Program-made: the position numbers and the translations under genes
Notes under the pieces: model-generated
The model's input: the letters and a program-made list of their open reading frames with translations, nothing else
Told to the model about the DNA's origin: nothing
Database searches by the model: none
Shown: one piece after another, positions 1 through 64,000 of the stretch
How the letters are laid out: each line of letters opens with the position of its first letter
Position numbering within the stretch: the first letter of the stretch is position 1
From: Cyanobium sp. FACHB-13342
GTDB lineage: Bacteria > Cyanobacteriota > Cyanobacteriia > PCC-6307 > Cyanobiaceae
Reading direction: 5' to 3'
Assembly (NCBI RefSeq): GCF_014697415.1
Contig: NZ_JACJRT010000009.1
Location: forward strand, 62,001 to 126,000
Length of the DNA stretch: 64,000 nucleotides

Positions 1-244
1 CCTCGGTTTCCACAATCAGGCCGATGGTTTCGCCCACGGGGGCAGTGCCGCCAGCGGGCATCAACACGGCCGCCAGGAACCCCTCATTGAACGACTCCAC
101 ATCCATGTCGGCCTTGTCGGACTCCACGACAAGCACCGACTCACCACGCTCCACCTTGTCGCCGGGCTTCTTGAGCCACTCCACGATCTTGCCCTCCGTC
201 ATGGTGGACGAGAGGGCCGGCATGAAGATTTCGTGGGTGGCCAA
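1..244 (-). CDS. pdhC: Pyruvate dehydrogenase E2 (dihydrolipoamide acetyltransferase), N-terminal part, runs off the window
   Basis: E2 subunit of the pyruvate dehydrogenase complex; it carries acetyl groups on a lipoyl-lysine from E1 to coenzyme A. Only about 81 N-terminal residues are in the window; the gene continues past base 1. They form a lipoyl (biotinyl-lipoyl) domain beginning MATHEIFMPALSSTMTEGK, with the lipoylated lysine in ESDKADMD at about residue 44. Cyanobacterial E2 proteins start with almost this same sequence, which favours the TTG at 244-242 over the internal ATG seven codons later. The next gene upstream is the YlqD-like protein, 50 bases away. The lipoyl domain is certain; E2 is preferred over other lipoyl proteins because of this N-terminus. 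Downstream lipB, which makes octanoyl-protein for lipoate synthesis, is functionally related. Confidence 0.85.
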   Translation of the reverse strand, partial: MATHEIFMPALSSTMTEGKIVEWLKKPGDKVERGESVLVVESDKADMDVESFNEGFLAAVLMPAGGTAPVGETIGLIVETE

Positions 245-294
245 CGGGGGTCTGCCGCGAGTTGGGCGGATTTTACGTGGCTCCTGGCCAGGGC

Positions 295-738
295 TCAGGC
301 GCCGGCTTCGATGGCCTCGATCACACCGTCACGCACCAGCACGGCCGCCTGGAGCTTCTCCACCAAGTTGTCGCCCACCCGCACCTCGCAGAGGCTCTCG
401 ATCTGCCCCTGCTCCACGATCTGTTCCATCTCCAGCTCGCGCACCTGGCGCTGCTGCTCAAGCATCTGACGCTTCTGCTCCTCCAGCTCGGCCCGCTTGG
501 CGGCCACCTGCTGCTGCACCGACGCCACCTGGTCCTGCACGCGGGGGTCGAGCGGGTTGGCACTCTGGCGGCGGATCTCGTCGATCAGCTGCTGCCCCTC
601 CTGCTCCAGCTGGGACAGCTGGGCATCCACGTTGGCAATGGCGTTGCTGAGTTCGCGCTCGGCGTCCTCTTTCCAGCGGGGCGTGACCACGGCACGCACG
701 GTGATCGTGCGCTTGATCGTCAGGGAGCCGTCGGCCAT
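295..738 (-). CDS. YlqD-like coiled-coil protein
   Basis: A 147-residue protein that resembles the YlqD family, which has no established function. It has a short beta-rich start (about residues 5-22, LTIKRTITVRAVVTPRW), a long charged coiled coil rich in Q, E and R (about 24-107), and a compact C-terminus with EVRVGDNLVEKLQAAVLVRDG. There is no signal peptide or membrane segment, so it is probably cytoplasmic. The ATG at 738-736 is the only sensible start. It lies between pdhC and the acyl-activating enzyme on the same strand (50 and 82 bases away) and may be co-transcribed with them. The family call rests on overall architecture, not on catalytic residues. Confidence 0.7.
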   Translation of the reverse strand: MADGSLTIKRTITVRAVVTPRWKEDAERELSNAIANVDAQLSQLEQEGQQLIDEIRRQSANPLDPRVQDQVASVQQQVAAKRAELEEQKRQMLEQQRQVRELEMEQIVEQGQIESLCEVRVGDNLVEKLQAAVLVRDGVIEAIEAGA

Positions 739-820
739 GGGTCATGCAAAGCAGCGCCCAGGCTGTCAGTGCGGCGGGCCCGGGTCAACGGCCGGTTGGC
801 CGCACCTCACAGCCGGGCCT

Positions 821-2815
821 TCAGCGGGGCGCGTAGATGGCCGCAATCGCCTCACCATCCCGGGCAGCGATGCGGTCGCGGCGCTGCTTGAGGGTCTGGG
901 TAAGCAGGCCATTGTCGAGGCTGAAAGGCTCCACCAGGGCCACACCGGCCAAGCGCTCTTCGGGCCGGGAGCCCGGGCGGGCGGCCAACAGCCGGTTGCA
1001 TTCGCGGGTGAGGGCCCGCAGCAGGGCGCCATCGGCCGGATCCCACTCCGGGGCCAGGCCCGCAGCCACGGCAAAGGCAGCCAGGGCCTCGGACTTGGGC
1101 ACCAGCAGGGCACCGAGCTGTTTGCGGTCCTGGCCCACCAGCATCACCTGCTCGATCAGGGGACTGGCCACCAGGGCCTCCTCCAGCGGGCCGGGCTCGA
1201 TGTTTTCGCCACTGCTGAGCACGATCGTGTCCTTGGCCCGGCCGGTGAGCACCAGGGATCCATCGGGCAGCAGCTGGCCCAGGTCGCCGGTGTCAAACCA
1301 GCCCTCGCCATCCAGCACCGCCGCGGTGGCCTCCGGCTTGCGCCAGTAGCCCGCCATCACCTGGGGCCCCCGGGCCAGCACCCGTCCCCGCTCGCCGATG
1401 GCCAGCAGCGCACCCGTGTCGGGATCGACGATCCGCAGGCTGGTGGCCGGCAGGGGCTGGCCGGCACTGCCGCGGCGATTGCTCCAGCTGCGGCGGCAGG
1501 TGAGCACCGGGCTGGTTTCGGTGAGGCCGTAGCCCACCAGCAGCTCGACGCCGATCGCCTCAAAAAAGCCATCCACGTGCAGGGCCAGGGCGCCGCCGCC
1601 GCTGATCGCCGTGCGCAGCCGCCCGCCCACCAGCTGCTGGCGCAGTTTGGGCCACAACAGGGCTGCAGCCAGGCGGTGCAGGGGCCAGCGCAACAGCGCC
1701 TGCGCAGCCGCCACCAGTCGGGCCGGCAAGGCTTCCGGGGTGAGGGTGAGATCGAGGGCCTGACGGCGCCGCTGGCCGTAGGCGCGGCTGTTGGCCAGGG
1801 CGGCCCGCAGCACCCGCTGCCGGGACGCCGGCATCGCCGCCAGGGCGTCGTCAAAGCCCGAGAGCAGCGCCTCCCACAGGCGCGGCACGCTAATCAGATA
1901 GTGGGGCCTCACCCGCTGCAGGTCGGCCCGCAACTGCTTGAGGGTGGTGTAGGTCTGCCGGCAGCCACAGGCCAGCAAAAAGTATTCGGCGCTGCGCTCG
2001 TAGGAGTGCCAGATGGGCAGCACACTCACCACCCGATCCCCGGCCCGGGGCGCCACCGCCACCCCCAGGTGCCGCAACTGGTGCAGCAGGTTGGCGTGGC
2101 TGAGGGGCACGCCCTTGGGCTGCCCCGTGGTGCCGGAGGTGTACAGGATCGTGGCGAGGCGGGCCCCATCCCCGAGTGGGGGCGGGACGGGCGTGCCGGA
2201 GGCCAACGCCGCCGCGCCGCGCTCGAGCAGGTCCCCCCAGCTCAGGCAGGGCACCGGCGGCGGCCCATCGCCCAGTTCTCCCTCCAGTACCACCACAAAA
2301 CGCAGCCGCGCTGATCGCTCTGCGTCGAGGGCGAGCTTGGCCAGCAGGGCCGCCGACTCCACCACCAGGCCCACGGCACCGGAGTCGTCGAGGATGTAGC
2401 GCAGCTCCTCTACCGGAGCGGCACTGCCCCGCACCGCATCGGCGCCACCGGCCCGCATCAGGCCCTGGTCGGCCTGGAGCCAGCGGGGGCTGTTTTCGGC
2501 GAACAAGGCCACCACATCCCCGGCTGCCACCCCCAGGCCGGCAAAGGCTGCCGCGGCCTGCTCAATGCACCGGTGCAGCTGGCGGTAGCTGACCTGCTCA
2601 GGCGTGGCGGCGTGGGGAGCCTCCAGGGCGATGGCGTCTCCATGGCGTTCGGCCAGCACGGACCAGAGCTGCTCCAGGCCGGTGCAGCCGCTCCAGTCGG
2701 CACGGCGGGCCAGGGCCTGGCGGTCGCGGCGGCTGCCGCTCCAGTGGATCTCGGCGGGGGAGGCGGCGCTGGCCACGGCGACGGCGGGGGAACGGCTTGG
2801 CCCCAGGGTTACCAC
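821..2815 (-). CDS. AMP-binding acyl-activating enzyme (long-chain acyl-CoA / acyl-ACP synthetase type)
   Basis: ANL-superfamily adenylate-forming enzyme of 664 residues. It should activate a fatty acid as acyl-AMP and transfer it to CoA or acyl carrier protein. The phosphate-binding motif [12 protein letters not shown] is at about residues 224-235, the adenylate motif YGLTETSP follows in the middle, and the hinge region with the WFDTGDLG and [17 protein letters not shown] motifs is near the C-terminus. Size and motifs match the single Aas-type enzyme with which cyanobacteria recycle free fatty acids, but the acceptor cannot be read from sequence. The GTG start at 2815 overlaps the lipB stop by 7 bases, suggesting translational coupling. 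Residues 1-40 are poorly conserved in character, so the true start may be further in. Confidence 0.85.
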
Positions 2816-3489
2816 CCCTGGAGGCCTTCCTGGGGGTTCGGTGGCCGCAGATCCAACCCGAACCGCTGGGCGAAGGCCCCCAGCAGGGGCCCCCGCAGCT
2901 GCTGGCCGGTGAGCTCCGGCCGCCAGTCCACCAGCCGCCCCACCGGGCGATCACTCAGGCCACAGGGCACCACTGCCGCAAAGCCAGCCAGGTCGCCATC
3001 CACATTCAGGGCCAGGCCGTGCTGGCTGATCCAGCGGCGCGCCCCAACGCCGATCGCCGCCACCTTGCGACCCTCCAGCCACACGCCGGTGAGCCCGGCG
3101 ATCCGTTCTCCCTCCAGGTCGAGCCCGGCCAGCACGTCGATCACCACCTGCTCCAACTGCCGCAGGTAGTGGTGCAGGTCAGCCCCGTGGCGCTGCAGAT
3201 TGAGCACCGGATAGAGCACCAGCTGGCCCGGGGCGTGGTGGGTCACCTCCCCGCCCCGGTCGATCCGGTGCAGCGGCAGGGGAGGGCGGCGGGGATCGAA
3301 GCGCAGGAAGCTCTCCGAAGCGCCACGGCCCAGGGTGTAGCAGGGCTCGTGCTCGAGCAGCAGCACCGCCTCTGGCCCATCCGGCTGGGCCAGGAGCCGC
3401 TGTTGCAGGCTGCGCTGGGCTGCCCAGGCCTGGAGAAAGGGCACCGGTTGGGCCGCTTCAAAAAGGATTGCGTCGAGCTTGGGGCCCAT
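2809..3489 (-). CDS. lipB: Octanoyl-[acyl-carrier-protein]:protein N-octanoyltransferase
   Basis: LipB transfers octanoate from acyl carrier protein to lipoyl domains, the first step of lipoate synthesis; LipA later inserts sulphur. The 226-residue protein has the family signature [17 protein letters not shown], the catalytic lysine in GRKVAAIGV, the following [10 protein letters not shown] segment, and the catalytic cysteine in VPCGL. The ATG at 3489 is taken as the start; in-frame GTG (3492) and TTG (3495) codons lie immediately upstream. It diverges from lrtA across about 54 bases. The neighbouring pdhC product is a substrate of this pathway. In the first motif the glycine often found before PGQ is alanine here. 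Confidence 0.95.
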
Positions 3490-3543
3490 CACCAACCGTT
3501 CTTAGCGTTGGGGCACCAGAACACCGGAGGCGGTTGCCATCTG

Positions 3544-4131
3544 ATGAAACTGCTGATCCATGGCCGCAATCTTGACGTCACCCCGGCCATCCGGGAGTAC
3601 ACCGAAACCAAGCTGACCCGCGCCATCCACCACTTCGAAGGCCTCGTCAAGGAAGCCGATGTGCACCTCTCGGTGGCCCGCAACCCCCGGGTACCCCAGC
3701 AGACGGTGGAGGTCACGATGTTTGCCAACGGCACGGTGATCCGGGCCCAGGAGCGCAGTGACAACCTCTACGCCAGCATCGACCTGGTGGCCAGCAAGCT
3801 GAGCCGCCAGCTGCACCGCTACAAGGACCGCATCCAGGAGCAGAGCCAGGGGCCCGTGCACCGCTCCGCCCGCGACGAGGAGGCCGGCGCCGCCACCCTG
3901 CCGCCCCCCGGCAGCAGCCTGGTGGACGGCAAGGAACCGGAGCTGCCCAGCCGGGGCGTGCGGCGCAAGTACTTCCCCATGCCGCTGATGAGCCTCGATG
4001 ACGCCCTGCACCAGCTGGAGCTGATCGACCACGACTTCTACGTGTTCCGCGATGCCGAGAGCGGCCAGATCCAGGTGGCGTACCACCGCAACCATGGCGG
4101 CTTTGGGGTGATCCAGGCCAAGGACGCGTGA
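3544..4131 (+). CDS. hpf: Long-form ribosome hibernation promoting factor / light-repressed protein LrtA
   Basis: Ribosome-associated stress factor of 195 residues. Long-form HPF proteins bind the 30S decoding region and drive formation of inactive 100S dimers; the cyanobacterial homologue LrtA accumulates in darkness. The N-terminal S30AE domain (about residues 1-100, starting MKLLIHGRNLDVTPAIREY) is followed by a low-complexity linker and the C-terminal dimerisation domain (about 137-195) with VRRKYFPMPLMSLDDALHQL and FYVFRDAESGQ. The ATG at 3544 is chosen because homology starts there; the open frame extends upstream only because the DNA is GC-rich. The stop overlaps the deoC start by four bases (GTGA), so the two are probably co-translated. 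Confidence 0.93.
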   Translation: MKLLIHGRNLDVTPAIREYTETKLTRAIHHFEGLVKEADVHLSVARNPRVPQQTVEVTMFANGTVIRAQERSDNLYASIDLVASKLSRQLHRYKDRIQEQSQGPVHRSARDEEAGAATLPPPGSSLVDGKEPELPSRGVRRKYFPMPLMSLDDALHQLELIDHDFYVFRDAESGQIQVAYHRNHGGFGVIQAKDA

Positions 4132-4796
4132 GCGCCGACCGGCCCGACCTCAGCCCCCTGATCGACCACGCCCTGCTGGATCCCCACCAGGGCAGCACGG
4201 CCATCCGCCAGTGTTGCGAGGAGGCCCGCCACTTCGGCTTTGCCGGGGTGTGCGTGGCTTCCCGCTGGGTCGACAGCGCCCGGGAGCACCTCCCGCGCGA
4301 GGGGAAAGGCCCCAGCCCCAGCCTGATCGCCGTGGTGGGTTTTCCCTTTGGAGCGGTGCCGCCGGCCGTCAAACAGGCCGAAGCCGAGGCCGCTGCCGCT
4401 GCCGGGGCCGATGAACTCGATGTGGTGCCCGATTTCGGCTCCCTGGCGGATCGCCGCAGCACGCCGATCCACGACGAGCTGGCCGCCATCTGTGAGCTGG
4501 GCCTGCCGGTGAAGGTGATCCTCGAGGTGGGCCGGCTCGATCCCGAGGCCCTGGCCCTGCTGGTGGAGATCAGCATCGATGCCGGCGCCCGCTTCCTCAA
4601 GACCGGCAGCGGCTTCGGCCCAGCGGTGACGGTGGAGCAGGTGCAACACCTGCGGGAGCTGGCCCGGGGCCGGGCCGCCATCAAGGCCTCCGGTGGCATT
4701 GCCGACCTGAACCACGCCCTGGCCCTGGTGGAAGCGGGCGCCACCCGACTCGGCACCAGCCGTGGCGTGGCCCTGGCCCAGGCCCTGCGGAGCTGA
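4128..4796 (+). CDS. deoC: Deoxyribose-phosphate aldolase
   Basis: Class I aldolase of 222 residues that splits 2-deoxyribose 5-phosphate into glyceraldehyde 3-phosphate and acetaldehyde in deoxynucleoside breakdown. The Schiff-base lysine is in RFLKTGSGF, where the family has FIKTSTG, and the second active-site lysine is in AIKASGG. The internal ELDVVPDFG segment also fits the DeoC barrel. The GTG start overlaps the hpf stop by four bases. recO follows after 8 bases, so hpf, deoC and recO probably form one transcription unit. No other nucleoside-salvage gene is adjacent. Confidence 0.93.
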   Translation: MSADRPDLSPLIDHALLDPHQGSTAIRQCCEEARHFGFAGVCVASRWVDSAREHLPREGKGPSPSLIAVVGFPFGAVPPAVKQAEAEAAAAAGADELDVVPDFGSLADRRSTPIHDELAAICELGLPVKVILEVGRLDPEALALLVEISIDAGARFLKTGSGFGPAVTVEQVQHLRELARGRAAIKASGGIADLNHALALVEAGATRLGTSRGVALAQALRS

Positions 4797-4804
4797 GCGC
4801 AGCG

Positions 4805-5599
4805 GTGCCCGAACAGAGCCTGGAGGGCCTGGCCCTGAGCTGCAAACCCCTCGGTGAAAACGACCGCCTGCTCACCCTGTTGAGCGAGGACCAAGGGGTC
4901 ATCCGGCTGGCGGTGCCGGGTGCGCGGCGGCCCCGCAGCAGCCTGGCCGCCGCCGTGCCCCTCAGCCACCTGCAGCTGCAAGTGGGCGGTCGCAGCGGCC
5001 TGCGGCGCGTGCGCCAACTGAGGGTGCTGCGCAGCTACAGCGGCCTGGCCCAGCAGCTGGAGGCCCTGGCCGCCGCCCAGGCCCTCAATGAACTTTGCCT
5101 GGCCCTGGTGCCCAGCGAATCCCCCGCCCCGGGGATGTTGGCCGACCTGCTGATGCAGCTGGGCCGTCTCGACGCCCTGGTGCGGGAACGGGGCTGCGAC
5201 CTTGAGGCCCTGGCAATTGCGGTACAGGGCAGTGTCCATCTGCTCGCCCTCGGGGGCTACGCCTTGCCCCTGGGCTGCTGCGCCCGCAGCGGCGAACCGC
5301 TGGAGCCCCCCGTAGGCAACTGGGACTGGCGCTGCAGCCTCGTCCCCAGCGAGGGCCTGGTGATCGGCGGCCTGGCCGGAGCCCGGGTGGTGCTCAACGC
5401 CTCGGAACTGGCCCTGCTGCAACGGCTGCTGCGGCCCGACCTGCCCCGTCGGCGCGATGGCGAGCTGATGGGTCCGCTACCGGTGTGGCTGCACCTGCTC
5501 GACCTGGTGGAGCACTGGTGCCAGGAGCACCTTGAGCGCCGTCCCCGGTCCTTTCGGCTGCTGCGCTCCAGCTTCCCCACCGGGCTTGCGGCATCATGA
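4805..5599 (+). CDS. recO: DNA repair protein RecO
   Basis: Recombination mediator of 264 residues. RecO works with RecR and RecF to load RecA on SSB-coated single-stranded DNA at gaps. The N-terminal OB-fold is visible as EGLALSCKPLGENDRLLTLLS and VRLAVPGARRPRSSLA-like text (about residues 5-80); the rest is the helical RecO C domain. The zinc-binding cysteines seen in some RecO proteins are reduced here to a short cluster (LGCCARSGEPL). GTG start at 4805 lies 8 bases after deoC. The RecO N-terminus is distinctive; the C-terminal half is divergent, as is usual in picocyanobacteria. Confidence 0.88.
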   Translation: MPEQSLEGLALSCKPLGENDRLLTLLSEDQGVIRLAVPGARRPRSSLAAAVPLSHLQLQVGGRSGLRRVRQLRVLRSYSGLAQQLEALAAAQALNELCLALVPSESPAPGMLADLLMQLGRLDALVRERGCDLEALAIAVQGSVHLLALGGYALPLGCCARSGEPLEPPVGNWDWRCSLVPSEGLVIGGLAGARVVLNASELALLQRLLRPDLPRRRDGELMGPLPVWLHLLDLVEHWCQEHLERRPRSFRLLRSSFPTGLAAS

Positions 5600-5624
5600 C
5601 GAGCCAGACGCGGCCCCGGCGAAC

Positions 5625-6965
5625 TTGAGCGGCAGTTCCCACGCCACCGGCCTGCAAGGCGTTCTGGCCCTGCCGGATTTTCGGCGCCTCTGGCTGGGGC
5701 AGATCCTGTCCCAACTGGCCGACAAGTTCTACATCGTGTTGATGGTGTTCCTGATCGCCCAGACCTGGGTGCGGGGAACGCCCGAGGCCAATCCTGCCCT
5801 GGCCGAGGCCGCCTCGGCCATTCGCCTCGACCTGCCCGAAACCCGGGCCCAGATGATCACCCTGCTGGCCACGGGGATCTATGTGGCCAACACGATCCCG
5901 GCCATGGTGCTGGGCACGGTGGCCGGAGTGTGGGCCGACCGCTGGCCCAAGCGGGCCGTGATGGTGGCCTCCAACGCCCTGCGGGCCGGCCTGGTGCTGC
6001 TGGCACCCTTCTGCCTGGTGCAGGGGCCGGAGTGGCTCGGCCTGAGCTGGGGCTACTGGGGCTTGGTGCTGATGACCTTCCTGGAGTCGGTGCTCACCCA
6101 GTTCTTCGCCCCCGCCGAGCAGGCGGCCATTCCCCAGCTGGTGCCCGGCGATCAACTCCTGGCCGCCAATTCCCTTTACCAGGCCACCAGCATGGCGGCC
6201 ACCATCGTGGGATTTGCCCTGGGCGATCCCATCCTGCGGCTGCTGCATCTGGCCCTGCAGCGGATCGGCATCGACGGTGGGGAATTTCTGCTGCTGCCCT
6301 TCTGTTACGGGATGGCGGCCGTGGCCATCAGCCGGATTCGCTGGCAGGAGGAGCCCCGACCACCCAGCCGAACCTCGGTGTGGCAGGAAATCGGCGAAGG
6401 GGTCCAGGTGCTGCGCGAGCGCCCCCGGGTGCGCAGCGCCATGGTGCAGCTGGTGCTGCTCTACAGCCTGCTGGCGGCCCTCTACGTGCTGGCCATCAGC
6501 CTGGCTTCGGCCATCCCCGGGCTGGGGCCCACCCAGTTCGGCACCCTGCTGGCGATGAGCGGCCTGGGGCTGGCCATCGGTGCCCTGGCTGTAGCCCAGC
6601 TGGGCCAGGGCCTCAACCGCCGTCACCTGGCCGCCACCGGACTGGGCACGATTGCCTGGAGCCTGGTGCTGCTGGGCCAGCTGCGCGGCAACCTCGTGTT
6701 CACCCTGCTGCTCTGCGCCGTGCTGGGGGTGGGCTCGGCCCTGCTGGCGATCCCCGCCCAGACCACGATCCAGGAGGAAACACCGGAGGAACTCCGGGGC
6801 AAGGTGTTCGGCCTGCAGAACAATCTGATCAACATCGCCCTGAGCCTGCCCCTGGTGCTGGCGGGCACGGTGGTGAGCCGCTACGGGTTGTTGCCGGTGC
6901 TGTGGGGGCTAGCCGCCATCGCCCTGATGGCCGCCCTACTAGAGCGCCCCTGGCAACGCTGTTAG
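5625..6965 (+). CDS. Major facilitator superfamily transporter
   Basis: Integral membrane protein of about 446 residues with roughly 12 hydrophobic segments in two halves, typical of MFS permeases. Between the second and third helices it carries GVWADRWPKRAVMVASNALRA, an MFS motif-A-like loop. Substrate unknown; the family includes drug and metabolite exporters. The frame is open from 5532, but that would overlap recO by 68 bases, so the TTG at 5625 (LSGSSHATGLQGVLALPDF) is preferred; an upstream start remains possible. The glycosyltransferase gene follows after 27 bases on the same strand. Confidence 0.82.
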   Translation: MSGSSHATGLQGVLALPDFRRLWLGQILSQLADKFYIVLMVFLIAQTWVRGTPEANPALAEAASAIRLDLPETRAQMITLLATGIYVANTIPAMVLGTVAGVWADRWPKRAVMVASNALRAGLVLLAPFCLVQGPEWLGLSWGYWGLVLMTFLESVLTQFFAPAEQAAIPQLVPGDQLLAANSLYQATSMAATIVGFALGDPILRLLHLALQRIGIDGGEFLLLPFCYGMAAVAISRIRWQEEPRPPSRTSVWQEIGEGVQVLRERPRVRSAMVQLVLLYSLLAALYVLAISLASAIPGLGPTQFGTLLAMSGLGLAIGALAVAQLGQGLNRRHLAATGLGTIAWSLVLLGQLRGNLVFTLLLCAVLGVGSALLAIPAQTTIQEETPEELRGKVFGLQNNLINIALSLPLVLAGTVVSRYGLLPVLWGLAAIALMAALLERPWQRC

Positions 6966-6992
6966 CGTGGATCCCAGGACGCGCGAGCCCTG

Positions 6993-8189
6993 GTGGCCCA
7001 CATTGCCTGGCTGGGCAAGAAAACCCCGTTCTGCGGCAACGTCACCTACGGACTGACCACCACCCATGCGCTGCGCAGCCGCGGCCACGGGATCAGCTTC
7101 ATCCACTTCGATACACCGGCCGGCAGCCTGGGCCGTTCCGGCGAGGTGTTGCCAGAGGTTGAAAACCTCGGCGACAGCAATGGCGGGGGGCCAGAGGTTG
7201 CTCTGCCCTACCTGGTGAAATCCCAGGTGTACACGATTCCCTCCCTGGGGGCCCAGCGGGAGCTGCGCGAGTCCCTGGAGCGGCTCAAGCCCGACCTGGT
7301 GCACGCCAGCCTCACCCTCTCCCCCCTGGACTTCCGCCTGCCCGACCTCTGCCAGCAGCTGGGGCTGCCGGTGGTGGCGACCTTCCATCCCGCCTTTGAC
7401 GCCAGCCTGCGCAACCTCACCGCCGGCACCCAGCAACTCACCTACCAGCTCTACGCCCCGACCCTGGCCAAATTCGACCGGGTGATCGTGTTCTCCGAGC
7501 TGCAGGCCGACGTCCTGCTGCGCCTGGGCGTGCGGGCCGAGCGGCTGGCGGTGATCCCCAACGGCGTCGACACCGACACCTGGCGTCCCGCCCCCGAGAG
7601 CCCGAGCCCCGAGTTGCAGGAGCTGCGCCAGCGCTTTGCCGGCCGGCGCGTGTTCCTTTACATGGGACGGGTGGCCACCGAGAAGAACGTGGAGGCCCTG
7701 ATCAAGGCCTGGCGGCTCGTACGGCCGGCCGGTTGCACACTGGTGATCGTGGGCGATGGCCCCCTGCGCAGCGCCCTGCAGGCCACCGGAGACGAAGCCG
7801 ACCTGGTGTGGTGGGGCTACGAGCCCAGCCTGGAGAGACGGGTGGCCTTCCAACAGCTGGCCGAAGTGTTCCTCCTGCCCTCCCTGGTGGAAGGACTGAG
7901 CCTGGCCCTGCTTGAGGCGATGGCCAGCGGCACCGCCTGCATCGCCACCGATGCCGGCGCCGACGGGGAAGTGCTCGAAGGGGGCGCCGGCATTGTGATC
8001 AGCACCCAGGGGGTCACCACCCAGCTGCGCACCCTGCTGCCGGTGCTGCGCGACCAGCCCGTCCTGACCGCCGAGCTGGGCCGCCGCGCCCGCCTGCGGG
8101 CGCTGGAGCGCTACACCCTGGCAGGCAACATCAACGCCCTCGAAGCCCTCTACGCCGAGCTGGTGCCCCAGGGTTCACTGGTCGCCTGA
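6993..8189 (+). CDS. dgdA: GT4-family glycosyltransferase, DgdA (digalactosyldiacylglycerol synthase) type
   Basis: Retaining GT-B glycosyltransferase of 398 residues. The N-terminus MAHIAWLGKKTPFCGNVTYG closely resembles the cyanobacterial DgdA proteins that add the second galactose to monogalactosyldiacylglycerol, a major thylakoid lipid. The C-terminal half carries the GT4 nucleotide-sugar site: MGRVATEKNVE, VGDGPL, and the E-x7-E motif in VEGLSLALLEAMASG, then TDAGADGEVLEGG. The DgdA assignment is from memory of the family N-terminus; another lipid or sugar glycosyltransferase is the alternative. GTG start at 6993. The 3' end overlaps the convergent ICL/PEP-mutase-like gene by 15 bases. 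Confidence 0.8.
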   Translation: MAHIAWLGKKTPFCGNVTYGLTTTHALRSRGHGISFIHFDTPAGSLGRSGEVLPEVENLGDSNGGGPEVALPYLVKSQVYTIPSLGAQRELRESLERLKPDLVHASLTLSPLDFRLPDLCQQLGLPVVATFHPAFDASLRNLTAGTQQLTYQLYAPTLAKFDRVIVFSELQADVLLRLGVRAERLAVIPNGVDTDTWRPAPESPSPELQELRQRFAGRRVFLYMGRVATEKNVEALIKAWRLVRPAGCTLVIVGDGPLRSALQATGDEADLVWWGYEPSLERRVAFQQLAEVFLLPSLVEGLSLALLEAMASGTACIATDAGADGEVLEGGAGIVISTQGVTTQLRTLLPVLRDQPVLTAELGRRARLRALERYTLAGNINALEALYAELVPQGSLVA

Positions 8190-9074
8190 CGCGGGTCCCC
8201 TGAACCCGGCCTGGCGGGCACGAATGGTGTCGAGCCCCACCAGCAGGGCATAGCGCTCGAAATCCAACATGCGGCCCTCGAAACCGGCACTGGTGCCGTG
8301 CAGGCGCAGGTGACGGGCCCAGTCCTGCAGGGCCTGGGCCGCCGTAAAGACCGAGCCACAGGGATGGGCCACCACCGCATAGCCCATCTCCTGCAGCGCC
8401 TCGGCCGTCAGCAGCGGAGTGCGCCCCCCTTCGATCAGGTTGGCCATGCTCGGTGTGCCCAGTTCGGCGAGCAGCTGGTTGGCAGACCGCATGGCCGCCT
8501 CGCTCTCCAGGGCTTCCACGAACACCAGATCGGCGCCAGCCTCCGCGTAGAGGCGGGCGCGGCGCAGCGCCTCGTCGAGGCCCAGCACGCCAGCGGCATC
8601 GGTGCGGGCCGTGATCACCAGATCGGGATCCTCCCGGGCCCAGAGGGCAGCCCGCAGCTTGGGCAGAAACTCCTCCACCGGCACCACCTGCTTGCCAGCC
8701 ATGTGACCGCAACGCTTGGGATAGGTCTGGTCCTCGATGAACAGGGCCGCGGCTCCAGCGCGCTCCGCCTCCCGCACGGCACGAATGACGTTGTTGACAT
8801 CGCCGAAGCCCGTATCCAGATCCACGAACACCGGGATCGCGACGGCCTGGCAAATCCGGCCATAGGCCTGCAGCATCTCGCTGGCGCTGAGCAGGCCGAT
8901 ATCGGGGGCCCCCAGCAGGCTGCCCGACAGCCCGTAGCCCGCGGCAGCAATCGCCTCGAAACCGGCTTGCTCCAGGATCCGGGCCGAAAGCCCGTCGTGG
9001 CAGCAGGGCATCTGCAGGATCTGGGGAGCCGCCAGCAGCTGGCGGAAGTGGGTGGTGGCACGCAACCGGCTCAT
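8175..9074 (-). CDS. Isocitrate lyase / phosphoenolpyruvate mutase superfamily enzyme
   Basis: TIM-barrel enzyme of 299 residues in the ICL/PEPM superfamily, which makes or breaks C-C or C-P bonds next to an alpha-carboxylate. Visible signatures are [12 protein letters not shown] (metal-binding aspartates, about residues 82-93), [19 protein letters not shown] with the KRCGH catalytic-cysteine motif, and ITARTDA. The length matches methylisocitrate lyase, oxaloacetate decarboxylase or carboxyphosphonoenolpyruvate-type enzymes, not the much longer true isocitrate lyase. No methylcitrate-cycle or glyoxylate-shunt gene is nearby, so the substrate is open. Its start overlaps the stop of pyrF (ATGA) in neither direction of transcription order: this gene precedes pyrF in the map but is transcribed after it. 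Confidence 0.82.
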
Positions 9075-9790
9075 GGCGGATCCAGCTCCCGGCAGCAGGC
9101 GGCAAAGGCTGCCGCCGGATCGGCTGCTGCCGTGATCGGCCGGCCGATCACCAACTGGCTGGCTCCTGCGGCCAGGGCCTGGGCCGGTGTGAGCACCCGC
9201 TGCTGATCCCCCAGGGCCGCCCCAGCGGGGCGGATGCCGGGGGTGACGAGCGCAAAGGGCTCGGGGTGGGCCGCCCGCAGGGCTGCCACTTCCAGGGGGG
9301 AGCAGACGCAGCCGCCAATGCCGGCAGCGGCCGCCAGCTGGGCCAGCCGTGGCACGTAGTCGGCCACGGGCTCACTGATCGCCAGTTCAGCAGCGAAGCG
9401 GGCCGGATCCCAGCTGGTGAGCACCGTCACCGCCAGCAGGGTAGGGGCCGGCAGGCCGGCCGCCGCGGCCGACTCCACCGCCGCCGCCTGGGCCGCCGCC
9501 AAGGCCTCGCGACCGGCGCAGGCATGCACCGTGATCAGCCCAGCCCCCAGGCGCGCCGCACTGCGGCAGGCGCCGGCCATGGTGGCCGGGATGTCGTGGA
9601 ACTTGAGATCGAGGAACACCCGCTGGCCCTGATCGCGCAGCTGCTGCACCACGGCCGGCCCGCCGGCCACGAACAGCTCCAGGCCCACCTTCACCCAGCG
9701 CAGGGCTGGCACGGCCCGCGCGAAAGCCAGGGCCTGGGCGGGCGCCATGCCGTCGAGGGCGACGATGATCCGATCGGCAGGATCGAGCAA
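9071..9790 (-). CDS. pyrF: Orotidine 5'-phosphate decarboxylase
   Basis: Last enzyme of de novo UMP synthesis, 239 residues. The TIM barrel shows the invariant catalytic set in [14 protein letters not shown] (the D-K-x-x-D array), the N-terminal IIVALDG and the C-terminal phosphate loop VTPGIRPAG with VIGRPIT. The TTG at 9790 is the likely start because the family's first beta strand begins right after it. The stop overlaps the ATG of the ICL/PEPM-like gene by four bases, so that gene is probably translated from the same message downstream of pyrF. About 133 bases without a clear signal separate pyrF from tyrS. Confidence 0.95.
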
Positions 9791-9923
9791 GGGCCGCTGA
9801 CAGCTGGGGGGAAGGTTAGGAAGGGGGTCGCCCAGCCGACAGGGCGATGACCTTCTCCGAGCCCACTCCCCTGGCGCTGCGCCGATGGGGCGGCGGCGGA
9901 TGGGGATCCGGAGCCCTTAGCCG

Positions 9924-11204
9924 TTAGCCCAGCACCAGCCGCCGGAAAGTCTTCTTGCCCAGCTGCAGCACCTTGCCGGCGAGGGCCTCGGGGCCGGCGA
10001 ACTCCTGGTTGGGATCGGCCAGCTTCTCGCCGTCGAGCTTCACCCCACCCCCCTGGATCTGGCGCCGGGCCTCGCTGCTGCTGGCACAGAGGCCCACGGC
10101 ACTGAGCAGATAGAAGGCCTTGGCCGGGAAATTCACCGCCGCCAGGGAGGCCTCAGGCACCTCGGCAGCGGCCGCCCCGGCACCCTGGGCACCGCCCACC
10201 AACGTGGCCGCATCGGCCTGGGCGGCGCAGGCGGCCTCCTCCCCATGGCGCTGGCGGGTGATCTCGAGGGCCATCGCCTTCTGGCGCTCGCGCGGATTGG
10301 CCGGCAGCGCCTCCAGGTCGAGGTTGGTCAGCAGGGTGAGGTAGTCCTCAACCACGCCGTCCGGCACCTTCTCGAGCTTGGAATACATCGAGAGGGGGTC
10401 GTCGCTGAGGCCCACCGTGTTGCCCAGGCTCTTGCTCATCTTCTGCACGCCATCGAGGCCCGGCAGGATCGGCAGCAACATCCCGAACTGGGGGCGCTGG
10501 CCGAAATGGCGCTGCAGATCGCGGCCCATGGCCACATTGAACTTCTGGTCGGTGCCGCCGAGTTCCAAATCGGCCCCGATGGCCACCGAGTCGTAGCCCT
10601 GCAGCAGCGGGTAGAGGAACTCGTGCAGGGAAATGGGCGTGCCGGAGCCGTAGCGGTTGGCGAAGTCTTCCTTGGCCAGCATCTGACCCACCGTGCTGGT
10701 GCCCAGCAGTTCGATCACCTTGGGCAGATCCAGGCCCGCCAACCATTCACTGTTGCGGCGCACCTCCAGCCGGCCGGGGGTGTGGAAATCGAGCAGGGCC
10801 CGCGCCGGATCCTGCCCCAGGCCCAGCTGGACGAGGTAGGTGTCCGCATTGGCCTCCACTTCGGCGGCACTGAGCTGCACCCGGGTGGCGCTCTTGCCCG
10901 TGGGATCGCCGATGCGGGCGGTGAAGTCGCCGATGATCAACACCGCCGTGTGGCCCGCATCCTGAAAGGCCCGCAGCTTGCGGAACAGGATCGAGTGACC
11001 CAGGTGGATGTCCGAGCCGGTGGGGTCGATGCCGAGCTTGACCCGCAACGGCACCCCCCGACGCTCGGCCTGGTCCAGCCGGGCACTGAGCTGTTGATCC
11101 GGATCAGCCGCGGCCGCACCGGCTGGGAACAGGTCGGCCATGCCCCGGACCAGCCAGGCCGGCAGGGAAGACGGTTGCGCTGCGGACGGTTGCGATCCGG
11201 TCAT
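9924..11204 (-). CDS. tyrS: Tyrosyl-tRNA synthetase
   Basis: Class I aminoacyl-tRNA synthetase of 426 residues that charges tRNA-Tyr. The HIGH-like motif is HLGH in [17 protein letters not shown] (about residues 60-76), and the second signature is KMSKS in [17 protein letters not shown]-terminal S4 RNA-binding domain follows (about 355-420; [20 protein letters not shown]). The ATG at 11204 fits the family length. It belongs to the minus-strand block with DUF1825 (47 bases upstream) and pyrF (133 bases downstream). Confidence 0.96.
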
Positions 11205-11251
11205 CAGCGCAGGTCCCCTGGGTGGCGATGTGGCGGGATCGTACGCAGCCG

Positions 11252-11575
11252 CTAAGCAGGCGCATCGAGCTGACCCTTCATCCGCTCCAGGGTCTGGTGC
11301 ATCTGCTGGAACATGGTTTCGGGGGTCAGGCCGAACTGGCTGAGCTGGGTCCGCAGCTGCTCCACGGTGAGCTTGGCCTGGAAATCCTCGGAGAGTTCAA
11401 AGCGCTTCATGAACACCCGATAGCGCTCCATCATGTCTTCCATCTTTTCGATGTAGAGCTTTTTGCCCTCGCGATCGAACTTGCCGTACTCACCGCCGAG
11501 CTGCATCAGCTGCTGGTAGTCGCCGAACAGACGCTTGGCTTCGTCCTGAACGATCTCGGATTCAAAGAACGCCAT
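11252..11575 (-). CDS. DUF1825 family protein
   Basis: Small cytoplasmic protein of 107 residues, recognised as the DUF1825 family of cyanobacteria. It is mostly helical and charged, with [20 protein letters not shown] at the start, a central segment [22 protein letters not shown], and a C-terminus rich in Q and M. No catalytic motif, signal peptide or membrane helix. Function unknown. The gene sits 47 bases upstream of tyrS on the same strand and diverges from the LuxR-type regulator across 116 bases. Confidence 0.85.
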
Positions 11576-11691
11576 GACCCTGGCAGCGTTGCGGTGGTCC
11601 GATTCTGGTGACCAAGGGCCGCTCTGGGGAGTGCGGATAGACGTAATCCCGCCAGCATGGGACCAGTGCTCGGTGCCGGTGAGCCCCAGCC

Positions 11692-12405
11692 ATGGACTTC
11701 ACGCCCAAGCTCGAGCAGCTCCGACGCAACACCGGCCAGATCCACAACCTGCTACGCGAAGCCCGGCTGGTGACCTGCCTGGGCAACCGGGCCCTGCTCA
11801 GTTTGTTTGTGGGTGCCCTGGTGGACCGGGACCAGCTGGTCGGGGCCGCCACCTGCGAAGCCGCAGGGCTGGCCCTGGTGGAGCGGCACCACCCCTCCAT
11901 GGTGTTTTTGAGCGACACCCTGGAGCAGGGATCGGGGGTGGCCCTAGTGGAGACGATCAAACAACGCTGGCCCACCGTCCATACCCTGCTGCTGATCACC
12001 CAGGAGCACCGCCAGGCGGCGATCCAGCGCGCCATCGCGGCCGGCTGTGACGGCCTGCTGGTGGAGTCCCGCCTCGGCCTGGGCAGCGCCATGGCCGCCC
12101 TGCATGCCATCAGCGGCGGCGGCGTGTATGTCGACCGCAGCCTCACCGACCTGTTCCGCCAGGGTCCGGCCGGGCCGGGCCCGCTCGAAGCCCTGAGCGA
12201 GCGGGAGCGGGAGGTGCTGAGCCTGGTGGCCCGGGGCGACAGCAACGGCGAAATCGGCCAGCGGTTGTTTGTCACCGCTGACACGGTGAAAACCCACCTG
12301 CGCCATCTGAGCCGCAAGCTCCAGGCCCGCGACCGCACCCACGCCGCCGTGCTGGGCCTGCGCTGGGGCCTGATCGACTGGCCCGACCACGAAGACCCCC
12401 GCTAG
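11692..12405 (+). CDS. LuxR/NarL-type response regulator with atypical receiver
   Basis: Transcription regulator of 237 residues. The N-terminal half (about residues 25-150) looks like a receiver domain; the C-terminal half (about 166-228) is a LuxR helix-turn-helix with LSEREREVLSLVARGDSNGEI and LFVTADTVKTHLRHL. At the place where receivers have the phospho-acceptor Asp (pattern like LVLLDLxLP) this protein reads MVFLSDTLE, so Ser74 takes that position and Asp75 follows. It may be a pseudo-receiver or use the neighbouring Asp. No histidine kinase is adjacent. The HhH protein gene starts 15 bases after its stop, so the two are likely co-transcribed. Confidence 0.85.
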   Translation: MDFTPKLEQLRRNTGQIHNLLREARLVTCLGNRALLSLFVGALVDRDQLVGAATCEAAGLALVERHHPSMVFLSDTLEQGSGVALVETIKQRWPTVHTLLLITQEHRQAAIQRAIAAGCDGLLVESRLGLGSAMAALHAISGGGVYVDRSLTDLFRQGPAGPGPLEALSEREREVLSLVARGDSNGEIGQRLFVTADTVKTHLRHLSRKLQARDRTHAAVLGLRWGLIDWPDHEDPR

Positions 12406-12420
12406 GTTCAGTCGGATTTG

Positions 12421-13128
12421 ATGCGGTGGCGCTCCGCCATGGCCCAGCGGCACTGGTTGGATCCCCTGGCCCGTCAGGTGCTGCGGGCCACTGGCCAGAT
12501 TCCGGCACCCAGCCGCCAGCCCGCCCAGCCCTGCTGCGGTGATGCTCCCGCCGAAGCCAGCCACCGGGAGCACGTCGAGCGGGATCTGCTGGCCCTGAAA
12601 CTCCAACAGGACCCGAACCTCCGCCTGGAGGACGCCGCAGCCGTGGAGCGCGCCGCCGCCCTGGGTTGGCGTCTCGACGTGAACCGCGCCACCGCCACCG
12701 ACTGGCTGCGACTGCCCGGCCTGGAGCCGGCCCAGGTGGACCTGCTGCTGCGGCTCCAAGCCGGCGGCGTCCAGCTGAGCGGCAGCGACGACCTACAACG
12801 GGTGCTGGAACTGCCCGAGGCCGTGGTGCGGACCTGGCTGCCCCTGCTGGAGTTCCGCTGGTACGGCGAGCCCGCCCTGACGGCAGGTCCCCCCAGCCGG
12901 ATCGATCTGAACCGGGCCCCGGCCCGGGAGCTGGAGCGCCTGGGCCTGGGCCCGGAACGGCTCAACCGCCTGCTGCGGGAGCGGGGGCGCGGCCCCTTCC
13001 AGGATTTGGCCGACCTGCAGCAGCGGCTGCAGTTGCCCGCCGCGCTGGTGGAGAGCTGGATCGGCCGGGTCCAGTTCCGGCCGGGCCCGGCCGGACCGGT
13101 GTTGCCACCCGCCGCCAGGGACCGCTAG
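12421..13128 (+). CDS. Helix-hairpin-helix (ComEA-like) protein
   Basis: A 235-residue protein with two regions like the HhH DNA-binding fold of ComEA. The first is near residues 85-140 (LDVNRATATDWLRLPGLEPAQV) and the second near 160-215 (RIDLNRAPARELERLGLGPERLNRLL, followed by GPFQDLADLQQRL). These repeats bind DNA backbone without sequence preference. No clear signal peptide or long membrane helix is seen, unlike exported ComEA, so a cytoplasmic role is more likely. The ATG at 12421 is preferred over the TTG just before it. It lies 15 bases after the regulator and 4 bases before the GIY-YIG gene. Confidence 0.75.
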   Translation: MRWRSAMAQRHWLDPLARQVLRATGQIPAPSRQPAQPCCGDAPAEASHREHVERDLLALKLQQDPNLRLEDAAAVERAAALGWRLDVNRATATDWLRLPGLEPAQVDLLLRLQAGGVQLSGSDDLQRVLELPEAVVRTWLPLLEFRWYGEPALTAGPPSRIDLNRAPARELERLGLGPERLNRLLRERGRGPFQDLADLQQRLQLPAALVESWIGRVQFRPGPAGPVLPPAARDR

Positions 13129-13132
13129 GGCC

Positions 13133-13726
13133 ATGGCACGCCAGGGGGAACTGTTCGGCCCATCGGCCCTCGCACACGCCAGCGAGAACGGCACCCGGGA
13201 GCTGCCGCTCCTGGCCCACCAGCTGCTGGAGTGGCAGGCCCGCCTGGCCGCCCACCAGCACCCCCTGCTGGGCGAGCAGGGCGACACCCCGCAGCAGGGC
13301 TCCCTGTTCGGCGAAGCCGGTCCAGCCACCGGGGGGCAGAGCGAGCCGCCCAACCCGCTGCTGCTGCGGCCCCAACCCCTGTCCTTCTGGCGCTGGCCCA
13401 CCGCCCCCCAGCGGGGCGCAGCGCTCTATTTCGTGGCGGACCGCCCCACCAACCTCGACCAGCCCCTGCTCCTCTACGTCGGGGAGACGGGCCGGGCCGA
13501 CCAGCGCTGGAAGGGGGAGCACGACTGCAAGGCCTACCTGGCGGCCTACAGCGAGGCGCTGCTGGCTGCTGGCCTCACCTGCCAGCTGAGCATCCGCTTC
13601 TGGCTGGATGCACCCGAGGCCACCCGGCCGCGGCGGGCCCTCGAGCAGGCCCTGATCCAGCGCTGGCTCCCGCCCTTCAACAAGGAAACCCGCAGCCGCT
13701 GGGCCACGCCCTTCCAGGCGGAGTGA
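13133..13726 (+). CDS. GIY-YIG nuclease family protein
   Basis: A 197-residue protein. Residues about 1-90 are low-complexity; the C-terminal 100 residues fit a GIY-YIG fold: ALYFVAD in place of GIY, LLYVGETG (about 113-120) in place of YIG, Arg125 and His130 in DQRWKGEH, the conserved acidic residue as Glu171 in LEQALIQRWL, and a final PPFN (Asn183). GIY-YIG enzymes cut DNA with one metal ion. The key residues appear present, so activity is plausible, but the substrate is unknown. It starts 4 bases after the HhH gene; pepA follows after 43 bases. Together with the HhH protein this suggests a small DNA-processing unit. Confidence 0.72.
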   Translation: MARQGELFGPSALAHASENGTRELPLLAHQLLEWQARLAAHQHPLLGEQGDTPQQGSLFGEAGPATGGQSEPPNPLLLRPQPLSFWRWPTAPQRGAALYFVADRPTNLDQPLLLYVGETGRADQRWKGEHDCKAYLAAYSEALLAAGLTCQLSIRFWLDAPEATRPRRALEQALIQRWLPPFNKETRSRWATPFQAE

Positions 13727-13769
13727 ACCTGAGCACCCTGGCTACGATCGCGCCACCCCCGGCCGGCCC

Positions 13770-15296
13770 ATGGAGTTTCGCTGCATCCCCGACACCCTGC
13801 CCACGGTTCTGGACCAGTGGGACGGGGATTGCCTGGCCGTCGGTCTCTTCGCCGACGGCGACACCCCCGCAGCCGGGCAAGCCGAGCCGGTCCAGCTGGC
13901 CCAGCTGGCGGCCTGCCTTGACCCGTCGCTCCCGGGGCGGCTAGAGCAACGGCGCTTCAAGGCCAAGCCAGGCAGCTGCCTGAGCCTGGAGCGCCTCGAC
14001 GGCACCCCCCAGACCCTGATCCTGGTGGGTCTGGGGGCCCCGGCCGACTTTGACCTCGCCGGCCTGCGCCAGGCCTGTGCCGCCGCCAGCCAGGCCGCCG
14101 CCACCGCCGGAGCCCGCCATCTCGGCCTGGCCATGCCGCTGGCGGGGCTGGATGGCAGCGCGGCAGCGCGGACCATGGCCGAGGCGGCCCGCCTGGCCCT
14201 GTTCAGTGACCAGCGCTTCAAGGGAGAACCCGAGCCCCGCAACCTGCCCGAGACGGTCAGCCTGATCGGCCTGACCGAGGATGGCCAGCCCTCCCTGGCG
14301 GCGGTCTCGGCCACCTGCGCTGGTGTGGAACTGGCCCGGGAGCTGGTGGCCGCCCCACCCAACGTGGCCACCCCCCAGCACCTGGCCGACACTGCCGCCG
14401 CCCTCGCCCGCGACTTCGGCCTGGAGCTCACGGTGCTGGAACGGGCCGACTGCGAAGCCCTCGGCATGGGCTCCTACCTGGCCGTGGCCCAGGGTTCCGA
14501 TCTGGCCCCGAAATTCATCCACCTCACCTACCGGCCAGCCGGAACCGCCACGCGCCGGCTGGTGCTGGTGGGCAAGGGCCTCACCTTTGATTCCGGCGGC
14601 TACAACCTCAAGACCGCCGGCTCCCAGATCGAGATGATGAAGTACGACATGGGCGGCAGCGCGGCGGTGCTGGGGGCCATGCGCGCCATCGCCGAGCTGA
14701 AGCCCGCTGGCGTGGAGGTGCACATGATCGTGGCCGCCTGCGAAAACATGATCAGCGGCGGGGCCATCCACCCCGGCGCGATCGTGACCGCCTCCAACGG
14801 CAAGACCATCGAAATCAACAACACCGATGCCGAAGGGCGGCTCACGCTGGCCGATGCCCTGGTGTACGCCTGCAAGCTCGAACCCGATGCAGTGGTGGAT
14901 TTGGCCACCCTCACCGGCGCCTGCGTGATCGCCCTGGGCGAGGAGATGGCAGGCCTGTGGTCCAACAACGACGGGCTGGCCGATGCCCTGCTGGGCGCGG
15001 CCGAGGCCGAGGGCGAAGGCCTCTGGCGCATGCCCCTGCGGTCCTCCTACAAGGCCGGGCTGAAAAGCCCCTACGCCGACCTCAAGAACACCGGGCCCCG
15101 GCCCGGAGGCTCCATCACCGCAGCCCTCTTCCTGCAGGACTTCGTCACCCCGAAGCTGCCCTGGGCCCACCTCGACATCGCCGGCACCGTCTGGAGCGAC
15201 AAGGGCCGCGGCCAGGATCCCGCCGGCGCCACCGGCTTCGGCGTGCGCACCCTGGTGCATTGGGTGTGTTCGGGCGGCCTAGGTTTGGAGTCCTGA
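13770..15296 (+). CDS. pepA: Leucyl aminopeptidase (M17 family)
   Basis: Cytosolic two-metal aminopeptidase of 508 residues that removes N-terminal residues during peptide turnover; the PepA branch can also bind DNA. The N-terminal macro-like domain is followed by the catalytic domain from about residue 200. Metal and catalytic motifs are VLVGKGLTFDSGGYNLK, MKYDMGGSAAVLGAM and the family signature NTDAEGRLTLADAL. The C-terminal PYADLKNTG and WAHLDIAGT segments are also typical. ATG at 13770; length is normal. It lies in the plus-strand run after the GIY-YIG gene and 16 bases before a small membrane protein. Confidence 0.96.
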   Translation: MEFRCIPDTLPTVLDQWDGDCLAVGLFADGDTPAAGQAEPVQLAQLAACLDPSLPGRLEQRRFKAKPGSCLSLERLDGTPQTLILVGLGAPADFDLAGLRQACAAASQAAATAGARHLGLAMPLAGLDGSAAARTMAEAARLALFSDQRFKGEPEPRNLPETVSLIGLTEDGQPSLAAVSATCAGVELARELVAAPPNVATPQHLADTAAALARDFGLELTVLERADCEALGMGSYLAVAQGSDLAPKFIHLTYRPAGTATRRLVLVGKGLTFDSGGYNLKTAGSQIEMMKYDMGGSAAVLGAMRAIAELKPAGVEVHMIVAACENMISGGAIHPGAIVTASNGKTIEINNTDAEGRLTLADALVYACKLEPDAVVDLATLTGACVIALGEEMAGLWSNNDGLADALLGAAEAEGEGLWRMPLRSSYKAGLKSPYADLKNTGPRPGGSITAALFLQDFVTPKLPWAHLDIAGTVWSDKGRGQDPAGATGFGVRTLVHWVCSGGLGLES

Positions 15297-15312
15297 CGCC
15301 TTCGCTTCGTCC

Positions 15313-15567
15313 ATGGCCGTTCAGAAGATTCGCTGGTACGTCAAAGCCCAGCTCGGCGTGTTGCTGCTGCCGGCCGGGCTGTGCCTCTTCGGCGAAGCGG
15401 TGATCCGCAAAGGGATCCAGGTGCTGGCGGCCTCCGGCACGGTGGAAACGCTCACCAAGCCCGGGCCCTGGTTCTGGTACGGCACCTTCGGCCTGATCCT
15501 GATCAATGCGGGCGTCGGCCTGATGATCGAAAGCGGCCTGCTGCGGGGCTACCCCGGCCGCAACTGA
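15313..15567 (+). CDS. Small conserved membrane protein of unknown function
   Basis: An 84-residue protein with two hydrophobic segments (about residues 13-35 and 51-73) joined by a polar loop (KGIQVLAASGTVETLTKPG). It begins MAVQKIRWYVKAQLGV and ends with a basic tail. No signature tells its role. The 16-base gap after pepA, same strand, suggests it is the last gene of the pepA message. The ATG at 15313 has normal context. It ends 7 bases before the convergent small gene at 15575. Coding character and dense packing support it as a real gene; the inner or thylakoid membrane is the expected location. Confidence 0.65.
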   Translation: MAVQKIRWYVKAQLGVLLLPAGLCLFGEAVIRKGIQVLAASGTVETLTKPGPWFWYGTFGLILINAGVGLMIESGLLRGYPGRN

Positions 15568-15574
15568 GGCGACC

Positions 15575-15775
15575 TCAGGCCGCCACACCCTGCCGCACGG
15601 CTCCGGCCAGGCTGGCCATCACCTCGGCGGGCGATTCCAGGGCATGGATCTGCCAGCGCGCCCGCTCCCCGCAGAGGGGCAACAACCGATCCAGATCGTC
15701 CGCAGCCTGCTTCGGACTCCCGTAGGGCCCGATATGGCGGGTCTGCAGACCGTCGCGAATGGTCAGCAGATACAT
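15575..15775 (-). CDS. Small hypothetical protein
   Basis: A protein of about 66 residues beginning MYLLTIRDGLQTRHIGPYGS and containing PKQAADDLDRLLPLCG. The beta-strand start followed by helices gives it a compact soluble look. No signal peptide, membrane helix or known motif. The ATG at 15775 is preferred; a GTG at 15787 would add four residues. It is convergent with the membrane protein gene upstream in the map and separated by 176 bases from msrA. The sequence resembles small conserved proteins of Synechococcus, but I cannot name a family. Confidence 0.55.
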   Translation of the reverse strand: MYLLTIRDGLQTRHIGPYGSPKQAADDLDRLLPLCGERARWQIHALESPAEVMASLAGAVRQGVAA

Positions 15776-15951
15776 ACAGGGAAGCACTCGGTGGCAGCCC
15801 TCACGCTAAGGAATCCTCCTGGACCTGGGAAGGTCGGAAATCCGCTCCATCACTGCCATTTGGAGCTTCCAACTGGCACCAACTCTTCAACTTTTCATCG
15901 GAATTGCCGGGATTTCAGGTGCGGCAGCGCTCCCCGGGCCCAGGCCTTCGG

Positions 15952-16629
15952 TCAGGACTTCCTGCCGGAGTCCCAAGCGGTGGAGCTGCGGGCTCGCCTT
16001 CCCCAGACCGCATCAAGCCGCCGATCCCGGCCGCAGGCCCAGCGGTAGTAGGTGTATTTGACGCTGTTGCGGTCGGCGTAGTTCTGGTGATAGCCCTCAG
16101 CGGGCCAGAAACGCTTCAGGGGCTTGATCTGAACCTTCAGAGCCGCCCTGTCCCGCCCCAGTTCAGTGGCCGCCGCAGCCAGGCTCGCCTGGGCCTGGGT
16201 TTGCTGGCTAGCCCCGCTGGTGAAGATCACCGGCCGGTAGGAACTGCCGCGATCGCAAAACTGGCCGCCCCCATCGAGGGGATCGATGTTGCGCCAGTAG
16301 GAGCGCAGCAGGGTTGCGTAACTGATCCGGTCAGGGTCGAAGCGCACCTGCACCACCTCCTGGTGGCCGGTCCCCCCGGCCGACACCTGGCCATAGGTCG
16401 GCTGCTCAAGGGAGCCGCCGCTGTAGCCACTCTGGACATCAAGCACTCCGGGCAGGCTTTCAAGGTCGTGCTCCAGGCACCAGAAACAGCCCCCCGCCAA
16501 CACGGCGTCCTGGGTCGGGGCCGCCCAGGCTGCCGCAGGCACCAGGCTGAACAGCAACAGCCCACTGAGCACGACAGCCAGCATCCAACGCTGAAGCGAG
16601 GAGCCCAGGGACTGGCCGCGCCGGCTCAT
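15952..16629 (-). CDS. msrA: Exported peptide methionine sulfoxide reductase A
   Basis: Reduces methionine-S-sulfoxide in oxidised proteins; 225 residues. The catalytic motif is GGCFWC with the nucleophilic Cys at residue 48, followed by SGYSGG and the EVVQVRFDP and GYHQNY segments of the family. Residues 1-37 are a signal peptide: basic start MSRRGQ, hydrophobic core, and a likely cleavage after AWA, so the enzyme should act outside the cytoplasm (periplasm or thylakoid lumen). The last 25 residues are a basic tail beyond the usual fold. Its ATG overlaps the lpxB stop by four bases, placing it at the end of the bamA-lpx message. Confidence 0.93.
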
Positions 16630-17810
16630 CGCGCCTCCAACACTTGGTCAAAGATGGCGCAGGCCGCCCGCTGGGTGACACCGGGCTCGCCCAGCTCGAG
16701 CCGCAGCCGGCGGTAACCCTCGAGCATGGTGTGCCGCGGTGCGCTGGCCTGATCGAGCAGGGGCAGGGCCTCCCGCACAATCGCCGCGGCCGAGAGGTCC
16801 TCCTGCAGCAGCTCGGGCACCAGGCGCTCCCCCAACACCAGATTCACCGGAGAGATATGGGGCACGCTGAACCGCAGGATGTGGCGAGCCACAAAGGCCG
16901 TGGCCCGGCTGACGCGGTACACCACCACCTGGGGCACCCCCCGTAGGGCGAGTTCCAGGTTCACCGTGCCGGATTTGGCCAGGGCCAGATCGGCCGCTGC
17001 GCAGAGGCAGGCCTTGAGCTGGTCGGAATCGGCGGCGGGAATGATCTCGGCGCGCACCCCTGCTTCGCTCAACTGTCGCGACAGGTGGGCTTCAAAGCCT
17101 GGCAGGCCCGCCGGCACCACCACCTGGAGCTCGGGCCGCTGGCGTTGCAACTCCGCAGCAGCCGCGACGATATGGGGCAGCATGTAGCGGATTTCCTGGC
17201 GGCGCGAGGCCGGCATCAGCAACAGCACCGGGGCATCGCGGAGGCCCAGTTGGCGCAGGGCCTCCTGGCGACTGGGCAGCTGGCCGATCGTGTCCAACAG
17301 CGGATGGCCCACGTAGGTGACGTTGGCACCCCGGCAGCGGTAAAAGCGGGCCTCCTCCTGGAAGATGGCCAGGATCTGATTGGTGAAGCTGATCAGATTG
17401 GAGCGGCCGCCGTTGCCGAATTTGAAGGCCCACTCCTGGGGAGCGATGTAATAGGTGACCGGCACCCGCGGAAACTTGCGCTTGAGCCGCAGGCCCAGGC
17501 TCACGTTGGGGCCCATGTAGTCGATCAGCACCACCCCATCAGGGGGATCACTGCGGAACCAGCGCTTGAGCCGACGCTGCAGCTTCAGGGTGGGCAAGAC
17601 AAAGGGAATGGCCTCCAGCAGGCCGATGGCCCCCATGCGGGTGGTGTTGGCGAGCAGCTCGGCCCCAGCCCGCTCCATCCGCTCGCCGCCCAGGGCCACG
17701 ATCTCGAGATCCAGCTGCCGGCGCCTGGCCTCCTGGTGCAGGGCCCGGACCAGCAGAGCCCCCTGGAGGTCCCCCGACACCTCCCCCGTGCTGACCAGCA
17801 GACGCAGCAT
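16626..17810 (-). CDS. lpxB: Lipid-A-disaccharide synthase
   Basis: Inner-membrane-associated glycosyltransferase (394 residues) that joins lipid X and UDP-2,3-diacylglucosamine to form the lipid A disaccharide. The N-terminus [20 protein letters not shown] and motifs [26 protein letters not shown] and [12 protein letters not shown] are characteristic. The frame is open further upstream, but the ATG at 17810 begins the conserved protein and overlaps the lpxA stop by one base (TGATG), a coupled start. It is followed by msrA with a four-base overlap. Part of the bamA-lpxC-fabZ-lpxA-lpxB envelope operon. Confidence 0.95.
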
Positions 17811-18616
17811 CAGCGCGCCCCCGGGATCGGGCCACGGCGGGAGGGGCCCAGGGAGGCTTCCAGAAAAGCGCAAAGTTGGTCAGCGGCACCCTGCAGCGGC
17901 TGGCTGCGGAGTTGGCTGAGGGCCTCGGCCAGGGTGAGCCCACGGCGATACAGGAGGCTCCAGGCCTGCTTGAGCTCCTCAAACTGCTGACCGCCGTCGA
18001 GGTCGACCAGACCACTGCGCCGCAGACCGATCTTGTTCAGGGCGCGCACCCGGGACGGGTGACCTTCCACCATCGTGAACGGAGGCACATCCCGCTCGAT
18101 GCGGCTCATCCCCCCCACCATGGCCAGGGTGCCGATGTGCACGAACTGATGGATGCCGAGCACCCCGCCGATCACGGCCCGATCGCCGATCACCACATGG
18201 CCCGCCACCGCCACCCCATTGGCGATGACGATCCGGTCGCCCAGTTCACAGTTGTGGCCAAGGTGGCTGTAGGCCATCAGCAGGTTGCCGCTGCCGAGCC
18301 GGGTCTGCTGATGGCCCGTGGTGGCGCGGTTGATGGTGACGCACTCCCGAATGGTGTTGTCGTCGCCCAGCACCACTTCGGTGGGATCCCCGGTGTATTT
18401 GAGGTCCTGGGGCTCCAGGCCGATGCAGGCCCCCGGAAAAATGCGATTGCCGCTGCCCATGCGCACGCGCCCATCGAGCACCACATGGGGACCGATGCGG
18501 CAGCCCGGACCGATCTCCACCTCCGGACCAATCACGGCATAGGGACCCACTTCAACCCCTTCCGCCAGCTGGGCCCTGGGATCGATGACGGCGGTGGCAT
18601 GGATGGTCGTCGCCAT
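17810..18616 (-). CDS. lpxA: UDP-N-acetylglucosamine acyltransferase
   Basis: First enzyme of lipid A synthesis: transfers a hydroxyacyl chain from acyl-ACP to UDP-GlcNAc. The 268-residue protein is a left-handed beta-helix built of hexapeptide repeats (about residues 5-190, e.g. [20 protein letters not shown]), with the catalytic His region [14 protein letters not shown] and [18 protein letters not shown], then a helical C-terminus. The ATG at 18616 gives the normal family length. fabZ ends 3 bases upstream and lpxB starts on the overlapping TGATG. Presence of the complete early lpx set shows the cell makes lipid A. Confidence 0.96.
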
Positions 18617-18619
18617 CGA

Positions 18620-19108
18620 TCAGTCCACCAGGGAGAACATCAGCTCACCGGAGCAGACCAGTTGGCCATCAACGGTGGCCTCGGCCTTGACCTTGCCGAA
18701 GCGCTGGCGCTTGAGGCTGAGCAGTTCACAGCTGATCAGCAGTTGGTCACCGGGCACCACCGGGCGACGGAAACGCACCCCATCGATCCCGGCAAACACG
18801 AACAGCCCCTTGGGCAGATCGGGCATCTGGGTGACGATCAGTCCACCCACCTGGGCCATCGCCTCGACGATCAACACCCCTGGCATCAGGGGACGTCCAG
18901 GGAAATGGCCCTGAAAGTGGGGTTCGTTGATGGTGACGTTCTTGATCGCGACGGCCCGTTTGCCCGGCTCATGCGCGATGACCCGATCCACCAGCGCAAA
19001 TGGATAGCGATGGGGCAGCAGGCCCTGGATCTGCTCCGTGGTGAGCAGCACCGGGCTGGGAGCGCCGGGGCTGGAAGACGGGGGGGAACTGGGCTCGGAC
19101 AAGGGCAT
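18620..19108 (-). CDS. fabZ: 3-hydroxyacyl-[acyl-carrier-protein] dehydratase FabZ
   Basis: Dehydrates 3-hydroxyacyl-ACP in fatty acid elongation; it competes with LpxA for hydroxyacyl-ACP, which is why the two are often neighbours. The 162-residue hot-dog protein shows [14 protein letters not shown] and the catalytic [19 protein letters not shown] (His and Glu). The first 20 or so residues are a Ser/Pro-rich extension. The ATG at 19108 overlaps the lpxC stop by one base (TGATG); a TTG lies directly before it. lpxA starts 3 bases after its stop. Confidence 0.95.
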
Positions 19109-19980
19109 CAACCGGATGGGGGGCAGACAGGGGTTGGAGCTTCGGGCAGGCCCGAAAGAGCTGCCGCCAGGGATGTGTGAAGCCCGTGGGAGCCGCGGTA
19201 AGCGAAGACCTGGGCCCGTGGCAGGCCGACGAGGGCAAGATCCCCCAACAAGTCGAGGATTTTATGGCGCACTGGTTCCTCGGCAAACCGCAGGGGCGGA
19301 TTGAGCCACTGATCACCGTCACACACCAGGGCATTCTCCAGGCAGCCCCCCTGGATCAGGCCCGCCTCCCGCAACTGATCCACCTGGGAGCGCAGGCCAA
19401 ACGTGCGGGCCGGGGCGATCTCGGCCACGAATTGGCGGGGAGAGAGATCAAGGCTGAACAGCTGACGGCCAATGGCCGCCTCAGCGAATTCAATGGCCGC
19501 CCCCAGGCGTAGGCCCTCATAGGGGAGGGCTGTGGCGAAGCTGGCGCCACTGCTCACCGTGATGGGTTGCGCCAAGGCGAGCCCCCCGGATGGCCCGGGC
19601 AAGGCCTCAAGCCCAGCCTCAGCCAGGGCCTCCACCCAGGGCAGGGCCGAGCCATCCAGCAAGGGAATCTCCTCGCCAGTCACCAGGATCTCGGCCTGGG
19701 TCACGCCGGTACCCGCCAAGGCCGCCAGCAGGTGCTCCACCGTGGCCAAACGGCGCTGATCGAGCTGGAGGGCCGTGCAGAGGCGGGTATCCCGCACCTG
19801 GGCAGGGGTAAGCCGGCAGAGGGGCAACTCAGGAGCATCCAACCAACCCACCCAGTAGCCAGGCCGCTCCGAGGGCTGGAGGCGAACCCGGGACTCGGCG
19901 CCGCTGTGCAGTCCCACACCCCGCCGTTCCACGGAGGCATGGAGGGTCCACGCCCCGGTGTAATCAGTGGGCCAGGGCAT
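19108..19980 (-). CDS. lpxC: UDP-3-O-acyl-N-acetylglucosamine deacetylase
   Basis: Zinc amidase that performs the committed step of lipid A synthesis; about 290 residues. Landmarks are GVGLHSG near the N-terminus, the first zinc ligand in [25 protein letters not shown], and the C-terminal [12 protein letters not shown] with the other His and Asp ligands. The protein ends with a final His-containing RGSHGLH-type segment as in the family. Start is the ATG at 19980; a GTG at 19983 overlaps the bamA stop. The stop overlaps fabZ by one base. Second gene of the envelope operon. Confidence 0.96.
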
Positions 19981-19982
19981 CA

Positions 19983-22178
19983 CTAGAACTTCCAGCCCAC
20001 ACCCAGGTTGAAGCGCCAGTCGCTGGTGAAGTCTTGGGTGGCGGCCTCGAGCCGCAGGGGGCCCACCGGGGTGGTGACGATCAAACCAATCCCGGGGGAG
20101 TAGCCCTCGCCCTTCTTGCCCAGCAGCCCGCCGGGGTTGCCAGGAATATCGCCTTGGGTGCCAAAGGTGGTACCCGCGTCAAAGAAAACTTCGCCGCTAA
20201 TAATGCTGAAGATCGGGAAGCGATATTCGATCGTCGCCTCAGCGAAGCTCTTGCCCACGCCTAGGTCGCAGTCGTAATAACCCCGAACCGAATTACCACC
20301 ACCCAAGCAAAATGCTTCATAGGGGGGAATCTCGCTGCCGATCATACTGCCGGCGGATACCTGGAAAGCGAGGGCTTGCTTGCAATCTTTGGTTTCGCCT
20401 GGCTTGGGGCGGCACCCCTTGAAGATCTTGAGCCACTCCACCGGGATGTAGTGGGTAAAGCTGCCGCGGAGGCGATTGAAGGTGGGAGAGTTTTCACCGA
20501 CGGAAATGAACTGTTCGGTGCCCAAACTCAAGAAATTGCCCTTGGTGGGATTGCGAGGGTCGTTCAGCGTGCTGTAGGTAGCACCGACTCGAAAACTCAC
20601 CAATTGGTTTTCCGAGGCGCAATTGTAGGCCAGGCAAATCACCTGATTACTCGGCACGGTATCGGGTGAGCTGGTTGCTCCCACCACCCCGTAGGAGTAC
20701 TTGCTTCCCGAGAAATCCATCGGGGTGACTTCTTGCCCTCCGAAGGACAGGATCAGGTTCCAGGGGGCTTTCTTGTAGGGGTTGCCGCCATTGAGGGGCC
20801 GCACAAATTGGACGTTGGCACCGATGCGCTGAATCGCCACGGTGTCGAAATTGGTCGTGACGGTTTCCGTACCGTTGTTATTGACGGTGCGACTGGTGAC
20901 CACATCAAAGTCGGCCCCATCAAAATTCTGCAGCTCGTAGGTGAAGGAGTTGTTCTCATTCTGGAACAACTGGGGCACCTCACGACTGAAGAAGACGCGA
21001 GCCCGGAACGAAGTGCGGTACTTGTTATCCTTGATCCAGGGATCGGTGAAGGTGATGTCCCCAAGGCCGCCGTACTGGCCGTAGGAGATGTTGGTGCCCA
21101 GATCCCAGGCACGACCGAAGAGGTTGCTGTCCTGCAGCTGGATCTGACCGAACACCCCCTGGCTCTGGCTGTAGCCGAGACCACCGGAGAGAGAGCCGCT
21201 TGACTGCTCGACAATGCCAAGAACAATCACCACTTTGCCGGGCTCGGCCGGCACCGGCTTCAGGGTCACCTTGACATCGCTGAACAGGCCGGTGCCATAG
21301 ATGCGCTTGATGTCCTCCTCCAGTTCCCGCCGGTTGAACACCTGACCAGGACGCAGGGAGACCTCCCGGGTCACCACCCAGGGTTTGGTCTTGCCCCGGA
21401 TCGGCTCACCCTTGTCATTGGTGGTCGAACCCTCCTTGTTGAGGAACTGCACTTCCACCCCTTCCACCGTGCCCTGACGCACCAACAGCTCCACCACCCC
21501 GTCGGGACTGACCCGACTGGGGCCGGTGACCCGGGCCAGGGAATAGCCCTGATCGGCATACCAGCGCTGCAACTCCTGCATGCGGGTCTGCAGGGTGTTG
21601 AGGTTCAGAGTCTTGCCGTAATCCGCCACGAAGGTGTCCTGCACCACCTGCTCGGGCAATTTGAGATCGGCCGGGTCGAGCTTGACCTGCTGGAGCACGG
21701 GGTTGGCCACCACCACCACCACCAGGCGCACGCCCAGGGGACCGTCAACGGGCTGGATCCGCACATCGGAGAACCAACCGCTGGCATAGATCGCCGAGAG
21801 GTCGGTCTGCAGCTCGGTGCGGGTCACCCGCGAACCCGGGGTTGCGGCCATGGCGGCGTAGGCCGCCAACTCCAGCCGCTCCCGCTCCGGGTGATCCTGG
21901 AGCCCTTCAATCACCACCTCGGCGATCAACACCTTGGGCTCAGCCTTGGCCGCGGGCTCAGGGGTTGGGGCGGGGGCAGGGGCGGGCGCCTGGGTGGGGG
22001 GGGGCTGGCCTGATGGGGGGCTGACCGGGTCGGCCAGAGGGTTGTCGACCTGCTCGGAAACGGGCTTCTCGGAGGCGGGCGCCGGGCCGCCAGCGGGCTG
22101 GGCCAGGGCAGGGGCTGCCGAGAGCAGGGCAGCACCCACGAGGGGCCATGCGGCCTTCAAACCCAGCAAGCCAGCCAT
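19983..22178 (-). CDS. bamA: Omp85/BamA outer-membrane assembly factor
   Basis: Outer-membrane insertase of 731 residues, of the same family as the chloroplast Toc75. The N-terminal 25 residues are a signal peptide (AALLSAAPALAQ), then a Pro/Ala/Glu-rich linker (about 26-75). Three POTRA domains follow (about 80-340), then a 16-strand Omp85 barrel (about 380-731) ending in LGVGWKF, the C-terminal aromatic barrel signal. The frame is open to 22394, but the ATG at 22178 starts the signal peptide. It is followed directly by lpxC, coupling lipid A and outer-membrane protein assembly. The barrel-coding half is visibly lower in GC than its neighbours. Confidence 0.95.
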   Translation of the reverse strand: MAGLLGLKAAWPLVGAALLSAAPALAQPAGGPAPASEKPVSEQVDNPLADPVSPPSGQPPPTQAPAPAPAPTPEPAAKAEPKVLIAEVVIEGLQDHPERERLELAAYAAMAATPGSRVTRTELQTDLSAIYASGWFSDVRIQPVDGPLGVRLVVVVVANPVLQQVKLDPADLKLPEQVVQDTFVADYGKTLNLNTLQTRMQELQRWYADQGYSLARVTGPSRVSPDGVVELLVRQGTVEGVEVQFLNKEGSTTNDKGEPIRGKTKPWVVTREVSLRPGQVFNRRELEEDIKRIYGTGLFSDVKVTLKPVPAEPGKVVIVLGIVEQSSGSLSGGLGYSQSQGVFGQIQLQDSNLFGRAWDLGTNISYGQYGGLGDITFTDPWIKDNKYRTSFRARVFFSREVPQLFQNENNSFTYELQNFDGADFDVVTSRTVNNNGTETVTTNFDTVAIQRIGANVQFVRPLNGGNPYKKAPWNLILSFGGQEVTPMDFSGSKYSYGVVGATSSPDTVPSNQVICLAYNCASENQLVSFRVGATYSTLNDPRNPTKGNFLSLGTEQFISVGENSPTFNRLRGSFTHYIPVEWLKIFKGCRPKPGETKDCKQALAFQVSAGSMIGSEIPPYEAFCLGGGNSVRGYYDCDLGVGKSFAEATIEYRFPIFSIISGEVFFDAGTTFGTQGDIPGNPGGLLGKKGEGYSPGIGLIVTTPVGPLRLEAATQDFTSDWRFNLGVGWKF

Positions 22179-22221
22179 GAGGAAGGGGGGCGGAGCGGAC
22201 AGGCCGCAAATGCCGTCGACC

Positions 22222-22977
22222 TTACCGGTAGATCCGGGGTTCGGGACAGGCCCCTTGGACCCGTTTGAGGACCTCCCCGTAGGCCTCGACAACGCCGCCC
22301 AGATCCTGACGGAATCGATCCTTGTCGAGAATTCGGTCGCTGGCATCGGCCACGGCGCTGTCCCACAGACGGCAGGTGTCAGGACTGATCTCATCGGCCA
22401 CCACCAATTCGCCGCCGGCGGTGAAGCCCAGTTCGATCTTGAAGTCCACCAACTGCAGGCCGATCCCGTCGAACAGGGTCAGCAATTCCCCATTCACCCG
22501 GCGAGCCAACTCCTCCAGCTGACGGCGCTGCTCCGGGGTCACCAGGCCCAGAATCTCCAGCCTGGCCTCCGTGAGCAGCGGGTCGCCATAGGCGTCGTCC
22601 TTGTAATAGAGATCCAGCAGGGGGGGATCCAGGGGCGTCCCCGGCTGGATGGGCATCTGCTTGCACAGGGATCCGGCCGCCACATTGCGGATCACCACTT
22701 CGATCGGGATGACCCGCACCGGCCGCACCAGCATCCACTGGCTGCCCTGGATGCCGAGGTAGTGGGTCGGCACCCCACGGGAGGCCAAATGCTCGAACAG
22801 CAGGGCCGAAATCCGGCAGTTCAGCTCCCCCTTCCCGGCCAGCTGGGCCTTCTTGAGGGCGTTGAATGCGGTCGCGTCGTCCTTGTACTCCACCGCCACG
22901 AGGTCGGGCTGGTCGGTAGCGAAGACCCGCTTGGCCTTGCCTTCGTACAGGAGGGAACCGAGGGTAAAGGCCGTCAT
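22222..22977 (-). CDS. purC: Phosphoribosylaminoimidazole-succinocarboxamide (SAICAR) synthase
   Basis: ATP-dependent ligase that joins CAIR and aspartate in purine synthesis; 251 residues. The N-terminal [13 protein letters not shown] is the family's nucleotide-binding start; the signature [15 protein letters not shown] and the substrate-binding [10 protein letters not shown] and [13 protein letters not shown] follow. ATG at 22977 overlaps the stop of the upstream hypothetical gene by four bases (ATGA). bamA begins 43 bases downstream, so the envelope operon may share this message. purD lies divergently about 1.1 kb away. Confidence 0.97.
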
Positions 22978-23981
22978 GGCTGGGGATCGGAGGTGGGAGG
23001 CGCGGCGTGACCGCCGGGGGAGCGGGGGGATCGCAGCTGCCGTTCCAACTCACCCTGGCGGGTGAGGGAGGCCGGATCACGGCGCCGCCAGAGCCATTCA
23101 CCGTAGGCATCATCGAGGCCACCGCTGAGCCGCAGGCGCCGCTCGGCCGCCCGGGCCGAGGCCTGCGGCGAGCTGCCCGCCAGGGCCAGCTGCTGATCGA
23201 GAATCTGGGCCACCAGACCCCAGGATCCGGCAGCGGCGGCCTGCTCCAGAGCCAATTCCAACAGGCGCTCCTGCTCCACGGCGGGCAACCCGTCCAGCAG
23301 CAGCACCGCCTGGGCCAGCCGCTCCGCCGCCACCGGCCCGGATGGGCGACCGGCCAGCAACACTTCAGCGGCCCGCTGGCGCTGGCCCAGGCTCTCGAGA
23401 TGACCGGCCAGAAGATCGAGGGCGGGGCGCGTCACCGCTGTGCCGTCCTGGCGCTGGGCCACCGGCAGCTCCAGGGCCGCCAACCGGGCCAGGTCGCCGG
23501 CCGCCAGGCGCTCCAGCGCCGCCGCCGCCAGCCCATGGTGCAGGCCCGCCTGGGCAGCCCGCCACTGCAGCTGCAGCCACTGACTGCGCTCAGGGCCCGC
23601 CGCCGGACTGATCCGCCCGAGCACCTGCAGCGCCCCATCGGGCGCCTGGCAACTCAGCAGACCATGGGCATTGGCCAACACCACCGCCAGGGGCTGGGGC
23701 GCCGGATGGATGGTGAGCAGGCGCTGTTGCAGCTGCCGCAACCGCGGTCCATCTCCCTGCTGCAGAGCTGCAACACAGGCCCCATCCAGGGCCGTGAGAT
23801 CTCCCTGGCGCAGCAGGGCGGCAAAAGCGGGATCGGCGGCCGTGGGGGCGGCAGCGGCCCGCACCGCCCCGGGTGCCATCCAGGTTCCCAGGGCCAGCAG
23901 CGCCACCCCGAGCCCCAGACTGCGCCCCAGCGATGGCACCGAACGGGCGCGCTGGGAGAATGGGGCTCGGCTGGTCGGCAT
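22974..23981 (-). CDS. Hypothetical helical repeat-like protein with N-terminal membrane anchor or signal
   Basis: I do not recognise this 335-residue protein. It begins with a basic region, then a hydrophobic stretch (about residues 22-42, [19 protein letters not shown]) that could be a signal peptide or anchor. The rest is Ala/Leu/Gln-rich and helical, with repeated patterns such as [17 protein letters not shown] and [15 protein letters not shown] that suggest TPR-like helical hairpins. A C-terminal tail is Pro/Ser/Arg-rich. It probably sits in the periplasm or lumen. The ATG at 23981 is used; its stop overlaps purC by four bases, so the two are translationally coupled. It diverges from purD over 153 bases. 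Confidence 0.6.
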
Positions 23982-24134
23982 GTCGGGACATCGGGCACGG
24001 CAACCCGATCAGCAGGGTTCAACCTAAGGGAGCTGCCGCGTCCCTTCCAGCCTTCCGAGCCCACTGCTGCCCAGACCCCTTCCTCCCAGGCAGACCCGCT
24101 CCACCACCCAGCCCTTCCGACCACCTCCCCGCCC

Positions 24135-25457
24135 ATGGCATCCGCCCCGTACCCCACCCCCTCCCGAATCCTCGTGGTCGGCGGCGGCGGGCGCGAGAAC
24201 GCCCTGGGCTGGGCCCTGGCCCGCTGTCCCGGCGTGGAGGCCGTGTGGATTGCGCCCGGAAACGGCGGCAGCGCCGAGCTGGCCGGCTGCCGCCAGCTCC
24301 CCATTGCAGAGACGGACGCAGCCGGGCTGCTCGCCGCCTGCCGGGACCAGTCGGTGGAACTGGTGGTGGTCGGCCCGGAAGCGCCCTTGGCCGCGGGCCT
24401 GGCCGATCAGCTGCGGGCCGCCGGCATCCCGTGCTTCGGCCCGGGAGCCGATGGGGCCCAGCTGGAGGCCAGCAAGCAGTGGGCCAAGGCCCTGATGGTG
24501 GAGGCCGGCATCCCCACGGCCGGCTTCTGGCCCGCCAGCAGCCGGGAGCAGGCTCTGGCGGTGTTGGAGGCCCAGGGCCGCCCCCTGGTGGTGAAGGCCG
24601 ATGGCCTGGCGGCAGGCAAGGGAGTGACCGTGGCGGAGAGCCTGGACGAGGCCCGAGCCGCCATTGAGGCGATCTTTGCCGGCCGGTTCGGGGGTGGGGG
24701 AAGCGAAGCTCAAGACAACGGGGCCTCCCTCGTCCTGGAGGAGCGGACCCACGGCCCCGAGGTGTCTGTCTTTGCGCTCTGCGACGGCCAGCGGATGGTG
24801 CTGCTGCCCACCGCCCAGGACCACAAGCGCATCGGCGAGGGGGACACCGGTCCCAACACCGGCGGCATGGGCGCCTATGCACCCGCGCCCCTGCTGGATG
24901 CCCAGGGCCTGGAGGCGGTGCGCCAGCTGGTGCTGGAACCCACCCTGGCCGCCCTGAGGGCCCGCGGCATTGACTACCGCGGTGTGATCTATGCCGGCCT
25001 GATGCTCACCGAGAGCGGTCCGAGCGTGATCGAGTTCAACTGTCGCTTCGGCGATCCGGAATGCGAAACCCTGATGCCGCTGCTGGGGCCGGAACTGGCC
25101 CAGATCCTGCTCGCCTGCGCCAACGGCAGCCTGGACCAGGCTCCCGCTCTCACCATCCATCCCGGCTGCAGTGCCTGTGTGATCGCCGCGGCAGCGGGAT
25201 ACCCCGGCGAGATCCGCAGGGGCGACGTCATCACCAGCACACTCGAAAGTGACAACACCCTGCAGCTCTTCCATGCCGGCACCCAGCGGAACGCGGATGG
25301 CCACTGCCTCACCAGCGGCGGCCGGGTGCTGGCGGTGGTGGGGCAGGCCGACAGCTTTGATGCCGCCTTCGAGCGGGCCTACGGCGGCCTGGCCCAGGTG
25401 AGCTTTGCGGGCATGACCTTCCGCCGCGACATCGGCCATCAGGTGCGCAGCCGATGA
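24135..25457 (+). CDS. purD: Phosphoribosylamine-glycine ligase
   Basis: ATP-grasp ligase (440 residues) that makes glycinamide ribonucleotide, the second step of purine synthesis. Recognised by ILVVGGGGRENALGWAL at the N-terminus, FGPGADGAQLEASKQWAK, the ATP-grasp stretch PLVVKADGLAAGKGV, and the signature FNCRFGDPECETLMPLL. The frame is open 1.1 kb further upstream, but that part is the antisense of the hypothetical gene; the ATG at 24135 begins the real protein. Its stop overlaps the nblS start by four bases (ATGA), coupling a purine enzyme to a stress-sensing kinase. Confidence 0.97.
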   Translation: MASAPYPTPSRILVVGGGGRENALGWALARCPGVEAVWIAPGNGGSAELAGCRQLPIAETDAAGLLAACRDQSVELVVVGPEAPLAAGLADQLRAAGIPCFGPGADGAQLEASKQWAKALMVEAGIPTAGFWPASSREQALAVLEAQGRPLVVKADGLAAGKGVTVAESLDEARAAIEAIFAGRFGGGGSEAQDNGASLVLEERTHGPEVSVFALCDGQRMVLLPTAQDHKRIGEGDTGPNTGGMGAYAPAPLLDAQGLEAVRQLVLEPTLAALRARGIDYRGVIYAGLMLTESGPSVIEFNCRFGDPECETLMPLLGPELAQILLACANGSLDQAPALTIHPGCSACVIAAAAGYPGEIRRGDVITSTLESDNTLQLFHAGTQRNADGHCLTSGGRVLAVVGQADSFDAAFERAYGGLAQVSFAGMTFRRDIGHQVRSR

Positions 25458-27433
25458 GCTGGCGACAGGCCCTGGGCCGCTGGTGGGCGGAATTCAGCCT
25501 GCAGACCAAGCTGCTGGCGGTGGCCACCCTGGTGGTGAGCCTGTTGATGACAGGCATCACCTTCTTTGCCCTCAACAGCATCCAACGGGATGCCCAGATG
25601 AGCGACACCCGCTACGCGCGGGATCTTGGCCTGCTGCTCTCCGCCAACGTGACCCCGCTGGTGGCCGAGGGGAACGACCGGGAGCTGGCGGCCGTCGCCG
25701 ATCGGTTCTGGCGCTCCAGCCGCAGTCTCCGCTACATCTTCTTCGCCGACCCCGAGGGGGTCATCTACCTGGGGATCCCCATCGGCGCCAGCTCGGGCAG
25801 TAGTGAGCTGCTGCTCAGTCGCCGCTTGGAGCTGCCGGCCGACCTGCAGAAACGACCCGATACGCCGCTGGTACGCCAGCACCTCAGCCCGGATGGCCAG
25901 GTGACCGATGTGTTTGTGCCGATGCTGAGCGAGGGCCGCTATCTGGGGGTGCTGGCCCTCGGCATCAATCCCAATGAAACCCTGCTGGCCAGTGCCGCCC
26001 TCACCCGGGAGGTCACCGTGGCGGTGTTCATCTCGATCTGGGTGCTGGTGATTCTGGGGGCCGTCTTCAACGCCCTCACCATCACCCGCCCGGTCAAGGA
26101 GCTGTTGCAGGGCGTGCGCTCCATCGCGGGAGGCAAGTTCGAAACGCGCCTGGCCCTGCCCGTGGGGGGGGAACTGGGGGAGCTGCTTGAAGGGTTCAAC
26201 ACGATGGCCTCCCAATTGGAGGACTACAAGGCGGCCAACATCGAAGAGCTCACCGCGGCCCAGGTGAAGCAGCAATCCCTGATTGCCACCATGGCGGATG
26301 GGGCCGTGCTGCTCGATGCCGAAGGGGCGATTGTGCTGGCCAATCCCACCGCCCGGCGCCTGTTTCGCTGGGAGGGCCGCAACCTGGAGGGCAACGATCT
26401 GATCGCCGAACTGCCCGAGCGGCTGGCGATGGAGCTGCAATCGGCCCTCGAAAGCGTCACCTGTCGCGACCGGGAAACGACGGATGTACGCTGCAGCTTC
26501 GGCGAACCCTCCCGCACCCTGAGGATCGTGCTGCAGTCGGTGCGCGATGCCAGCGGGGAAAGCCTCAAGGGCATCGCCATGACCATCCAGGACCTGACCC
26601 GCGAGGTGGAACTCAACGCTGCCCAGAGCCGTTTCATCAGCAACGTCTCCCATGAGCTGCGCACGCCGCTGTTCAACATCAAGAGCTATGTGGAAACCCT
26701 CCACGACCTGGGCGACCAGCTCACCGAGGAGGAAAAGCGGGAATTCCTAGGCATCGCCAACGCCGAAACCGATCGTCTCACCCGACTCGTCAACGACGTG
26801 CTCGACCTCTCCCGACTGGAGTCGGACCGGGTGTGGAGTCTGGAGCCCATGGAGCTGGCTCCCGCCATCGAGCAGACCCTGCGCACCTACCGGCTGAATG
26901 CGGACGAAAAAGGCGTAACCCTGGCCTTCGACGCCGATCCCCTGCTGCCGCGGGTTCTGGGCAACTGGGACCTGCTGCTGCAGGTGTTCGACAACCTGGT
27001 GGGGAATGCCCTCAAGTTCACCCCCAAAGGTGGGCAGCTCCAGCTGCGGGCCTACCCCTGGCCCGATCTCTGCCAGCTCACCCCCGGCACCGAACCCAGC
27101 AGCGACAGTCCGAGCTGTGAACTCACCTCGCCGTTGCCGAGGCTGCGCATCGAGATTGCCGACAGCGGCTGTGGCATCTCCGAGGCCGACCAGGACCGCA
27201 TCTTCGAGCGCTTTTTCCGCGTGGAGAATGCGGTGCACACCGAGGCCGGCACGGGGCTGGGCCTCTCGATTGTGCGGGGGATCCTCGAGAAGCACGGCAC
27301 CCGAATCCGGATGGCCAGCGCGCCCGGCATCGGCACCACCTTCTGGTTTGACCTGCCCCTGGAGGATTCCGACTCCGACGAACTGCGGCTGCTGGCCGAA
27401 CGGCGGCGCTACGACCAGGCTGTCACCGCCTAG
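25454..27433 (+). CDS. nblS: Stress/high-light sensor histidine kinase NblS (Hik33/DspA type)
   Basis: Membrane histidine kinase of 659 residues. Order: TM1 (about 19-41), extracytoplasmic region, TM2 (about 186-208), HAMP (208-262), PAS (about 270-385), HisKA with the phospho-acceptor His400 in FISNVSHELRTPL, and a HATPase domain with N box NLVGNALKF, G1 ADSGCGIS and GTGLGLSIVRG. A 25-30-residue insert rich in Pro/Ser lies between the N and G1 boxes. The layout matches the conserved cyanobacterial kinase that signals to RpaB and controls high-light, cold and phycobilisome genes. It overlaps purD by four bases and converges with kaiC across 12 bases. Confidence 0.9.
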   Translation: MSWRQALGRWWAEFSLQTKLLAVATLVVSLLMTGITFFALNSIQRDAQMSDTRYARDLGLLLSANVTPLVAEGNDRELAAVADRFWRSSRSLRYIFFADPEGVIYLGIPIGASSGSSELLLSRRLELPADLQKRPDTPLVRQHLSPDGQVTDVFVPMLSEGRYLGVLALGINPNETLLASAALTREVTVAVFISIWVLVILGAVFNALTITRPVKELLQGVRSIAGGKFETRLALPVGGELGELLEGFNTMASQLEDYKAANIEELTAAQVKQQSLIATMADGAVLLDAEGAIVLANPTARRLFRWEGRNLEGNDLIAELPERLAMELQSALESVTCRDRETTDVRCSFGEPSRTLRIVLQSVRDASGESLKGIAMTIQDLTREVELNAAQSRFISNVSHELRTPLFNIKSYVETLHDLGDQLTEEEKREFLGIANAETDRLTRLVNDVLDLSRLESDRVWSLEPMELAPAIEQTLRTYRLNADEKGVTLAFDADPLLPRVLGNWDLLLQVFDNLVGNALKFTPKGGQLQLRAYPWPDLCQLTPGTEPSSDSPSCELTSPLPRLRIEIADSGCGISEADQDRIFERFFRVENAVHTEAGTGLGLSIVRGILEKHGTRIRMASAPGIGTTFWFDLPLEDSDSDELRLLAERRRYDQAVTA

Positions 27434-27445
27434 GGAGCCCTTCGC

Positions 27446-28987
27446 TTAGCGGTCGTCGTCCGCCACACCCCGCACAATCCGGGAGAGCTCACTGCGCTCG
27501 TCGGTGGTGATGCGATGGGGGACGCCAGAGATGATTCGCTCGAAATTGGAGAAGGAGTCCTTGATCTCCGGACCATTGCTCGTGATCACAAATTCACGGA
27601 TGCCCTTGTCGTGCCAGGAGCCACGCATCTTGAACACGTTGAGGGCCCGGGCCATCTCGCCACGGATTTCCACGTACTGGAGCAGCAGGATCGTGTCCGT
27701 GATCGTGGAGATGTGGGAATCGGTGATCGAGTGGCTACCCATGAACTCCTCGGAGGTGTTCGTGAAGAAGCCGGCGATCTCCTCCTGCTTGGCATAGCCG
27801 GTCACGCCGATCACAAACTGGCGGAAGGCGTTGTGGCTCACGCCTCGGGCGAGGGCGGAAAGCGAATCGATCGCCATGCGCGAGGGCTTGAACTGGCTGA
27901 TCTCGGTTTTGATGATCTGGAGATGGTCCTCCAGACCGGTGGACTCGGGATAGGCACAGATGATTTTCAGCAGGCCATCCTGCTCCATCTGTTCAAAATC
28001 AATCCCCCAACTGGTGGCATTGCGCAGCAACTGGGCCCGGGACTCCTCATAGGCGAAGAGAATGGCCCGCTCCTTGTTGGCACAGGCGTTCTCCACGAAC
28101 TTGCTCACCAAAAGCGTCTTACCCGTACCGGTGGCGCCGGTGGCCAGGATGATCGAATCCTTGAAGAAGCCGCCCCCACACATGTCATCGAGCCGCGGCA
28201 CCCCGGAGCTCACGCGCACATTGGAGCTGCGCTGGGTGAGGCGCATCGCTCCGAGCGGGAAGATGCTGATCCCGTGGGCCCCCATCGTGAAGGGGAATTC
28301 ACCCTTCATGTGGGTGGTGCCCCGCAACTTGAGGATCTCACAAGTGCGCCGCCGGCGCTCCCCTTCCAACACGTTGCGCAGAATCACAACGTTGTCAGAC
28401 ACGAACTCCTCAACGCCGTAACGGGCGATCGGGCCGTATTCATCGATGCGCTCGGTGGTCATCAGTGTGGTGACACCAATCTCCTTGAGGCGCGCAATCA
28501 GGCGAAAAATTTCACGCCGCACGACCGAAACAGCATCGTATTGCTGAAACACTGCCGTGATTGAATCAATCGCAACCCGCCGTGCCTTGTACTTGCGAAT
28601 TGCATAATTGATGCGCTCGATCAAGCCAGAGAGATCAAAGCTGCCGGCCACATCCTGCCCTTCTGGATCGGGCGAAGCATCGAGGATAAAGAGCTTGTCC
28701 TGCTCAACCATCTCCTGCAGGTTCCACCCAAAGCTGGCGGCGTTGCGCAGAATATCGAGCGGCGACTCCTCAAAGGTGACAAAAATTCCGGGTTCGTTGT
28801 ACTCGCGAATGCCGTTGTAGAGAAAGTTGAGCGAGAACACCGTCTTGCCCGTGCCAGACGTGCCACTGATCAGGGTGGAGCGGCCGATGGGCAGCCCTCC
28901 ATGGCAGACATCATCGAAGCCCTCAATCCCAGTCGGGAGCTTCTGCACCTGCATCAGGGGATTGCTGGTGGCGCTTGGGTCCTGCAT
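27446..28987 (-). CDS. kaiC: Circadian clock core ATPase/kinase KaiC
   Basis: RecA-like duplicated ATPase of 513 residues; hexamers autophosphorylate and dephosphorylate over about 24 hours under control of KaiA and KaiB. The CI domain has Walker A SGTSGTGKT and FEES; the CII domain has ATGATGTGKT. The phosphorylation pair is Ser427-Thr428 in DSHISTITD, matching Ser431/Thr432 of S. elongatus. The C-terminal tail that KaiA binds (RIISGVPHRITTDERSELSR) is complete. All key residues are present, so the clock should oscillate. kaiB ends 28 bases upstream. Parts of the gene have noticeably lower GC than neighbours. Confidence 0.98.
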   Translation of the reverse strand: MQDPSATSNPLMQVQKLPTGIEGFDDVCHGGLPIGRSTLISGTSGTGKTVFSLNFLYNGIREYNEPGIFVTFEESPLDILRNAASFGWNLQEMVEQDKLFILDASPDPEGQDVAGSFDLSGLIERINYAIRKYKARRVAIDSITAVFQQYDAVSVVRREIFRLIARLKEIGVTTLMTTERIDEYGPIARYGVEEFVSDNVVILRNVLEGERRRRTCEILKLRGTTHMKGEFPFTMGAHGISIFPLGAMRLTQRSSNVRVSSGVPRLDDMCGGGFFKDSIILATGATGTGKTLLVSKFVENACANKERAILFAYEESRAQLLRNATSWGIDFEQMEQDGLLKIICAYPESTGLEDHLQIIKTEISQFKPSRMAIDSLSALARGVSHNAFRQFVIGVTGYAKQEEIAGFFTNTSEEFMGSHSITDSHISTITDTILLLQYVEIRGEMARALNVFKMRGSWHDKGIREFVITSNGPEIKDSFSNFERIISGVPHRITTDERSELSRIVRGVADDDR

Positions 28988-29015
28988 CGACAGTCGGGGT
29001 CTGAAGTAAAACTAG

Positions 29016-29450
29016 TCAGGGCAGTGGGGACTGAGAAGGGAGAGGATCTGTAGGAGCTGGGGCTGCCTCCCCAAACCCGCCATCGGACTGAACGCGATCC
29101 AACGGGGAGTCCCCAGGATGGCCTTCCTCAGCGTCCTCGTCATCGCCAAGGGCCTCCTCGGTGAGCTCCTCGTAGAGCAGGTCGAGACCGATCAGCACCC
29201 GCTCCCGATCCGAGAGGTCACCGATGATGCGCCGCACCGGCGGCGGCAGGATCTTGGCCAAGGTGGGGGTGGCCAGGATCTTGTCTTCCTCGGCCAACTG
29301 GGGATTTTTCAGCACATCAATCACCTTGAGGGCATAGACACCCCGGAACTCCGTCTCGAGAATGTTCCGCAGGGTCTTGAGGGCACGCATCGAATTCGGC
29401 GTGTTGCCCGCCACATACAGCTTGAGGATGTAGGTCTTGCGTGGAGTCAT
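29016..29450 (-). CDS. kaiB: Circadian clock protein KaiB with long acidic C-terminal tail
   Basis: KaiB binds phosphorylated KaiC after switching to a thioredoxin-like fold, sequesters KaiA and recruits CikA/SasA. The first 95 residues are the normal KaiB ([44 protein letters not shown]). The protein is 144 residues, about 40 longer than the S. elongatus form: the tail from about residue 96 is acidic (GDDEDAEEG) then Pro/Ser/Gly-rich. The ATG at 29450 is 19 bases after the kaiA stop, and kaiC starts 28 bases after its own stop, which suggests one kaiABC message. Confidence 0.97.
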
Positions 29451-29469
29451 GGTTCAGGAAGCTCCTGGG

Positions 29470-30330
29470 TCAGGCCATCGAAGACTGGCCGGGGGACTGG
29501 GCCTGAAGGCCAGCGAGAGGGGCATCGGGGGGAATGGAGCGGCGATACATCTCGCAAAGATGGGCCATCACGTCGAGCAGGGCCAATCGATAGTCCTGGA
29601 GAAAATCGTTCTTATGCCCTTCTAGCTTGAGCTGTTTCGAGAAGCCATCAATCAGATTCATGTGAATCTCAACAGTTTTGGTAATGGGTAGATCGCTGAA
29701 AAATGCCGTATTGACAAAACTTTCAAGCGCTTGGTTGGCGGCGGCGGGGTCGCGGAAGTAGCTGAGCAGCAGGTCCCGGTAGGTGCGTTCCAGGGAATTC
29801 ACCAGCTCCTCCCGATCGATCTCCGGCAGGTTGCGCAGGAACCGGGCCGGATCACGCTTGTAAAACACCCCCACAAAACCCAGCCGTCCCTTCAGCCGGT
29901 TGGCCAACTTCCAGCGGTCCGGCGGCGCGGACGCCTGATCGGCCGGCGGGCTTCCGGCACTCACCAAGCCACGTTGGAGGAAACGGGACACGGCGGCATC
30001 GAGGCTGTAGCTGAGCTGCTCCAGCTGATCGGGAGGCAGGTGCACCTCGGAGTCATGGAACTCGATCTGGCCGCTCACCTCCCCAATGACCACAGCAGGC
30101 AACAGCAGGCCCAGATCGGCCAGCGACTGGTAGTTCTGCCTGTCCAGGGCGCCCTGCTCCAGCAGGACGGCATCAAACTCATCCCGGCGCTGATCCAGCT
30201 CCCCCACCGGGTTGCGGGCCGGATCGACCCACACCATCTGGCAGTGCCCCCCTGCCAGCCAGCGGGAGCAGGCCTCCTGCAGGCGGGTGTTGCGGATCAG
30301 GGAAGCGATGGTGAGAGCCGGTTCGGGCAT
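29470..30330 (-). CDS. kaiA: Circadian clock protein KaiA
   Basis: KaiA stimulates KaiC autophosphorylation. This is the full-length form (286 residues): an N-terminal pseudo-receiver domain (about 1-135) and the C-terminal four-helix KaiC-binding domain (about 165-280) with GRLGFVGVFYKRDPARFLRNLP and KNDFLQDYRLALLDVMAHLCEMYRR split over two helices. Prochlorococcus lacks kaiA, so its presence argues for a Synechococcus/Cyanobium-type host with a self-sustained clock. The gene diverges from rplU; the 200-base gap must hold both promoters. Codons between about 29590 and 29720 are clearly AT-richer than usual here. Confidence 0.96.
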   Translation of the reverse strand: MPEPALTIASLIRNTRLQEACSRWLAGGHCQMVWVDPARNPVGELDQRRDEFDAVLLEQGALDRQNYQSLADLGLLLPAVVIGEVSGQIEFHDSEVHLPPDQLEQLSYSLDAAVSRFLQRGLVSAGSPPADQASAPPDRWKLANRLKGRLGFVGVFYKRDPARFLRNLPEIDREELVNSLERTYRDLLLSYFRDPAAANQALESFVNTAFFSDLPITKTVEIHMNLIDGFSKQLKLEGHKNDFLQDYRLALLDVMAHLCEMYRRSIPPDAPLAGLQAQSPGQSSMA

Positions 30331-30394
30331 GGACCGCTTCGGCGGCGGGATGACCCGCGGGAATGGCCTCCAAATGTTGACGAAAGGAAGGCCT

Positions 30395-30430
30395 GAGCGG
30401 GAAGATTATTGTTTGTTTTTCGATTGTGTG
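30395..30430. promoter_or_regulatory. AT-rich island between kaiA and rplU, probable divergent promoter zone
   Basis: The only AT-rich stretch in the 200-base divergent gap. On the minus strand it contains AACAATAATCT, a fair -10-like element about 75 bases before kaiA; on the plus strand TTATTGTTTG and GATTGT could serve rplU. No good -35 pair is visible on either strand. The assignment rests on composition and position only. Confidence 0.35.
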
Positions 30431-30530
30431 CGCCAGGCCGAATGACGGCCGGTCGCCTTCGCGGAGATGCCCCCTCTGAGAGGGGCCCCTCCCGAAGTCG
30501 CCCCGTCAGCCTGGCCACGCCCTTGCCGCC

Positions 30531-30914
30531 ATGAGCCCAACCCCCGAAACCACCGCTGCCGTTCAGGACAGCCCCGTCACCGGCCCCTACGCCATTGTTG
30601 AGGCCTCCGGTCAGCAGTTCTGGCTGCAGCCAAACCGCTACTACGACCTCGATCGCCTCGCGGTGGACGTCGATGGCACCCTGACCATCGACAACGTGCT
30701 GCTGGTCAACGACGGCAAGGCCACCACCCTGGGCCAGCCCTACGTCAAAGGCGCCACGGTGCAGCTGAAGGTGATGGCCCATCGCCGCGGCCAGAAGATC
30801 ATTGTCTACAAGATGCGTCCCAAGAAAAAAACCCGTCGCAAGAACGGTCACCGCCAGGAACTCACCCGGGTGATGGTCGAGTCGATCACCGTGGGCGGCA
30901 AGGCGATTTCCTGA
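30531..30914 (+). CDS. rplU: 50S ribosomal protein L21 (bL21)
   Basis: Large-subunit ribosomal protein of 127 residues. After a 20-residue Thr/Pro-rich start the conserved bL21 body appears: [37 protein letters not shown] and the basic [15 protein letters not shown] that binds 23S rRNA. The ATG at 30531 is the only start fitting the family. rpmA follows after 47 bases, the usual rplU-rpmA pair. A small hairpin in the leader (CCCCTC and GAGGGG arms, 30471-30485) might affect expression, but it is short. Confidence 0.97.
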
Positions 30915-30961
30915 CCCTATCCCTCTAGCTTTTCCGAACGTTTCCCTGACTCCTCCACCCC

Positions 30962-31225
30962 ATGGCCCACAAGAAAGGCACAGGCTCCACCCGCAACGGC
31001 CGCGATTCCAACTCCAAGCGCCTGGGCGTCAAGCGCTACGGCGGTGAAACCGTGAGCGCCGGCTCGATCCTGATCCGCCAGCGCGGCACCTCGGTGCTCC
31101 CCGGCGTGAACGTGGGTCGCGGCTCCGACGACACCCTGTTTGCCCTAGTGGATGGGGTGGTGAGCTTCGACACCATCAAGCGCGGCCTGCGCAGCCGCAA
31201 GCGCATCAACATCGCCGTCGGCTGA
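30962..31225 (+). CDS. rpmA: 50S ribosomal protein L27 (bL27)
   Basis: Large-subunit protein of 87 residues whose N-terminal tail reaches the peptidyl-transferase centre. It begins [20 protein letters not shown], the classic bL27 start, and continues with [22 protein letters not shown]. The ATG directly gives the short N-terminus with no cleavable extension. It is co-transcribed with rplU and followed 20 bases later by a strong rho-independent terminator. Confidence 0.98.
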
Positions 31226-31245
31226 TCGCGGCGCTTCCCCCATCT

Positions 31246-31272
31246 GCCGGCGGGTCTCCCGCCGGCTTTTTT
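31246..31272 (+). terminator. Rho-independent terminator of rplU-rpmA
   Basis: A perfect 9-bp stem, GCCGGCGGG (31246-31254) with CCCGCCGGC (31258-31266), a TCT loop, and a run of six T. It lies 20 bases after the rpmA stop. Confidence 0.93.
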
Positions 31273-31295
31273 GATGGCCAGGGACCAGGGCCCGT

Positions 31296-32072
31296 TCAGG
31301 CCAGGCGATAGGCCCGGGTGGTGATCAGATAGGGATGAAACACCTCCAGAAACCGGCTCTGGAGGGTGCGGAAGAAGGCCTCCACCAGCTCGGGGGCATC
31401 GAAGTGGAAGGGGTACTCCCCCTCAAACCCTTTGAAGAAATACCAGTTGAGCAGGGCAATCCCGGCCGGGGTGAGGCGCTCGGCAAACACCTCCAGCTGG
31501 CGGGCCGGATCGCTCAGGTGCTCGAGCACGTCCAGGCAGACGATGGTGTCGAAGCGCGGGGGCAGGGCCGGATCGGCCAGATCGCGGAAGCAGCGCAGCT
31601 TGGCCGCCAGGCCCAGCTCGGCGGCGCGGGCCTCCACGAAGGCCCGGTTGTGGGGATTGAGATCCACGAACCACACCTGCTCCACCTGGGGCAGGGCCGC
31701 CGCCGCCAGGGCATGGCTGCCAATGCCACCACCAAAGTCGAGCACCTGACCGGCGGCAAAGCGCTGCTGCAGGCGCAGGGTGTCGGCGATGTAATCGGCA
31801 CTGCCGAGGTGCCAGGCCGCCAGCTCCAGCAGGTGGCCCGTGCCAACGGCATCTTCGTAGAACTGCTCCACCCGGTCCGGATCGAAGGCTCCGGGATGCA
31901 GGGCGGCCAGATCGTCGGTGCTGCTGGGCAAGCGGCGCTCCAACTCCTGGGGGGCGATCTGGAGAAAGCTGGCCAACTGGGGGCGCAGGGCAAAGCCGTC
32001 GGCCAGAAACCGCTCCACCGTGAGGGGGGATGCCGGCGCCAGCCCCTCTTGCCTCTCCACCACCAACGCCAT
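31296..32072 (-). CDS. Class I SAM-dependent methyltransferase
   Basis: A 258-residue protein with a Rossmann methyltransferase core: motif [15 protein letters not shown] (about residues 117-130), an acidic strand end WFVDLNP (motif II), and [10 protein letters not shown], the motif seen in UbiE/UbiG-type enzymes. The N-terminal 100 residues are helical and may hold the substrate pocket; the C-terminus reads ITTRAYRLA. Substrate unknown; no neighbouring pathway indicates it. ATG at 32072. It stands alone between the rpmA terminator and the YhhQ-type transporter, both separated by about 22-24 bases. Confidence 0.85.
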
Positions 32073-32094
32073 CCCTCAACAGGTTGACGCCAAC

Positions 32095-32832
32095 CTAGGT
32101 GCCGGGATTCGGGGCTCTCTCCGTGGGGCCATCGGCCAGCTCAACCCCGTCACCGGGCACCTCGAGCCAGTGCCGCAACCAGGCCACCAGGCCATAAAAG
32201 GGCAGGGTGTCCGCCAAGGCGGCAATCAGTTTGAACAGATAGCCACTGGCAATGAACGAGGCCAACTGGGGCAGCACGGGCTCACCGGGGCGCACCGGCA
32301 GCACATGGCTGGCGTAATGGCTGATCAGCACCACGGCGCTGGTGTCCACCAGCTGACTCACCAGGGTGGACCCGTTGTTGCGCAGCCACAGGGCCTTGCC
32401 ACCACTGAAGCGCTTCCAGAAATGGAACAGGCGCACATCGGTGAACTGGGCTGCCAGATAGGCCACCATCGAGGCTCCGACGGCACCAAAGGCCAGCCGC
32501 CGCACCTCGAAGAAGGTGGCCTCCGGCGCCCCCTGCAGCCCCGGCAAAATGCCGCCGAGCCAGAGGATCAGCACGATCCAACCATTGAGCAACAGGCCCA
32601 CCCAGACCAACTGGGAAGCCTTCTGCTCCCCCCAGAGCTCACTGATCAGATCGGTGCACAGAAAGGTGATCGGATAGGGCAGGGCCCCCACCGCCACCAC
32701 AATGGGCCAGCTGCCGATTGACCCCAGCTGCAGAAAGCGGGTGAGACCGAGGATGTTGAGCATGCCCATCGTGCCCAGGAACAGGCCGGCCAGCACCAGA
32801 AACGCCAGGTCGCGGCGCTGCTGCACGGTCAT
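32095..32832 (-). CDS. Queuosine precursor transporter family membrane protein (YhhQ/VUT-like)
   Basis: Membrane protein of 245 residues with about six helices, resembling the QPTR (YhhQ) family of 7-cyano-7-deazaguanine/7-aminomethyl-deazaguanine importers. Landmarks are PYPITFLCTDLISELWGEQKAS, a highly typical family segment with the acidic pair, and LVSQLVDTSAVVLISH. The frame is open far upstream to 34446, but that is antisense to truB and yebC; the ATG at 32832 starts the real protein. It diverges from truB over 42 bases. Import of a queuosine precursor would serve tRNA modification; other members of the wider group were annotated as vitamin transporters. Confidence 0.8.
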   Translation of the reverse strand: MTVQQRRDLAFLVLAGLFLGTMGMLNILGLTRFLQLGSIGSWPIVVAVGALPYPITFLCTDLISELWGEQKASQLVWVGLLLNGWIVLILWLGGILPGLQGAPEATFFEVRRLAFGAVGASMVAYLAAQFTDVRLFHFWKRFSGGKALWLRNNGSTLVSQLVDTSAVVLISHYASHVLPVRPGEPVLPQLASFIASGYLFKLIAALADTLPFYGLVAWLRHWLEVPGDGVELADGPTERAPNPGT

Positions 32833-32874
32833 CGAAGCGGAGCATGGGACCCTGCAAGGCTGACGCTCCGATCC

Positions 32875-33762
32875 ATGGCTGACCAGCCCTGCGGCTTCCT
32901 GGTGCTCGACAAGCCCACCGGACTCACCTCCCATGGCTGTGTGAGCAGGGTGCGCCGCGCCTATGGCCTCAAGCGGGTGGGCCACGGCGGCACCCTCGAT
33001 CCAGCGGTCACCGGCGTGCTGCCGATTGCCCTGGGCCCCGCCACCCGGCTGCTGCCCTACCTGGAGGGCGACAAGACCTACCGGGGCGTGGTGCAGCTGG
33101 GGGTGCGCACCGTCAGCGATGACCTCGAGGGGGAGGTGCTGAGCCAAGCCGCCGTGCCCGCCCTGAGCAGAGCCGATCTGGAGGTGGCCCTGGCGGCCTT
33201 TCGCGGCCCAATCCAGCAGGTGCCCCCCCAGGTGTCGGCCGTGCACGTGGAGGGGCAGCGGGCCTACGCCCGGGTGCGCCAGGGAGAGGAGCTCAACCTG
33301 GCCGCCCGAGCCGTGACACTGCACCGCCTGGAGCTGCTGGGTTGGGATGGGGCCACCGCCCGCCTGGAGGTGCTGGTGCGCTGCTCCGCCGGCACCTACA
33401 TCCGCTCCCTGGCCCGCGACCTGGGAGACGTGCTGGGCTGCGGCGGTGCCCTGGCCACCTTGCGCCGCACCGAGGCCCTTGGCTTCGGTTTGGAGCAGGC
33501 CGTGCCCCTGGAGGCCCTCGACCAGACCCCCTGCCCAACCCTGCTGGATCCCCTGACGGCCCTGGCCCACCTGCCCAAGCGGCAACTGGATGGCGGGGAG
33601 CTGGAGAGCTGGCGCTGCGGCCGGGCCCTGGGCCACGATCTGCCCGTGGAAACCGGCGAGCCCGTGGCGGTGCTGGGGCCGGATGGCAACCTGGCCGGCA
33701 TGGCACGCGCCCAGGACACCGGCCTGCTGCACCCGAAACTGGTGTTCAATGCCGCCGGTTGA
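32875..33762 (+). CDS. truB: tRNA pseudouridine(55) synthase
   Basis: Makes pseudouridine 55 in the T loop of tRNAs; 295 residues. The N-terminus GFLVLDKPTGLTSHGCV and the catalytic motif GHGGTLDPAVTGVLPIA with Asp42 are diagnostic; RCSAGTYIRSLARDLG is the third conserved block. The C-terminal 70 residues form a PUA-like tail (ELESWRCGRALGHDL, VAVLGPDGNLAGMAR). ATG at 32875. It is followed 51 bases later by the yebC-type gene. Confidence 0.96.
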   Translation: MADQPCGFLVLDKPTGLTSHGCVSRVRRAYGLKRVGHGGTLDPAVTGVLPIALGPATRLLPYLEGDKTYRGVVQLGVRTVSDDLEGEVLSQAAVPALSRADLEVALAAFRGPIQQVPPQVSAVHVEGQRAYARVRQGEELNLAARAVTLHRLELLGWDGATARLEVLVRCSAGTYIRSLARDLGDVLGCGGALATLRRTEALGFGLEQAVPLEALDQTPCPTLLDPLTALAHLPKRQLDGGELESWRCGRALGHDLPVETGEPVAVLGPDGNLAGMARAQDTGLLHPKLVFNAAG

Positions 33763-33813
33763 GCCGACCCGGTCGGGCTGTCTCAGTCCTGTTGTTTTTT
33801 TCCAGTCGCTCCG

Positions 33814-34602
33814 ATGGCCGGCCACAGCAAGTGGGCCCAGATCAAACGCACCAAAGCCGTGGTGGACGCCAAACGCGGCGCCCTGTTCACCCGGCTGGGG
33901 CGGGAGATCACGGTGGCGGCCCGGAGCGGGGCCGATCCAGCCGGCAACTTCCAATTGCGCACGGCACTTGAGAAAGCCAAGGCCGCCGGGCTGCCCAACA
34001 CCAACATCGAGCGCGCCATCGCCAAAGGATCCGGGCAAGGCGGCAGCGGTGGCGACACCTTTGAGGCCGTGCGCTACGAGGGCTACGGCCCCGGCGGCGT
34101 GGCCGTGCTGGTAGAGGCCTTCACCGACAACCGCAACCGCACCGCCGCCGAGGTGCGCCTGGCCTTCAGCAAACAGGGCGGCAACCTGGGCGAGTTGGGT
34201 TGCGTGGGCTATCTGTTCGAACAGCGGGCGGTGGTGCAAGTCGCCTCGCCGTCCCAGCCGGGACAGGCCTTGGACGAAGACGCCCTGCTGGAGGGCCTGC
34301 TGGCCCTGGAGGAACGGGGCGGCCCGCCGTCCCTGGGCTACGAGCTCGATGGCCAGGGGGCCGAGGTGTTCGGGGCTTACGAGGTGCTGGAGGCCCTGCA
34401 GGATGGCCTGCGGGGCCAGGGTTTCGCGGTGACTGGCTGGGAGCACCGCTGGATCCCCCAGACGGCCTGTCTCCTCAGCGACCCTGCCACCCTGCGGGGC
34501 TGCCTGCGCATGCTCGATGCCCTCGAAGAGCTCGACGACGTGCGCAGCGTCACCAGCAACCTGGAGGCCGACGAAGACCTGATCGCCACCGTGCTCGACT
34601 GA
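33814..34602 (+). CDS. YebC/PmpR (TACO1) family protein
   Basis: Member of the YebC family, 262 residues, known as transcription regulators and, more recently, as translation factors that help ribosomes through poly-proline stretches. The N-terminus [20 protein letters not shown] is unmistakable; [36 protein letters not shown] and [18 protein letters not shown] are the further conserved blocks. The ATG at 33814 follows a T-rich stretch (33794-33800). It is slightly longer than the usual 245-250 residues, with small insertions. Probably co-transcribed with truB. Confidence 0.93.
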
Positions 34603-34695
34603 AAGCCCAAGCCGGTCGGATCACAACCGGTGTAGGCACCTGGCCGGACTGGGTGGGTTGATCAAGCTGGAGCCCATGCCCGCTCACCACGCCCC

Positions 34696-36189
34696 ATGCC
34701 AAACCGTCCCTCCGCAGCCTGGGCCCTCGCCGTCCTGGGGCTGCTGAGCGTCTTGCCCTCGGCCGGCCTGGCCCAGGGCGGCACCACCCCAGCGACCAAA
34801 ACCAGCGTGGACATCCCGGCGCTGGGACGCCTGGACCTGGAGAACGGCTACCCGAGCGCCGCCACCGCCCGCAAGCTCTACAACGAACTCGATCTGCAGC
34901 GGGCCACCCAGGGCTACCTCTGGGCCCTACCCGCCGTGGGCTTCAAGGCGCTCTACGACGCCCAGGCCAAAACCATGGGCGTGCGCAACGGCGACGTGCT
35001 GCTCTACCGCACGCTGCAGGACAAGGCGGGGATGCTCACCCCCAACATCACCACCCTCTACGCCTTCAGCTTCTGGGATCTGGCCAAGCAGGGGCCGCTG
35101 GTGGTGGAGGTGCCGGCCGGGCTCACCGCCGGCGGCGTGCTCGACATCTGGCAGCAGCCGATCACCGACATGGGCCAGACCGGGCCCGACAAGGGTGCCG
35201 GCGGCAAGTACCTGATCCTTCCCCCCGGGGGACCGGAGGTGGTGGCCCCGGGCTACCGAATCTTCCGGGCGTCCAGCAACCAGGTGTGGTTCGGCACCCG
35301 CGGCCTGGCCCCCGACAAGGCCGTGGCCGAGGCCACCGTGCGCCAGCACCGGCTCTACGGCTGGAACCAGCGCGCCAATCCGCCGGTGTCCCGCTACGCG
35401 GAGGTGGGCGGTCGCCCCTGGCAGTCGGCCCAGCCCGCCGATCTCTCCTACTGGCGGCTGCTCAGTGAGCTCTATGCGAACGAGCCGGTGGCCCCGCGCG
35501 ACCGGATGATGTTCGGAATGCTGTCACCCCTGGGCATCAACCCCGGCCAGCCCTTCCAGCCCGATGCCCGCCAGGCGCGGATCCTGGGCGAGGCGGCCCA
35601 GCTGGGCGACCTGATGGCCCGCAGCATCGCCTACGACAAGCGCACCCCCGGCGCCACGGTGTACCCGGGCAAACTCTGGGAATACGCGGTGCTCTTCGAT
35701 CTCGACCAGGAATCGCCCGACAAACGGCGGGTGCAGTTCGACGAGCGCACGTCGTGGTTCTACGAGGCGATCGGCATGTCGGTGGGGATGCAGGGCCGGG
35801 TGGTGGGCTTCGGCCAGGTGTACCTGGAGGCGTCCAAGGACGCCAAGGGCCAATGGCTCGATGGCGGTCGCACCTACCGCATGCGGGTGCCGGCAAGCGC
35901 CCCGGTGAAGCAGTTCTGGTCGATCACCCTCTACGACAACCTCAGCCGCGGACCGCTGATCACGGCGCAGGGCGCCGCCGACCTCAGCTCCCGCAAACCC
36001 GATCTGGTGAGCAACGCCGACGGCTCGGTGGATGTGGATTTCGGGCCTGTCCGCCCTGCGGGCGCGAAGAACTGGATCCAGACCAGCCCGGGTAAGGGCT
36101 GGTTCGCCTACTTCCGCTTCTACGGCCCCACTGAGCCCTATTTCGCCAAGACCTGGCAGCTGAACGACATCACACCCATTCAGCCATGA
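34696..36189 (+). CDS. Exported DUF1254/DUF1214 domain protein (first of a tandem pair)
   Basis: Secreted protein of 497 residues and unknown function. A Sec signal peptide (about 1-27, ending SAGLAQG) precedes a DUF1254 region (about 60-190: LWALPAVGFKALYDAQAK, LTPNITTLYAFSFWDL) and a C-terminal DUF1214 region (about 375-490: FWSITLYDNLSRGPLI, WFAYFRFYGP). These two domains usually occur together in bacterial exported proteins and in some algae. No cofactor site is recognised. Its stop overlaps the ATG of the second copy by four bases (ATGA), so they are made together. The pair is flanked by ordinary core genes. Base composition is not visibly foreign. Confidence 0.85.
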   Translation: MPNRPSAAWALAVLGLLSVLPSAGLAQGGTTPATKTSVDIPALGRLDLENGYPSAATARKLYNELDLQRATQGYLWALPAVGFKALYDAQAKTMGVRNGDVLLYRTLQDKAGMLTPNITTLYAFSFWDLAKQGPLVVEVPAGLTAGGVLDIWQQPITDMGQTGPDKGAGGKYLILPPGGPEVVAPGYRIFRASSNQVWFGTRGLAPDKAVAEATVRQHRLYGWNQRANPPVSRYAEVGGRPWQSAQPADLSYWRLLSELYANEPVAPRDRMMFGMLSPLGINPGQPFQPDARQARILGEAAQLGDLMARSIAYDKRTPGATVYPGKLWEYAVLFDLDQESPDKRRVQFDERTSWFYEAIGMSVGMQGRVVGFGQVYLEASKDAKGQWLDGGRTYRMRVPASAPVKQFWSITLYDNLSRGPLITAQGAADLSSRKPDLVSNADGSVDVDFGPVRPAGAKNWIQTSPGKGWFAYFRFYGPTEPYFAKTWQLNDITPIQP

Positions 36190-37619
36190 CACCGATCCAC
36201 CATCGCCCGCTCCGGCCCCTTGGGCTGATCCTCGCCCTGATGACGATGGCCAGCGTGCCGGGCCCAGCCCTAGCCGCCACGCCAGCCGCCATAGCGCCGG
36301 CGGCCACCACCGCCCCAACCCCCGCCGAAGCGAAGGCCATCGCCGAGGAGGCCTGGCTCTACGCCTACGCGCCGCTGCAGGGCTACCAGACCTTCTGGAA
36401 CCAGACCCAGAACAAGGCCTTTCCGGGCTATGTGGGCGGGTTCAACCGGTTCCGCCACTACAGCCGTTCGGCCACCCCGGCAGACACGGACATCGTCACC
36501 CCCAACAACGACACGCCCTACTCCTGGGCCTGGCTGGATCTGCGGGCCGAGCCGATCGTGCTGAAGCTGCCGGCGGTGAAGGCACCCCGGTATTACGTGA
36601 ACCAGTGGTTCGACCTCTACACCCATAACTTCGCCTATACCGGCGTGCGGGCCACGGGGCGCGGCGCCGGCACCTACCTGTTCGGCGGCCCCCGCTGGCG
36701 GGGCACGGTTCCCAAAGGAATCACCAAGGTGTTCCGGGCCGAGACCGATTTCGTGGGCACCCTCACCCGCACCCAGCTCAACGGACCCGACGACATCCCC
36801 GCCCTGCAGGCGCTGCAGGCCCAGTACCAACTGATCCCCCTCTCGCGCTTTGAAGGAACCCAGCCCCCCAGGCCCGCACCGGCGGTGACCTGGCCTGCCT
36901 GGGATGCCGCCAAGGCCGAGGGAATCGGCTTCATCAGCTATCTCAACGCCCTGCTGCCGTTCATGCCCACCGTGCCCTCGGAGAGGGCGCTGATGGCGCG
37001 CTTTGCCCGCATCGGCATCGGCCCGGGCCGCCCCTTTGATCCGAATCAGCTCCAGCCCGCCACCCGCAGCGCCATCGAGGCCGGGGTGGCCGCCGCCGCC
37101 GCCAACCTGCGTACCAAGGCCCTGGCCCAGAGCAGTTCGAAGGGGTTCTTCGGCACCCGTGACGAACTGGGCAGCGACTACCTCACCTACCGCGCCATGG
37201 GGGCGATGCTGGGGATCTACGGCAACAGCAGTGCCGAGGCCTTCTACGCCAGCCAACAGACGGGCCCCGACGGCAAGGTGCTCGACGGCCGTCGCCAGTG
37301 GGTGCTGCGGTTCCCCGCCGGCCAGTTGCCGCCGGTGCGTGAGTTCTGGTCGATCACGATGTACAACCTGCCCCAGCGGTTGCTGGTGGCCAATCCGATC
37401 AACCGCTATTCAATCGGGGATCGCACCCAGGGCCTGAAGCTGGGGCCCGACGGCTCCCTGGAGATCTATCTCCAGCATGACAACCCAGGGCCAGACAAGG
37501 TCTCCAACTGGTTACCCGCCCCCGCTGGGCCCTTCTTCTTCGTGGGCCGTCTCTATGGACCAGGCCCGTCGGCCCTCTCCGGGCAATGGCAGCTGCCCCC
37601 CCTGCAGGAACGCCCCTAG
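36186..37619 (+). CDS. Exported DUF1254/DUF1214 domain protein (second of a tandem pair)
   Basis: Paralogue of the preceding gene, 477 residues, also with a Sec signal peptide (about 1-32, ending GPALAATP). DUF1254 region: EAWLYAYAPLQGYQTFWNQT and IVTPNNDTPYSWAWLDLRAE; DUF1214 region: REFWSITMYNLPQRLLVANP and a C-terminal FFVGRLYGPG. The two copies share the domain order but differ strongly in sequence, so this is an old duplication or the two were acquired together. The four-base overlap with the first gene implies a joint complex or pathway. The stop overlaps the convergent nagB stop by four bases. Function not inferred. Confidence 0.85.
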   Translation: MTPIHHRPLRPLGLILALMTMASVPGPALAATPAAIAPAATTAPTPAEAKAIAEEAWLYAYAPLQGYQTFWNQTQNKAFPGYVGGFNRFRHYSRSATPADTDIVTPNNDTPYSWAWLDLRAEPIVLKLPAVKAPRYYVNQWFDLYTHNFAYTGVRATGRGAGTYLFGGPRWRGTVPKGITKVFRAETDFVGTLTRTQLNGPDDIPALQALQAQYQLIPLSRFEGTQPPRPAPAVTWPAWDAAKAEGIGFISYLNALLPFMPTVPSERALMARFARIGIGPGRPFDPNQLQPATRSAIEAGVAAAAANLRTKALAQSSSKGFFGTRDELGSDYLTYRAMGAMLGIYGNSSAEAFYASQQTGPDGKVLDGRRQWVLRFPAGQLPPVREFWSITMYNLPQRLLVANPINRYSIGDRTQGLKLGPDGSLEIYLQHDNPGPDKVSNWLPAPAGPFFFVGRLYGPGPSALSGQWQLPPLQERP

Positions 37620-38371
37620 CGCTCCTGGGGGAGGGCGGTGGCTGCAGGGCCATCCACCAGCACCTCCAGCCGCGGGTGGTGCTGCAGCCAACTGGCCGGC
37701 ACCTCCGGGCAGGGAGGCTCCAGCAGCGCCCGGCGCAGCATCGAGGCCTTGGCCGCACCGGTCACCACCAGGAGAATCCGCTCGGCCGCCAGGATCTCGG
37801 CCAATCCCAGGGTGATCGCCTGGAGCGGCACCGCCCCGGCATCCCCGCCGAAGGCCGGGGCGTTCTGGGCCCGGGTGGCGGCACTGAGCGCCAGGCAACG
37901 GCAGGGGGCCTCCGGGCCACAGGGGGGTTCGTTGAAGCCCACGTGACCATTGCTGCCCAAGCCCAGGAGCTGCAGACCGATCCCCCCTGCGCCAACCAGG
38001 GCCGCCCGATAGCGCCCGGCCTCCTGCAGGGGATCGGCCGCCAGGCCATCGGGCAGCTGCACCTGGGCCGGCGCCAACCCGAGCGGGCCCTGCAGCTGAT
38101 CCGCCATGAACGCGGCGAAGGAACGGGGATCGGTCGGCCCGAGGCCGACGTATTCATCGAGGTTGAAGCTGAGCCAGCCCTGCCGGATGGCCTGCTGGTC
38201 CGGCGCGTTGAACCGATCAAACTGCCGCCGCAAGGCGCCATACACGGGCACCATGGTGCGTCCCGTGGCCAGGCCCAGGGGACGGGGACAGGAGGCGCGA
38301 CGCTCCTGCAACAGCCGCTCCGCCACCGCCTCGGCCACGGCCCCGGGGTCTGCCATCACGGTCAACTCCAC
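37616..38371 (-). CDS. nagB: Glucosamine-6-phosphate deaminase
   Basis: Converts glucosamine 6-phosphate to fructose 6-phosphate and ammonia; 251 residues. Signature residues are in [28 protein letters not shown] (catalytic Asp), [16 protein letters not shown] (catalytic His and Glu region) and [14 protein letters not shown]. Related 6-phosphogluconolactonases lack the GHVGFNEP combination, so NagB is preferred. ATG at 38371. No nagA or amino-sugar transporter is next to it. It lies 2 bases after the SpoIID-domain gene stop and is likely on the same message. Confidence 0.9.
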
Positions 38372-38373
38372 GG

Positions 38374-39699
38374 TCAGGGGGTGCCGTAGGGACGCAACTC
38401 CGCTCCCCGGTAGTAGTGGCGCAGGATCTGGTCATAGGTCTGGCCCCGCTGGGCCAGACCGTGGGCCCCCCACTGGCTCATCCCCACCCCATGGCCGTAG
38501 CCCCGGCCGATGGCCAGCAGCGACGGCGGGGGCACCTGCATGGGCGGCTGATCCGGGGTCGGGGCAGGATCGGCGCCGCGACCCTGGCCGTCCAAGGGCA
38601 GCAGCGGGGGCAAGGCCGGCAGGGCCGCCAATTCGGGGGCCACCACCTCAAAGCGCACCAGGGTGCTCTTGAGGCCGAGGCGACTGCGCAACTGGGCGCC
38701 GGTGAGCACCAGGGTGCCGCTGGGGCCGATCACCCGGGCTTGGCGAACCCGGCCGGAGCCCGTGGTGGCGAGCACCTCGATGCTCTGGGCGCCGCCGATC
38801 TCGCCGAAAGCTTTTTGCAGCTGGTCGGGTTCCAATCGCTGCTGCCAGGCATGCACCGGGCTGTGCTGGTCAAAGTCGGGCACGCTCACCAGGTAGGGGA
38901 GCTGCTGACTCCAGAGATCACCACTGTTTTCCGTGCTCCCACCGGCACTGCTGTGAAACACCGCATTGGCCAAACTGGAGCCGTAGATCAACACCTGGCC
39001 GCGGGTGCTAGCCACGGCCTGGCGGGTGGAGGGGGTTTCCGCCTCCACGCCCTTGTACACCTGGCTCGACACGGTGGCGCTCACGTCAAAGGGGGCCGCG
39101 GGCTTCCGCTGCCGCAGGGCGTAGGTCCGAGCCGCCACCGCCTGGGCCCGCAGGGCTGCCTGGGGCCAACTGGCCGGCATTTCGCTGCCCACCACGCTGG
39201 GCAGGTAGTCCTCCAGGGGCACATGGTTGATGGCCTGCAGGGCCGAGCCCGCCACCAACAGTTGCAGGCGCCCCCGATAGCCCCGCTGCTGCAGCTGGAA
39301 CGCGGCCCCATCCCCAGGAAGGAGGGCAAGAGCCTGGTCCAGCGGGGCCGTCGAAGCGGCCGGTGCCGGTTCCAACCAGAGTTCGGCCACCGCCGGCAGG
39401 GCCTCCACGGCGCCGCCGCGCTCCAGCTCCAGGCCACCGGAGGCGGCCAGCGTCACCACCAGCCTCTCGCTGGGTGCCACGGGCCAGCGCCGGGCGCCGG
39501 CCCGCAACACCAGCGGCTGCTGCCGGGCGACCAGGGGAACCCGCGATGCCTCCAGCAGCAGCACCCGCACCTGGGGGTCGGCACTCTGCGCCCGCAGGGC
39601 GGCGGGCACCGCCCCGACCCCCACCAGGGCCAGAACGGGCCAGCCCACCAGCCCGCTTGCCAGCCAGGAGACCAGGGAAGAGCGGGACAAGGGCATCAC
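38374..39699 (-). CDS. SpoIID/LytB-domain protein, probable peptidoglycan-acting enzyme
   Basis: Exported protein of 441 residues. A hydrophobic N-terminus (about 8-37) is a signal or anchor. The SpoIID domain spans about 150-435; the catalytic region is [15 protein letters not shown] followed by [13 protein letters not shown], and the C-terminus has [19 protein letters not shown]. Sporulation SpoIID proteins are lytic transglycosylases that act on denuded glycan strands; cyanobacterial members are thought to act on the cell wall. An insert rich in Pro and Gln (about 365-390) precedes the final block. It probably forms a two-gene unit with nagB, which handles an amino sugar of the wall, an inference from location only. 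Confidence 0.88.
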
Positions 39700-39768
39700 C
39701 GGGACAGGTTCCTGCTCAGGGGGCCCATTGTGCCCGGCGTGGCAGCATGCGCCAGAGGCGGCAGGACC

Positions 39769-40728
39769 GTGCAGGTCACCTTTCTAGGCACCAGTTCCGG
39801 CGTGCCCACCCGGGGCCGCAACGTGTCGGCGGTGGCGCTGCGGCTACCCCAGCGCAGTGAGCTGTGGCTGTTCGACTGCGGCGAGGGCACCCAGCACCAG
39901 TTCCTCCGCAGCGAGCTGCGGGTGAGCCAGCTGCGCCGGATCTTCATCACCCACATGCATGGCGACCACGTGTTTGGCCTGCCAGGCCTGCTGGCCAGCC
40001 TCGGCCTGGCTGGCACCTGCACGGGCATCGACCTCTACGGCCCCGATCCCCTGCGCGACTACCTCGAAGGGGTGCTGCGCACCTCCTCCACCCGGATCGG
40101 TTACCCCCTGCGCACCCACAAGGTCCAGCCCGCCGCCAGCAGCGGCGCCATGCTGCTCGACGACGACGACCTCACCGTGCGCTGCGCCCCCCTCACCCAC
40201 CGGGTCCCGGCCTTCGCCTACCGGGTGGATCAAAAACCCCGCCCAGGCCGGTTTGATGTGGAGCGGGCCAGGGCCGAGGGCATCCCGCCAGGGCCGATCT
40301 ATGCGGAGCTCAAGGCCGGACGCACCGTGACCCTCGACGATGGCCGGATCATCAAGGGGGCCAGCCTGTGCGGCCCCGAGCGCCCGGGGGCGAGTGTCGT
40401 GTATTGCACCGACACCGTGTTCTGCGAGGCGGCGGTGGAGCTGGCCCGGGGAGCCGACCTGCTGATCCACGAATCCACCTTCTCCCACGCCGAAGCGGAG
40501 CTGGCCTACCAGCGCCAGCACTCCACCAGCACCATGGCCGCCCAAACCGCGCTGGAAGCGGGCGTCAAGCAACTGGTGCTCACCCACCTGAGCCCCCGCT
40601 ACATGCCCGGCAATCCCATGACCCCCGACGACCTGGTGGCGGAGGCCAGCGCCATCTTCCCCAACACCCTGGTGGCCAAGGATTTCCTCAGCCTCGACAT
40701 CACCCCAGCCGATCCGGCCACGGCCTAG
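39769..40728 (+). CDS. rnz: Ribonuclease Z (tRNA 3'-end processing)
   Basis: Zinc-dependent endonuclease of 319 residues that removes 3' trailers from tRNA precursors; important here because the tRNA gene in this window does not encode CCA. It begins with [16 protein letters not shown] and has the metallo-beta-lactamase motif [15 protein letters not shown], later CTDTVF, HESTF and LTHLSPRY. The GTG at 39769 is chosen because the family starts there; the frame runs open 1.3 kb upstream over antisense DNA. The gap to the divergent SpoIID-domain gene is 69 bases. Confidence 0.95.
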
Positions 40729-40825
40729 GCCTGCAACAGTTCACGCGATTCCGCTCCGGAGGGCCCTTCCCCCGTGATACAAGGTCTCCGATGCGGTCTT
40801 TCCGCCTACCCGCCGGCTTTTCCCA

Positions 40826-41374
40826 ATGGCCTCCTCCTTCTCCTCGGCTGCCTTCCGCAGGGCCAGCTTCAGCAGTGCCGTTCGCGCCCTTGCCCGAACC
40901 CTGCTGGCCGCACCCCTGGCCCTGCTGTTGTGCCTGGGCATCGGCAGCCCAGCCCTGGCGGCCCAGTGGAGCACGGAGCAGCTCACCGTGCCCGCCACCC
41001 CTGACGGCACCCTGGTGACCTTCAGCGAGCAGGAGATCAAGGCCGGACGCAAGGTGTTCAACAGCAGCTGCGGTGAGTGCCACGCCGGCGGCATCACCAA
41101 GACCAACCAGAACGTGGGCCTCGACCCCGAGACCCTGGCCCTGGCCACTCCGCCCCGGGACAACGTCGAGGCCTTGGTCGACTACATGAAAGATCCCACG
41201 TCCTACGACGGGGAATACAGCATCGCCGACGTGCACCCGAGCCTGCGCAGCAGCGACATCTTCGTGAAGATGCGCGATCTCGACGACGACGACCTGCGTC
41301 TGATGGCCGGCTACATCCTGGTGGCCCCCAAGGTGCAGGGTGTTCAGTGGGGCGGCGGCAAGATCTACTTCTGA
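40826..41374 (+). CDS. psbV: Photosystem II cytochrome c550
   Basis: Lumenal extrinsic subunit that stabilises the oxygen-evolving complex; 182 residues. Signal peptide about 1-45 (hydrophobic core, cleavage after SPALA). Haem c is attached at Cys82-Gly-Glu-Cys85-His86; the second axial ligand is probably His137 in VHPSLRSSDIF. Conserved psbV text includes KTNQNVGLDPE, MKDPTSYDG and the C-terminus WGGGKIYF. Upstream, GTGATACAAG near 40774-40783 may be a -10 element, though no -35 is clear. A strong terminator follows. Monocistronic. Confidence 0.97.
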   Translation: MASSFSSAAFRRASFSSAVRALARTLLAAPLALLLCLGIGSPALAAQWSTEQLTVPATPDGTLVTFSEQEIKAGRKVFNSSCGECHAGGITKTNQNVGLDPETLALATPPRDNVEALVDYMKDPTSYDGEYSIADVHPSLRSSDIFVKMRDLDDDDLRLMAGYILVAPKVQGVQWGGGKIYF

Positions 41375-41404
41375 GCAAGCACAGCAGATCCAGTGCCCCT
41401 TTCG

Positions 41405-41431
41405 AGCCGGTGTTTTCCACACCGGCTTTTT
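41405..41431 (+). terminator. Rho-independent terminator of psbV
   Basis: A 9-bp perfect stem, AGCCGGTGT (41405-41413) with ACACCGGCT (41419-41427), loop TTTCC, followed by T residues to 41431. It lies 30 bases after the psbV stop and abuts the convergent hypothetical gene's stop. Confidence 0.92.
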
Positions 41432-41897
41432 AATGGCCCGCCGTCTCCGGGGGACGGCTGTTGGCTGGATCGAGCGAGCCGGGCTGCTTGCTGTACCACC
41501 ACTCCTGCAGATCAGCGTCCAGCCGCACCGGAAATAGGGTGATTACCGTGCGGGTGGGGCGGGCTCCTGGCTGGAGCAGCTCCACCGCATAGGAAGGACA
41601 GCGACGCGAGGCGAGATCGGCCACGAAGCGCCGGCCGATACGCCGCCAGCTGGGCTCCTTGCTGCGCCAGGCCAGACGGCAGCAGGGCCAGGGCAGCTCC
41701 TCACGATCAAACAGGCGGCAGCACGGCCCCAGCACCCGGTAGCTGTACTGACCACCAGGGCTGGTGTGCTCGCTCCCCGGCTCCAGCAGGGCTGCGACGT
41801 GGCCCCGGGAGGGGGGTGCCTGGGCTGACACAGAACGACGGCTCCGAGATGACAGCAAAAAGCCACCCCGCAGGGTGGCAGAGAGGGATCCGGCCAT
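41430..41897 (-). CDS. Hypothetical cysteine- and arginine-rich protein
   Basis: A 155-residue open frame starting at the ATG 41897, the best start in a frame that stays open to 42056 (where it would overlap petF). Its central part GQYSYRVLGPCCRLFDREELPWPCCRLAW and DLASRRCPSYAVELLQPG looks structured and protein-like, whereas the first 40 residues are Ser/Arg/Pro-rich. No domain is recognised, and no signal peptide or membrane helix is seen. Possible metal binding by the paired cysteines is speculation. It is convergent with psbV, ending at the terminator. Its reality is moderately supported by the structured middle and by the otherwise empty 600 bases. Confidence 0.5.
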   Translation of the reverse strand: MAGSLSATLRGGFLLSSRSRRSVSAQAPPSRGHVAALLEPGSEHTSPGGQYSYRVLGPCCRLFDREELPWPCCRLAWRSKEPSWRRIGRRFVADLASRRCPSYAVELLQPGARPTRTVITLFPVRLDADLQEWWYSKQPGSLDPANSRPPETAGH

Positions 41898-41982
41898 CAA
41901 GGCACGGAAGGGTGCCTGGCAGGGGCCGGAAGCAGCATGGCTGCCCTGGCTCAAGGCCAGGGGCCATGACCCAAGCGGGAAC

Positions 41983-42282
41983 TCAGTAGAGCTCTTCTTC
42001 GGCGTGGGTCTTGATGGTGCAATCGCTGGTGGGGTAGGCCACGCAGGTGAGCACAAACCCAGCTTCGATCTGGTCGTCGTCCAGGAAGCTCTGGTCGCTC
42101 TGGTCCACGGTGCCGGCGGTCAACTTGCCAGCGCAGGTGGAGCAGGCGCCGGCACGGCAGGAGTAGGGCAGGTCGATGCCCTGCTCCTCAGCGGCGTCGA
42201 GGATGTACTGGTCGTCAGGAACCTCGATGGTCTTGTTGAGGCCTTCGCTCTCGCTGATGAGGGTGACCTTGTAGGAAGCCAT
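41983..42282 (-). CDS. petF: Plant-type [2Fe-2S] ferredoxin
   Basis: Main soluble electron carrier from photosystem I to FNR, nitrate/nitrite reductases and FTR; 99 residues. The iron-sulphur ligands are Cys42, Cys47, Cys50 and Cys80 in [16 protein letters not shown] and VLTCVAYP. The acidic surface and C-terminus HAEEELY are typical of photosynthetic PetF. ATG at 42282 with the usual [10 protein letters not shown] start. It lies 141 bases after prmA on the same strand, with an inverted repeat at the prmA end, so it probably has its own promoter. ftrV, part of its partner reductase FTR, is 11 kb away. Confidence 0.97.
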
Positions 42283-42403
42283 GAAAGGGATTGGGGCTCA
42301 CAGGCACCCGGAAGCCGGGCCTGTAGGACCCGCCCTTCATACATCCGCCGCGCACCTTTCCTGCCGATTTGTCAGCGAGGACGGAGGAAGCCCAATCAAA
42401 GCC

Positions 42404-42425
42404 AAGGCACAGATCAGCGTGCCTT
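42404..42425 (-). terminator. Inverted repeat at the end of prmA, terminator-like but lacking a T run
   Basis: AAGGCAC (42404-42410) and GTGCCTT (42419-42425) form a 7-bp stem with an 8-base loop that overlaps the prmA stop codon. On the minus strand it is followed by GGCTTTGATT rather than a run of T, so termination would be weak. It may partly insulate petF from prmA. Confidence 0.35.
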
Positions 42426-43326
42426 ATGCAACACGGCGGATCGTTAGCAGGCCCCACTGGCTCTGCTGGGCGGTGAGTTCGGCCCGCCAGCCCTCCTCCA
42501 GCAACGCCTGTTGGAGGGCGGGGGCCTGGTCCACCAGCAGGCCGCTGAGCAGGCCGACTCCGTGGGGAGCCAACAGGGTGTGAAAAGCCGGACACAGGGC
42601 CTGAATCACCGGCGCCAGGATGTTGCAGAGCAGCAAATCGGCTGGCTGGCCGTCGAGCAGACCGGCCAGGGTGTCTGCCGACCCCAGCGCCACCCGGACC
42701 TGGTCCGTCAGCCCGTTGAGGCCGGCATTGTCGGCGGTAGCCCGCACCGCCAGGGAATCGGTATCGGCGGCGGCCAGGGAAACCGCCCCCAGGCGCAGGG
42801 CCGCCAGGCCCAGCACGCCACTGCCGCAGCCGAGATCGGCCAGCCGTACGCCCGCCAGATCCAGGGATTCGAGCGCTTCGAGACAGAGGCGCGTGGTGGG
42901 GTGACTGCCGGTGCCGAAGGCGCTGCCCGGATCCATGACGATCACCTGGCGCCCGGCATGCTCGGGCGGGCAGGGCAACCAGGCGGGAAGGATCAGCAGC
43001 AGCTGGCCCACGGGATCAGCCTGCCAGTGCTGCTTCCAGCTGAGGCTCCAGTCTTCCTCAGCCTGCTGGCTCCACTGCAGGGGCGGCAGGTCCAAACCGA
43101 AGGGCTGCGCCAGGGGCGCCAGGGCCTGCTCGAGCTGCCAGCGCTCGTGCTCGGGCCAATCGCTCGCTGGCAGCCAGGCGATCAGCTGGCGTTCAGCGGG
43201 AGCCTCTGGACGGTGCTGGACCGCAACCCGGGGAATCCCCAGGGCACCGAGCTTCCACACCAGGGATTCCTCGAGTTCCGGCAGGGACGCCAGCTCCAGC
43301 CGCCACCAACCCGGCGCGGTCCCCAT
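42424..43326 (-). CDS. prmA: Ribosomal protein L11 methyltransferase
   Basis: Trimethylates ribosomal protein L11; 300 residues. The N-terminal substrate-recognition domain is followed by the class I methyltransferase core with MDPGSAFGTGSHPTTRLCLEAL, characteristic of PrmA, and motif I LADLGCGSGVLGLAALRLGA, then LLCNILAPVI. The ATG at 43326 overlaps the serA stop by one base (TGATG), so translation is coupled to serA. Family length is normal. Confidence 0.95.
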   Translation of the reverse strand: MGTAPGWWRLELASLPELEESLVWKLGALGIPRVAVQHRPEAPAERQLIAWLPASDWPEHERWQLEQALAPLAQPFGLDLPPLQWSQQAEEDWSLSWKQHWQADPVGQLLLILPAWLPCPPEHAGRQVIVMDPGSAFGTGSHPTTRLCLEALESLDLAGVRLADLGCGSGVLGLAALRLGAVSLAAADTDSLAVRATADNAGLNGLTDQVRVALGSADTLAGLLDGQPADLLLCNILAPVIQALCPAFHTLLAPHGVGLLSGLLVDQAPALQQALLEEGWRAELTAQQSQWGLLTIRRVA

Positions 43327-44912
43327 CAGAGGGTGACCGGATGGGCTTCCTGGATGCCGTTGATGGCGTGCACCGAAGCCAACAGGCTCGGAGGAATCGG
43401 ATCATCGAGGCTGAGCACCATCACGGCGTCGCCGCGCACGATGCGGCGACCCACCTGCATCGAGGCGATGTTGACGTTGTGCTCGCCGAGCAGGGAGCCC
43501 AGATGGCCGATGATGCCAGGCATGTCGCGGTGGCGGGTGAACAGCATGTGGCGGCTGGGGGCCACGTTCACCGGAAACTCATCGATGGTGGTGATCCGCA
43601 GTTCACCCTCGGCGAACACCGCCCCGGTGACGGTGTGGTTGCCGTTGGACCCCTTGGAACTGAGCTGCAGGGAGCCGCCCGCGAAATCGCGGCTGGCGTC
43701 GTCCTTCACCTCCACCACGTGGAGGCCCCGCTCCTTGGCCTCCAGGCTGGCGTTCACGTAGTTGATGCTGTCGCCGAGGGCGGTGGAGAGCAGGCCCTTG
43801 AGGGCCGCCACCACCAGGGGCTGGGCGGGGTGGGCGGCAAAATCGCCCTGGAGCCGCACTTCCAGCTCGCTGATGGGGCCGCCGGCCAGCTGGCTCAGCA
43901 GTTGCCCCAGGGTTTCGGCCAGTTGCAGGTGGGGTTTGAGCTGCTCCATCACCTCGGCATTGAGGCCAGGGATGTTGACGGCGCTGCGGGCCGGCAGGCC
44001 CAGCAACACATCCCGGATCTGCTCGGCCACATCGATCGCCACGTTCTCCTGGGCCTCTTCGGTGGAGGCGCCCAGGTGGGGGGTAAGGATCAGGCGCTCC
44101 CGCACCTGGCGCAGGGGCGAGCCGGCCTCGAGGGGCTCATTGGCATACACGTCGAGGGCCGCGCCGCCGATGGTGCCGTTCTCCACCGCCTCGGCCAAAG
44201 CCGCCTCGTCGATGATGCCGCCGCGGGCGCAGTTGACGAGGCGCGCGGTGGGTTTCATGGTGCGCAGCAACTCCGCGTTCACCAGGTTCTCGGTGTCCGG
44301 CGTGCGGGGTAGGTGAAGGCTGATGAAGTCGGCCTCGGCAAACAGGGCCGGCAGGGGCATCAGCCGCACCTGCATCTGCTGGGCCCGCTCCGCGGACACG
44401 AAGGGGTCGTAGGCCATCACATCCATGCCCATGGCCTTGGCCACCCGAGCCACGTGGGAGCCGATCTTGCCCAGGCCCACCACGCCGAGCTTTTTCTTGT
44501 AGAGCTCATTGCCCACGTATTTCTTGCGGTCCCAGCCGCCGGCCATGGTGCTGGCGTGGGCATGGGGCACATGGCGCGAGAGGGCCAGCATCAGGGCCAG
44601 GGCCTGCTCGGCGGCGGCGATGGTGTTGCCCTCGGGGGAATTCACCACCAGCACACCCCGCTTGGTGGCCGCCGGCACATCCACGTTGTCCACCCCGACG
44701 CCGGCGCGGCCGATGATCCGCAGCTTGTCGGCAGCTTCAATGATGTCGGCGGTCACCGTGGTGCCCGAGCGGATCATCAGGGCGTCGTAGTCGGCGATGA
44801 TCGCCTTGAGCTCTTCCGGCGGAAGCCCGGTGCGCACATCCACCGTGGCCACCTGGGACAGGATGTCGATCCCCGCCTGGTCGATGGGATCCGAAACGAG
44901 AACCTTTGTCAT
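43326..44912 (-). CDS. serA: D-3-phosphoglycerate dehydrogenase
   Basis: First enzyme of serine synthesis; 528 residues. Begins MTKVLVSDPIDQAGIDIL; the NAD site is GVVGLGKIGSHVARVAKAMG; catalytic residues lie in NCARGGIIDEAAL (Arg), and ILTPHLGASTEEAQ (His). A middle ASB domain and a C-terminal ACT domain (about 455-528; MPGIIGHLGSLLGEHNVNIASMQ broken over one strand and helix) suggest serine feedback control. The frame is open to 45032, but the ATG at 44912 starts the conserved protein. Coupled to prmA by a one-base overlap. Confidence 0.97.
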   Translation of the reverse strand: MTKVLVSDPIDQAGIDILSQVATVDVRTGLPPEELKAIIADYDALMIRSGTTVTADIIEAADKLRIIGRAGVGVDNVDVPAATKRGVLVVNSPEGNTIAAAEQALALMLALSRHVPHAHASTMAGGWDRKKYVGNELYKKKLGVVGLGKIGSHVARVAKAMGMDVMAYDPFVSAERAQQMQVRLMPLPALFAEADFISLHLPRTPDTENLVNAELLRTMKPTARLVNCARGGIIDEAALAEAVENGTIGGAALDVYANEPLEAGSPLRQVRERLILTPHLGASTEEAQENVAIDVAEQIRDVLLGLPARSAVNIPGLNAEVMEQLKPHLQLAETLGQLLSQLAGGPISELEVRLQGDFAAHPAQPLVVAALKGLLSTALGDSINYVNASLEAKERGLHVVEVKDDASRDFAGGSLQLSSKGSNGNHTVTGAVFAEGELRITTIDEFPVNVAPSRHMLFTRHRDMPGIIGHLGSLLGEHNVNIASMQVGRRIVRGDAVMVLSLDDPIPPSLLASVHAINGIQEAHPVTL

Positions 44913-44994
44913 GCCCGGCGGTGGGGTGGGTGAGCCGGCGGTGCAGTGTAGTGAGCGGCGAGAATCCCCCCAACCCGAAGGAGCAGAGCGCAGC

Positions 44995-45498
44995 GTGGGC
45001 ACGAGTGTGGTGGTGGTGCTGAACGACCGCAAACGGCTGCATCAGCTGCGGGATCGCCTGGCGGCCCTGCAGCCGCCGATGGTGCAGCTGGAGGCCATCG
45101 GCGAAGGGGAGCAGACCCTGGCGGAGGTGGCTCGGCTCAATCCGGCGGTGGCCCGCCGCAACCGCCAGCGCTCGATGGCCCGCTGGCTGATCCCCTTCGG
45201 TTTCCTGGCCGGCCTCACCTTCACCTACATCACCGACCTGGACACCTTCGCCTTCGCCGGCGCCTGGAGCCAGCACCTGATCGGCGCCCTGCTCGGCATG
45301 GGCTCGGGCTGGATGGGCAGCTTCGCCGCCGCGGCCAGTGTGCGTTCCGAGGAGGATGACCGGATCCGCAGCCTGCGCAACCGGGTGGAGGAGGGCCACT
45401 GGCTGCTGCTAGCCGAAACGGCCAACGGCGTCGAGATGCCCTGGATCAGCCTCCAACAGGCCAAGCCCCTGGCGGTGGTGCGTCTGGGCGATGGCTGA
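44995..45498 (+). CDS. Conserved membrane protein of unknown function
   Basis: A 167-residue protein starting at GTG 44995, which follows AAGGAGCAGAGCGCAGC, a good ribosome site about 8 bases away. Residues 1-65 are soluble (VVVVLNDRKRLHQLRDRLAAL), two hydrophobic segments lie at about 66-85 (IPFGFLAGLTFTYI) and 92-122 (HLIGALLGMGSGWMGSFAAA), and the C-terminal 45 residues are soluble and end VRLGDG. It resembles conserved small membrane proteins of Synechococcus. Function not known. It diverges from serA and is 15 bases before the PSII S4 gene, so the two are probably co-transcribed. Confidence 0.65.
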   Translation: MGTSVVVVLNDRKRLHQLRDRLAALQPPMVQLEAIGEGEQTLAEVARLNPAVARRNRQRSMARWLIPFGFLAGLTFTYITDLDTFAFAGAWSQHLIGALLGMGSGWMGSFAAAASVRSEEDDRIRSLRNRVEEGHWLLLAETANGVEMPWISLQQAKPLAVVRLGDG

Positions 45499-45513
45499 GC
45501 AGGCCCGAACCTG

Positions 45514-46299
45514 ATGCTGCCGCAGCGCGACCTGCTGGTGGGGAGCCAGCATCCAACGGAGCTGGCCGCCGTGCTCGCCGCCGCCGACCAGGCCCTGCGC
45601 ACCTGGGAACCGGTGTGGACGGGGTTTGTGGACGGGGGCGTGCGGGAGGAAGCCTCGGAACGGTTTGGCGCTTTGGCCGAGCTGACCCTGACGAGCACCG
45701 GGGGCTATCCCGGGGCCGAGCGGCAGCGGCTGCTGGTTCAGCGGCAGGACGCAGCCCTAGATCTGGAGGATGGGACGGCCGGCCTGATGGGTCTGGAGAT
45801 CAGCGGCAATTTCCTGTTCGATCCCGCCGAGCGCACCGATTTCCGTGCCGGCCTGCTGGCCCTTGGCCTGGCGGAGGGCGCGCTCGGCGACATCTGGGTG
45901 CGGGGCGACCGGGGGGCACAGGCCGTGGTCACCGCCCAGCAGGCAGCAGCGCTCGATGGCCGCACCACCAGGGTGCGAACGGTGGAGGTGCGGCTGGAGG
46001 CCCGGCCGCTGGATCAACTGCAGCTGCCCGCCCCGCGCCAACCTCGCCGCTTCCAGACGGTGGAGGCCTCACTGCGGCTGGATGCGGTGGCCTCGGCCGG
46101 ATTCGGAATCTCCCGCAACCGCATGGCTGAGCTGATCCGCCAGGGCAGTGTGCGGGTCAACTGGCAGACCATCTCCAGCCCCAGCCGCCTCCTGGTGGCC
46201 GGGGATCGGGTGCAGCTCGAAGGTCGGGGAGAACTTCGCCTCGAGGCGGTGCAGGCCACCAAGCGGGAGCGGTGGCGGATTGAGCTGGTGCGGTGTTGA
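45514..46299 (+). CDS. S4-domain protein, photosystem II biogenesis type
   Basis: YlmH-like RNA-binding protein of 261 residues. The C-terminal S4 domain (about 190-255) contains FGISRNRMAELIRQGSVRVNWQTI and VAGDRVQLEGRGE. The upstream domain has the YlmH-type pattern FLDP-like SGNFLFDPAERTDFRAGLLALGL and LGDIWVRGDRGAQAVV. In photosynthetic organisms a member of this family is annotated as a photosystem II S4-domain protein, supported by mutants in other species; in other bacteria YlmH rescues stalled ribosomes. The assignment to PSII is therefore from family context. ATG at 45514. Confidence 0.85.
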   Translation: MLPQRDLLVGSQHPTELAAVLAAADQALRTWEPVWTGFVDGGVREEASERFGALAELTLTSTGGYPGAERQRLLVQRQDAALDLEDGTAGLMGLEISGNFLFDPAERTDFRAGLLALGLAEGALGDIWVRGDRGAQAVVTAQQAAALDGRTTRVRTVEVRLEARPLDQLQLPAPRQPRRFQTVEASLRLDAVASAGFGISRNRMAELIRQGSVRVNWQTISSPSRLLVAGDRVQLEGRGELRLEAVQATKRERWRIELVRC

Positions 46300-46302
46300 G
46301 GC

Positions 46303-46785
46303 TTACCAGCGTCCACCCTGGCAATCAACTGAGCCCGTACACACGCGCTGAAGGGTGCCATCCGGGTTGACCTCGACTCCAAAGGACGAGCCCGGCAGCA
46401 CATCGATCGTGACGTTGAACTTCACCATTTCAGATGAACCACATTCGGGAGCTTGGCTCAGGGTGAAGCCCTCGCCAGCCGAGGTGCCGAGCACCAATGG
46501 CTGCCCTTCCGAATCCAACATCCAGCGCAGACATTCCCGAGCCGCCGAGGCCACCACCGCCTTGGCCGATGAGACGCGCGCCTTGTTGCTGTAGCGGATC
46601 ACAGCCCCCGCGCTCAGCCCGGCCAGAATGGCGATGATGATCACCACAACCAGCAGCTCCACAAGGGTGAATCCCCAACTCGAGCCAGCCCCGAAAACCC
46701 TCCACAGACCTGGGCGATGACCACGTCCGAGGCTTGACCCGGCCGACGAGCGACTCCTAACTCCGAGCTGGGAGGGCGCGAGCAA
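46303..46785 (-). CDS. Type IV prepilin-like protein with an unusually long leader
   Basis: A 160-residue protein with a prepilin signature: G38|FTLVELLVVVIIIAILAGLS, cut after Gly38 by a prepilin peptidase, with Glu at position +5. The mature part has a hydrophobic helix, then KARVSSAKAVVASAARECL and a C-terminal disulphide-like pair (VCTGSVDCQ). It matches small type IV pilins and minor pseudopilins used in motility, adhesion or DNA uptake. The only in-frame initiation codon seen is TTG at 46785, giving a 38-residue leader, longer than usual, so the start is doubtful. No other pilin gene is nearby; it converges with the S4 gene by 4 bases. Confidence 0.75.
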   Translation of the reverse strand: MLAPSQLGVRSRSSAGSSLGRGHRPGLWRVFGAGSSWGFTLVELLVVVIIIAILAGLSAGAVIRYSNKARVSSAKAVVASAARECLRWMLDSEGQPLVLGTSAGEGFTLSQAPECGSSEMVKFNVTIDVLPGSSFGVEVNPDGTLQRVCTGSVDCQGGRW

Positions 46786-46923
46786 AAAGCGAGCGATGCA
46801 GATTCTGCATTGCAGCGCGTCTTCGCCAATGCCGCCAGCACCCGCAGTTGAACGTCACAAGCGGCAAGGCCCGATTCCGGAGGCGGCGGCGGGGGGCCGT
46901 TCTGTAAACTCAGCTGGCTTCTG

Positions 46924-46995
46924 GGGCGATTAGCTCAGAGGTAGAGCACTACCTTGACACGGTAGGAGTCACTGGTTCGATTCCAGTATCGCCCA
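46924..46995 (+). tRNA. trnV-GAC: tRNA-Val (anticodon GAC)
   Basis: The 72-base cloverleaf folds cleanly: acceptor GGGCGAT / ATCGCCC, D arm GCTC / GAGC, anticodon stem CTACC / GGTAG with loop TTGACAC (anticodon GAC), T arm ACTGG / CCAGT with TTCGATT. Discriminator base A at 46995; the 3' CCA is not encoded, so it must be added after rnz trimming. It lies 25 bases before murD on the same strand. Confidence 0.96.
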
Positions 46996-47020
46996 TTTCA
47001 ATTCAACTGCATTTCCTGAG

Positions 47021-48424
47021 ATGGCAGTCACGGCAAGCGATTTGACCGTGGTTGTCGGTCTGGCGCGATCCGGAATTGGGGCAGCCAAGCTGTTGCGTCA
47101 GGCCGGCCGGGCGGTGCTCGTCATCGACAACCAGCAGGGACCAGACCTCGAAGCCAGGGCCGCCGATCTGCGCCAGCTGGGCATCGCCGTCCAACTTGGA
47201 GCCCCCCTCCATCCCGACACCTTCACCGCCCTGGCCAGTCGCCCCGCGACGGTGGTGGTGAGCCCGGGCATTCGCTGGGATCACCCCACCCTGGAGTGGC
47301 TGCGCCAGCAGGGGATCCCCACCGTTGGCGACCTGGAGCTGGCCTGGCAGGCCAGCTCCAACGTGCCCTGGATCGGCATCACCGGCACCAACGGCAAAAC
47401 CACGGTCACCCACCTGGTGAGCCACCTGCTCCAGCATGCGGGCCTCGACGCACCGATGGGGGGCAACGTCGGCTTTTCCGCGGCTGAGCTGGTGCTGGAA
47501 AGGATCCAACCCAACCTCCCCGAACCCGACTGGTTGGTCATGGAGCTCAGCAGCTACCAGATCGAAGCGGCCCCTCAGGTGGCCCCCCAGGTGGGGATCT
47601 GGACGACCCTCACCCCGGATCACCTGGAGCGCCATGGCACGCTCGAGGCCTATCGCGCCATCAAACGGGGCCTACTGGAGCGCTCCAGGGAGCGCATCCT
47701 CAACGCGGACGACGCCGATCTGCAGGCCCATGCTGACCGCTGGGAGCGGGCCACCTGGATCACGGCGGGCCCGCGCGCGAGCCTGCCTCACTCCATCACC
47801 CCCAGCCTCTGGATCGAGGGGGGCCAGGTCATGCACGCCGGCCCCTCCGGCGCCACCCCCCTGATGGCCGCCGACTGCCTGGCCATGCCCGGAGCCCACA
47901 ACCGCCAGAACATGCTGCTGGCCGCCGCTGCTGGCCGGATGGCTGGCCTGTCCGGAGCCCAGATGGAGGAGGCCTTCCGGGCCTTCCCCGGGGTGCCCCA
48001 CCGACTCGAGCGCCTGCGCGAAGACCAGGGGATCACGTACTACAACGACAGCAAGGCCACCAATTACGACGCGGCCGAGGTGGCGCTCCAGGCTTTGGCA
48101 GGCCCCCTGGTGGTGTTGGCGGGGGGCGAAGCCAAGCAGGGCGACCCCAACAGCTGGCTGGTGGCCCTGGGCCAGAAAGCCGCCGCCGTGGTGTTGTTCG
48201 GTGCGGCCCAGGCGCAATTCCAGCAGCTCCTCGCAGCGGCCGGCTTTCCTGGAGCAGTCCACTGCTGTGAGGGCCTGGACACCGGCGTGGCCCTGGCCGC
48301 CCAACTGGCACGCACCCATAGCTGCCAAGCGGTGCTGCTCTCCCCGGCCTGCGCGAGCTTTGATCAATACAGCGATTTTGAAGCCCGTGGGGATCACTTC
48401 CGTCGCTTGGTCTCTGGGCTCTAG
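47021..48424 (+). CDS. murD: UDP-N-acetylmuramoylalanine-D-glutamate ligase
   Basis: Cytoplasmic ATP-dependent Mur ligase (467 residues) that adds D-glutamate to UDP-MurNAc-L-Ala. N-terminal Rossmann domain (VVVGLARSGIGAAKLLRQAG), central ATPase with P-loop GITGTNGKTTVTHL (about 124-137), the Mur motif WLVMELSSYQIEAAPQVAPQ, and the C-terminal domain with YYNDSKATNYDAAEVAL and VLLSPACASFDQYSDFEARG. All catalytic motifs are intact. ATG at 47021, just after the tRNA. It may be transcribed through from the tRNA-Val region; no terminator is visible between them. Confidence 0.97.
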   Translation: MAVTASDLTVVVGLARSGIGAAKLLRQAGRAVLVIDNQQGPDLEARAADLRQLGIAVQLGAPLHPDTFTALASRPATVVVSPGIRWDHPTLEWLRQQGIPTVGDLELAWQASSNVPWIGITGTNGKTTVTHLVSHLLQHAGLDAPMGGNVGFSAAELVLERIQPNLPEPDWLVMELSSYQIEAAPQVAPQVGIWTTLTPDHLERHGTLEAYRAIKRGLLERSRERILNADDADLQAHADRWERATWITAGPRASLPHSITPSLWIEGGQVMHAGPSGATPLMAADCLAMPGAHNRQNMLLAAAAGRMAGLSGAQMEEAFRAFPGVPHRLERLREDQGITYYNDSKATNYDAAEVALQALAGPLVVLAGGEAKQGDPNSWLVALGQKAAAVVLFGAAQAQFQQLLAAAGFPGAVHCCEGLDTGVALAAQLARTHSCQAVLLSPACASFDQYSDFEARGDHFRRLVSGL

Positions 48425-48496
48425 GGCCGCGGGACAGGCAAGCCTCGACAACGCCGCCCTTACCATTTCCAGGCGAGCCGTCCGCTACAAACGCCC

Positions 48497-48955
48497 ATGG
48501 CGTACTGGTTGATGAAAAGCGAACCTGAGGTCTACGGGATCGACCACCTGCAACGGGAAGGCACAACCCTGTGGGATGGCATTCGCAACTATCAAGCCCG
48601 TAATTTCATGCGGGCTATGGAGATTGGCGACCAGGCATTCTTCTACCACTCCAACACAAAACCACCGGGAATCATTGGCCTGATGGAAGTGATCGAGACC
48701 CACCTGATCGATCCCAGCCAGTTTGATCCCAAATCCAACTATTTCGACCCCGGTGCCACCCCCGAGAAGCCCCGTTGGGATTGCGTGAAGCTGCGCTATG
48801 TGCGCCAATTTGAGCGCCTGCTGAGCCTCGACACGCTGCGGGAGAACTTCAGCCCCGACGAGCTGGGGGTGGTGAAACGGGGCAACCGCCTCTCGATCCT
48901 GCCGGTCAGTGCCGCCAGTGCCGAACGGCTGCTGCAGCTGCTGGACGCCCCGTGA
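48497..48955 (+). CDS. EVE-domain (PUA-like) protein
   Basis: A 152-residue single-domain EVE protein beginning MAYWLMKSEPEVYGIDHL, with WDGIRNYQARNFMRAMEIGDQAFFYHSN in the middle and a C-terminal FERLLSLDTLREN. EVE domains belong to the PUA-like group, some of which bind modified bases such as methylated cytosine in DNA or RNA. It is the common stand-alone (thymocyte nuclear protein 1-like) form. No restriction gene is adjacent. ATG at 48497; the stop overlaps the next gene by four bases (GTGA), suggesting co-translation. Confidence 0.9.
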   Translation: MAYWLMKSEPEVYGIDHLQREGTTLWDGIRNYQARNFMRAMEIGDQAFFYHSNTKPPGIIGLMEVIETHLIDPSQFDPKSNYFDPGATPEKPRWDCVKLRYVRQFERLLSLDTLRENFSPDELGVVKRGNRLSILPVSAASAERLLQLLDAP

Positions 48956-49725
48956 GCCAAGCGGCACCGACCAGCCCGCCCCCCCTGGCAATCCGCGGCG
49001 CCGTGGAGCGGGGTTGGGCAGCCTTTGCCCACTGCCCCTGGGTGCTGATGGGCTTCACCCTGCTCAGCGGTGGTGCCAACCTGCTGGCCCAGCTGCTCTA
49101 CCGCTACGAGAGCGGGCTGGTGATCTCGTTGCTGGGCCAACCGGATCCGATCTCGATCGTTCTGGCCGCCATGGCCTGGATCCTCTACGCGCTCACCGGC
49201 CTGTGGCTGGTCGTGGGCCTACTCCGTGGCGCCGAGCTGGCCCTCCAGGGTCGCCGGCCCCAGTTGGGGGACCTCATCCGGGTGGACGGCCGGGCCATGC
49301 TGCGCTGTTTCGGCACCGTGCTGCTGATCCTGGTGGTGCTGGCCGTCATCGTGCGCCTGGCCCAGGCCAGCTCCTGGCTGCTCACCTTGATTCAGCCCCT
49401 GCTCGCCCCCTTGCCGCTGCTGGCGGGCTGGGCCGTCATCGTGTACCTCAGCGCTGACCAGATCATGAGCCTGCCCCTCACCGTGCTTGGTGGGTTGGGT
49501 CCCGTGGGGGCCTTTCGCCGCGGTCGGGCCGCAACAGACCCCCATTGGCTCCATGCCCTGGGACTGACCCTGGTGCTACTGGGGATGGTTCTGGCCGGCT
49601 TCCTGGTGCTCCTGGTAGGCCTGGTGGTGGCCTTGCCTGTGGCGGGCTGCACCCTGACGGCCGCCTATCAGCAACTTTTCGGACTGGGCGATCTGGGCGA
49701 ACCGAGCGGGATCAGCGTCCTCTGA
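48952..49725 (+). CDS. Conserved polytopic membrane protein
   Basis: A 257-residue integral membrane protein with about six hydrophobic segments (near residues 29-50, 64-88, 118-140, 143-165, 200-222 and 225-245). It starts at GTG 48952, coupled to the EVE gene. The sequence has a family look (AAFAHCPWVLMGFTLL, LRGAELALQGRRPQLGDLI, GPVGAFRRGRAATDP), reminiscent of bacterial DUF975-type or glycerophosphoryl-diester-type membrane domains, but I cannot name it with confidence. No transport motif. Its end overlaps the convergent DUF2811 gene by 14 bases. Confidence 0.7.
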   Translation: MSQAAPTSPPPLAIRGAVERGWAAFAHCPWVLMGFTLLSGGANLLAQLLYRYESGLVISLLGQPDPISIVLAAMAWILYALTGLWLVVGLLRGAELALQGRRPQLGDLIRVDGRAMLRCFGTVLLILVVLAVIVRLAQASSWLLTLIQPLLAPLPLLAGWAVIVYLSADQIMSLPLTVLGGLGPVGAFRRGRAATDPHWLHALGLTLVLLGMVLAGFLVLLVGLVVALPVAGCTLTAAYQQLFGLGDLGEPSGISVL

Positions 49726-49966
49726 AGCTCGGCTGGGCTGGGAAAAGATTGGCCAGATAGCAGCGGGTGACGTCCCGATTCTTGAGACCGTTCTGCACCA
49801 AAAAACCAGCCAGGGCGGCCTGAAACAGCCGGTATTGATCCCAGTTGGGATGCTGCTCAATGAAGCCGCGCATCGAAGCCAGCAGCACCTCCGGCACCTC
49901 AGCCTGGAAACTGACCGTGGCCGGATCAACGCCCGCAAAGGGTTGGTCACTGGCCTGCAATTCCAT
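49712..49966 (-). CDS. DUF2811 family protein
   Basis: An 84-residue protein from ATG 49966 (MELQASDQPFAG). The conserved core is VSFQAEVPEVLLASMRGFIEQHPNWDQYRLFQAALAGFLVQNG in pieces, typical of the small cyanobacterial DUF2811 family; a basic C-terminus ends FRGR. The open frame continues to 50038, but the added residues look like random GC-rich sequence. Cytoplasmic; function unknown. It is convergent with the membrane protein gene and overlaps it. The 337 bases upstream to DUF1818 contain no gene. Confidence 0.8.
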   Translation of the reverse strand: MELQASDQPFAGVDPATVSFQAEVPEVLLASMRGFIEQHPNWDQYRLFQAALAGFLVQNGLKNRDVTRCYLANLFPAQPSFRGR

Positions 49967-50303
49967 GGGGGGTGGGGTCGGATTGGCACCAGTTCTCCAC
50001 ATCCAGCCGAAGCCGTCAAATCGGACCCAGGGCCCCAAGCCGCGAAACTCGCAGACTGAGATTGTAGGCCCCTACAGGGATTGGGCCCGCTGGGGGCCAG
50101 CCGCAGTCGCCCGGGAGGAAACCGCCCCAACCTGTCAAGGGGAAAGGCCCCTGCGGCAGGGTTTTCCCCAACACCCCGGCGCCCGCGTCATCCCGGACGC
50201 CGAACCTGGGGAAAAACTGGGCAAAGCAACGGCCGATCTGGGGGCTGCGCGGGAATCCCACCTTCATCAGCAGTGCTGATCATGGGGCTACCGCCCTTGG
50301 GTC
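49967..50303. other. Non-coding interval between DUF2811 and DUF1818
   Basis: The longest gene-free stretch in the window. Only short shadow frames are open across it. It holds a small inverted repeat at 50062-50075 (TGTAG/CTACA arms) and the larger structure at 50129-50165 listed separately. It should also carry the DUF2811 promoter, but no good -10/-35 pair is visible on either strand. Confidence 0.7.
50129..50165 (+). ncRNA. Candidate structured RNA or orphan terminator
   Basis: On the plus strand, CCTG (50131-50134) pairs with CAGG (50157-50160) as an outer stem, and AGGGG (50138-50142) pairs with CCCCT (50148-50152) as an inner stem with loop AAAGG; a TTTT run follows at 50162-50165. 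This looks like a terminator-shaped hairpin with no gene in front of it on that strand within 400 bases, as would be expected for a small RNA. A transcript is not shown by the sequence, and the folds are short. Confidence 0.3.
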
Positions 50304-50714
50304 TCAGGCGAGACCGTGAGGAGCTGCCCACAGTTGGCCCGCCGCGTCGGCAGGCACCCCCGGGTCCAGGGCCGCCACCAGTGCTGCACTGGCCCCGGCA
50401 GCCCAGCTCCCCTCCACGGCGCGGCTCGCCGCTGCCGGCGTGAGCACGAAGCGCAACGTCCAGGAGTCCCGGTCGCCGTCAAGCGCCATCCAGAGCGGTC
50501 CCCGCTCCAGCTCCAGACTGATCGCCTCCTCGCCCATCAGCTGGTCGGCCAGCCCTCGGTGCTCCCGCGCCAACCGGACCAACCCCTGCTGCAGCTCTCG
50601 GGCTTCGTCGGCGGTCAGCTCGACGGCCCAGCCCTGGCCACCAACCAACACGGAAAAGGGGTGGCGGGCCGGGTCCACCAGCCAACGCCACCCCTCCCCT
50701 TCCTGAACCTGCAT
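50304..50714 (-). CDS. DUF1818 family protein
   Basis: A 136-residue cytoplasmic protein of the cyanobacteria/plastid-lineage family DUF1818. Typical text: EGEGWRWLVDPARHPFSVLVGGQGWAVELT in adjoining strands, ADEARELQQGLVRLAREH, and LELERGPLWMALDGDRDSWTLRFVLTP. The C-terminal 35 residues are Ala-rich. No catalytic motif. The ATG at 50714 is 10 bases after the rpoZ stop, so the two form an operon; the same pair is a plausible conserved linkage. Function unknown. Confidence 0.85.
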   Translation of the reverse strand: MQVQEGEGWRWLVDPARHPFSVLVGGQGWAVELTADEARELQQGLVRLAREHRGLADQLMGEEAISLELERGPLWMALDGDRDSWTLRFVLTPAAASRAVEGSWAAGASAALVAALDPGVPADAAGQLWAAPHGLA

Positions 50715-50724
50715 GCGGCGACGG

Positions 50725-50955
50725 TCAGCCGGGCAGCAGATCGGGCTGGTCCTGTTCGTCGCTCAGCTCAATGATGGCGCGCTGCACAGGCTTGATCATG
50801 GAGTCGTCGAGCAGACCATCGAAGTCATCAAAACGGCGCTGCTTGGCCCGGAAGGCAATGCGCACCGTGGTGAGGTAGCGGTTGCTGGAATGGCGAATCA
50901 GACTTTCAGCCCGTTGGGCCAGTTCCTTGGGATTGACATCAAGGCCGCTCTGCAT
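50725..50955 (-). CDS. rpoZ: RNA polymerase omega subunit
   Basis: Small subunit (76 residues) that helps assemble RNA polymerase by binding beta-prime. The cyanobacterial form is recognised by [37 protein letters not shown] and [13 protein letters not shown]. The ATG at 50955 is preferred; a GTG two codons upstream (50961) is possible. It is the first gene of an operon with DUF1818 and diverges from the Hsp70-like gene across 63 bases. Confidence 0.9.
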
Positions 50956-51018
50956 GAACACCGCTCCAATTCAACCAATCTAGGTCAGCAAGTGCCGCGT
51001 CCCGATTAGAAGACCACC

Positions 51019-52599
51019 ATGGGAGGCACCCTGGCGATCGATCTGGGCAGCAGCACCACTGTGGTGGCCTACCAAGGGCCCGGTGCCGCAGCGCAACTCC
51101 TCGCCCTGCCCCCCTACAGCAACAGTGAGCCCGTGGTGGTTCCCACCTTGCTGTGGCTGAGCGATCCCTGCCGATCCAGGCCCCTGATCGGGCGCCAGGT
51201 GCTGGAGGCGGGCCTGGCCCACGCCGAGGGGCCCGAGCTGCACCGCGACTTCAAACGGCGAATCGGTGCCACCCCCCAGGGTGGGGGCGATCCCGCGGCT
51301 CCGGCCCCAGCCATCGCCCTGCCCCTCAGCCCGGAACAGGCCGGCGCCCTGTTGCTGCGCCAACTCTGGGCTGCCCTGCCCGCGGATCTGGCCCCCCAGC
51401 GGCTGGTGCTCACGGCCCCGATCGATAGCTATCTCCGCTACCGCCAATGGCTGCAGGAGGTGTGCCGCGAGCTGGAGGTGGCGGAACTGGCCCTGGTGGA
51501 TGAACCCACCGCCGCAGCCATCGGCGCCGGATTGCCCGCCGGCAGCACCGTGCTGGTGGTCGACCTCGGCGGGGGCACGATCGACCTCTCCCTGGTGGCC
51601 CTGGAGGGGGGGGAGGGCCGGCCCGCACCCATGGCCCAGCTGCTGCGCTTCGCCGGCCGCGACCTGGGCTCGAGTCGCCAGGCCCTGCGCTGCGCCAGGG
51701 TGATTGGCAAGGCCGGCCTCGCCTTGGGGGGGCGAGATTTCGACCGTTGGATTGCGGCCCATCTCTGCCCAGGAGCTGTCCTGAGTGGCGATCTACTGGC
51801 CGCTGCCGAAGCCCTCAAGTGCCAGCTCAGCAGCCAGGAGGAAGCCCTGGTGCTCTGGAGCCCCCCCGGGTCAGGCCTGCCCCCCCAGCCCCTGCGGCTG
51901 AACCGGAGCGAGCTCGAGGCCCTGCTGCGGGATCGGGGCCTGGTGGCCCAGCTGGATGGATTGCTTGAGGAGGTGCTGGCCGCCGCCCGCCGCGAGGGCC
52001 TGGCCCTGAAGCAGATCACGGCGGTGCTGCCGGTGGGGGGTAGCAGCCGACTGCCCTTGATCCGCCAGTGGCTGGCAGAACGCTGCAGCGGGATTCCCCT
52101 GCGCAACGAGCGGCCGGTGGAGGCCGTGGCCCTCGGCGCCCTGGCCCTCACCCCCGGCGTCCAGGTGCGCGACATCCTGCGCCATGGGGTGTCGCTGCGC
52201 TGCTGGGACCAACGCTCGGGCCGCCACCACTGGCAGGCCCTGTTTGTCGCCGGACAAACCTGGCCCAGCGACCGTCCCCTGGAGGTGGTGCTGGCCTGCA
52301 GCAGCCCGGACCAGCGCTCCCTGGAGCTGGTGCTCGGGGAACCGGACAACGAGCAGCGCAGCGAAGTGGTGTTTGAGGGTGGCTTGCCGGTGCTGCGGCC
52401 CCGGCCGGCCGGCGCGGGCCGGGTCCAGCCCTGGAGTCAGCAGCCCCCGGCCCTGCTCCTGGCCACGCCAGGGCAGCCCGGCGAGGATTGCCTGCGCCTG
52501 GGCTTCGGGATCGATCCCCAGGGCCAACTGCTGCTGGAGGTCACGGACCTGCGCAGCGGCCAACGCACCCCGCCGCAGGTGCTCGGCCCCGTGCGCTGA
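51019..52599 (+). CDS. Short Hsp70-family protein
   Basis: A 526-residue Hsp70/actin-fold protein. Phosphate 1 motif AIDLGSSTTVVAY at the N-terminus, VDEPTAAAIGAGL, phosphate 2 VLVVDLGGGTIDLSLV and the adenosine motif VLPVGGSSRLPLIR are all present, so the ATPase should work. DnaK is about 630 residues; this protein ends soon after a short beta-type domain and lacks the helical lid. Such truncated Hsp70-like proteins are a separate cyanobacterial group whose clients are unknown. ATG at 51019. No grpE or dnaJ is nearby. It stands alone facing rpoZ. Confidence 0.9.
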   Translation: MGGTLAIDLGSSTTVVAYQGPGAAAQLLALPPYSNSEPVVVPTLLWLSDPCRSRPLIGRQVLEAGLAHAEGPELHRDFKRRIGATPQGGGDPAAPAPAIALPLSPEQAGALLLRQLWAALPADLAPQRLVLTAPIDSYLRYRQWLQEVCRELEVAELALVDEPTAAAIGAGLPAGSTVLVVDLGGGTIDLSLVALEGGEGRPAPMAQLLRFAGRDLGSSRQALRCARVIGKAGLALGGRDFDRWIAAHLCPGAVLSGDLLAAAEALKCQLSSQEEALVLWSPPGSGLPPQPLRLNRSELEALLRDRGLVAQLDGLLEEVLAAARREGLALKQITAVLPVGGSSRLPLIRQWLAERCSGIPLRNERPVEAVALGALALTPGVQVRDILRHGVSLRCWDQRSGRHHWQALFVAGQTWPSDRPLEVVLACSSPDQRSLELVLGEPDNEQRSEVVFEGGLPVLRPRPAGAGRVQPWSQQPPALLLATPGQPGEDCLRLGFGIDPQGQLLLEVTDLRSGQRTPPQVLGPVR

Positions 52600-52694
52600 A
52601 CCCCACCCACCGCCTGGGGCCGCCGCGGATCGGGGGCCCAGGAGTGGACGCCGGAGCCGCTGCCCCCTGGCGAGGGCGGCGGGGCCCCCAGCCC

Positions 52695-52700
52695 CATAAA
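52695..52700 (+). promoter_or_regulatory. Possible -10 element upstream of the 52728 gene
   Basis: CATAAA in GCCCCATAAAACGGGG is the only AT-rich spot in the 128-base gap and lies about 28 bases before the TTG start at 52728. No matching -35 is seen, so it is only suggestive. Confidence 0.3.
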
Positions 52701-52727
52701 ACGGGGTGATCCGACCTTCCTCTCGCC

Positions 52728-53555
52728 TTGGCCCTGCGCCGCCACAGGCTGCCCCGTTTCTGGCTGGGCCTCACCCTGGGCCTGGTGGCCTCTGGCCTCG
52801 GGGCGACCTACTGGTGGGAGCAACAGCTGCCCCAACGGCTGGAGCAGGCGGCCAGGAGCGGAAATCTGCAGGCCTGCCTTCGCTACAGCGACCAGCTGGA
52901 AGCCCTGCGCTGGCTGGGAGGTCAGGCACCGGCGGAACAGGGAAGCTGCCGGCGGCGCCAGGCGGCCCGCCTCTGGCAGCAACAGCAGTGGGGCGCGGCC
53001 CTGCAGCTGCAACTGCAACTCGTGAATTCCCAGGCCGGTCGGCCGGCCGACCGCGACCAGCTGGACCGCTGGCAGCAGAGCCTGCAGCAGCGGGCCCTGA
53101 GCCGCTTTCAGGACGGCGACCTGCCGGCCGCTCTGGCACTCCTGGCCGTGATGGGCGACGACCGCCGGGCCGATGGCAACAGCCTGGGGGACAAGTTCCG
53201 CGAAAACTGGACCCGCAACCGACTCCAGTTCGAACGGGCCAAGGCCCTGAGTGGTCAACGGCGCTGGTGGGAAGCCCTCGATGCCCTCACCCGCATCGAC
53301 CATCCCTGGTGGAAAACCCAGAGCCGGGCGCTACAGGCCACGGTGCAGACGGGCATTGAAGGCCTGGCGGGACAGGAGCGCGAATACGACGCCCACGGGC
53401 AGCTGCCCCACACCGTTCCCGCCGACCAACTCGACGCCCAAGTGCAGCAGAGGATCGCCAAGGGCATGAACGAATGGGCAGCCTTCCAGGACGCCTGCCG
53501 GGCCCTGGGCGGGACGGTGGTGGAAGCCGGGCCGGAGACAGCCTGTCAGCGCTGA
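52728..53555 (+). CDS. Hypothetical membrane-anchored helical protein
   Basis: A 275-residue protein from TTG 52728. A basic start (MALRRHRLPRF) and one hydrophobic segment (about 12-28) suggest an N-terminal anchor or uncleaved signal, so most of it would be outside the cytoplasm. The rest is helical and Gln/Arg/Trp-rich with repeated patterns such as QQQQWGAALQLQLQLVN and KALSGQRRWWEALDALTRI, possibly TPR-like. Two cysteines near the end (DACRALGG, ETACQR) could pair. No family recognised. The ftrV gene follows on the same strand. Confidence 0.6.
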   Translation: MALRRHRLPRFWLGLTLGLVASGLGATYWWEQQLPQRLEQAARSGNLQACLRYSDQLEALRWLGGQAPAEQGSCRRRQAARLWQQQQWGAALQLQLQLVNSQAGRPADRDQLDRWQQSLQQRALSRFQDGDLPAALALLAVMGDDRRADGNSLGDKFRENWTRNRLQFERAKALSGQRRWWEALDALTRIDHPWWKTQSRALQATVQTGIEGLAGQEREYDAHGQLPHTVPADQLDAQVQQRIAKGMNEWAAFQDACRALGGTVVEAGPETACQR

Positions 53556-53624
53556 CCGCCTGGGGGGATCCCCAGGGGCGGCTGGCGCATGACAAAATTG
53601 ACCTCGCGACGAAGCTCCGAGGCC

Positions 53625-53843
53625 ATGCAGCCAGGTGATCAGGTCAAGGTCTCCCAGAGCGTGGTCGTCTACCACCATCCCCAGCACCGCGGCGAAGCCT
53701 TCGACCTCCAGGGCCAGCAGGGCGAAGTGGTGACCGTCCTCAACGACTGGAAAGGTCGGGTGATCAGCCCAACCCTGCCGGTGATCGTGGCTTTTGGGAA
53801 ATTTCGCGCCCACTTCCGCGGCGACGAACTCGAGGCGGCCTAG
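53625..53843 (+). CDS. ftrV: Ferredoxin-thioredoxin reductase, variable chain
   Basis: Small subunit of FTR, the enzyme that passes light-derived electrons from ferredoxin to thioredoxin. The 72-residue SH3-like protein starts MQPGDQVKVSQSVVVYHHP and contains FDLQGQQGEVVTVLNDWKGR, PTLPVIVAF and KFRAHFRGDEL, as in the family. An in-frame ATG at 53589 would add 12 residues; the family starts at about 53625. The catalytic chain ftrC is not in the window. Its stop overlaps the pyrR stop on the opposite strand through a shared CTAG. Confidence 0.9.
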   Translation: MQPGDQVKVSQSVVVYHHPQHRGEAFDLQGQQGEVVTVLNDWKGRVISPTLPVIVAFGKFRAHFRGDELEAA

Positions 53844-54376
53844 GGCTCTGGGCGAAGCAGATAGACCCCTTCCTCTCCGTCGATGGCCTGCAGACACAGC
53901 TGGATCGATTCCTGACGCCGGGTGGGCACCACCCGACCGCAGAAATCGGGCTGAATCGGCAACTCCCGATGGCCCCGATCCACCATGGCCAACAGGCTCA
54001 CCCGCTTCGGCCGGCCCCAGGCCTGCAGGGCCTCTAGGGCCGCTCGCACGGTGCGCCCGGTGAAGATCACGTCATCCACCAGCACCACCTGGCGTCCATC
54101 GAGGGTCACAGGCAAGTCGGTGGGTTGGCCCAGCCGGGTGCCCACCCGTTCCAGATCATCCCGGTGAAAGGTGGGATCCACCGTGCCCTGGTCAATCGGA
54201 TGGCCCGTCATCGCCGCCAACCTCTGGGCCAGGACCTCAGCCAGCGCCACGCCCCGGGTCGGGATGCCAAGCAACAGCAGCGAGCGGCTGTCGATGGCAC
54301 TTTCCAACACCTGGGAGGCCAGGCGATCAAGGGTGCGGCCGAGATCCAGGGCGGAGAGCAACTCAAGCCGGTGCAT
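53840..54376 (-). CDS. pyrR: Bifunctional pyr operon regulator / uracil phosphoribosyltransferase PyrR
   Basis: PRTase-fold protein of 178 residues. The PRPP-binding motif VVLVDDVIFTGRTVRAAL is diagnostic, preceded by LLLLGIPTRGVALAEVLAQRL and followed by VDRGHRELPIQPDFCGR. In Bacillus PyrR binds pyr mRNA to cause attenuation; in cyanobacteria this role is unproven, and no pyr operon with a leader is adjacent here. The ATG at 54376 (MHRLELLSALDL) gives the family length; the frame stays open to 54511. It diverges from gpmI. Confidence 0.93.
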   Translation of the reverse strand: MHRLELLSALDLGRTLDRLASQVLESAIDSRSLLLLGIPTRGVALAEVLAQRLAAMTGHPIDQGTVDPTFHRDDLERVGTRLGQPTDLPVTLDGRQVVLVDDVIFTGRTVRAALEALQAWGRPKRVSLLAMVDRGHRELPIQPDFCGRVVPTRRQESIQLCLQAIDGEEGVYLLRPEP

Positions 54377-54513
54377 CGGTTCAGCCACGGATGAAGAGAC
54401 TCGGCGAATCGGCCTAGGACAACCAGTGTGGCCAAAGCCTGACCCGGCCGGGATCAGGCGGGATCGCCGCACAATCGCACTGTAGGTTGGGCTTGGCAGG
54501 CGTTGAATCAACG

Positions 54514-54545
54514 TCGCTAGGCGAGTCGGTCGCTAGGTGAGACGG
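54514..54545 (+). repeat. Imperfect 16-base tandem repeat at the gpmI start
   Basis: Two adjacent 16-base units, TCGCTAGGCGAGTCGG (54514-54529) and TCGCTAGGTGAGACGG (54530-54545), differ at two positions. The second unit contains the GTG used as the gpmI start; the first has GCG there. Confidence 0.8.
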
Positions 54546-56204
54546 GTGACAGCATTTCCCTCCCAGCAGCAATTCACCCTGTCCGAAGGGCCCTCTCCCA
54601 CGTTCCGGGACGCCTCCGCTATTGCTCCGGTCGTTCTCGCCATTCTGGATGGCTGGGGCTACAGCCATGAGGCCGAACACAACGCCATCCGGGCCGCCAA
54701 CACCCCGGTGATGGATGCCCTCTGGCATGCCTACCCCCACACCCTGATCGAGGCCAGCGGCGGCGCCGTCGGCTTGCCCGACGAGCAGATGGGGAACTCC
54801 GAGGTGGGCCATCTCACCATCGGCTCCGGCCGGATCATTCGTCAGGAGTTGGTGCGGATCAGCCAGGCCGTCAAGAACGGCAGCATCGCGGACAACCCCG
54901 CCCTCAATGCCCTCGCCGACGGCCTGCACCATCGGGCCGGCACCCTGCACCTGATTGGCCTCTGCTCCGACGGGGGGGTACACAGCCACATCAAACACCT
55001 GGGCGGTCTGCTGAGCTGGGCCGCCGCGCGAGGCCTCGACGACGTGTGCGTGCACGTGATCACCGATGGCCGGGATACCGACCCGAGCAGCGCACCGCGG
55101 TTCGTCACCCAGGTGCAAGAGCAGATCAACCGGGCGGGTGTGGGCCGCATCGCCACCCTCTGCGGCCGCTACTGGGCGATGGACCGCGACAACCGCTGGG
55201 ACCGTACGGAAAAGGCCTACCGCCTCTACACCGAACCGGCGCCCATCTCCGAACTGAGCCCGGTCAACGCCATCCACGCCTCCTACGCCAAGGAGATCGG
55301 CGATGAGTTCCTCGAACCGGTGCGTCTGGCGGAGGGGCTGATCAAGGCCGGAGACGGTGTGGTGTGTTTCAACTTTCGGCCCGACCGGGTGCGGCAGCTG
55401 ATCCGGGCCCTGGTGCTGAGCGAATTCGATGGCTTTCCCCGGGAACCCATCAGCCCGATCGATGTGGTCACCTTCACCCAATACGAAAAAGGGCTGCCCG
55501 TAGCGGTCGCCTTTCCCCCGGAATCCCTCGACGGGCTGCTGGGGCAGGTGGTGTCAGAGGCGGGACTGCGTCAGTTCCGCACCGCCGAAACGGAGAAATA
55601 TCCCCACGTCACCTATTTCATGAACGGGGGCATTGAGCAGGCCTTCCCCGGCGAAGACCGGCACCTCGTGCCCTCGCCGAGGGTGGCCACCTATGACCAG
55701 TCCCCCGCCATGTCGGCGGGCCAGCTCACGGACAGCTGCATCGCCGCGATCCAGAAAGGCGTCTACGCCCTAGTGGTGATCAATTACGCCAACCCTGACA
55801 TGGTGGGACACACCGGCAAGATGGAGGCCACCACGGAGGCCATCACCACCGTGGACACCTGTGTCGGGAGGCTGATGGAGGCCACCAACCGCATGGGAGG
55901 GACCCTGTTGATCACGGCCGACCATGGCAATGCCGAGGTGATGGAAGGGCCCGATGGCCGGCCCTGGACGGCCCACACCACCAACCCGGTGCCCGTGATC
56001 CTGGTGGAGGGTGAGAAGCGCAAACTGCCCGGCCATGGCACCAATGTGGTGCTGCGCGACAGCGGCGGACTCGCAGACATCGCTCCCACCCTGCTGGAAA
56101 TCCTCCACCTGCCCAAGCCAGCCACCATGAGCGGCGAGTCGCTGATCCTGCCGGCCGCGACCACCGCGGACACCAACCGCATCCCCCAGAGCCTGGGCGT
56201 CTAG
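54537..56204 (+). CDS. gpmI: Cofactor-independent phosphoglycerate mutase
   Basis: Mn-dependent iPGM (555 residues) that interconverts 3- and 2-phosphoglycerate. The N-terminal metal region [19 protein letters not shown], the catalytic Ser in [27 protein letters not shown] and the C-terminal [10 protein letters not shown] are the family signatures. Start choice is unclear: GTG at 54537 lies in a tandem repeat, and GTG at 54546 is also in frame; the conserved protein starts about 25 residues later. secG follows 25 bases downstream and may be co-transcribed, a common linkage in cyanobacteria. Confidence 0.96.
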
Positions 56205-56229
56205 CCTGCGCTCACCAGGGGAGGAACCT

Positions 56230-56460
56230 TTGATCACGTCGGTGTTGTCTTGGGTGTGGATCGGCAGCGGTGTGCTGCTGATCATCAGCGTGCTGCTGCA
56301 TAGCCCCAAGGGTGACGGCATGGGCGGGCTTGCCGCCAGTGGTGGCTCGATGTTCACCAGCGCCCGCAGCGCCGAAGCCACCCTCAACCGCATCAGCTGG
56401 ACCCTTCTGGCCATCTTTCTCGGACTGGCCGTGGTGCTGAGCGCCGGCTGGCTGAACTGA
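56230..56460 (+). CDS. secG: Preprotein translocase subunit SecG
   Basis: Small inner-membrane subunit of SecYEG, 76 residues, with two transmembrane helices (about 5-22 and 54-72) and the conserved linker LLHSPKGDGMGGLAASGGSMF. The TTG at 56230 follows AGGGGAGGAACC, a good ribosome site. It lies between gpmI and msrB on the plus strand. Both msrA and msrB in this window carry export signals. Confidence 0.93.
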   Translation: MITSVLSWVWIGSGVLLIISVLLHSPKGDGMGGLAASGGSMFTSARSAEATLNRISWTLLAIFLGLAVVLSAGWLN

Positions 56461-56467
56461 GCCAACG

Positions 56468-56965
56468 ATGTCGATGCCGCGCCGCAATCTGCTGGTGGCC
56501 CTGGGATCCAGCCTCGGCGCCTTTTTCAGCGGAACCTCCCGAGCCAACGCCGCTGCCAAGGCCCAGGATCCAACCTGGCAGCTCAGTGATGCCGCCTGGA
56601 AACAGCGCCTGAGCCCCGCCGCCTATCAGGTGCTGCGCCGGGAGGGCACGGAACGCCCCTTTTCCAGCCCCCTGAACAGCGAAAAGCGCCCCGGCACGTT
56701 CGTCTGCGCCGGCTGCTCCCTGCCCCTGTTCAGTTCCAAGGCGAAATACGAGAGCGGCACGGGCTGGCCCAGCTTCTGGCAGCCCCTGCCCAACGCCATC
56801 GCCACCCAGGTGGATTTCAAACTGCTCGTCCCCCGCACCGAATACCACTGCCAGCGCTGCGGCGGCCACCAGGGTCATGTGTTCGGCGACGGCCCCAAGC
56901 CCACCGGCAAGCGCTACTGCAACAACGGTGTGGCCCTGACCTTCAAACCCACAGCCAACAGCTAG
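56468..56965 (+). CDS. msrB: Exported peptide methionine sulfoxide reductase B
   Basis: Reduces methionine-R-sulfoxide; 165 residues. Zinc is bound by Cys80/Cys83 (CAGC) and Cys128/Cys131 (CQRCGGH); the catalytic cysteine is Cys151 in KRYCNNG. The substrate pocket TGWPSFW is present. Residues 1-27 are a signal: MSMPRRNLLVALGSSLGAFF with paired arginines close to a Tat pattern, then a likely cleavage near ANA. It begins 7 bases after secG. Its start context and overlap with the convergent amt end (3 bases apart) fit a compact unit. Confidence 0.93.
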   Translation: MSMPRRNLLVALGSSLGAFFSGTSRANAAAKAQDPTWQLSDAAWKQRLSPAAYQVLRREGTERPFSSPLNSEKRPGTFVCAGCSLPLFSSKAKYESGTGWPSFWQPLPNAIATQVDFKLLVPRTEYHCQRCGGHQGHVFGDGPKPTGKRYCNNGVALTFKPTANS

Positions 56966-56968
56966 GCG

Positions 56969-58237
56969 TCACACCGTGAATTCGGTGTTGTAGGCCTCCT
57001 CGCCATGGGCATTGATGTCGAGGCCCTGGCGTTCATCGCTCTCACTGGCCCGCAGCGGCATCACCATTCTCAGGGCTTGGAGGATCACGAACGTGCCCAC
57101 CCCCACCCACAGCAGGGTGAACCCAGCGGCCTTGAGCTGAATCCATAGCTGTGCCGCGTGTCCAGCCACCAGCCCATCGGCACCGGCAGGGTTCACGGCC
57201 TTCACTGCGAACACACCCGTCAGCACGATGCCAAGCAATCCCGCCACGCCGTGCACCGGCAGAACATCAAGGCTGTCATCCAGGCCGGAGCGGTTCTTGA
57301 GCTGCAGGGCCCAGTTGCTCACCAGCGCCGCCGCGAAACCGATCAGCAAGGCACTGATCGGGCTCACAAAACCCGCTGCTGGGGTGATCGCCACGAGGCC
57401 CGCCACCGCGCCGGTGGCCACACCCACCGCCGTTGGCTTACCGCGTTGGAGAGTTTCGATCACCATCCAGCCCAACGCTGCCGCCGCGCCGGCGGAATTG
57501 GTGGTGAGGCAGGCCAAGGACGCGAGATTGCCGGCCACCAGGCCACTGCCACCGTTAAAACCAAACCAACCGAACCACAGCAGACCAGCGCCGAGCAGGA
57601 TGAAGGGCACGTTGTGGGGCGGCGAGTTGTGGGCGGGATAGTTGCGGCGTCGCCCGACGACTGCTGCGGTGACCGCAGCCCCCACACCAGAGGCCATCTC
57701 CACCACCAGCCCACCGGCAAAGTCAAGGGCACCGAGGCCCTCAGGCCCCAGAAAACCACCAGGCCCCCACACCATGTGCGCGAGGGGCAGGTAAACGAAG
57801 CTGCTCCAGAGGAGCACAAAGGCCAGCCAGGCCCGGAAGTTCATGCGCTCGACCACCGCACCGGAGATCAGCGCCGGCGTGATGATCGCGAAGGTGAGTT
57901 GGAAGAAGGCCACCGCTCCCTGACTGAGCTGACCATCGCCATAGGGAGCCGACCAGTTGCTGAGGCCCGCCCACTGCAGCCCGCCAATGAAGGGAGCCCA
58001 CACTCCCTGGCCAGGCGAGAAGGCCAGGCTGTAGCCAAACAGCACCCAGAGCACGCTCACCAGACCCATGGCGGCAAAGCTCATCACCATCGTGTTCAGC
58101 ACATTGCGGCTGCGCACAAAGCCGGCGTAAAAAAGGGCCAGGGCGGGCGTCATCATCAGCACGAGCGCAGCGCTGGTGAGCACAAAGCCGTTATTGGCAC
58201 TGCGAAGGGCCGGATCAACCAGCAGAAGAAACGGCAT
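56969..58237 (-). CDS. amt: Ammonium transporter, Amt family
   Basis: Trimeric ammonium channel, 422 residues with 11 membrane helices. Conserved features include PALALFYAGFVRSRNVLNTM, DFAGGLVVEMASGVGA, the twin pore histidines in HNVPFILLGAGLLWFGWFGFN and in VLPVHGVAG, and a C-terminal cytoplasmic tail ending NTEFTV. The ATG at 58237 follows an N-terminal hydrophobic start MPFLLLVDPALRSANNG. The frame is open upstream into groL antisense DNA. An NtcA-type site lies 60 bases upstream, fitting induction in low nitrogen. Confidence 0.96.
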   Translation of the reverse strand: MPFLLLVDPALRSANNGFVLTSAALVLMMTPALALFYAGFVRSRNVLNTMVMSFAAMGLVSVLWVLFGYSLAFSPGQGVWAPFIGGLQWAGLSNWSAPYGDGQLSQGAVAFFQLTFAIITPALISGAVVERMNFRAWLAFVLLWSSFVYLPLAHMVWGPGGFLGPEGLGALDFAGGLVVEMASGVGAAVTAAVVGRRRNYPAHNSPPHNVPFILLGAGLLWFGWFGFNGGSGLVAGNLASLACLTTNSAGAAAALGWMVIETLQRGKPTAVGVATGAVAGLVAITPAAGFVSPISALLIGFAAALVSNWALQLKNRSGLDDSLDVLPVHGVAGLLGIVLTGVFAVKAVNPAGADGLVAGHAAQLWIQLKAAGFTLLWVGVGTFVILQALRMVMPLRASESDERQGLDINAHGEEAYNTEFTV

Positions 58238-58269
58238 GGGGGCCTCGGCGTTGGCGGCACGAAAGCGGC

Positions 58270-58311
58270 AACCTGCCCAGCCACCCAGATGGATCTGGTA
58301 GCAACGGCTAC
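58270..58311 (-). promoter_or_regulatory. NtcA-type nitrogen promoter upstream of amt
   Basis: On the minus strand, GTA-N8-TAC (GTAGCCGTTGCTAC, 58311-58298) matches the NtcA consensus exactly. After 22 bases comes CAGGTT (58275-58270), one base from the TAN3T -10 element that class II NtcA promoters carry at this spacing. The predicted transcript would start about 7 bases later, leaving a leader of about 25 bases before the amt ATG at 58237. Confidence 0.75.
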
Positions 58312-58361
58312 CGATGCAGCGCGATTGGTGGCAACTGATACAGCTGACCGGCGTGGCCCAT

Positions 58362-58387
58362 AAAAAAAGGAGGGCAAAGCCCTCCTT
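58362..58387 (-). terminator. Rho-independent terminator of groES-groL
   Basis: On the minus strand AAGGAGGGC - TTT - GCCCTCCTT followed by a T run (the A run at 58362-58366 on the plus strand). The 9-bp stem lies about 46 bases after the groL stop. Confidence 0.92.
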
Positions 58388-58433
58388 GAACGGAATCTGC
58401 AGGATCGAACCCGAACAGAGATCTCGATCGAGA

Positions 58434-60122
<1,689 letters not shown>

Positions 60123-60157
60123 TCACAACGGGTGATCACTCGGTGCGCTCGGTTGGC

Positions 60158-60469
60158 TCAGTTGACGATGGCCAGGATGTCCTTCTCGGAGAGCAGCACG
60201 AATTCGTCGCTGCCGAGCTTGATGTCGGTGCCGGCGTACTTGCTGTAAAGCACCTTGTCCCCCACGCTGACCTCCGGAGCCTGACGGCTGCCGTCGTCGT
60301 TGCGCTTTCCGGGACCGATCTGAACCACCTCGCCCACCTGGGGCTTTTCCTTGGCGGTGTCGGGCAGCAGGATGCCGCCGGCGGTTTTCTCCTCCGACTC
60401 CGACACCTTGATGAAAATGCGGTCTCCGAGGGGCTTAACCGTGGAGACGCTGAGAGAAACAGCAGCCAT
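60158..60469 (-). CDS. groES: Co-chaperonin GroES
   Basis: Heptameric lid of GroEL, 103 residues. Conserved text: [19 protein letters not shown], the mobile loop [18 protein letters not shown], and [33 protein letters not shown] in parts. The ATG at 60469 gives the normal length; the frame is open to 60511. CIRCE lies 76 bases upstream, so the leader includes the operator. Confidence 0.97.
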
Positions 60470-60545
60470 GGATGAATTGCGACAGCAGCGACATGGCGCC
60501 AAAGACGCCACAGAACAGCGAGCGGGAGTGCGCCGAAGCGGCGAA

Positions 60546-60572
60546 TTAGCACTCAGGCCCGTTGAGTGCCAA
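60546..60572 (-). promoter_or_regulatory. CIRCE operator (HrcA site) of groESL
   Basis: The inverted repeat TTAGCACTC (60546-60554) - 9 bases - GAGTGCCAA (60564-60572) matches the CIRCE consensus TTAGCACTC-N9-GAGTGCTAA except for one base in one arm. Its place upstream of groES fits repression by HrcA; hrcA is not in the window. Confidence 0.92.
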
Positions 60573-60677
60573 CTTATGCGGGCACCCGGCGCTCCCGCCA
60601 GGCCTGGCCTGTGCGGGTGACCGAACCCCCCACTACGTCCTTTCCAGACTGGTCAAGGGCGCCAGGCGCAGTGGTAA

Positions 60678-62198
<1,521 letters not shown>

Positions 62199-62227
62199 TC
62201 CCCTCCCCGTTCTGAGGACCTCCCCCC

Positions 62228-62635
62228 ATGAGTCTCACCCTGCGCGTTCTGGCCCCTGATCAGAGCGTTTTTGATGGAACCGCCGAAGAGGTGATCCTGC
62301 CCAGTACCACGGGTCAGGTGGGCATCCTGCCCGGGCACGTCACCATGCTGGCCGCCCTGGACACCGGCGTGATGCGCCTGCGCTCCGGCGGCAACTGGTC
62401 CACGATCGCCCTGATGGGCGGCTTCGCCGAAGTGGAAGCGGACGAAGTCACTGTGTTGGTGAACGGCGCCGAGCTGGGCAGCAGCATTGATGCCAACGCC
62501 GCTGAAGCCGCCTTCGAAGCGGCCCAGAGCGCCGCAGCCACCTTTGAGGGCCAGGCCAACAGCCCCGAAAAGGTGAAGGCCCAGCAGGCCCTCGCCGCCG
62601 CCCGCGCCCGATTCCAGGCCACCAAGGCTGGCTAA
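62228..62635 (+). CDS. atpC: ATP synthase F1 subunit epsilon
   Basis: Epsilon subunit of F1, 135 residues, which helps control ATP hydrolysis. The N-terminal beta-barrel (SLTLRVLAPDQSVFDGTAEEV, GQVGILPGHVTMLAALDTG, GGFAEVEADEVTVLVNGAEL) and the C-terminal helical hairpin (about 90-135) are complete. It begins 29 bases after atpD, with the GAGGACC ribosome site. A terminator follows it. Confidence 0.97.
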   Translation: MSLTLRVLAPDQSVFDGTAEEVILPSTTGQVGILPGHVTMLAALDTGVMRLRSGGNWSTIALMGGFAEVEADEVTVLVNGAELGSSIDANAAEAAFEAAQSAAATFEGQANSPEKVKAQQALAAARARFQATKAG

Positions 62636-62703
62636 AGGCCGAAAACTCCAGGAGCTAGCTGCCCCCATACGGCCCCATCCCGTACCAGAAAGCCCCTCCT
62701 CCC

Positions 62704-62726
62704 AAGCGCCCCCCAGGGCGCTTTTT
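62704..62726 (+). terminator. Rho-independent terminator of atpD-atpC
   Basis: Stem AAGCGCCC (62704-62711) with GGGCGCTT (62716-62723), loop CCCA, then TTT. It lies about 70 bases past the atpC stop. A perfect palindrome GGATCGATCC (62746-62755) follows it. Confidence 0.82.
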
Positions 62727-62762
62727 CATGGACCTTTGATGGATTGGATCGATCCATCCCAC

Positions 62763-62811
62763 CGCCCCACGCGGGGGCAGACCCACAAAAAAGCGCCCCA
62801 CGCGGGGGCGC
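62763..62811. repeat. Direct repeat of a hairpin-forming GC-rich unit; the second copy acts as the PSRP-3 terminator
   Basis: The 15-base unit GCCCCACGCGGGGGC occurs at 62764-62778 and 62795-62809. Each copy can fold on itself (CCCC/GGGG arms). On the minus strand the second copy, extended to GCGCCCC/GGGGCGC (62793-62799 and 62805-62811), is followed by TTTTTT (A run 62787-62792), so it should terminate the PSRP-3 gene. Confidence 0.75.
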
Positions 62812-62836
62812 ACTGTGGATTGGGCAGCCCCGGCAA

Positions 62837-63337
<501 letters not shown>

Positions 63338-63378
63338 TCAAACAACTAACCTACCAGCCGCCCTGCCGGCCCCCGGCC

Positions 63379-64000
63379 ATGGCCCTGCGCCTGTTTCTCG
63401 ATTCGGCCGACCCGCAGGCCTGGCAGCAGTGGTTGCCCAGCGGGCTCTTCCACGGGGTCACCACCAACCCCACCCTGCTGCACCGGGCCGGCCAGCCCTG
63501 CAGCCTGGAGGGGCTGGCCCAGCTCGCCCCCGTGGCCCTGGCCCACGGCATCCAGGAACTGCACCTGCAGGCCTGGGGCCCCTCCGCCGCCGACATGCTG
63601 CACTGCGGCCGGGCCCTGGCAGCCCTGGCCCCGGGCCGGATTGCGGTCAAACTGCCCGTGACCCCGCAGGGCGCGGCGGTGGCCCGCCACCTGGTGGGCG
63701 ACGGCATCCCCATCACCTTCACCGCCTGCTACGAGCCCCACCAGGTGCTGATCGCCGCGGCCCTCGGGGCTGCCTACATCGCCCCCTACCTGGGCCGGAT
63801 CAACGACCAGGGGCGCGACGGGGCCGCCGCGGTGATCGCCATGCAGCGGAGCCTGTCGGGTCTGGGCTCCAGTGTCCGGCTGCTGGTCGCCAGCCTGCGT
63901 CAGCCGGGCGAACTCAGCCAACTGGCCGCTGAAGGCCTGAACACCTTCACGATCAGTGCCGACCTGGCTGCGGCCTTAGTGCACTGTGACGCCACCGAAG
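63379..64000 (+). CDS. Transaldolase / fructose-6-phosphate aldolase family protein, 5' part, runs off the window
   Basis: About 207 N-terminal residues of a TIM-barrel class I aldolase. The start MALRLFLDSADPQAWQQWL and GLFHGVTTNPTLLHRAG (substrate-phosphate and Asn region) match short transaldolases (TalC) and fructose-6-phosphate aldolases. The Schiff-base Lys is in RIAVKLPVTPQG, then ITFTACYEPHQVLIAAALGAAYIAPYLGRI follows in two blocks. Short TalC proteins are about 215 residues, so little is missing. True transaldolase activity in the pentose phosphate pathway versus aldolase activity cannot be separated by sequence. ATG at 63379, 65 bases from the divergent PSRP-3 start. Confidence 0.88.
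   Translation, partial: MALRLFLDSADPQAWQQWLPSGLFHGVTTNPTLLHRAGQPCSLEGLAQLAPVALAHGIQELHLQAWGPSAADMLHCGRALAALAPGRIAVKLPVTPQGAAVARHLVGDGIPITFTACYEPHQVLIAAALGAAYIAPYLGRINDQGRDGAAAVIAMQRSLSGLGSSVRLLVASLRQPGELSQLAAEGLNTFTISADLAAALVHCDATE

Follow-up and report, generated by a model that had tools for sequence, protein, structure and literature searches.

The stretch analysed here of the genome of Cyanobium sp. FACHB-13342, a freshwater picocyanobacterium (64,000 nucleotides in all; hereafter the window) contains two adjacent open reading frames, each beginning with ATG, that encode DUF1254/DUF1214 proteins. Gene 1 (positions 34696..36189, + strand) specifies 497 amino acids and gene 2 (36186..37619, + strand) specifies 477; the stop of the former and the start of the latter share the four bases ATGA (36186..36189, + strand). 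In both predicted proteins the DUF1254 domain precedes the DUF1214 domain, and the Pfam scores are far over the cut-offs (PF06863 and PF06742: 73.3 and 99.5 bits in gene 1, 149.6 and 112.6 bits in gene 2). Judged by eye, both have a Sec signal peptide-like N-terminus, as do their close relatives, and export of both is likely; the relatives in genomes G059 and G173 apparently have no signal peptide, again by eye. A preliminary description of this DNA had reported two frames of these lengths with signal peptides, a common domain order, a four-base overlap and strong mutual divergence, and had placed them among core genes. The coordinates and the Pfam matches bear this out, the two proteins are only 27% identical over 400 aligned columns, and the flanks are indeed core genes. 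The frames do not result from chance: among the 250 genomes sampled from the order, 17 others have an intact relative of gene 1 with 81-91% identity.

The sequence around the pair yielded no match in scans for promoters, terminators and RNA families, and the NCBIfam search provided no name for either protein. Their combined cysteine and methionine content (2.0% for gene 1, 1.5% for gene 2) does not clearly deviate from the mean of 2.5% (sd 0.9) for the 44 predicted proteins of the window.

A variable insertion site and a patchy distribution

Upstream of the pair lie truB and yebC (33814..34602, + strand; Pfam PF01709/PF20772), and downstream, on the opposite strand, a gene of the Glucosamine_iso family that we call nagB (37616..38371, - strand; PF01182) and a SpoIID-domain gene. 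The two borders of the insertion site, yebC and nagB, belong to the core flanks and not to the cassette; the end of nagB overlaps that of gene 2 by four bases. When the site was compared among relatives, yebC could be located in 14 of the 15 queried. It directly adjoins nagB, leaving the site empty, in 8 of these 14 loci (G131, G153, G118, G125, G186, G162, G113 and G185), and about 1 kb separates the two genes in three others (G043, G111 and G198); by eye, the interval in G043 contains a hydrolase-like gene. The pair is present at the yebC-nagB site in G135, and it is found there in G159 and G052 with about 1.2 kb of extra DNA, which in G159 is an alpha/beta hydrolase. G022 carries the pair on the side of nagB, some 18.6 kb from yebC, and in G221 the contig stops within yebC. 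The empty site of G131 occurs in a genome whose core-protein identity to that of the window (97%) is the highest observed, tied with that of G159 (97%). Because the site is empty or variable among relatives, we regard the pair as an accessory insertion at a variable site.

The distribution of the genes leads to the same view. If close relatives are defined as near full-length matches with at least 81% identity for gene 1 and as matches with at least 77% for gene 2, close gene 1 occurs in 18 of the 250 genomes of the order, the genome of the window counted, with a fragment in one more, and close gene 2 in 13 of the 250; matches of any kind are more frequent (65/250 for gene 1 and 73/250 for gene 2). 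Across the phylum, a gene-1-like match was found in 22 of 292 genomes. Within the genus of the window the close pair is present in 4 of the 10 genomes sampled, and G043 has a divergent pair. The pair is thus accessory, as the preliminary description had supposed; that description had named vertical descent in nearly all cyanobacteria as the opposite case, and what we find instead are these low counts and an empty site in the closest relative.

Close gene 2 always follows gene 1 (13/13, of which 12 are separate genes and one is fused to its partner). The reverse dependence is looser: 5 of the 18 genomes with close gene 1 lack an intact close gene 2, since G247 retains only a remnant of it and G155, G125, G175 and G235 have none beside gene 1. 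The ATGA junction recurs in the three other close pairs of the genus (G159, G052 and G022). Among the listed named loci, 26 have a type 2 gene (defined below) downstream, and 6 of these show the same junction (L087, L088, L100, L101, L105 and L150). In other pairs the genes are spaced apart or fused, so the four-base overlap, though genuine, is not constant. The suggestion that this overlap implies a fixed ratio of the two products is not supported in that form: spacing varies and gene 1 can be kept without its neighbour, so the overlap alone does not imply such a ratio.

Two old protein types in a mobile cassette

The two proteins represent two types, each having a homologue of solved structure in Vibrio parahaemolyticus. 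Gene 1 is nearest to VPA0735 (PDB 2p3y and 3vb9), to which it is about 40% identical (E 1.4e-107), and it defines what we call type 1; gene 2 is nearest to VPA0106 (PDB 3u07; E 1.7e-48) and defines type 2. The predicted models (pLDDT 92.4 for gene 1 and 89.7 for gene 2) both match the VPA0735-like fold over their whole length: that of gene 1 superposes on VPA0735 with 1.5 A over 457 residues (Z 52.5), and that of gene 2 matches VPA0106 with a Z of 36.2 over 396 residues and 28% identity in the structural alignment. Since a profile-to-profile alignment of type 1 with type 2 spans 399 columns (E 5.3e-50), we consider them to be old paralogues. Among the fold matches listed, the good ones all belong to the family itself, including the uncharacterised Burkholderia protein 6ans. 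The best match from outside is the periplasmic sensor domain of RetS, a weak, single-domain, jelly-roll match with a Z of 6.6, followed by several carbohydrate-binding modules with equally jelly-roll-like matches at a Z of about 5; matches as weak as these are common.

The same residue occupies 31 columns in at least 85% of the sequences of both types. They include (gene 1/gene 2) N117/N107, Y122/Y112, D150/D143, R202/R195 and Y376/Y354, as well as W408/W388, D442/D422, N459/N441, R474/R455 and Y476/Y457. There is no His, Cys or Glu among the 31, which disfavours a metal site common to both types. Because the set of invariant polar residues is identical, the two proteins probably function through a common kind of site, and neither resembles a dead copy.

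The combination of the two types extends well beyond the cyanobacteria. A scan of named genomes returned at least 80 gene-1 loci. Among the relatives listed, the nearest outside the cyanobacteria are mostly from freshwater alphaproteobacteria (72-78% identity), followed by beta- and gammaproteobacteria, Bacteroidota, Acidobacteriota, Verrucomicrobiota and Planctomycetota; many of these cross-phylum relatives are from metagenome bins, whose taxon labels can be wrong. A type 2 gene lies within 500 bp and on the same strand at 38 of the 80 listed gene-1 loci, downstream in 26 cases (one of which also has a type 1 gene upstream) and upstream in 12. Of the other listed loci, 12 have only another type 1 gene nearby, 20 are solitary and 10 are solitary near a contig end. 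Both types are present, for example, at locus L094 of the cultivated strain Synechococcus sp. BO 8801. The window pair, a type 1 and a type 2 gene side by side in the same orientation, is a cassette of this type 1/type 2 kind. The two types are also found fused, in the order type 1 to type 2 in G185 (932 aa) and in the order type 2 to type 1 in G173 (911 aa). Adjacency together with fusion in both orders is the usual mark of proteins that act together. The sequences thus support a putative complex of the gene 1 and gene 2 products, a possibility already raised in the preliminary description, since there is one fusion in each order and adjacency at nearly half of the listed loci. That description had recognised neither the two ancient types with their solved homologues, nor their recurrence in many phyla, nor the sulfatase link considered below.

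In the gene 1 tree, 20 cyanobacterial copies form a single clade (SH-aLRT 99) beside six alphaproteobacterial copies. The tree distances of gene 1 and gene 2 are correlated with an r of 0.53 over 35 pairs, and with an r of 0.76 over the 32 pairs that remain when three long-branch rows (L122, L085 and L084) are removed, a value attained in 0 of 2000 permutations and attributable in part to the common history of adjacent genes. The two 32-pair trees have 10 of 29 splits in common. The gene 1 tree joins G162, which belongs to another genus, with G052, which belongs to that of the window (support 99); in a core protein, G052 is nearer to the genome of the window than G162 is (96% vs 92%), and the grouping of G162 with G052 is absent from the gene 2 trees. 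We conclude that the pair is a two-gene cassette that moves horizontally and across phyla. Plasmid records also contain relatives of gene 1 (206 records, all below 60% identity and mostly from rhizobia); the window's own pair was not seen among them.

Sulfatases in the neighbourhood of the cassette

Clustering of the neighbours of the 80 listed loci returned, in addition to the DUF1254/DUF1214 family itself and its shadow frames, an outer-membrane-like family at 24 loci, a sulfatase at 16 and a HAD-family protein at 14. Two members of the 24-locus family were examined and had no Pfam match; "outer-membrane-like" is our own reading.

Within the order, the sulfatase domain PF00884 is present in 93 of the 250 genomes. 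It occurs in each of the 18 genomes that have close gene 1 versus 75 of the 232 others (p 6e-9), and in 58 of the 65 with any gene-1-type match versus 35 of the 185 others, in tests that ignore shared ancestry and genome size. Of the 74 genomes showing some gene-1- or gene-2-like match, 8 gave no sulfatase match. The genes are also physically linked, insofar as the listed match positions, on which all of the linkage counts rest, can reveal. Of the 62 cyanobacterial genomes having both, 25 have them no more than 10 kb apart, where random placement predicts 1.7; counted by locus, 27 of 93 listed family loci in these genomes have a listed sulfatase no more than 10 kb away, versus 0 of 150 listed phage integrases, which served as a control for genomic islands. 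Such counts are not independent, because many marine genomes have one inherited cluster in common, and for this reason cyanobacteria outside the order were also checked. Ten of these have a gene-1-like match, weak in some cases; a sulfatase is present in 9 of the 10 and lies within 5 kb in 5 (G275, G278, G344, G369 and G440; 0.08 expected). Outside the cyanobacteria the link is weaker: among 15 genomes hand-picked from the listed loci, 7 were linked within 10 kb on the listed positions, versus 1.9 expected.

Several of these neighbourhoods have the appearance of operons, although some of their genes were named by BLAST to Pfam-annotated example neighbours. In G079 a type 1 gene lies 65 bp from a sulfatase gene that overlaps a gene for FGE, the enzyme that modifies sulfatases, and in G183 a type 2 gene ends 118 bp before a sulfatase. 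In G173 sulfatase genes flank the gene for the fused protein on both sides, one of them 90 bp away, and an FGE-like gene is near; this cluster also contains an OprB-type porin. The G275 cluster reads FGE, symporter-like gene, sulfate permease, sulfatase, type 1, HAD and a further sulfatase. Overall, the same-strand gaps to sulfatase genes in these four genomes are 65-202 bp. Relatives of the pair thus occur within bacterial FGly-sulfatase clusters (sulfatase, FGE, sulfate permease); the pair itself, in contrast, has neither a sulfatase nor an FGE domain, and the window locus lies outside any such cluster.

Indeed, there is no sulfatase or FGE gene beside the pair in the window; the link is seen in relatives and not at this locus. 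Among the matches listed, the genome has a single PF00884 match, located on contig C7; the pair lies on C18. The other genomes of the genus likewise have pair and sulfatase unlinked. In G162, whose gene 1 is 93% identical to that of the window, the pair belongs to an island that also encodes a sulfatase, FGE, an AraC-type regulator, and symporter-like and DUF202-like proteins. Contig C7 has a collinear island (sulfatase 94% identical, FGE 72%, symporter-like 58%, DUF202 58%) that does not contain the pair, its sulfatase and symporter-like gene being 178 bases apart. Pair and island are hence joined in G162 and separate in the genome of the window, yet both have been kept.

A proposed role with sulfatases and the alternatives to it

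The reading that we consider best, at about an even chance, is that of an exported, possibly catalytic complex that cooperates with sulfatases on sulfated molecules. The products of genes 1 and 2, related two-domain proteins, would assemble as a heteromer outside the cytoplasm; this heteromer would bind or partly process organic molecules that bear sulfate, with sulfated glycans or other sulfate esters as the likeliest candidates; sulfatases would then release the sulfate, and the cell could import it when sulfur is short. That the substrate would be sulfated we infer from the neighbouring genes. This reading is favoured by the adjacency, the fusions, the correlated tree distances, the sulfatase counts and the operon-like layouts. 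It also draws on the island of G162 and its C7 counterpart, the shared invariant residues, the weak jelly-roll and carbohydrate-binding-module-like matches, and the strong induction under sulfur depletion of a Chlamydomonas relative of a DUF1214 gene, reported in PMC4634964, an independent observation that agrees with the sulfatase link. It is weakened by the location of the window sulfatase on another contig and the unlinked pairs of the same genus, by the five genomes in which close gene 1 has no intact close gene 2 and the eight family-bearing genomes with no sulfatase match, by the non-independence of the counts, by the weaker link outside the cyanobacteria, by the apparent lack of a signal peptide in the relatives of G059 and G173, and by jelly-roll scores below a Z of 7. 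A broader version, which we advance only tentatively, is that the type 1/type 2 heteromer may be an unrecognised standard partner of FGly sulfatases, capturing sulfated molecules and presenting or pre-processing them, and encoded by a cassette that moves between several phyla.

The locus belongs to known families, and neither the type 1/type 2 cassette nor the sulfatase link was found in the open-licence literature that we searched, where no paper combined "DUF1254 domain-containing protein" with "sulfatase" and only 8 mentioned DUF1254, DUF1214 or either Pfam accession. The preliminary description had held the function of these domains not to be established, and this stands: in that literature the sole functional proposal found (PMC4634964) concerns a fungal relative, a likely secreted and horizontally acquired Malassezia DUF1214 (PF06742) protein modelled as a glycosyl hydrolase. 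The Malassezia proteins have the same Pfam domain but come from a single-copy fungal gene. This proposal, together with the fold matches resembling carbohydrate-binding modules and the porin of the G173 cluster, could suggest that the pair are secreted glycosyl hydrolases or glycan binders acting on unsulfated polysaccharide or cell wall, with sulfatases nearby because both belong to general polysaccharide loci. We think this unlikely, given that no glycosidase domain was matched in either protein (Pfam, NCBIfam), that no Glu is conserved in both types, though Asp residues are, and that the neighbours named are sulfatase, FGE and sulfate permease, with no glycosidase identified in the partly annotated clusters that were read. 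Alternatively, the two kinds of genes may be accessory passengers gathered in the same genomic islands without any cooperation. Pair and sulfatase are indeed both patchy, the window pair occupies a variable site without a sulfatase, and relatives reside on plasmids; however, of the listed integrases, themselves island markers, none was within 10 kb of a listed sulfatase, the same-strand gaps to sulfatase genes in G079, G183, G173 and G275 are short, and the linkage recurs in other cyanobacterial families, so that we judge mere co-residence distinctly improbable.

Still less do we favour some other exported function, such as envelope stress or small-ligand binding, to which the sulfatase link would be secondary. 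Its basis is a Listeria DUF1254 gene induced by bacteriocin (PMC12791056) and Caulobacter and Bradyrhizobium members in iron and denitrification regulons (PMC3751524, PMC6710368), to which the resemblance to the RetS sensor domain may be added; these members may nevertheless be of other types, and the surroundings of the close relatives showed nothing of the sort. A viral origin, or a viral auxiliary gene set, is scarcely credible. Relatives do occur on some viral-labelled contigs, but identities on these peak at 48% for gene 1, across half of its length, and at 45% for gene 2, well short of the values reached by the freshwater alphaproteobacteria, and the matches in phage records are all to unannotated "Listeria phage LM" contigs with less than 40% identity. 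This origin was set aside after viral contigs, scanned twice, and phage records, searched twice with tblastn, had yielded weak relatives only.

For years, both types have had publicly available structures but no function, and the recurrence of a sulfatase and its maturation enzyme as neighbours makes the question of function directly testable. If the cooperation of the exported complex with sulfatases proves to be true, the pair would represent a missing protein layer in the acquisition of sulfur from sulfated organic matter by picocyanobacteria and other aquatic bacteria, and it would provide a reason why these genes are so often paired.

Borders of the cassette's insertion site

At the downstream border of the pair, gene 2 and the nagB-like gene converge and share four bases at their 3' ends (37616-37619), and hence the cassette fills its site with hardly any DNA left over. 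In G022, a sampled genome of the same genus, yebC lies about 18.6 kb from the pair, on the gene 1 side (locus L072), and part of the stretch between gene 1 and yebC resembles, by eye, a mobile element.

Other arrangements of the family

The window's genome encodes a further family member, a 799-aa ORF on the reverse strand of contig C1 (locus L005, 4757-7156), which contains two DUF1254 and two DUF1214 stretches; in it, a second, shorter module is joined to a type 2 protein. It is adjoined by a gene that appears, on inspection by eye, to be AraC-like, and frames of 814 aa resembling it occur, among the matches listed, in the sampled genomes G132 and G040. Loci L234 and L235 and marine Synechococcus-like genomes carry tandem type 1-type 1 pairs, unlike the type 1/type 2 pairing of the window; among the matches listed, a sulfatase gene is found 2-14 kb from such tandems in many marine genomes.

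Relatives in a proposed mobile element and in records named as phage

VPA0735, whose product is the type 1 protein of solved structure, lies in the Vibrio parahaemolyticus VPA0713-VPA0735 cluster, for which a mobile element has been proposed (PMC10734457). DUF1254/DUF1214 relatives are also encoded by short unannotated GenBank records entitled "Listeria phage LM" (OR847259, OR848596, OR848136, OR846720 and others), which may be bacterial contigs deposited under a phage name.
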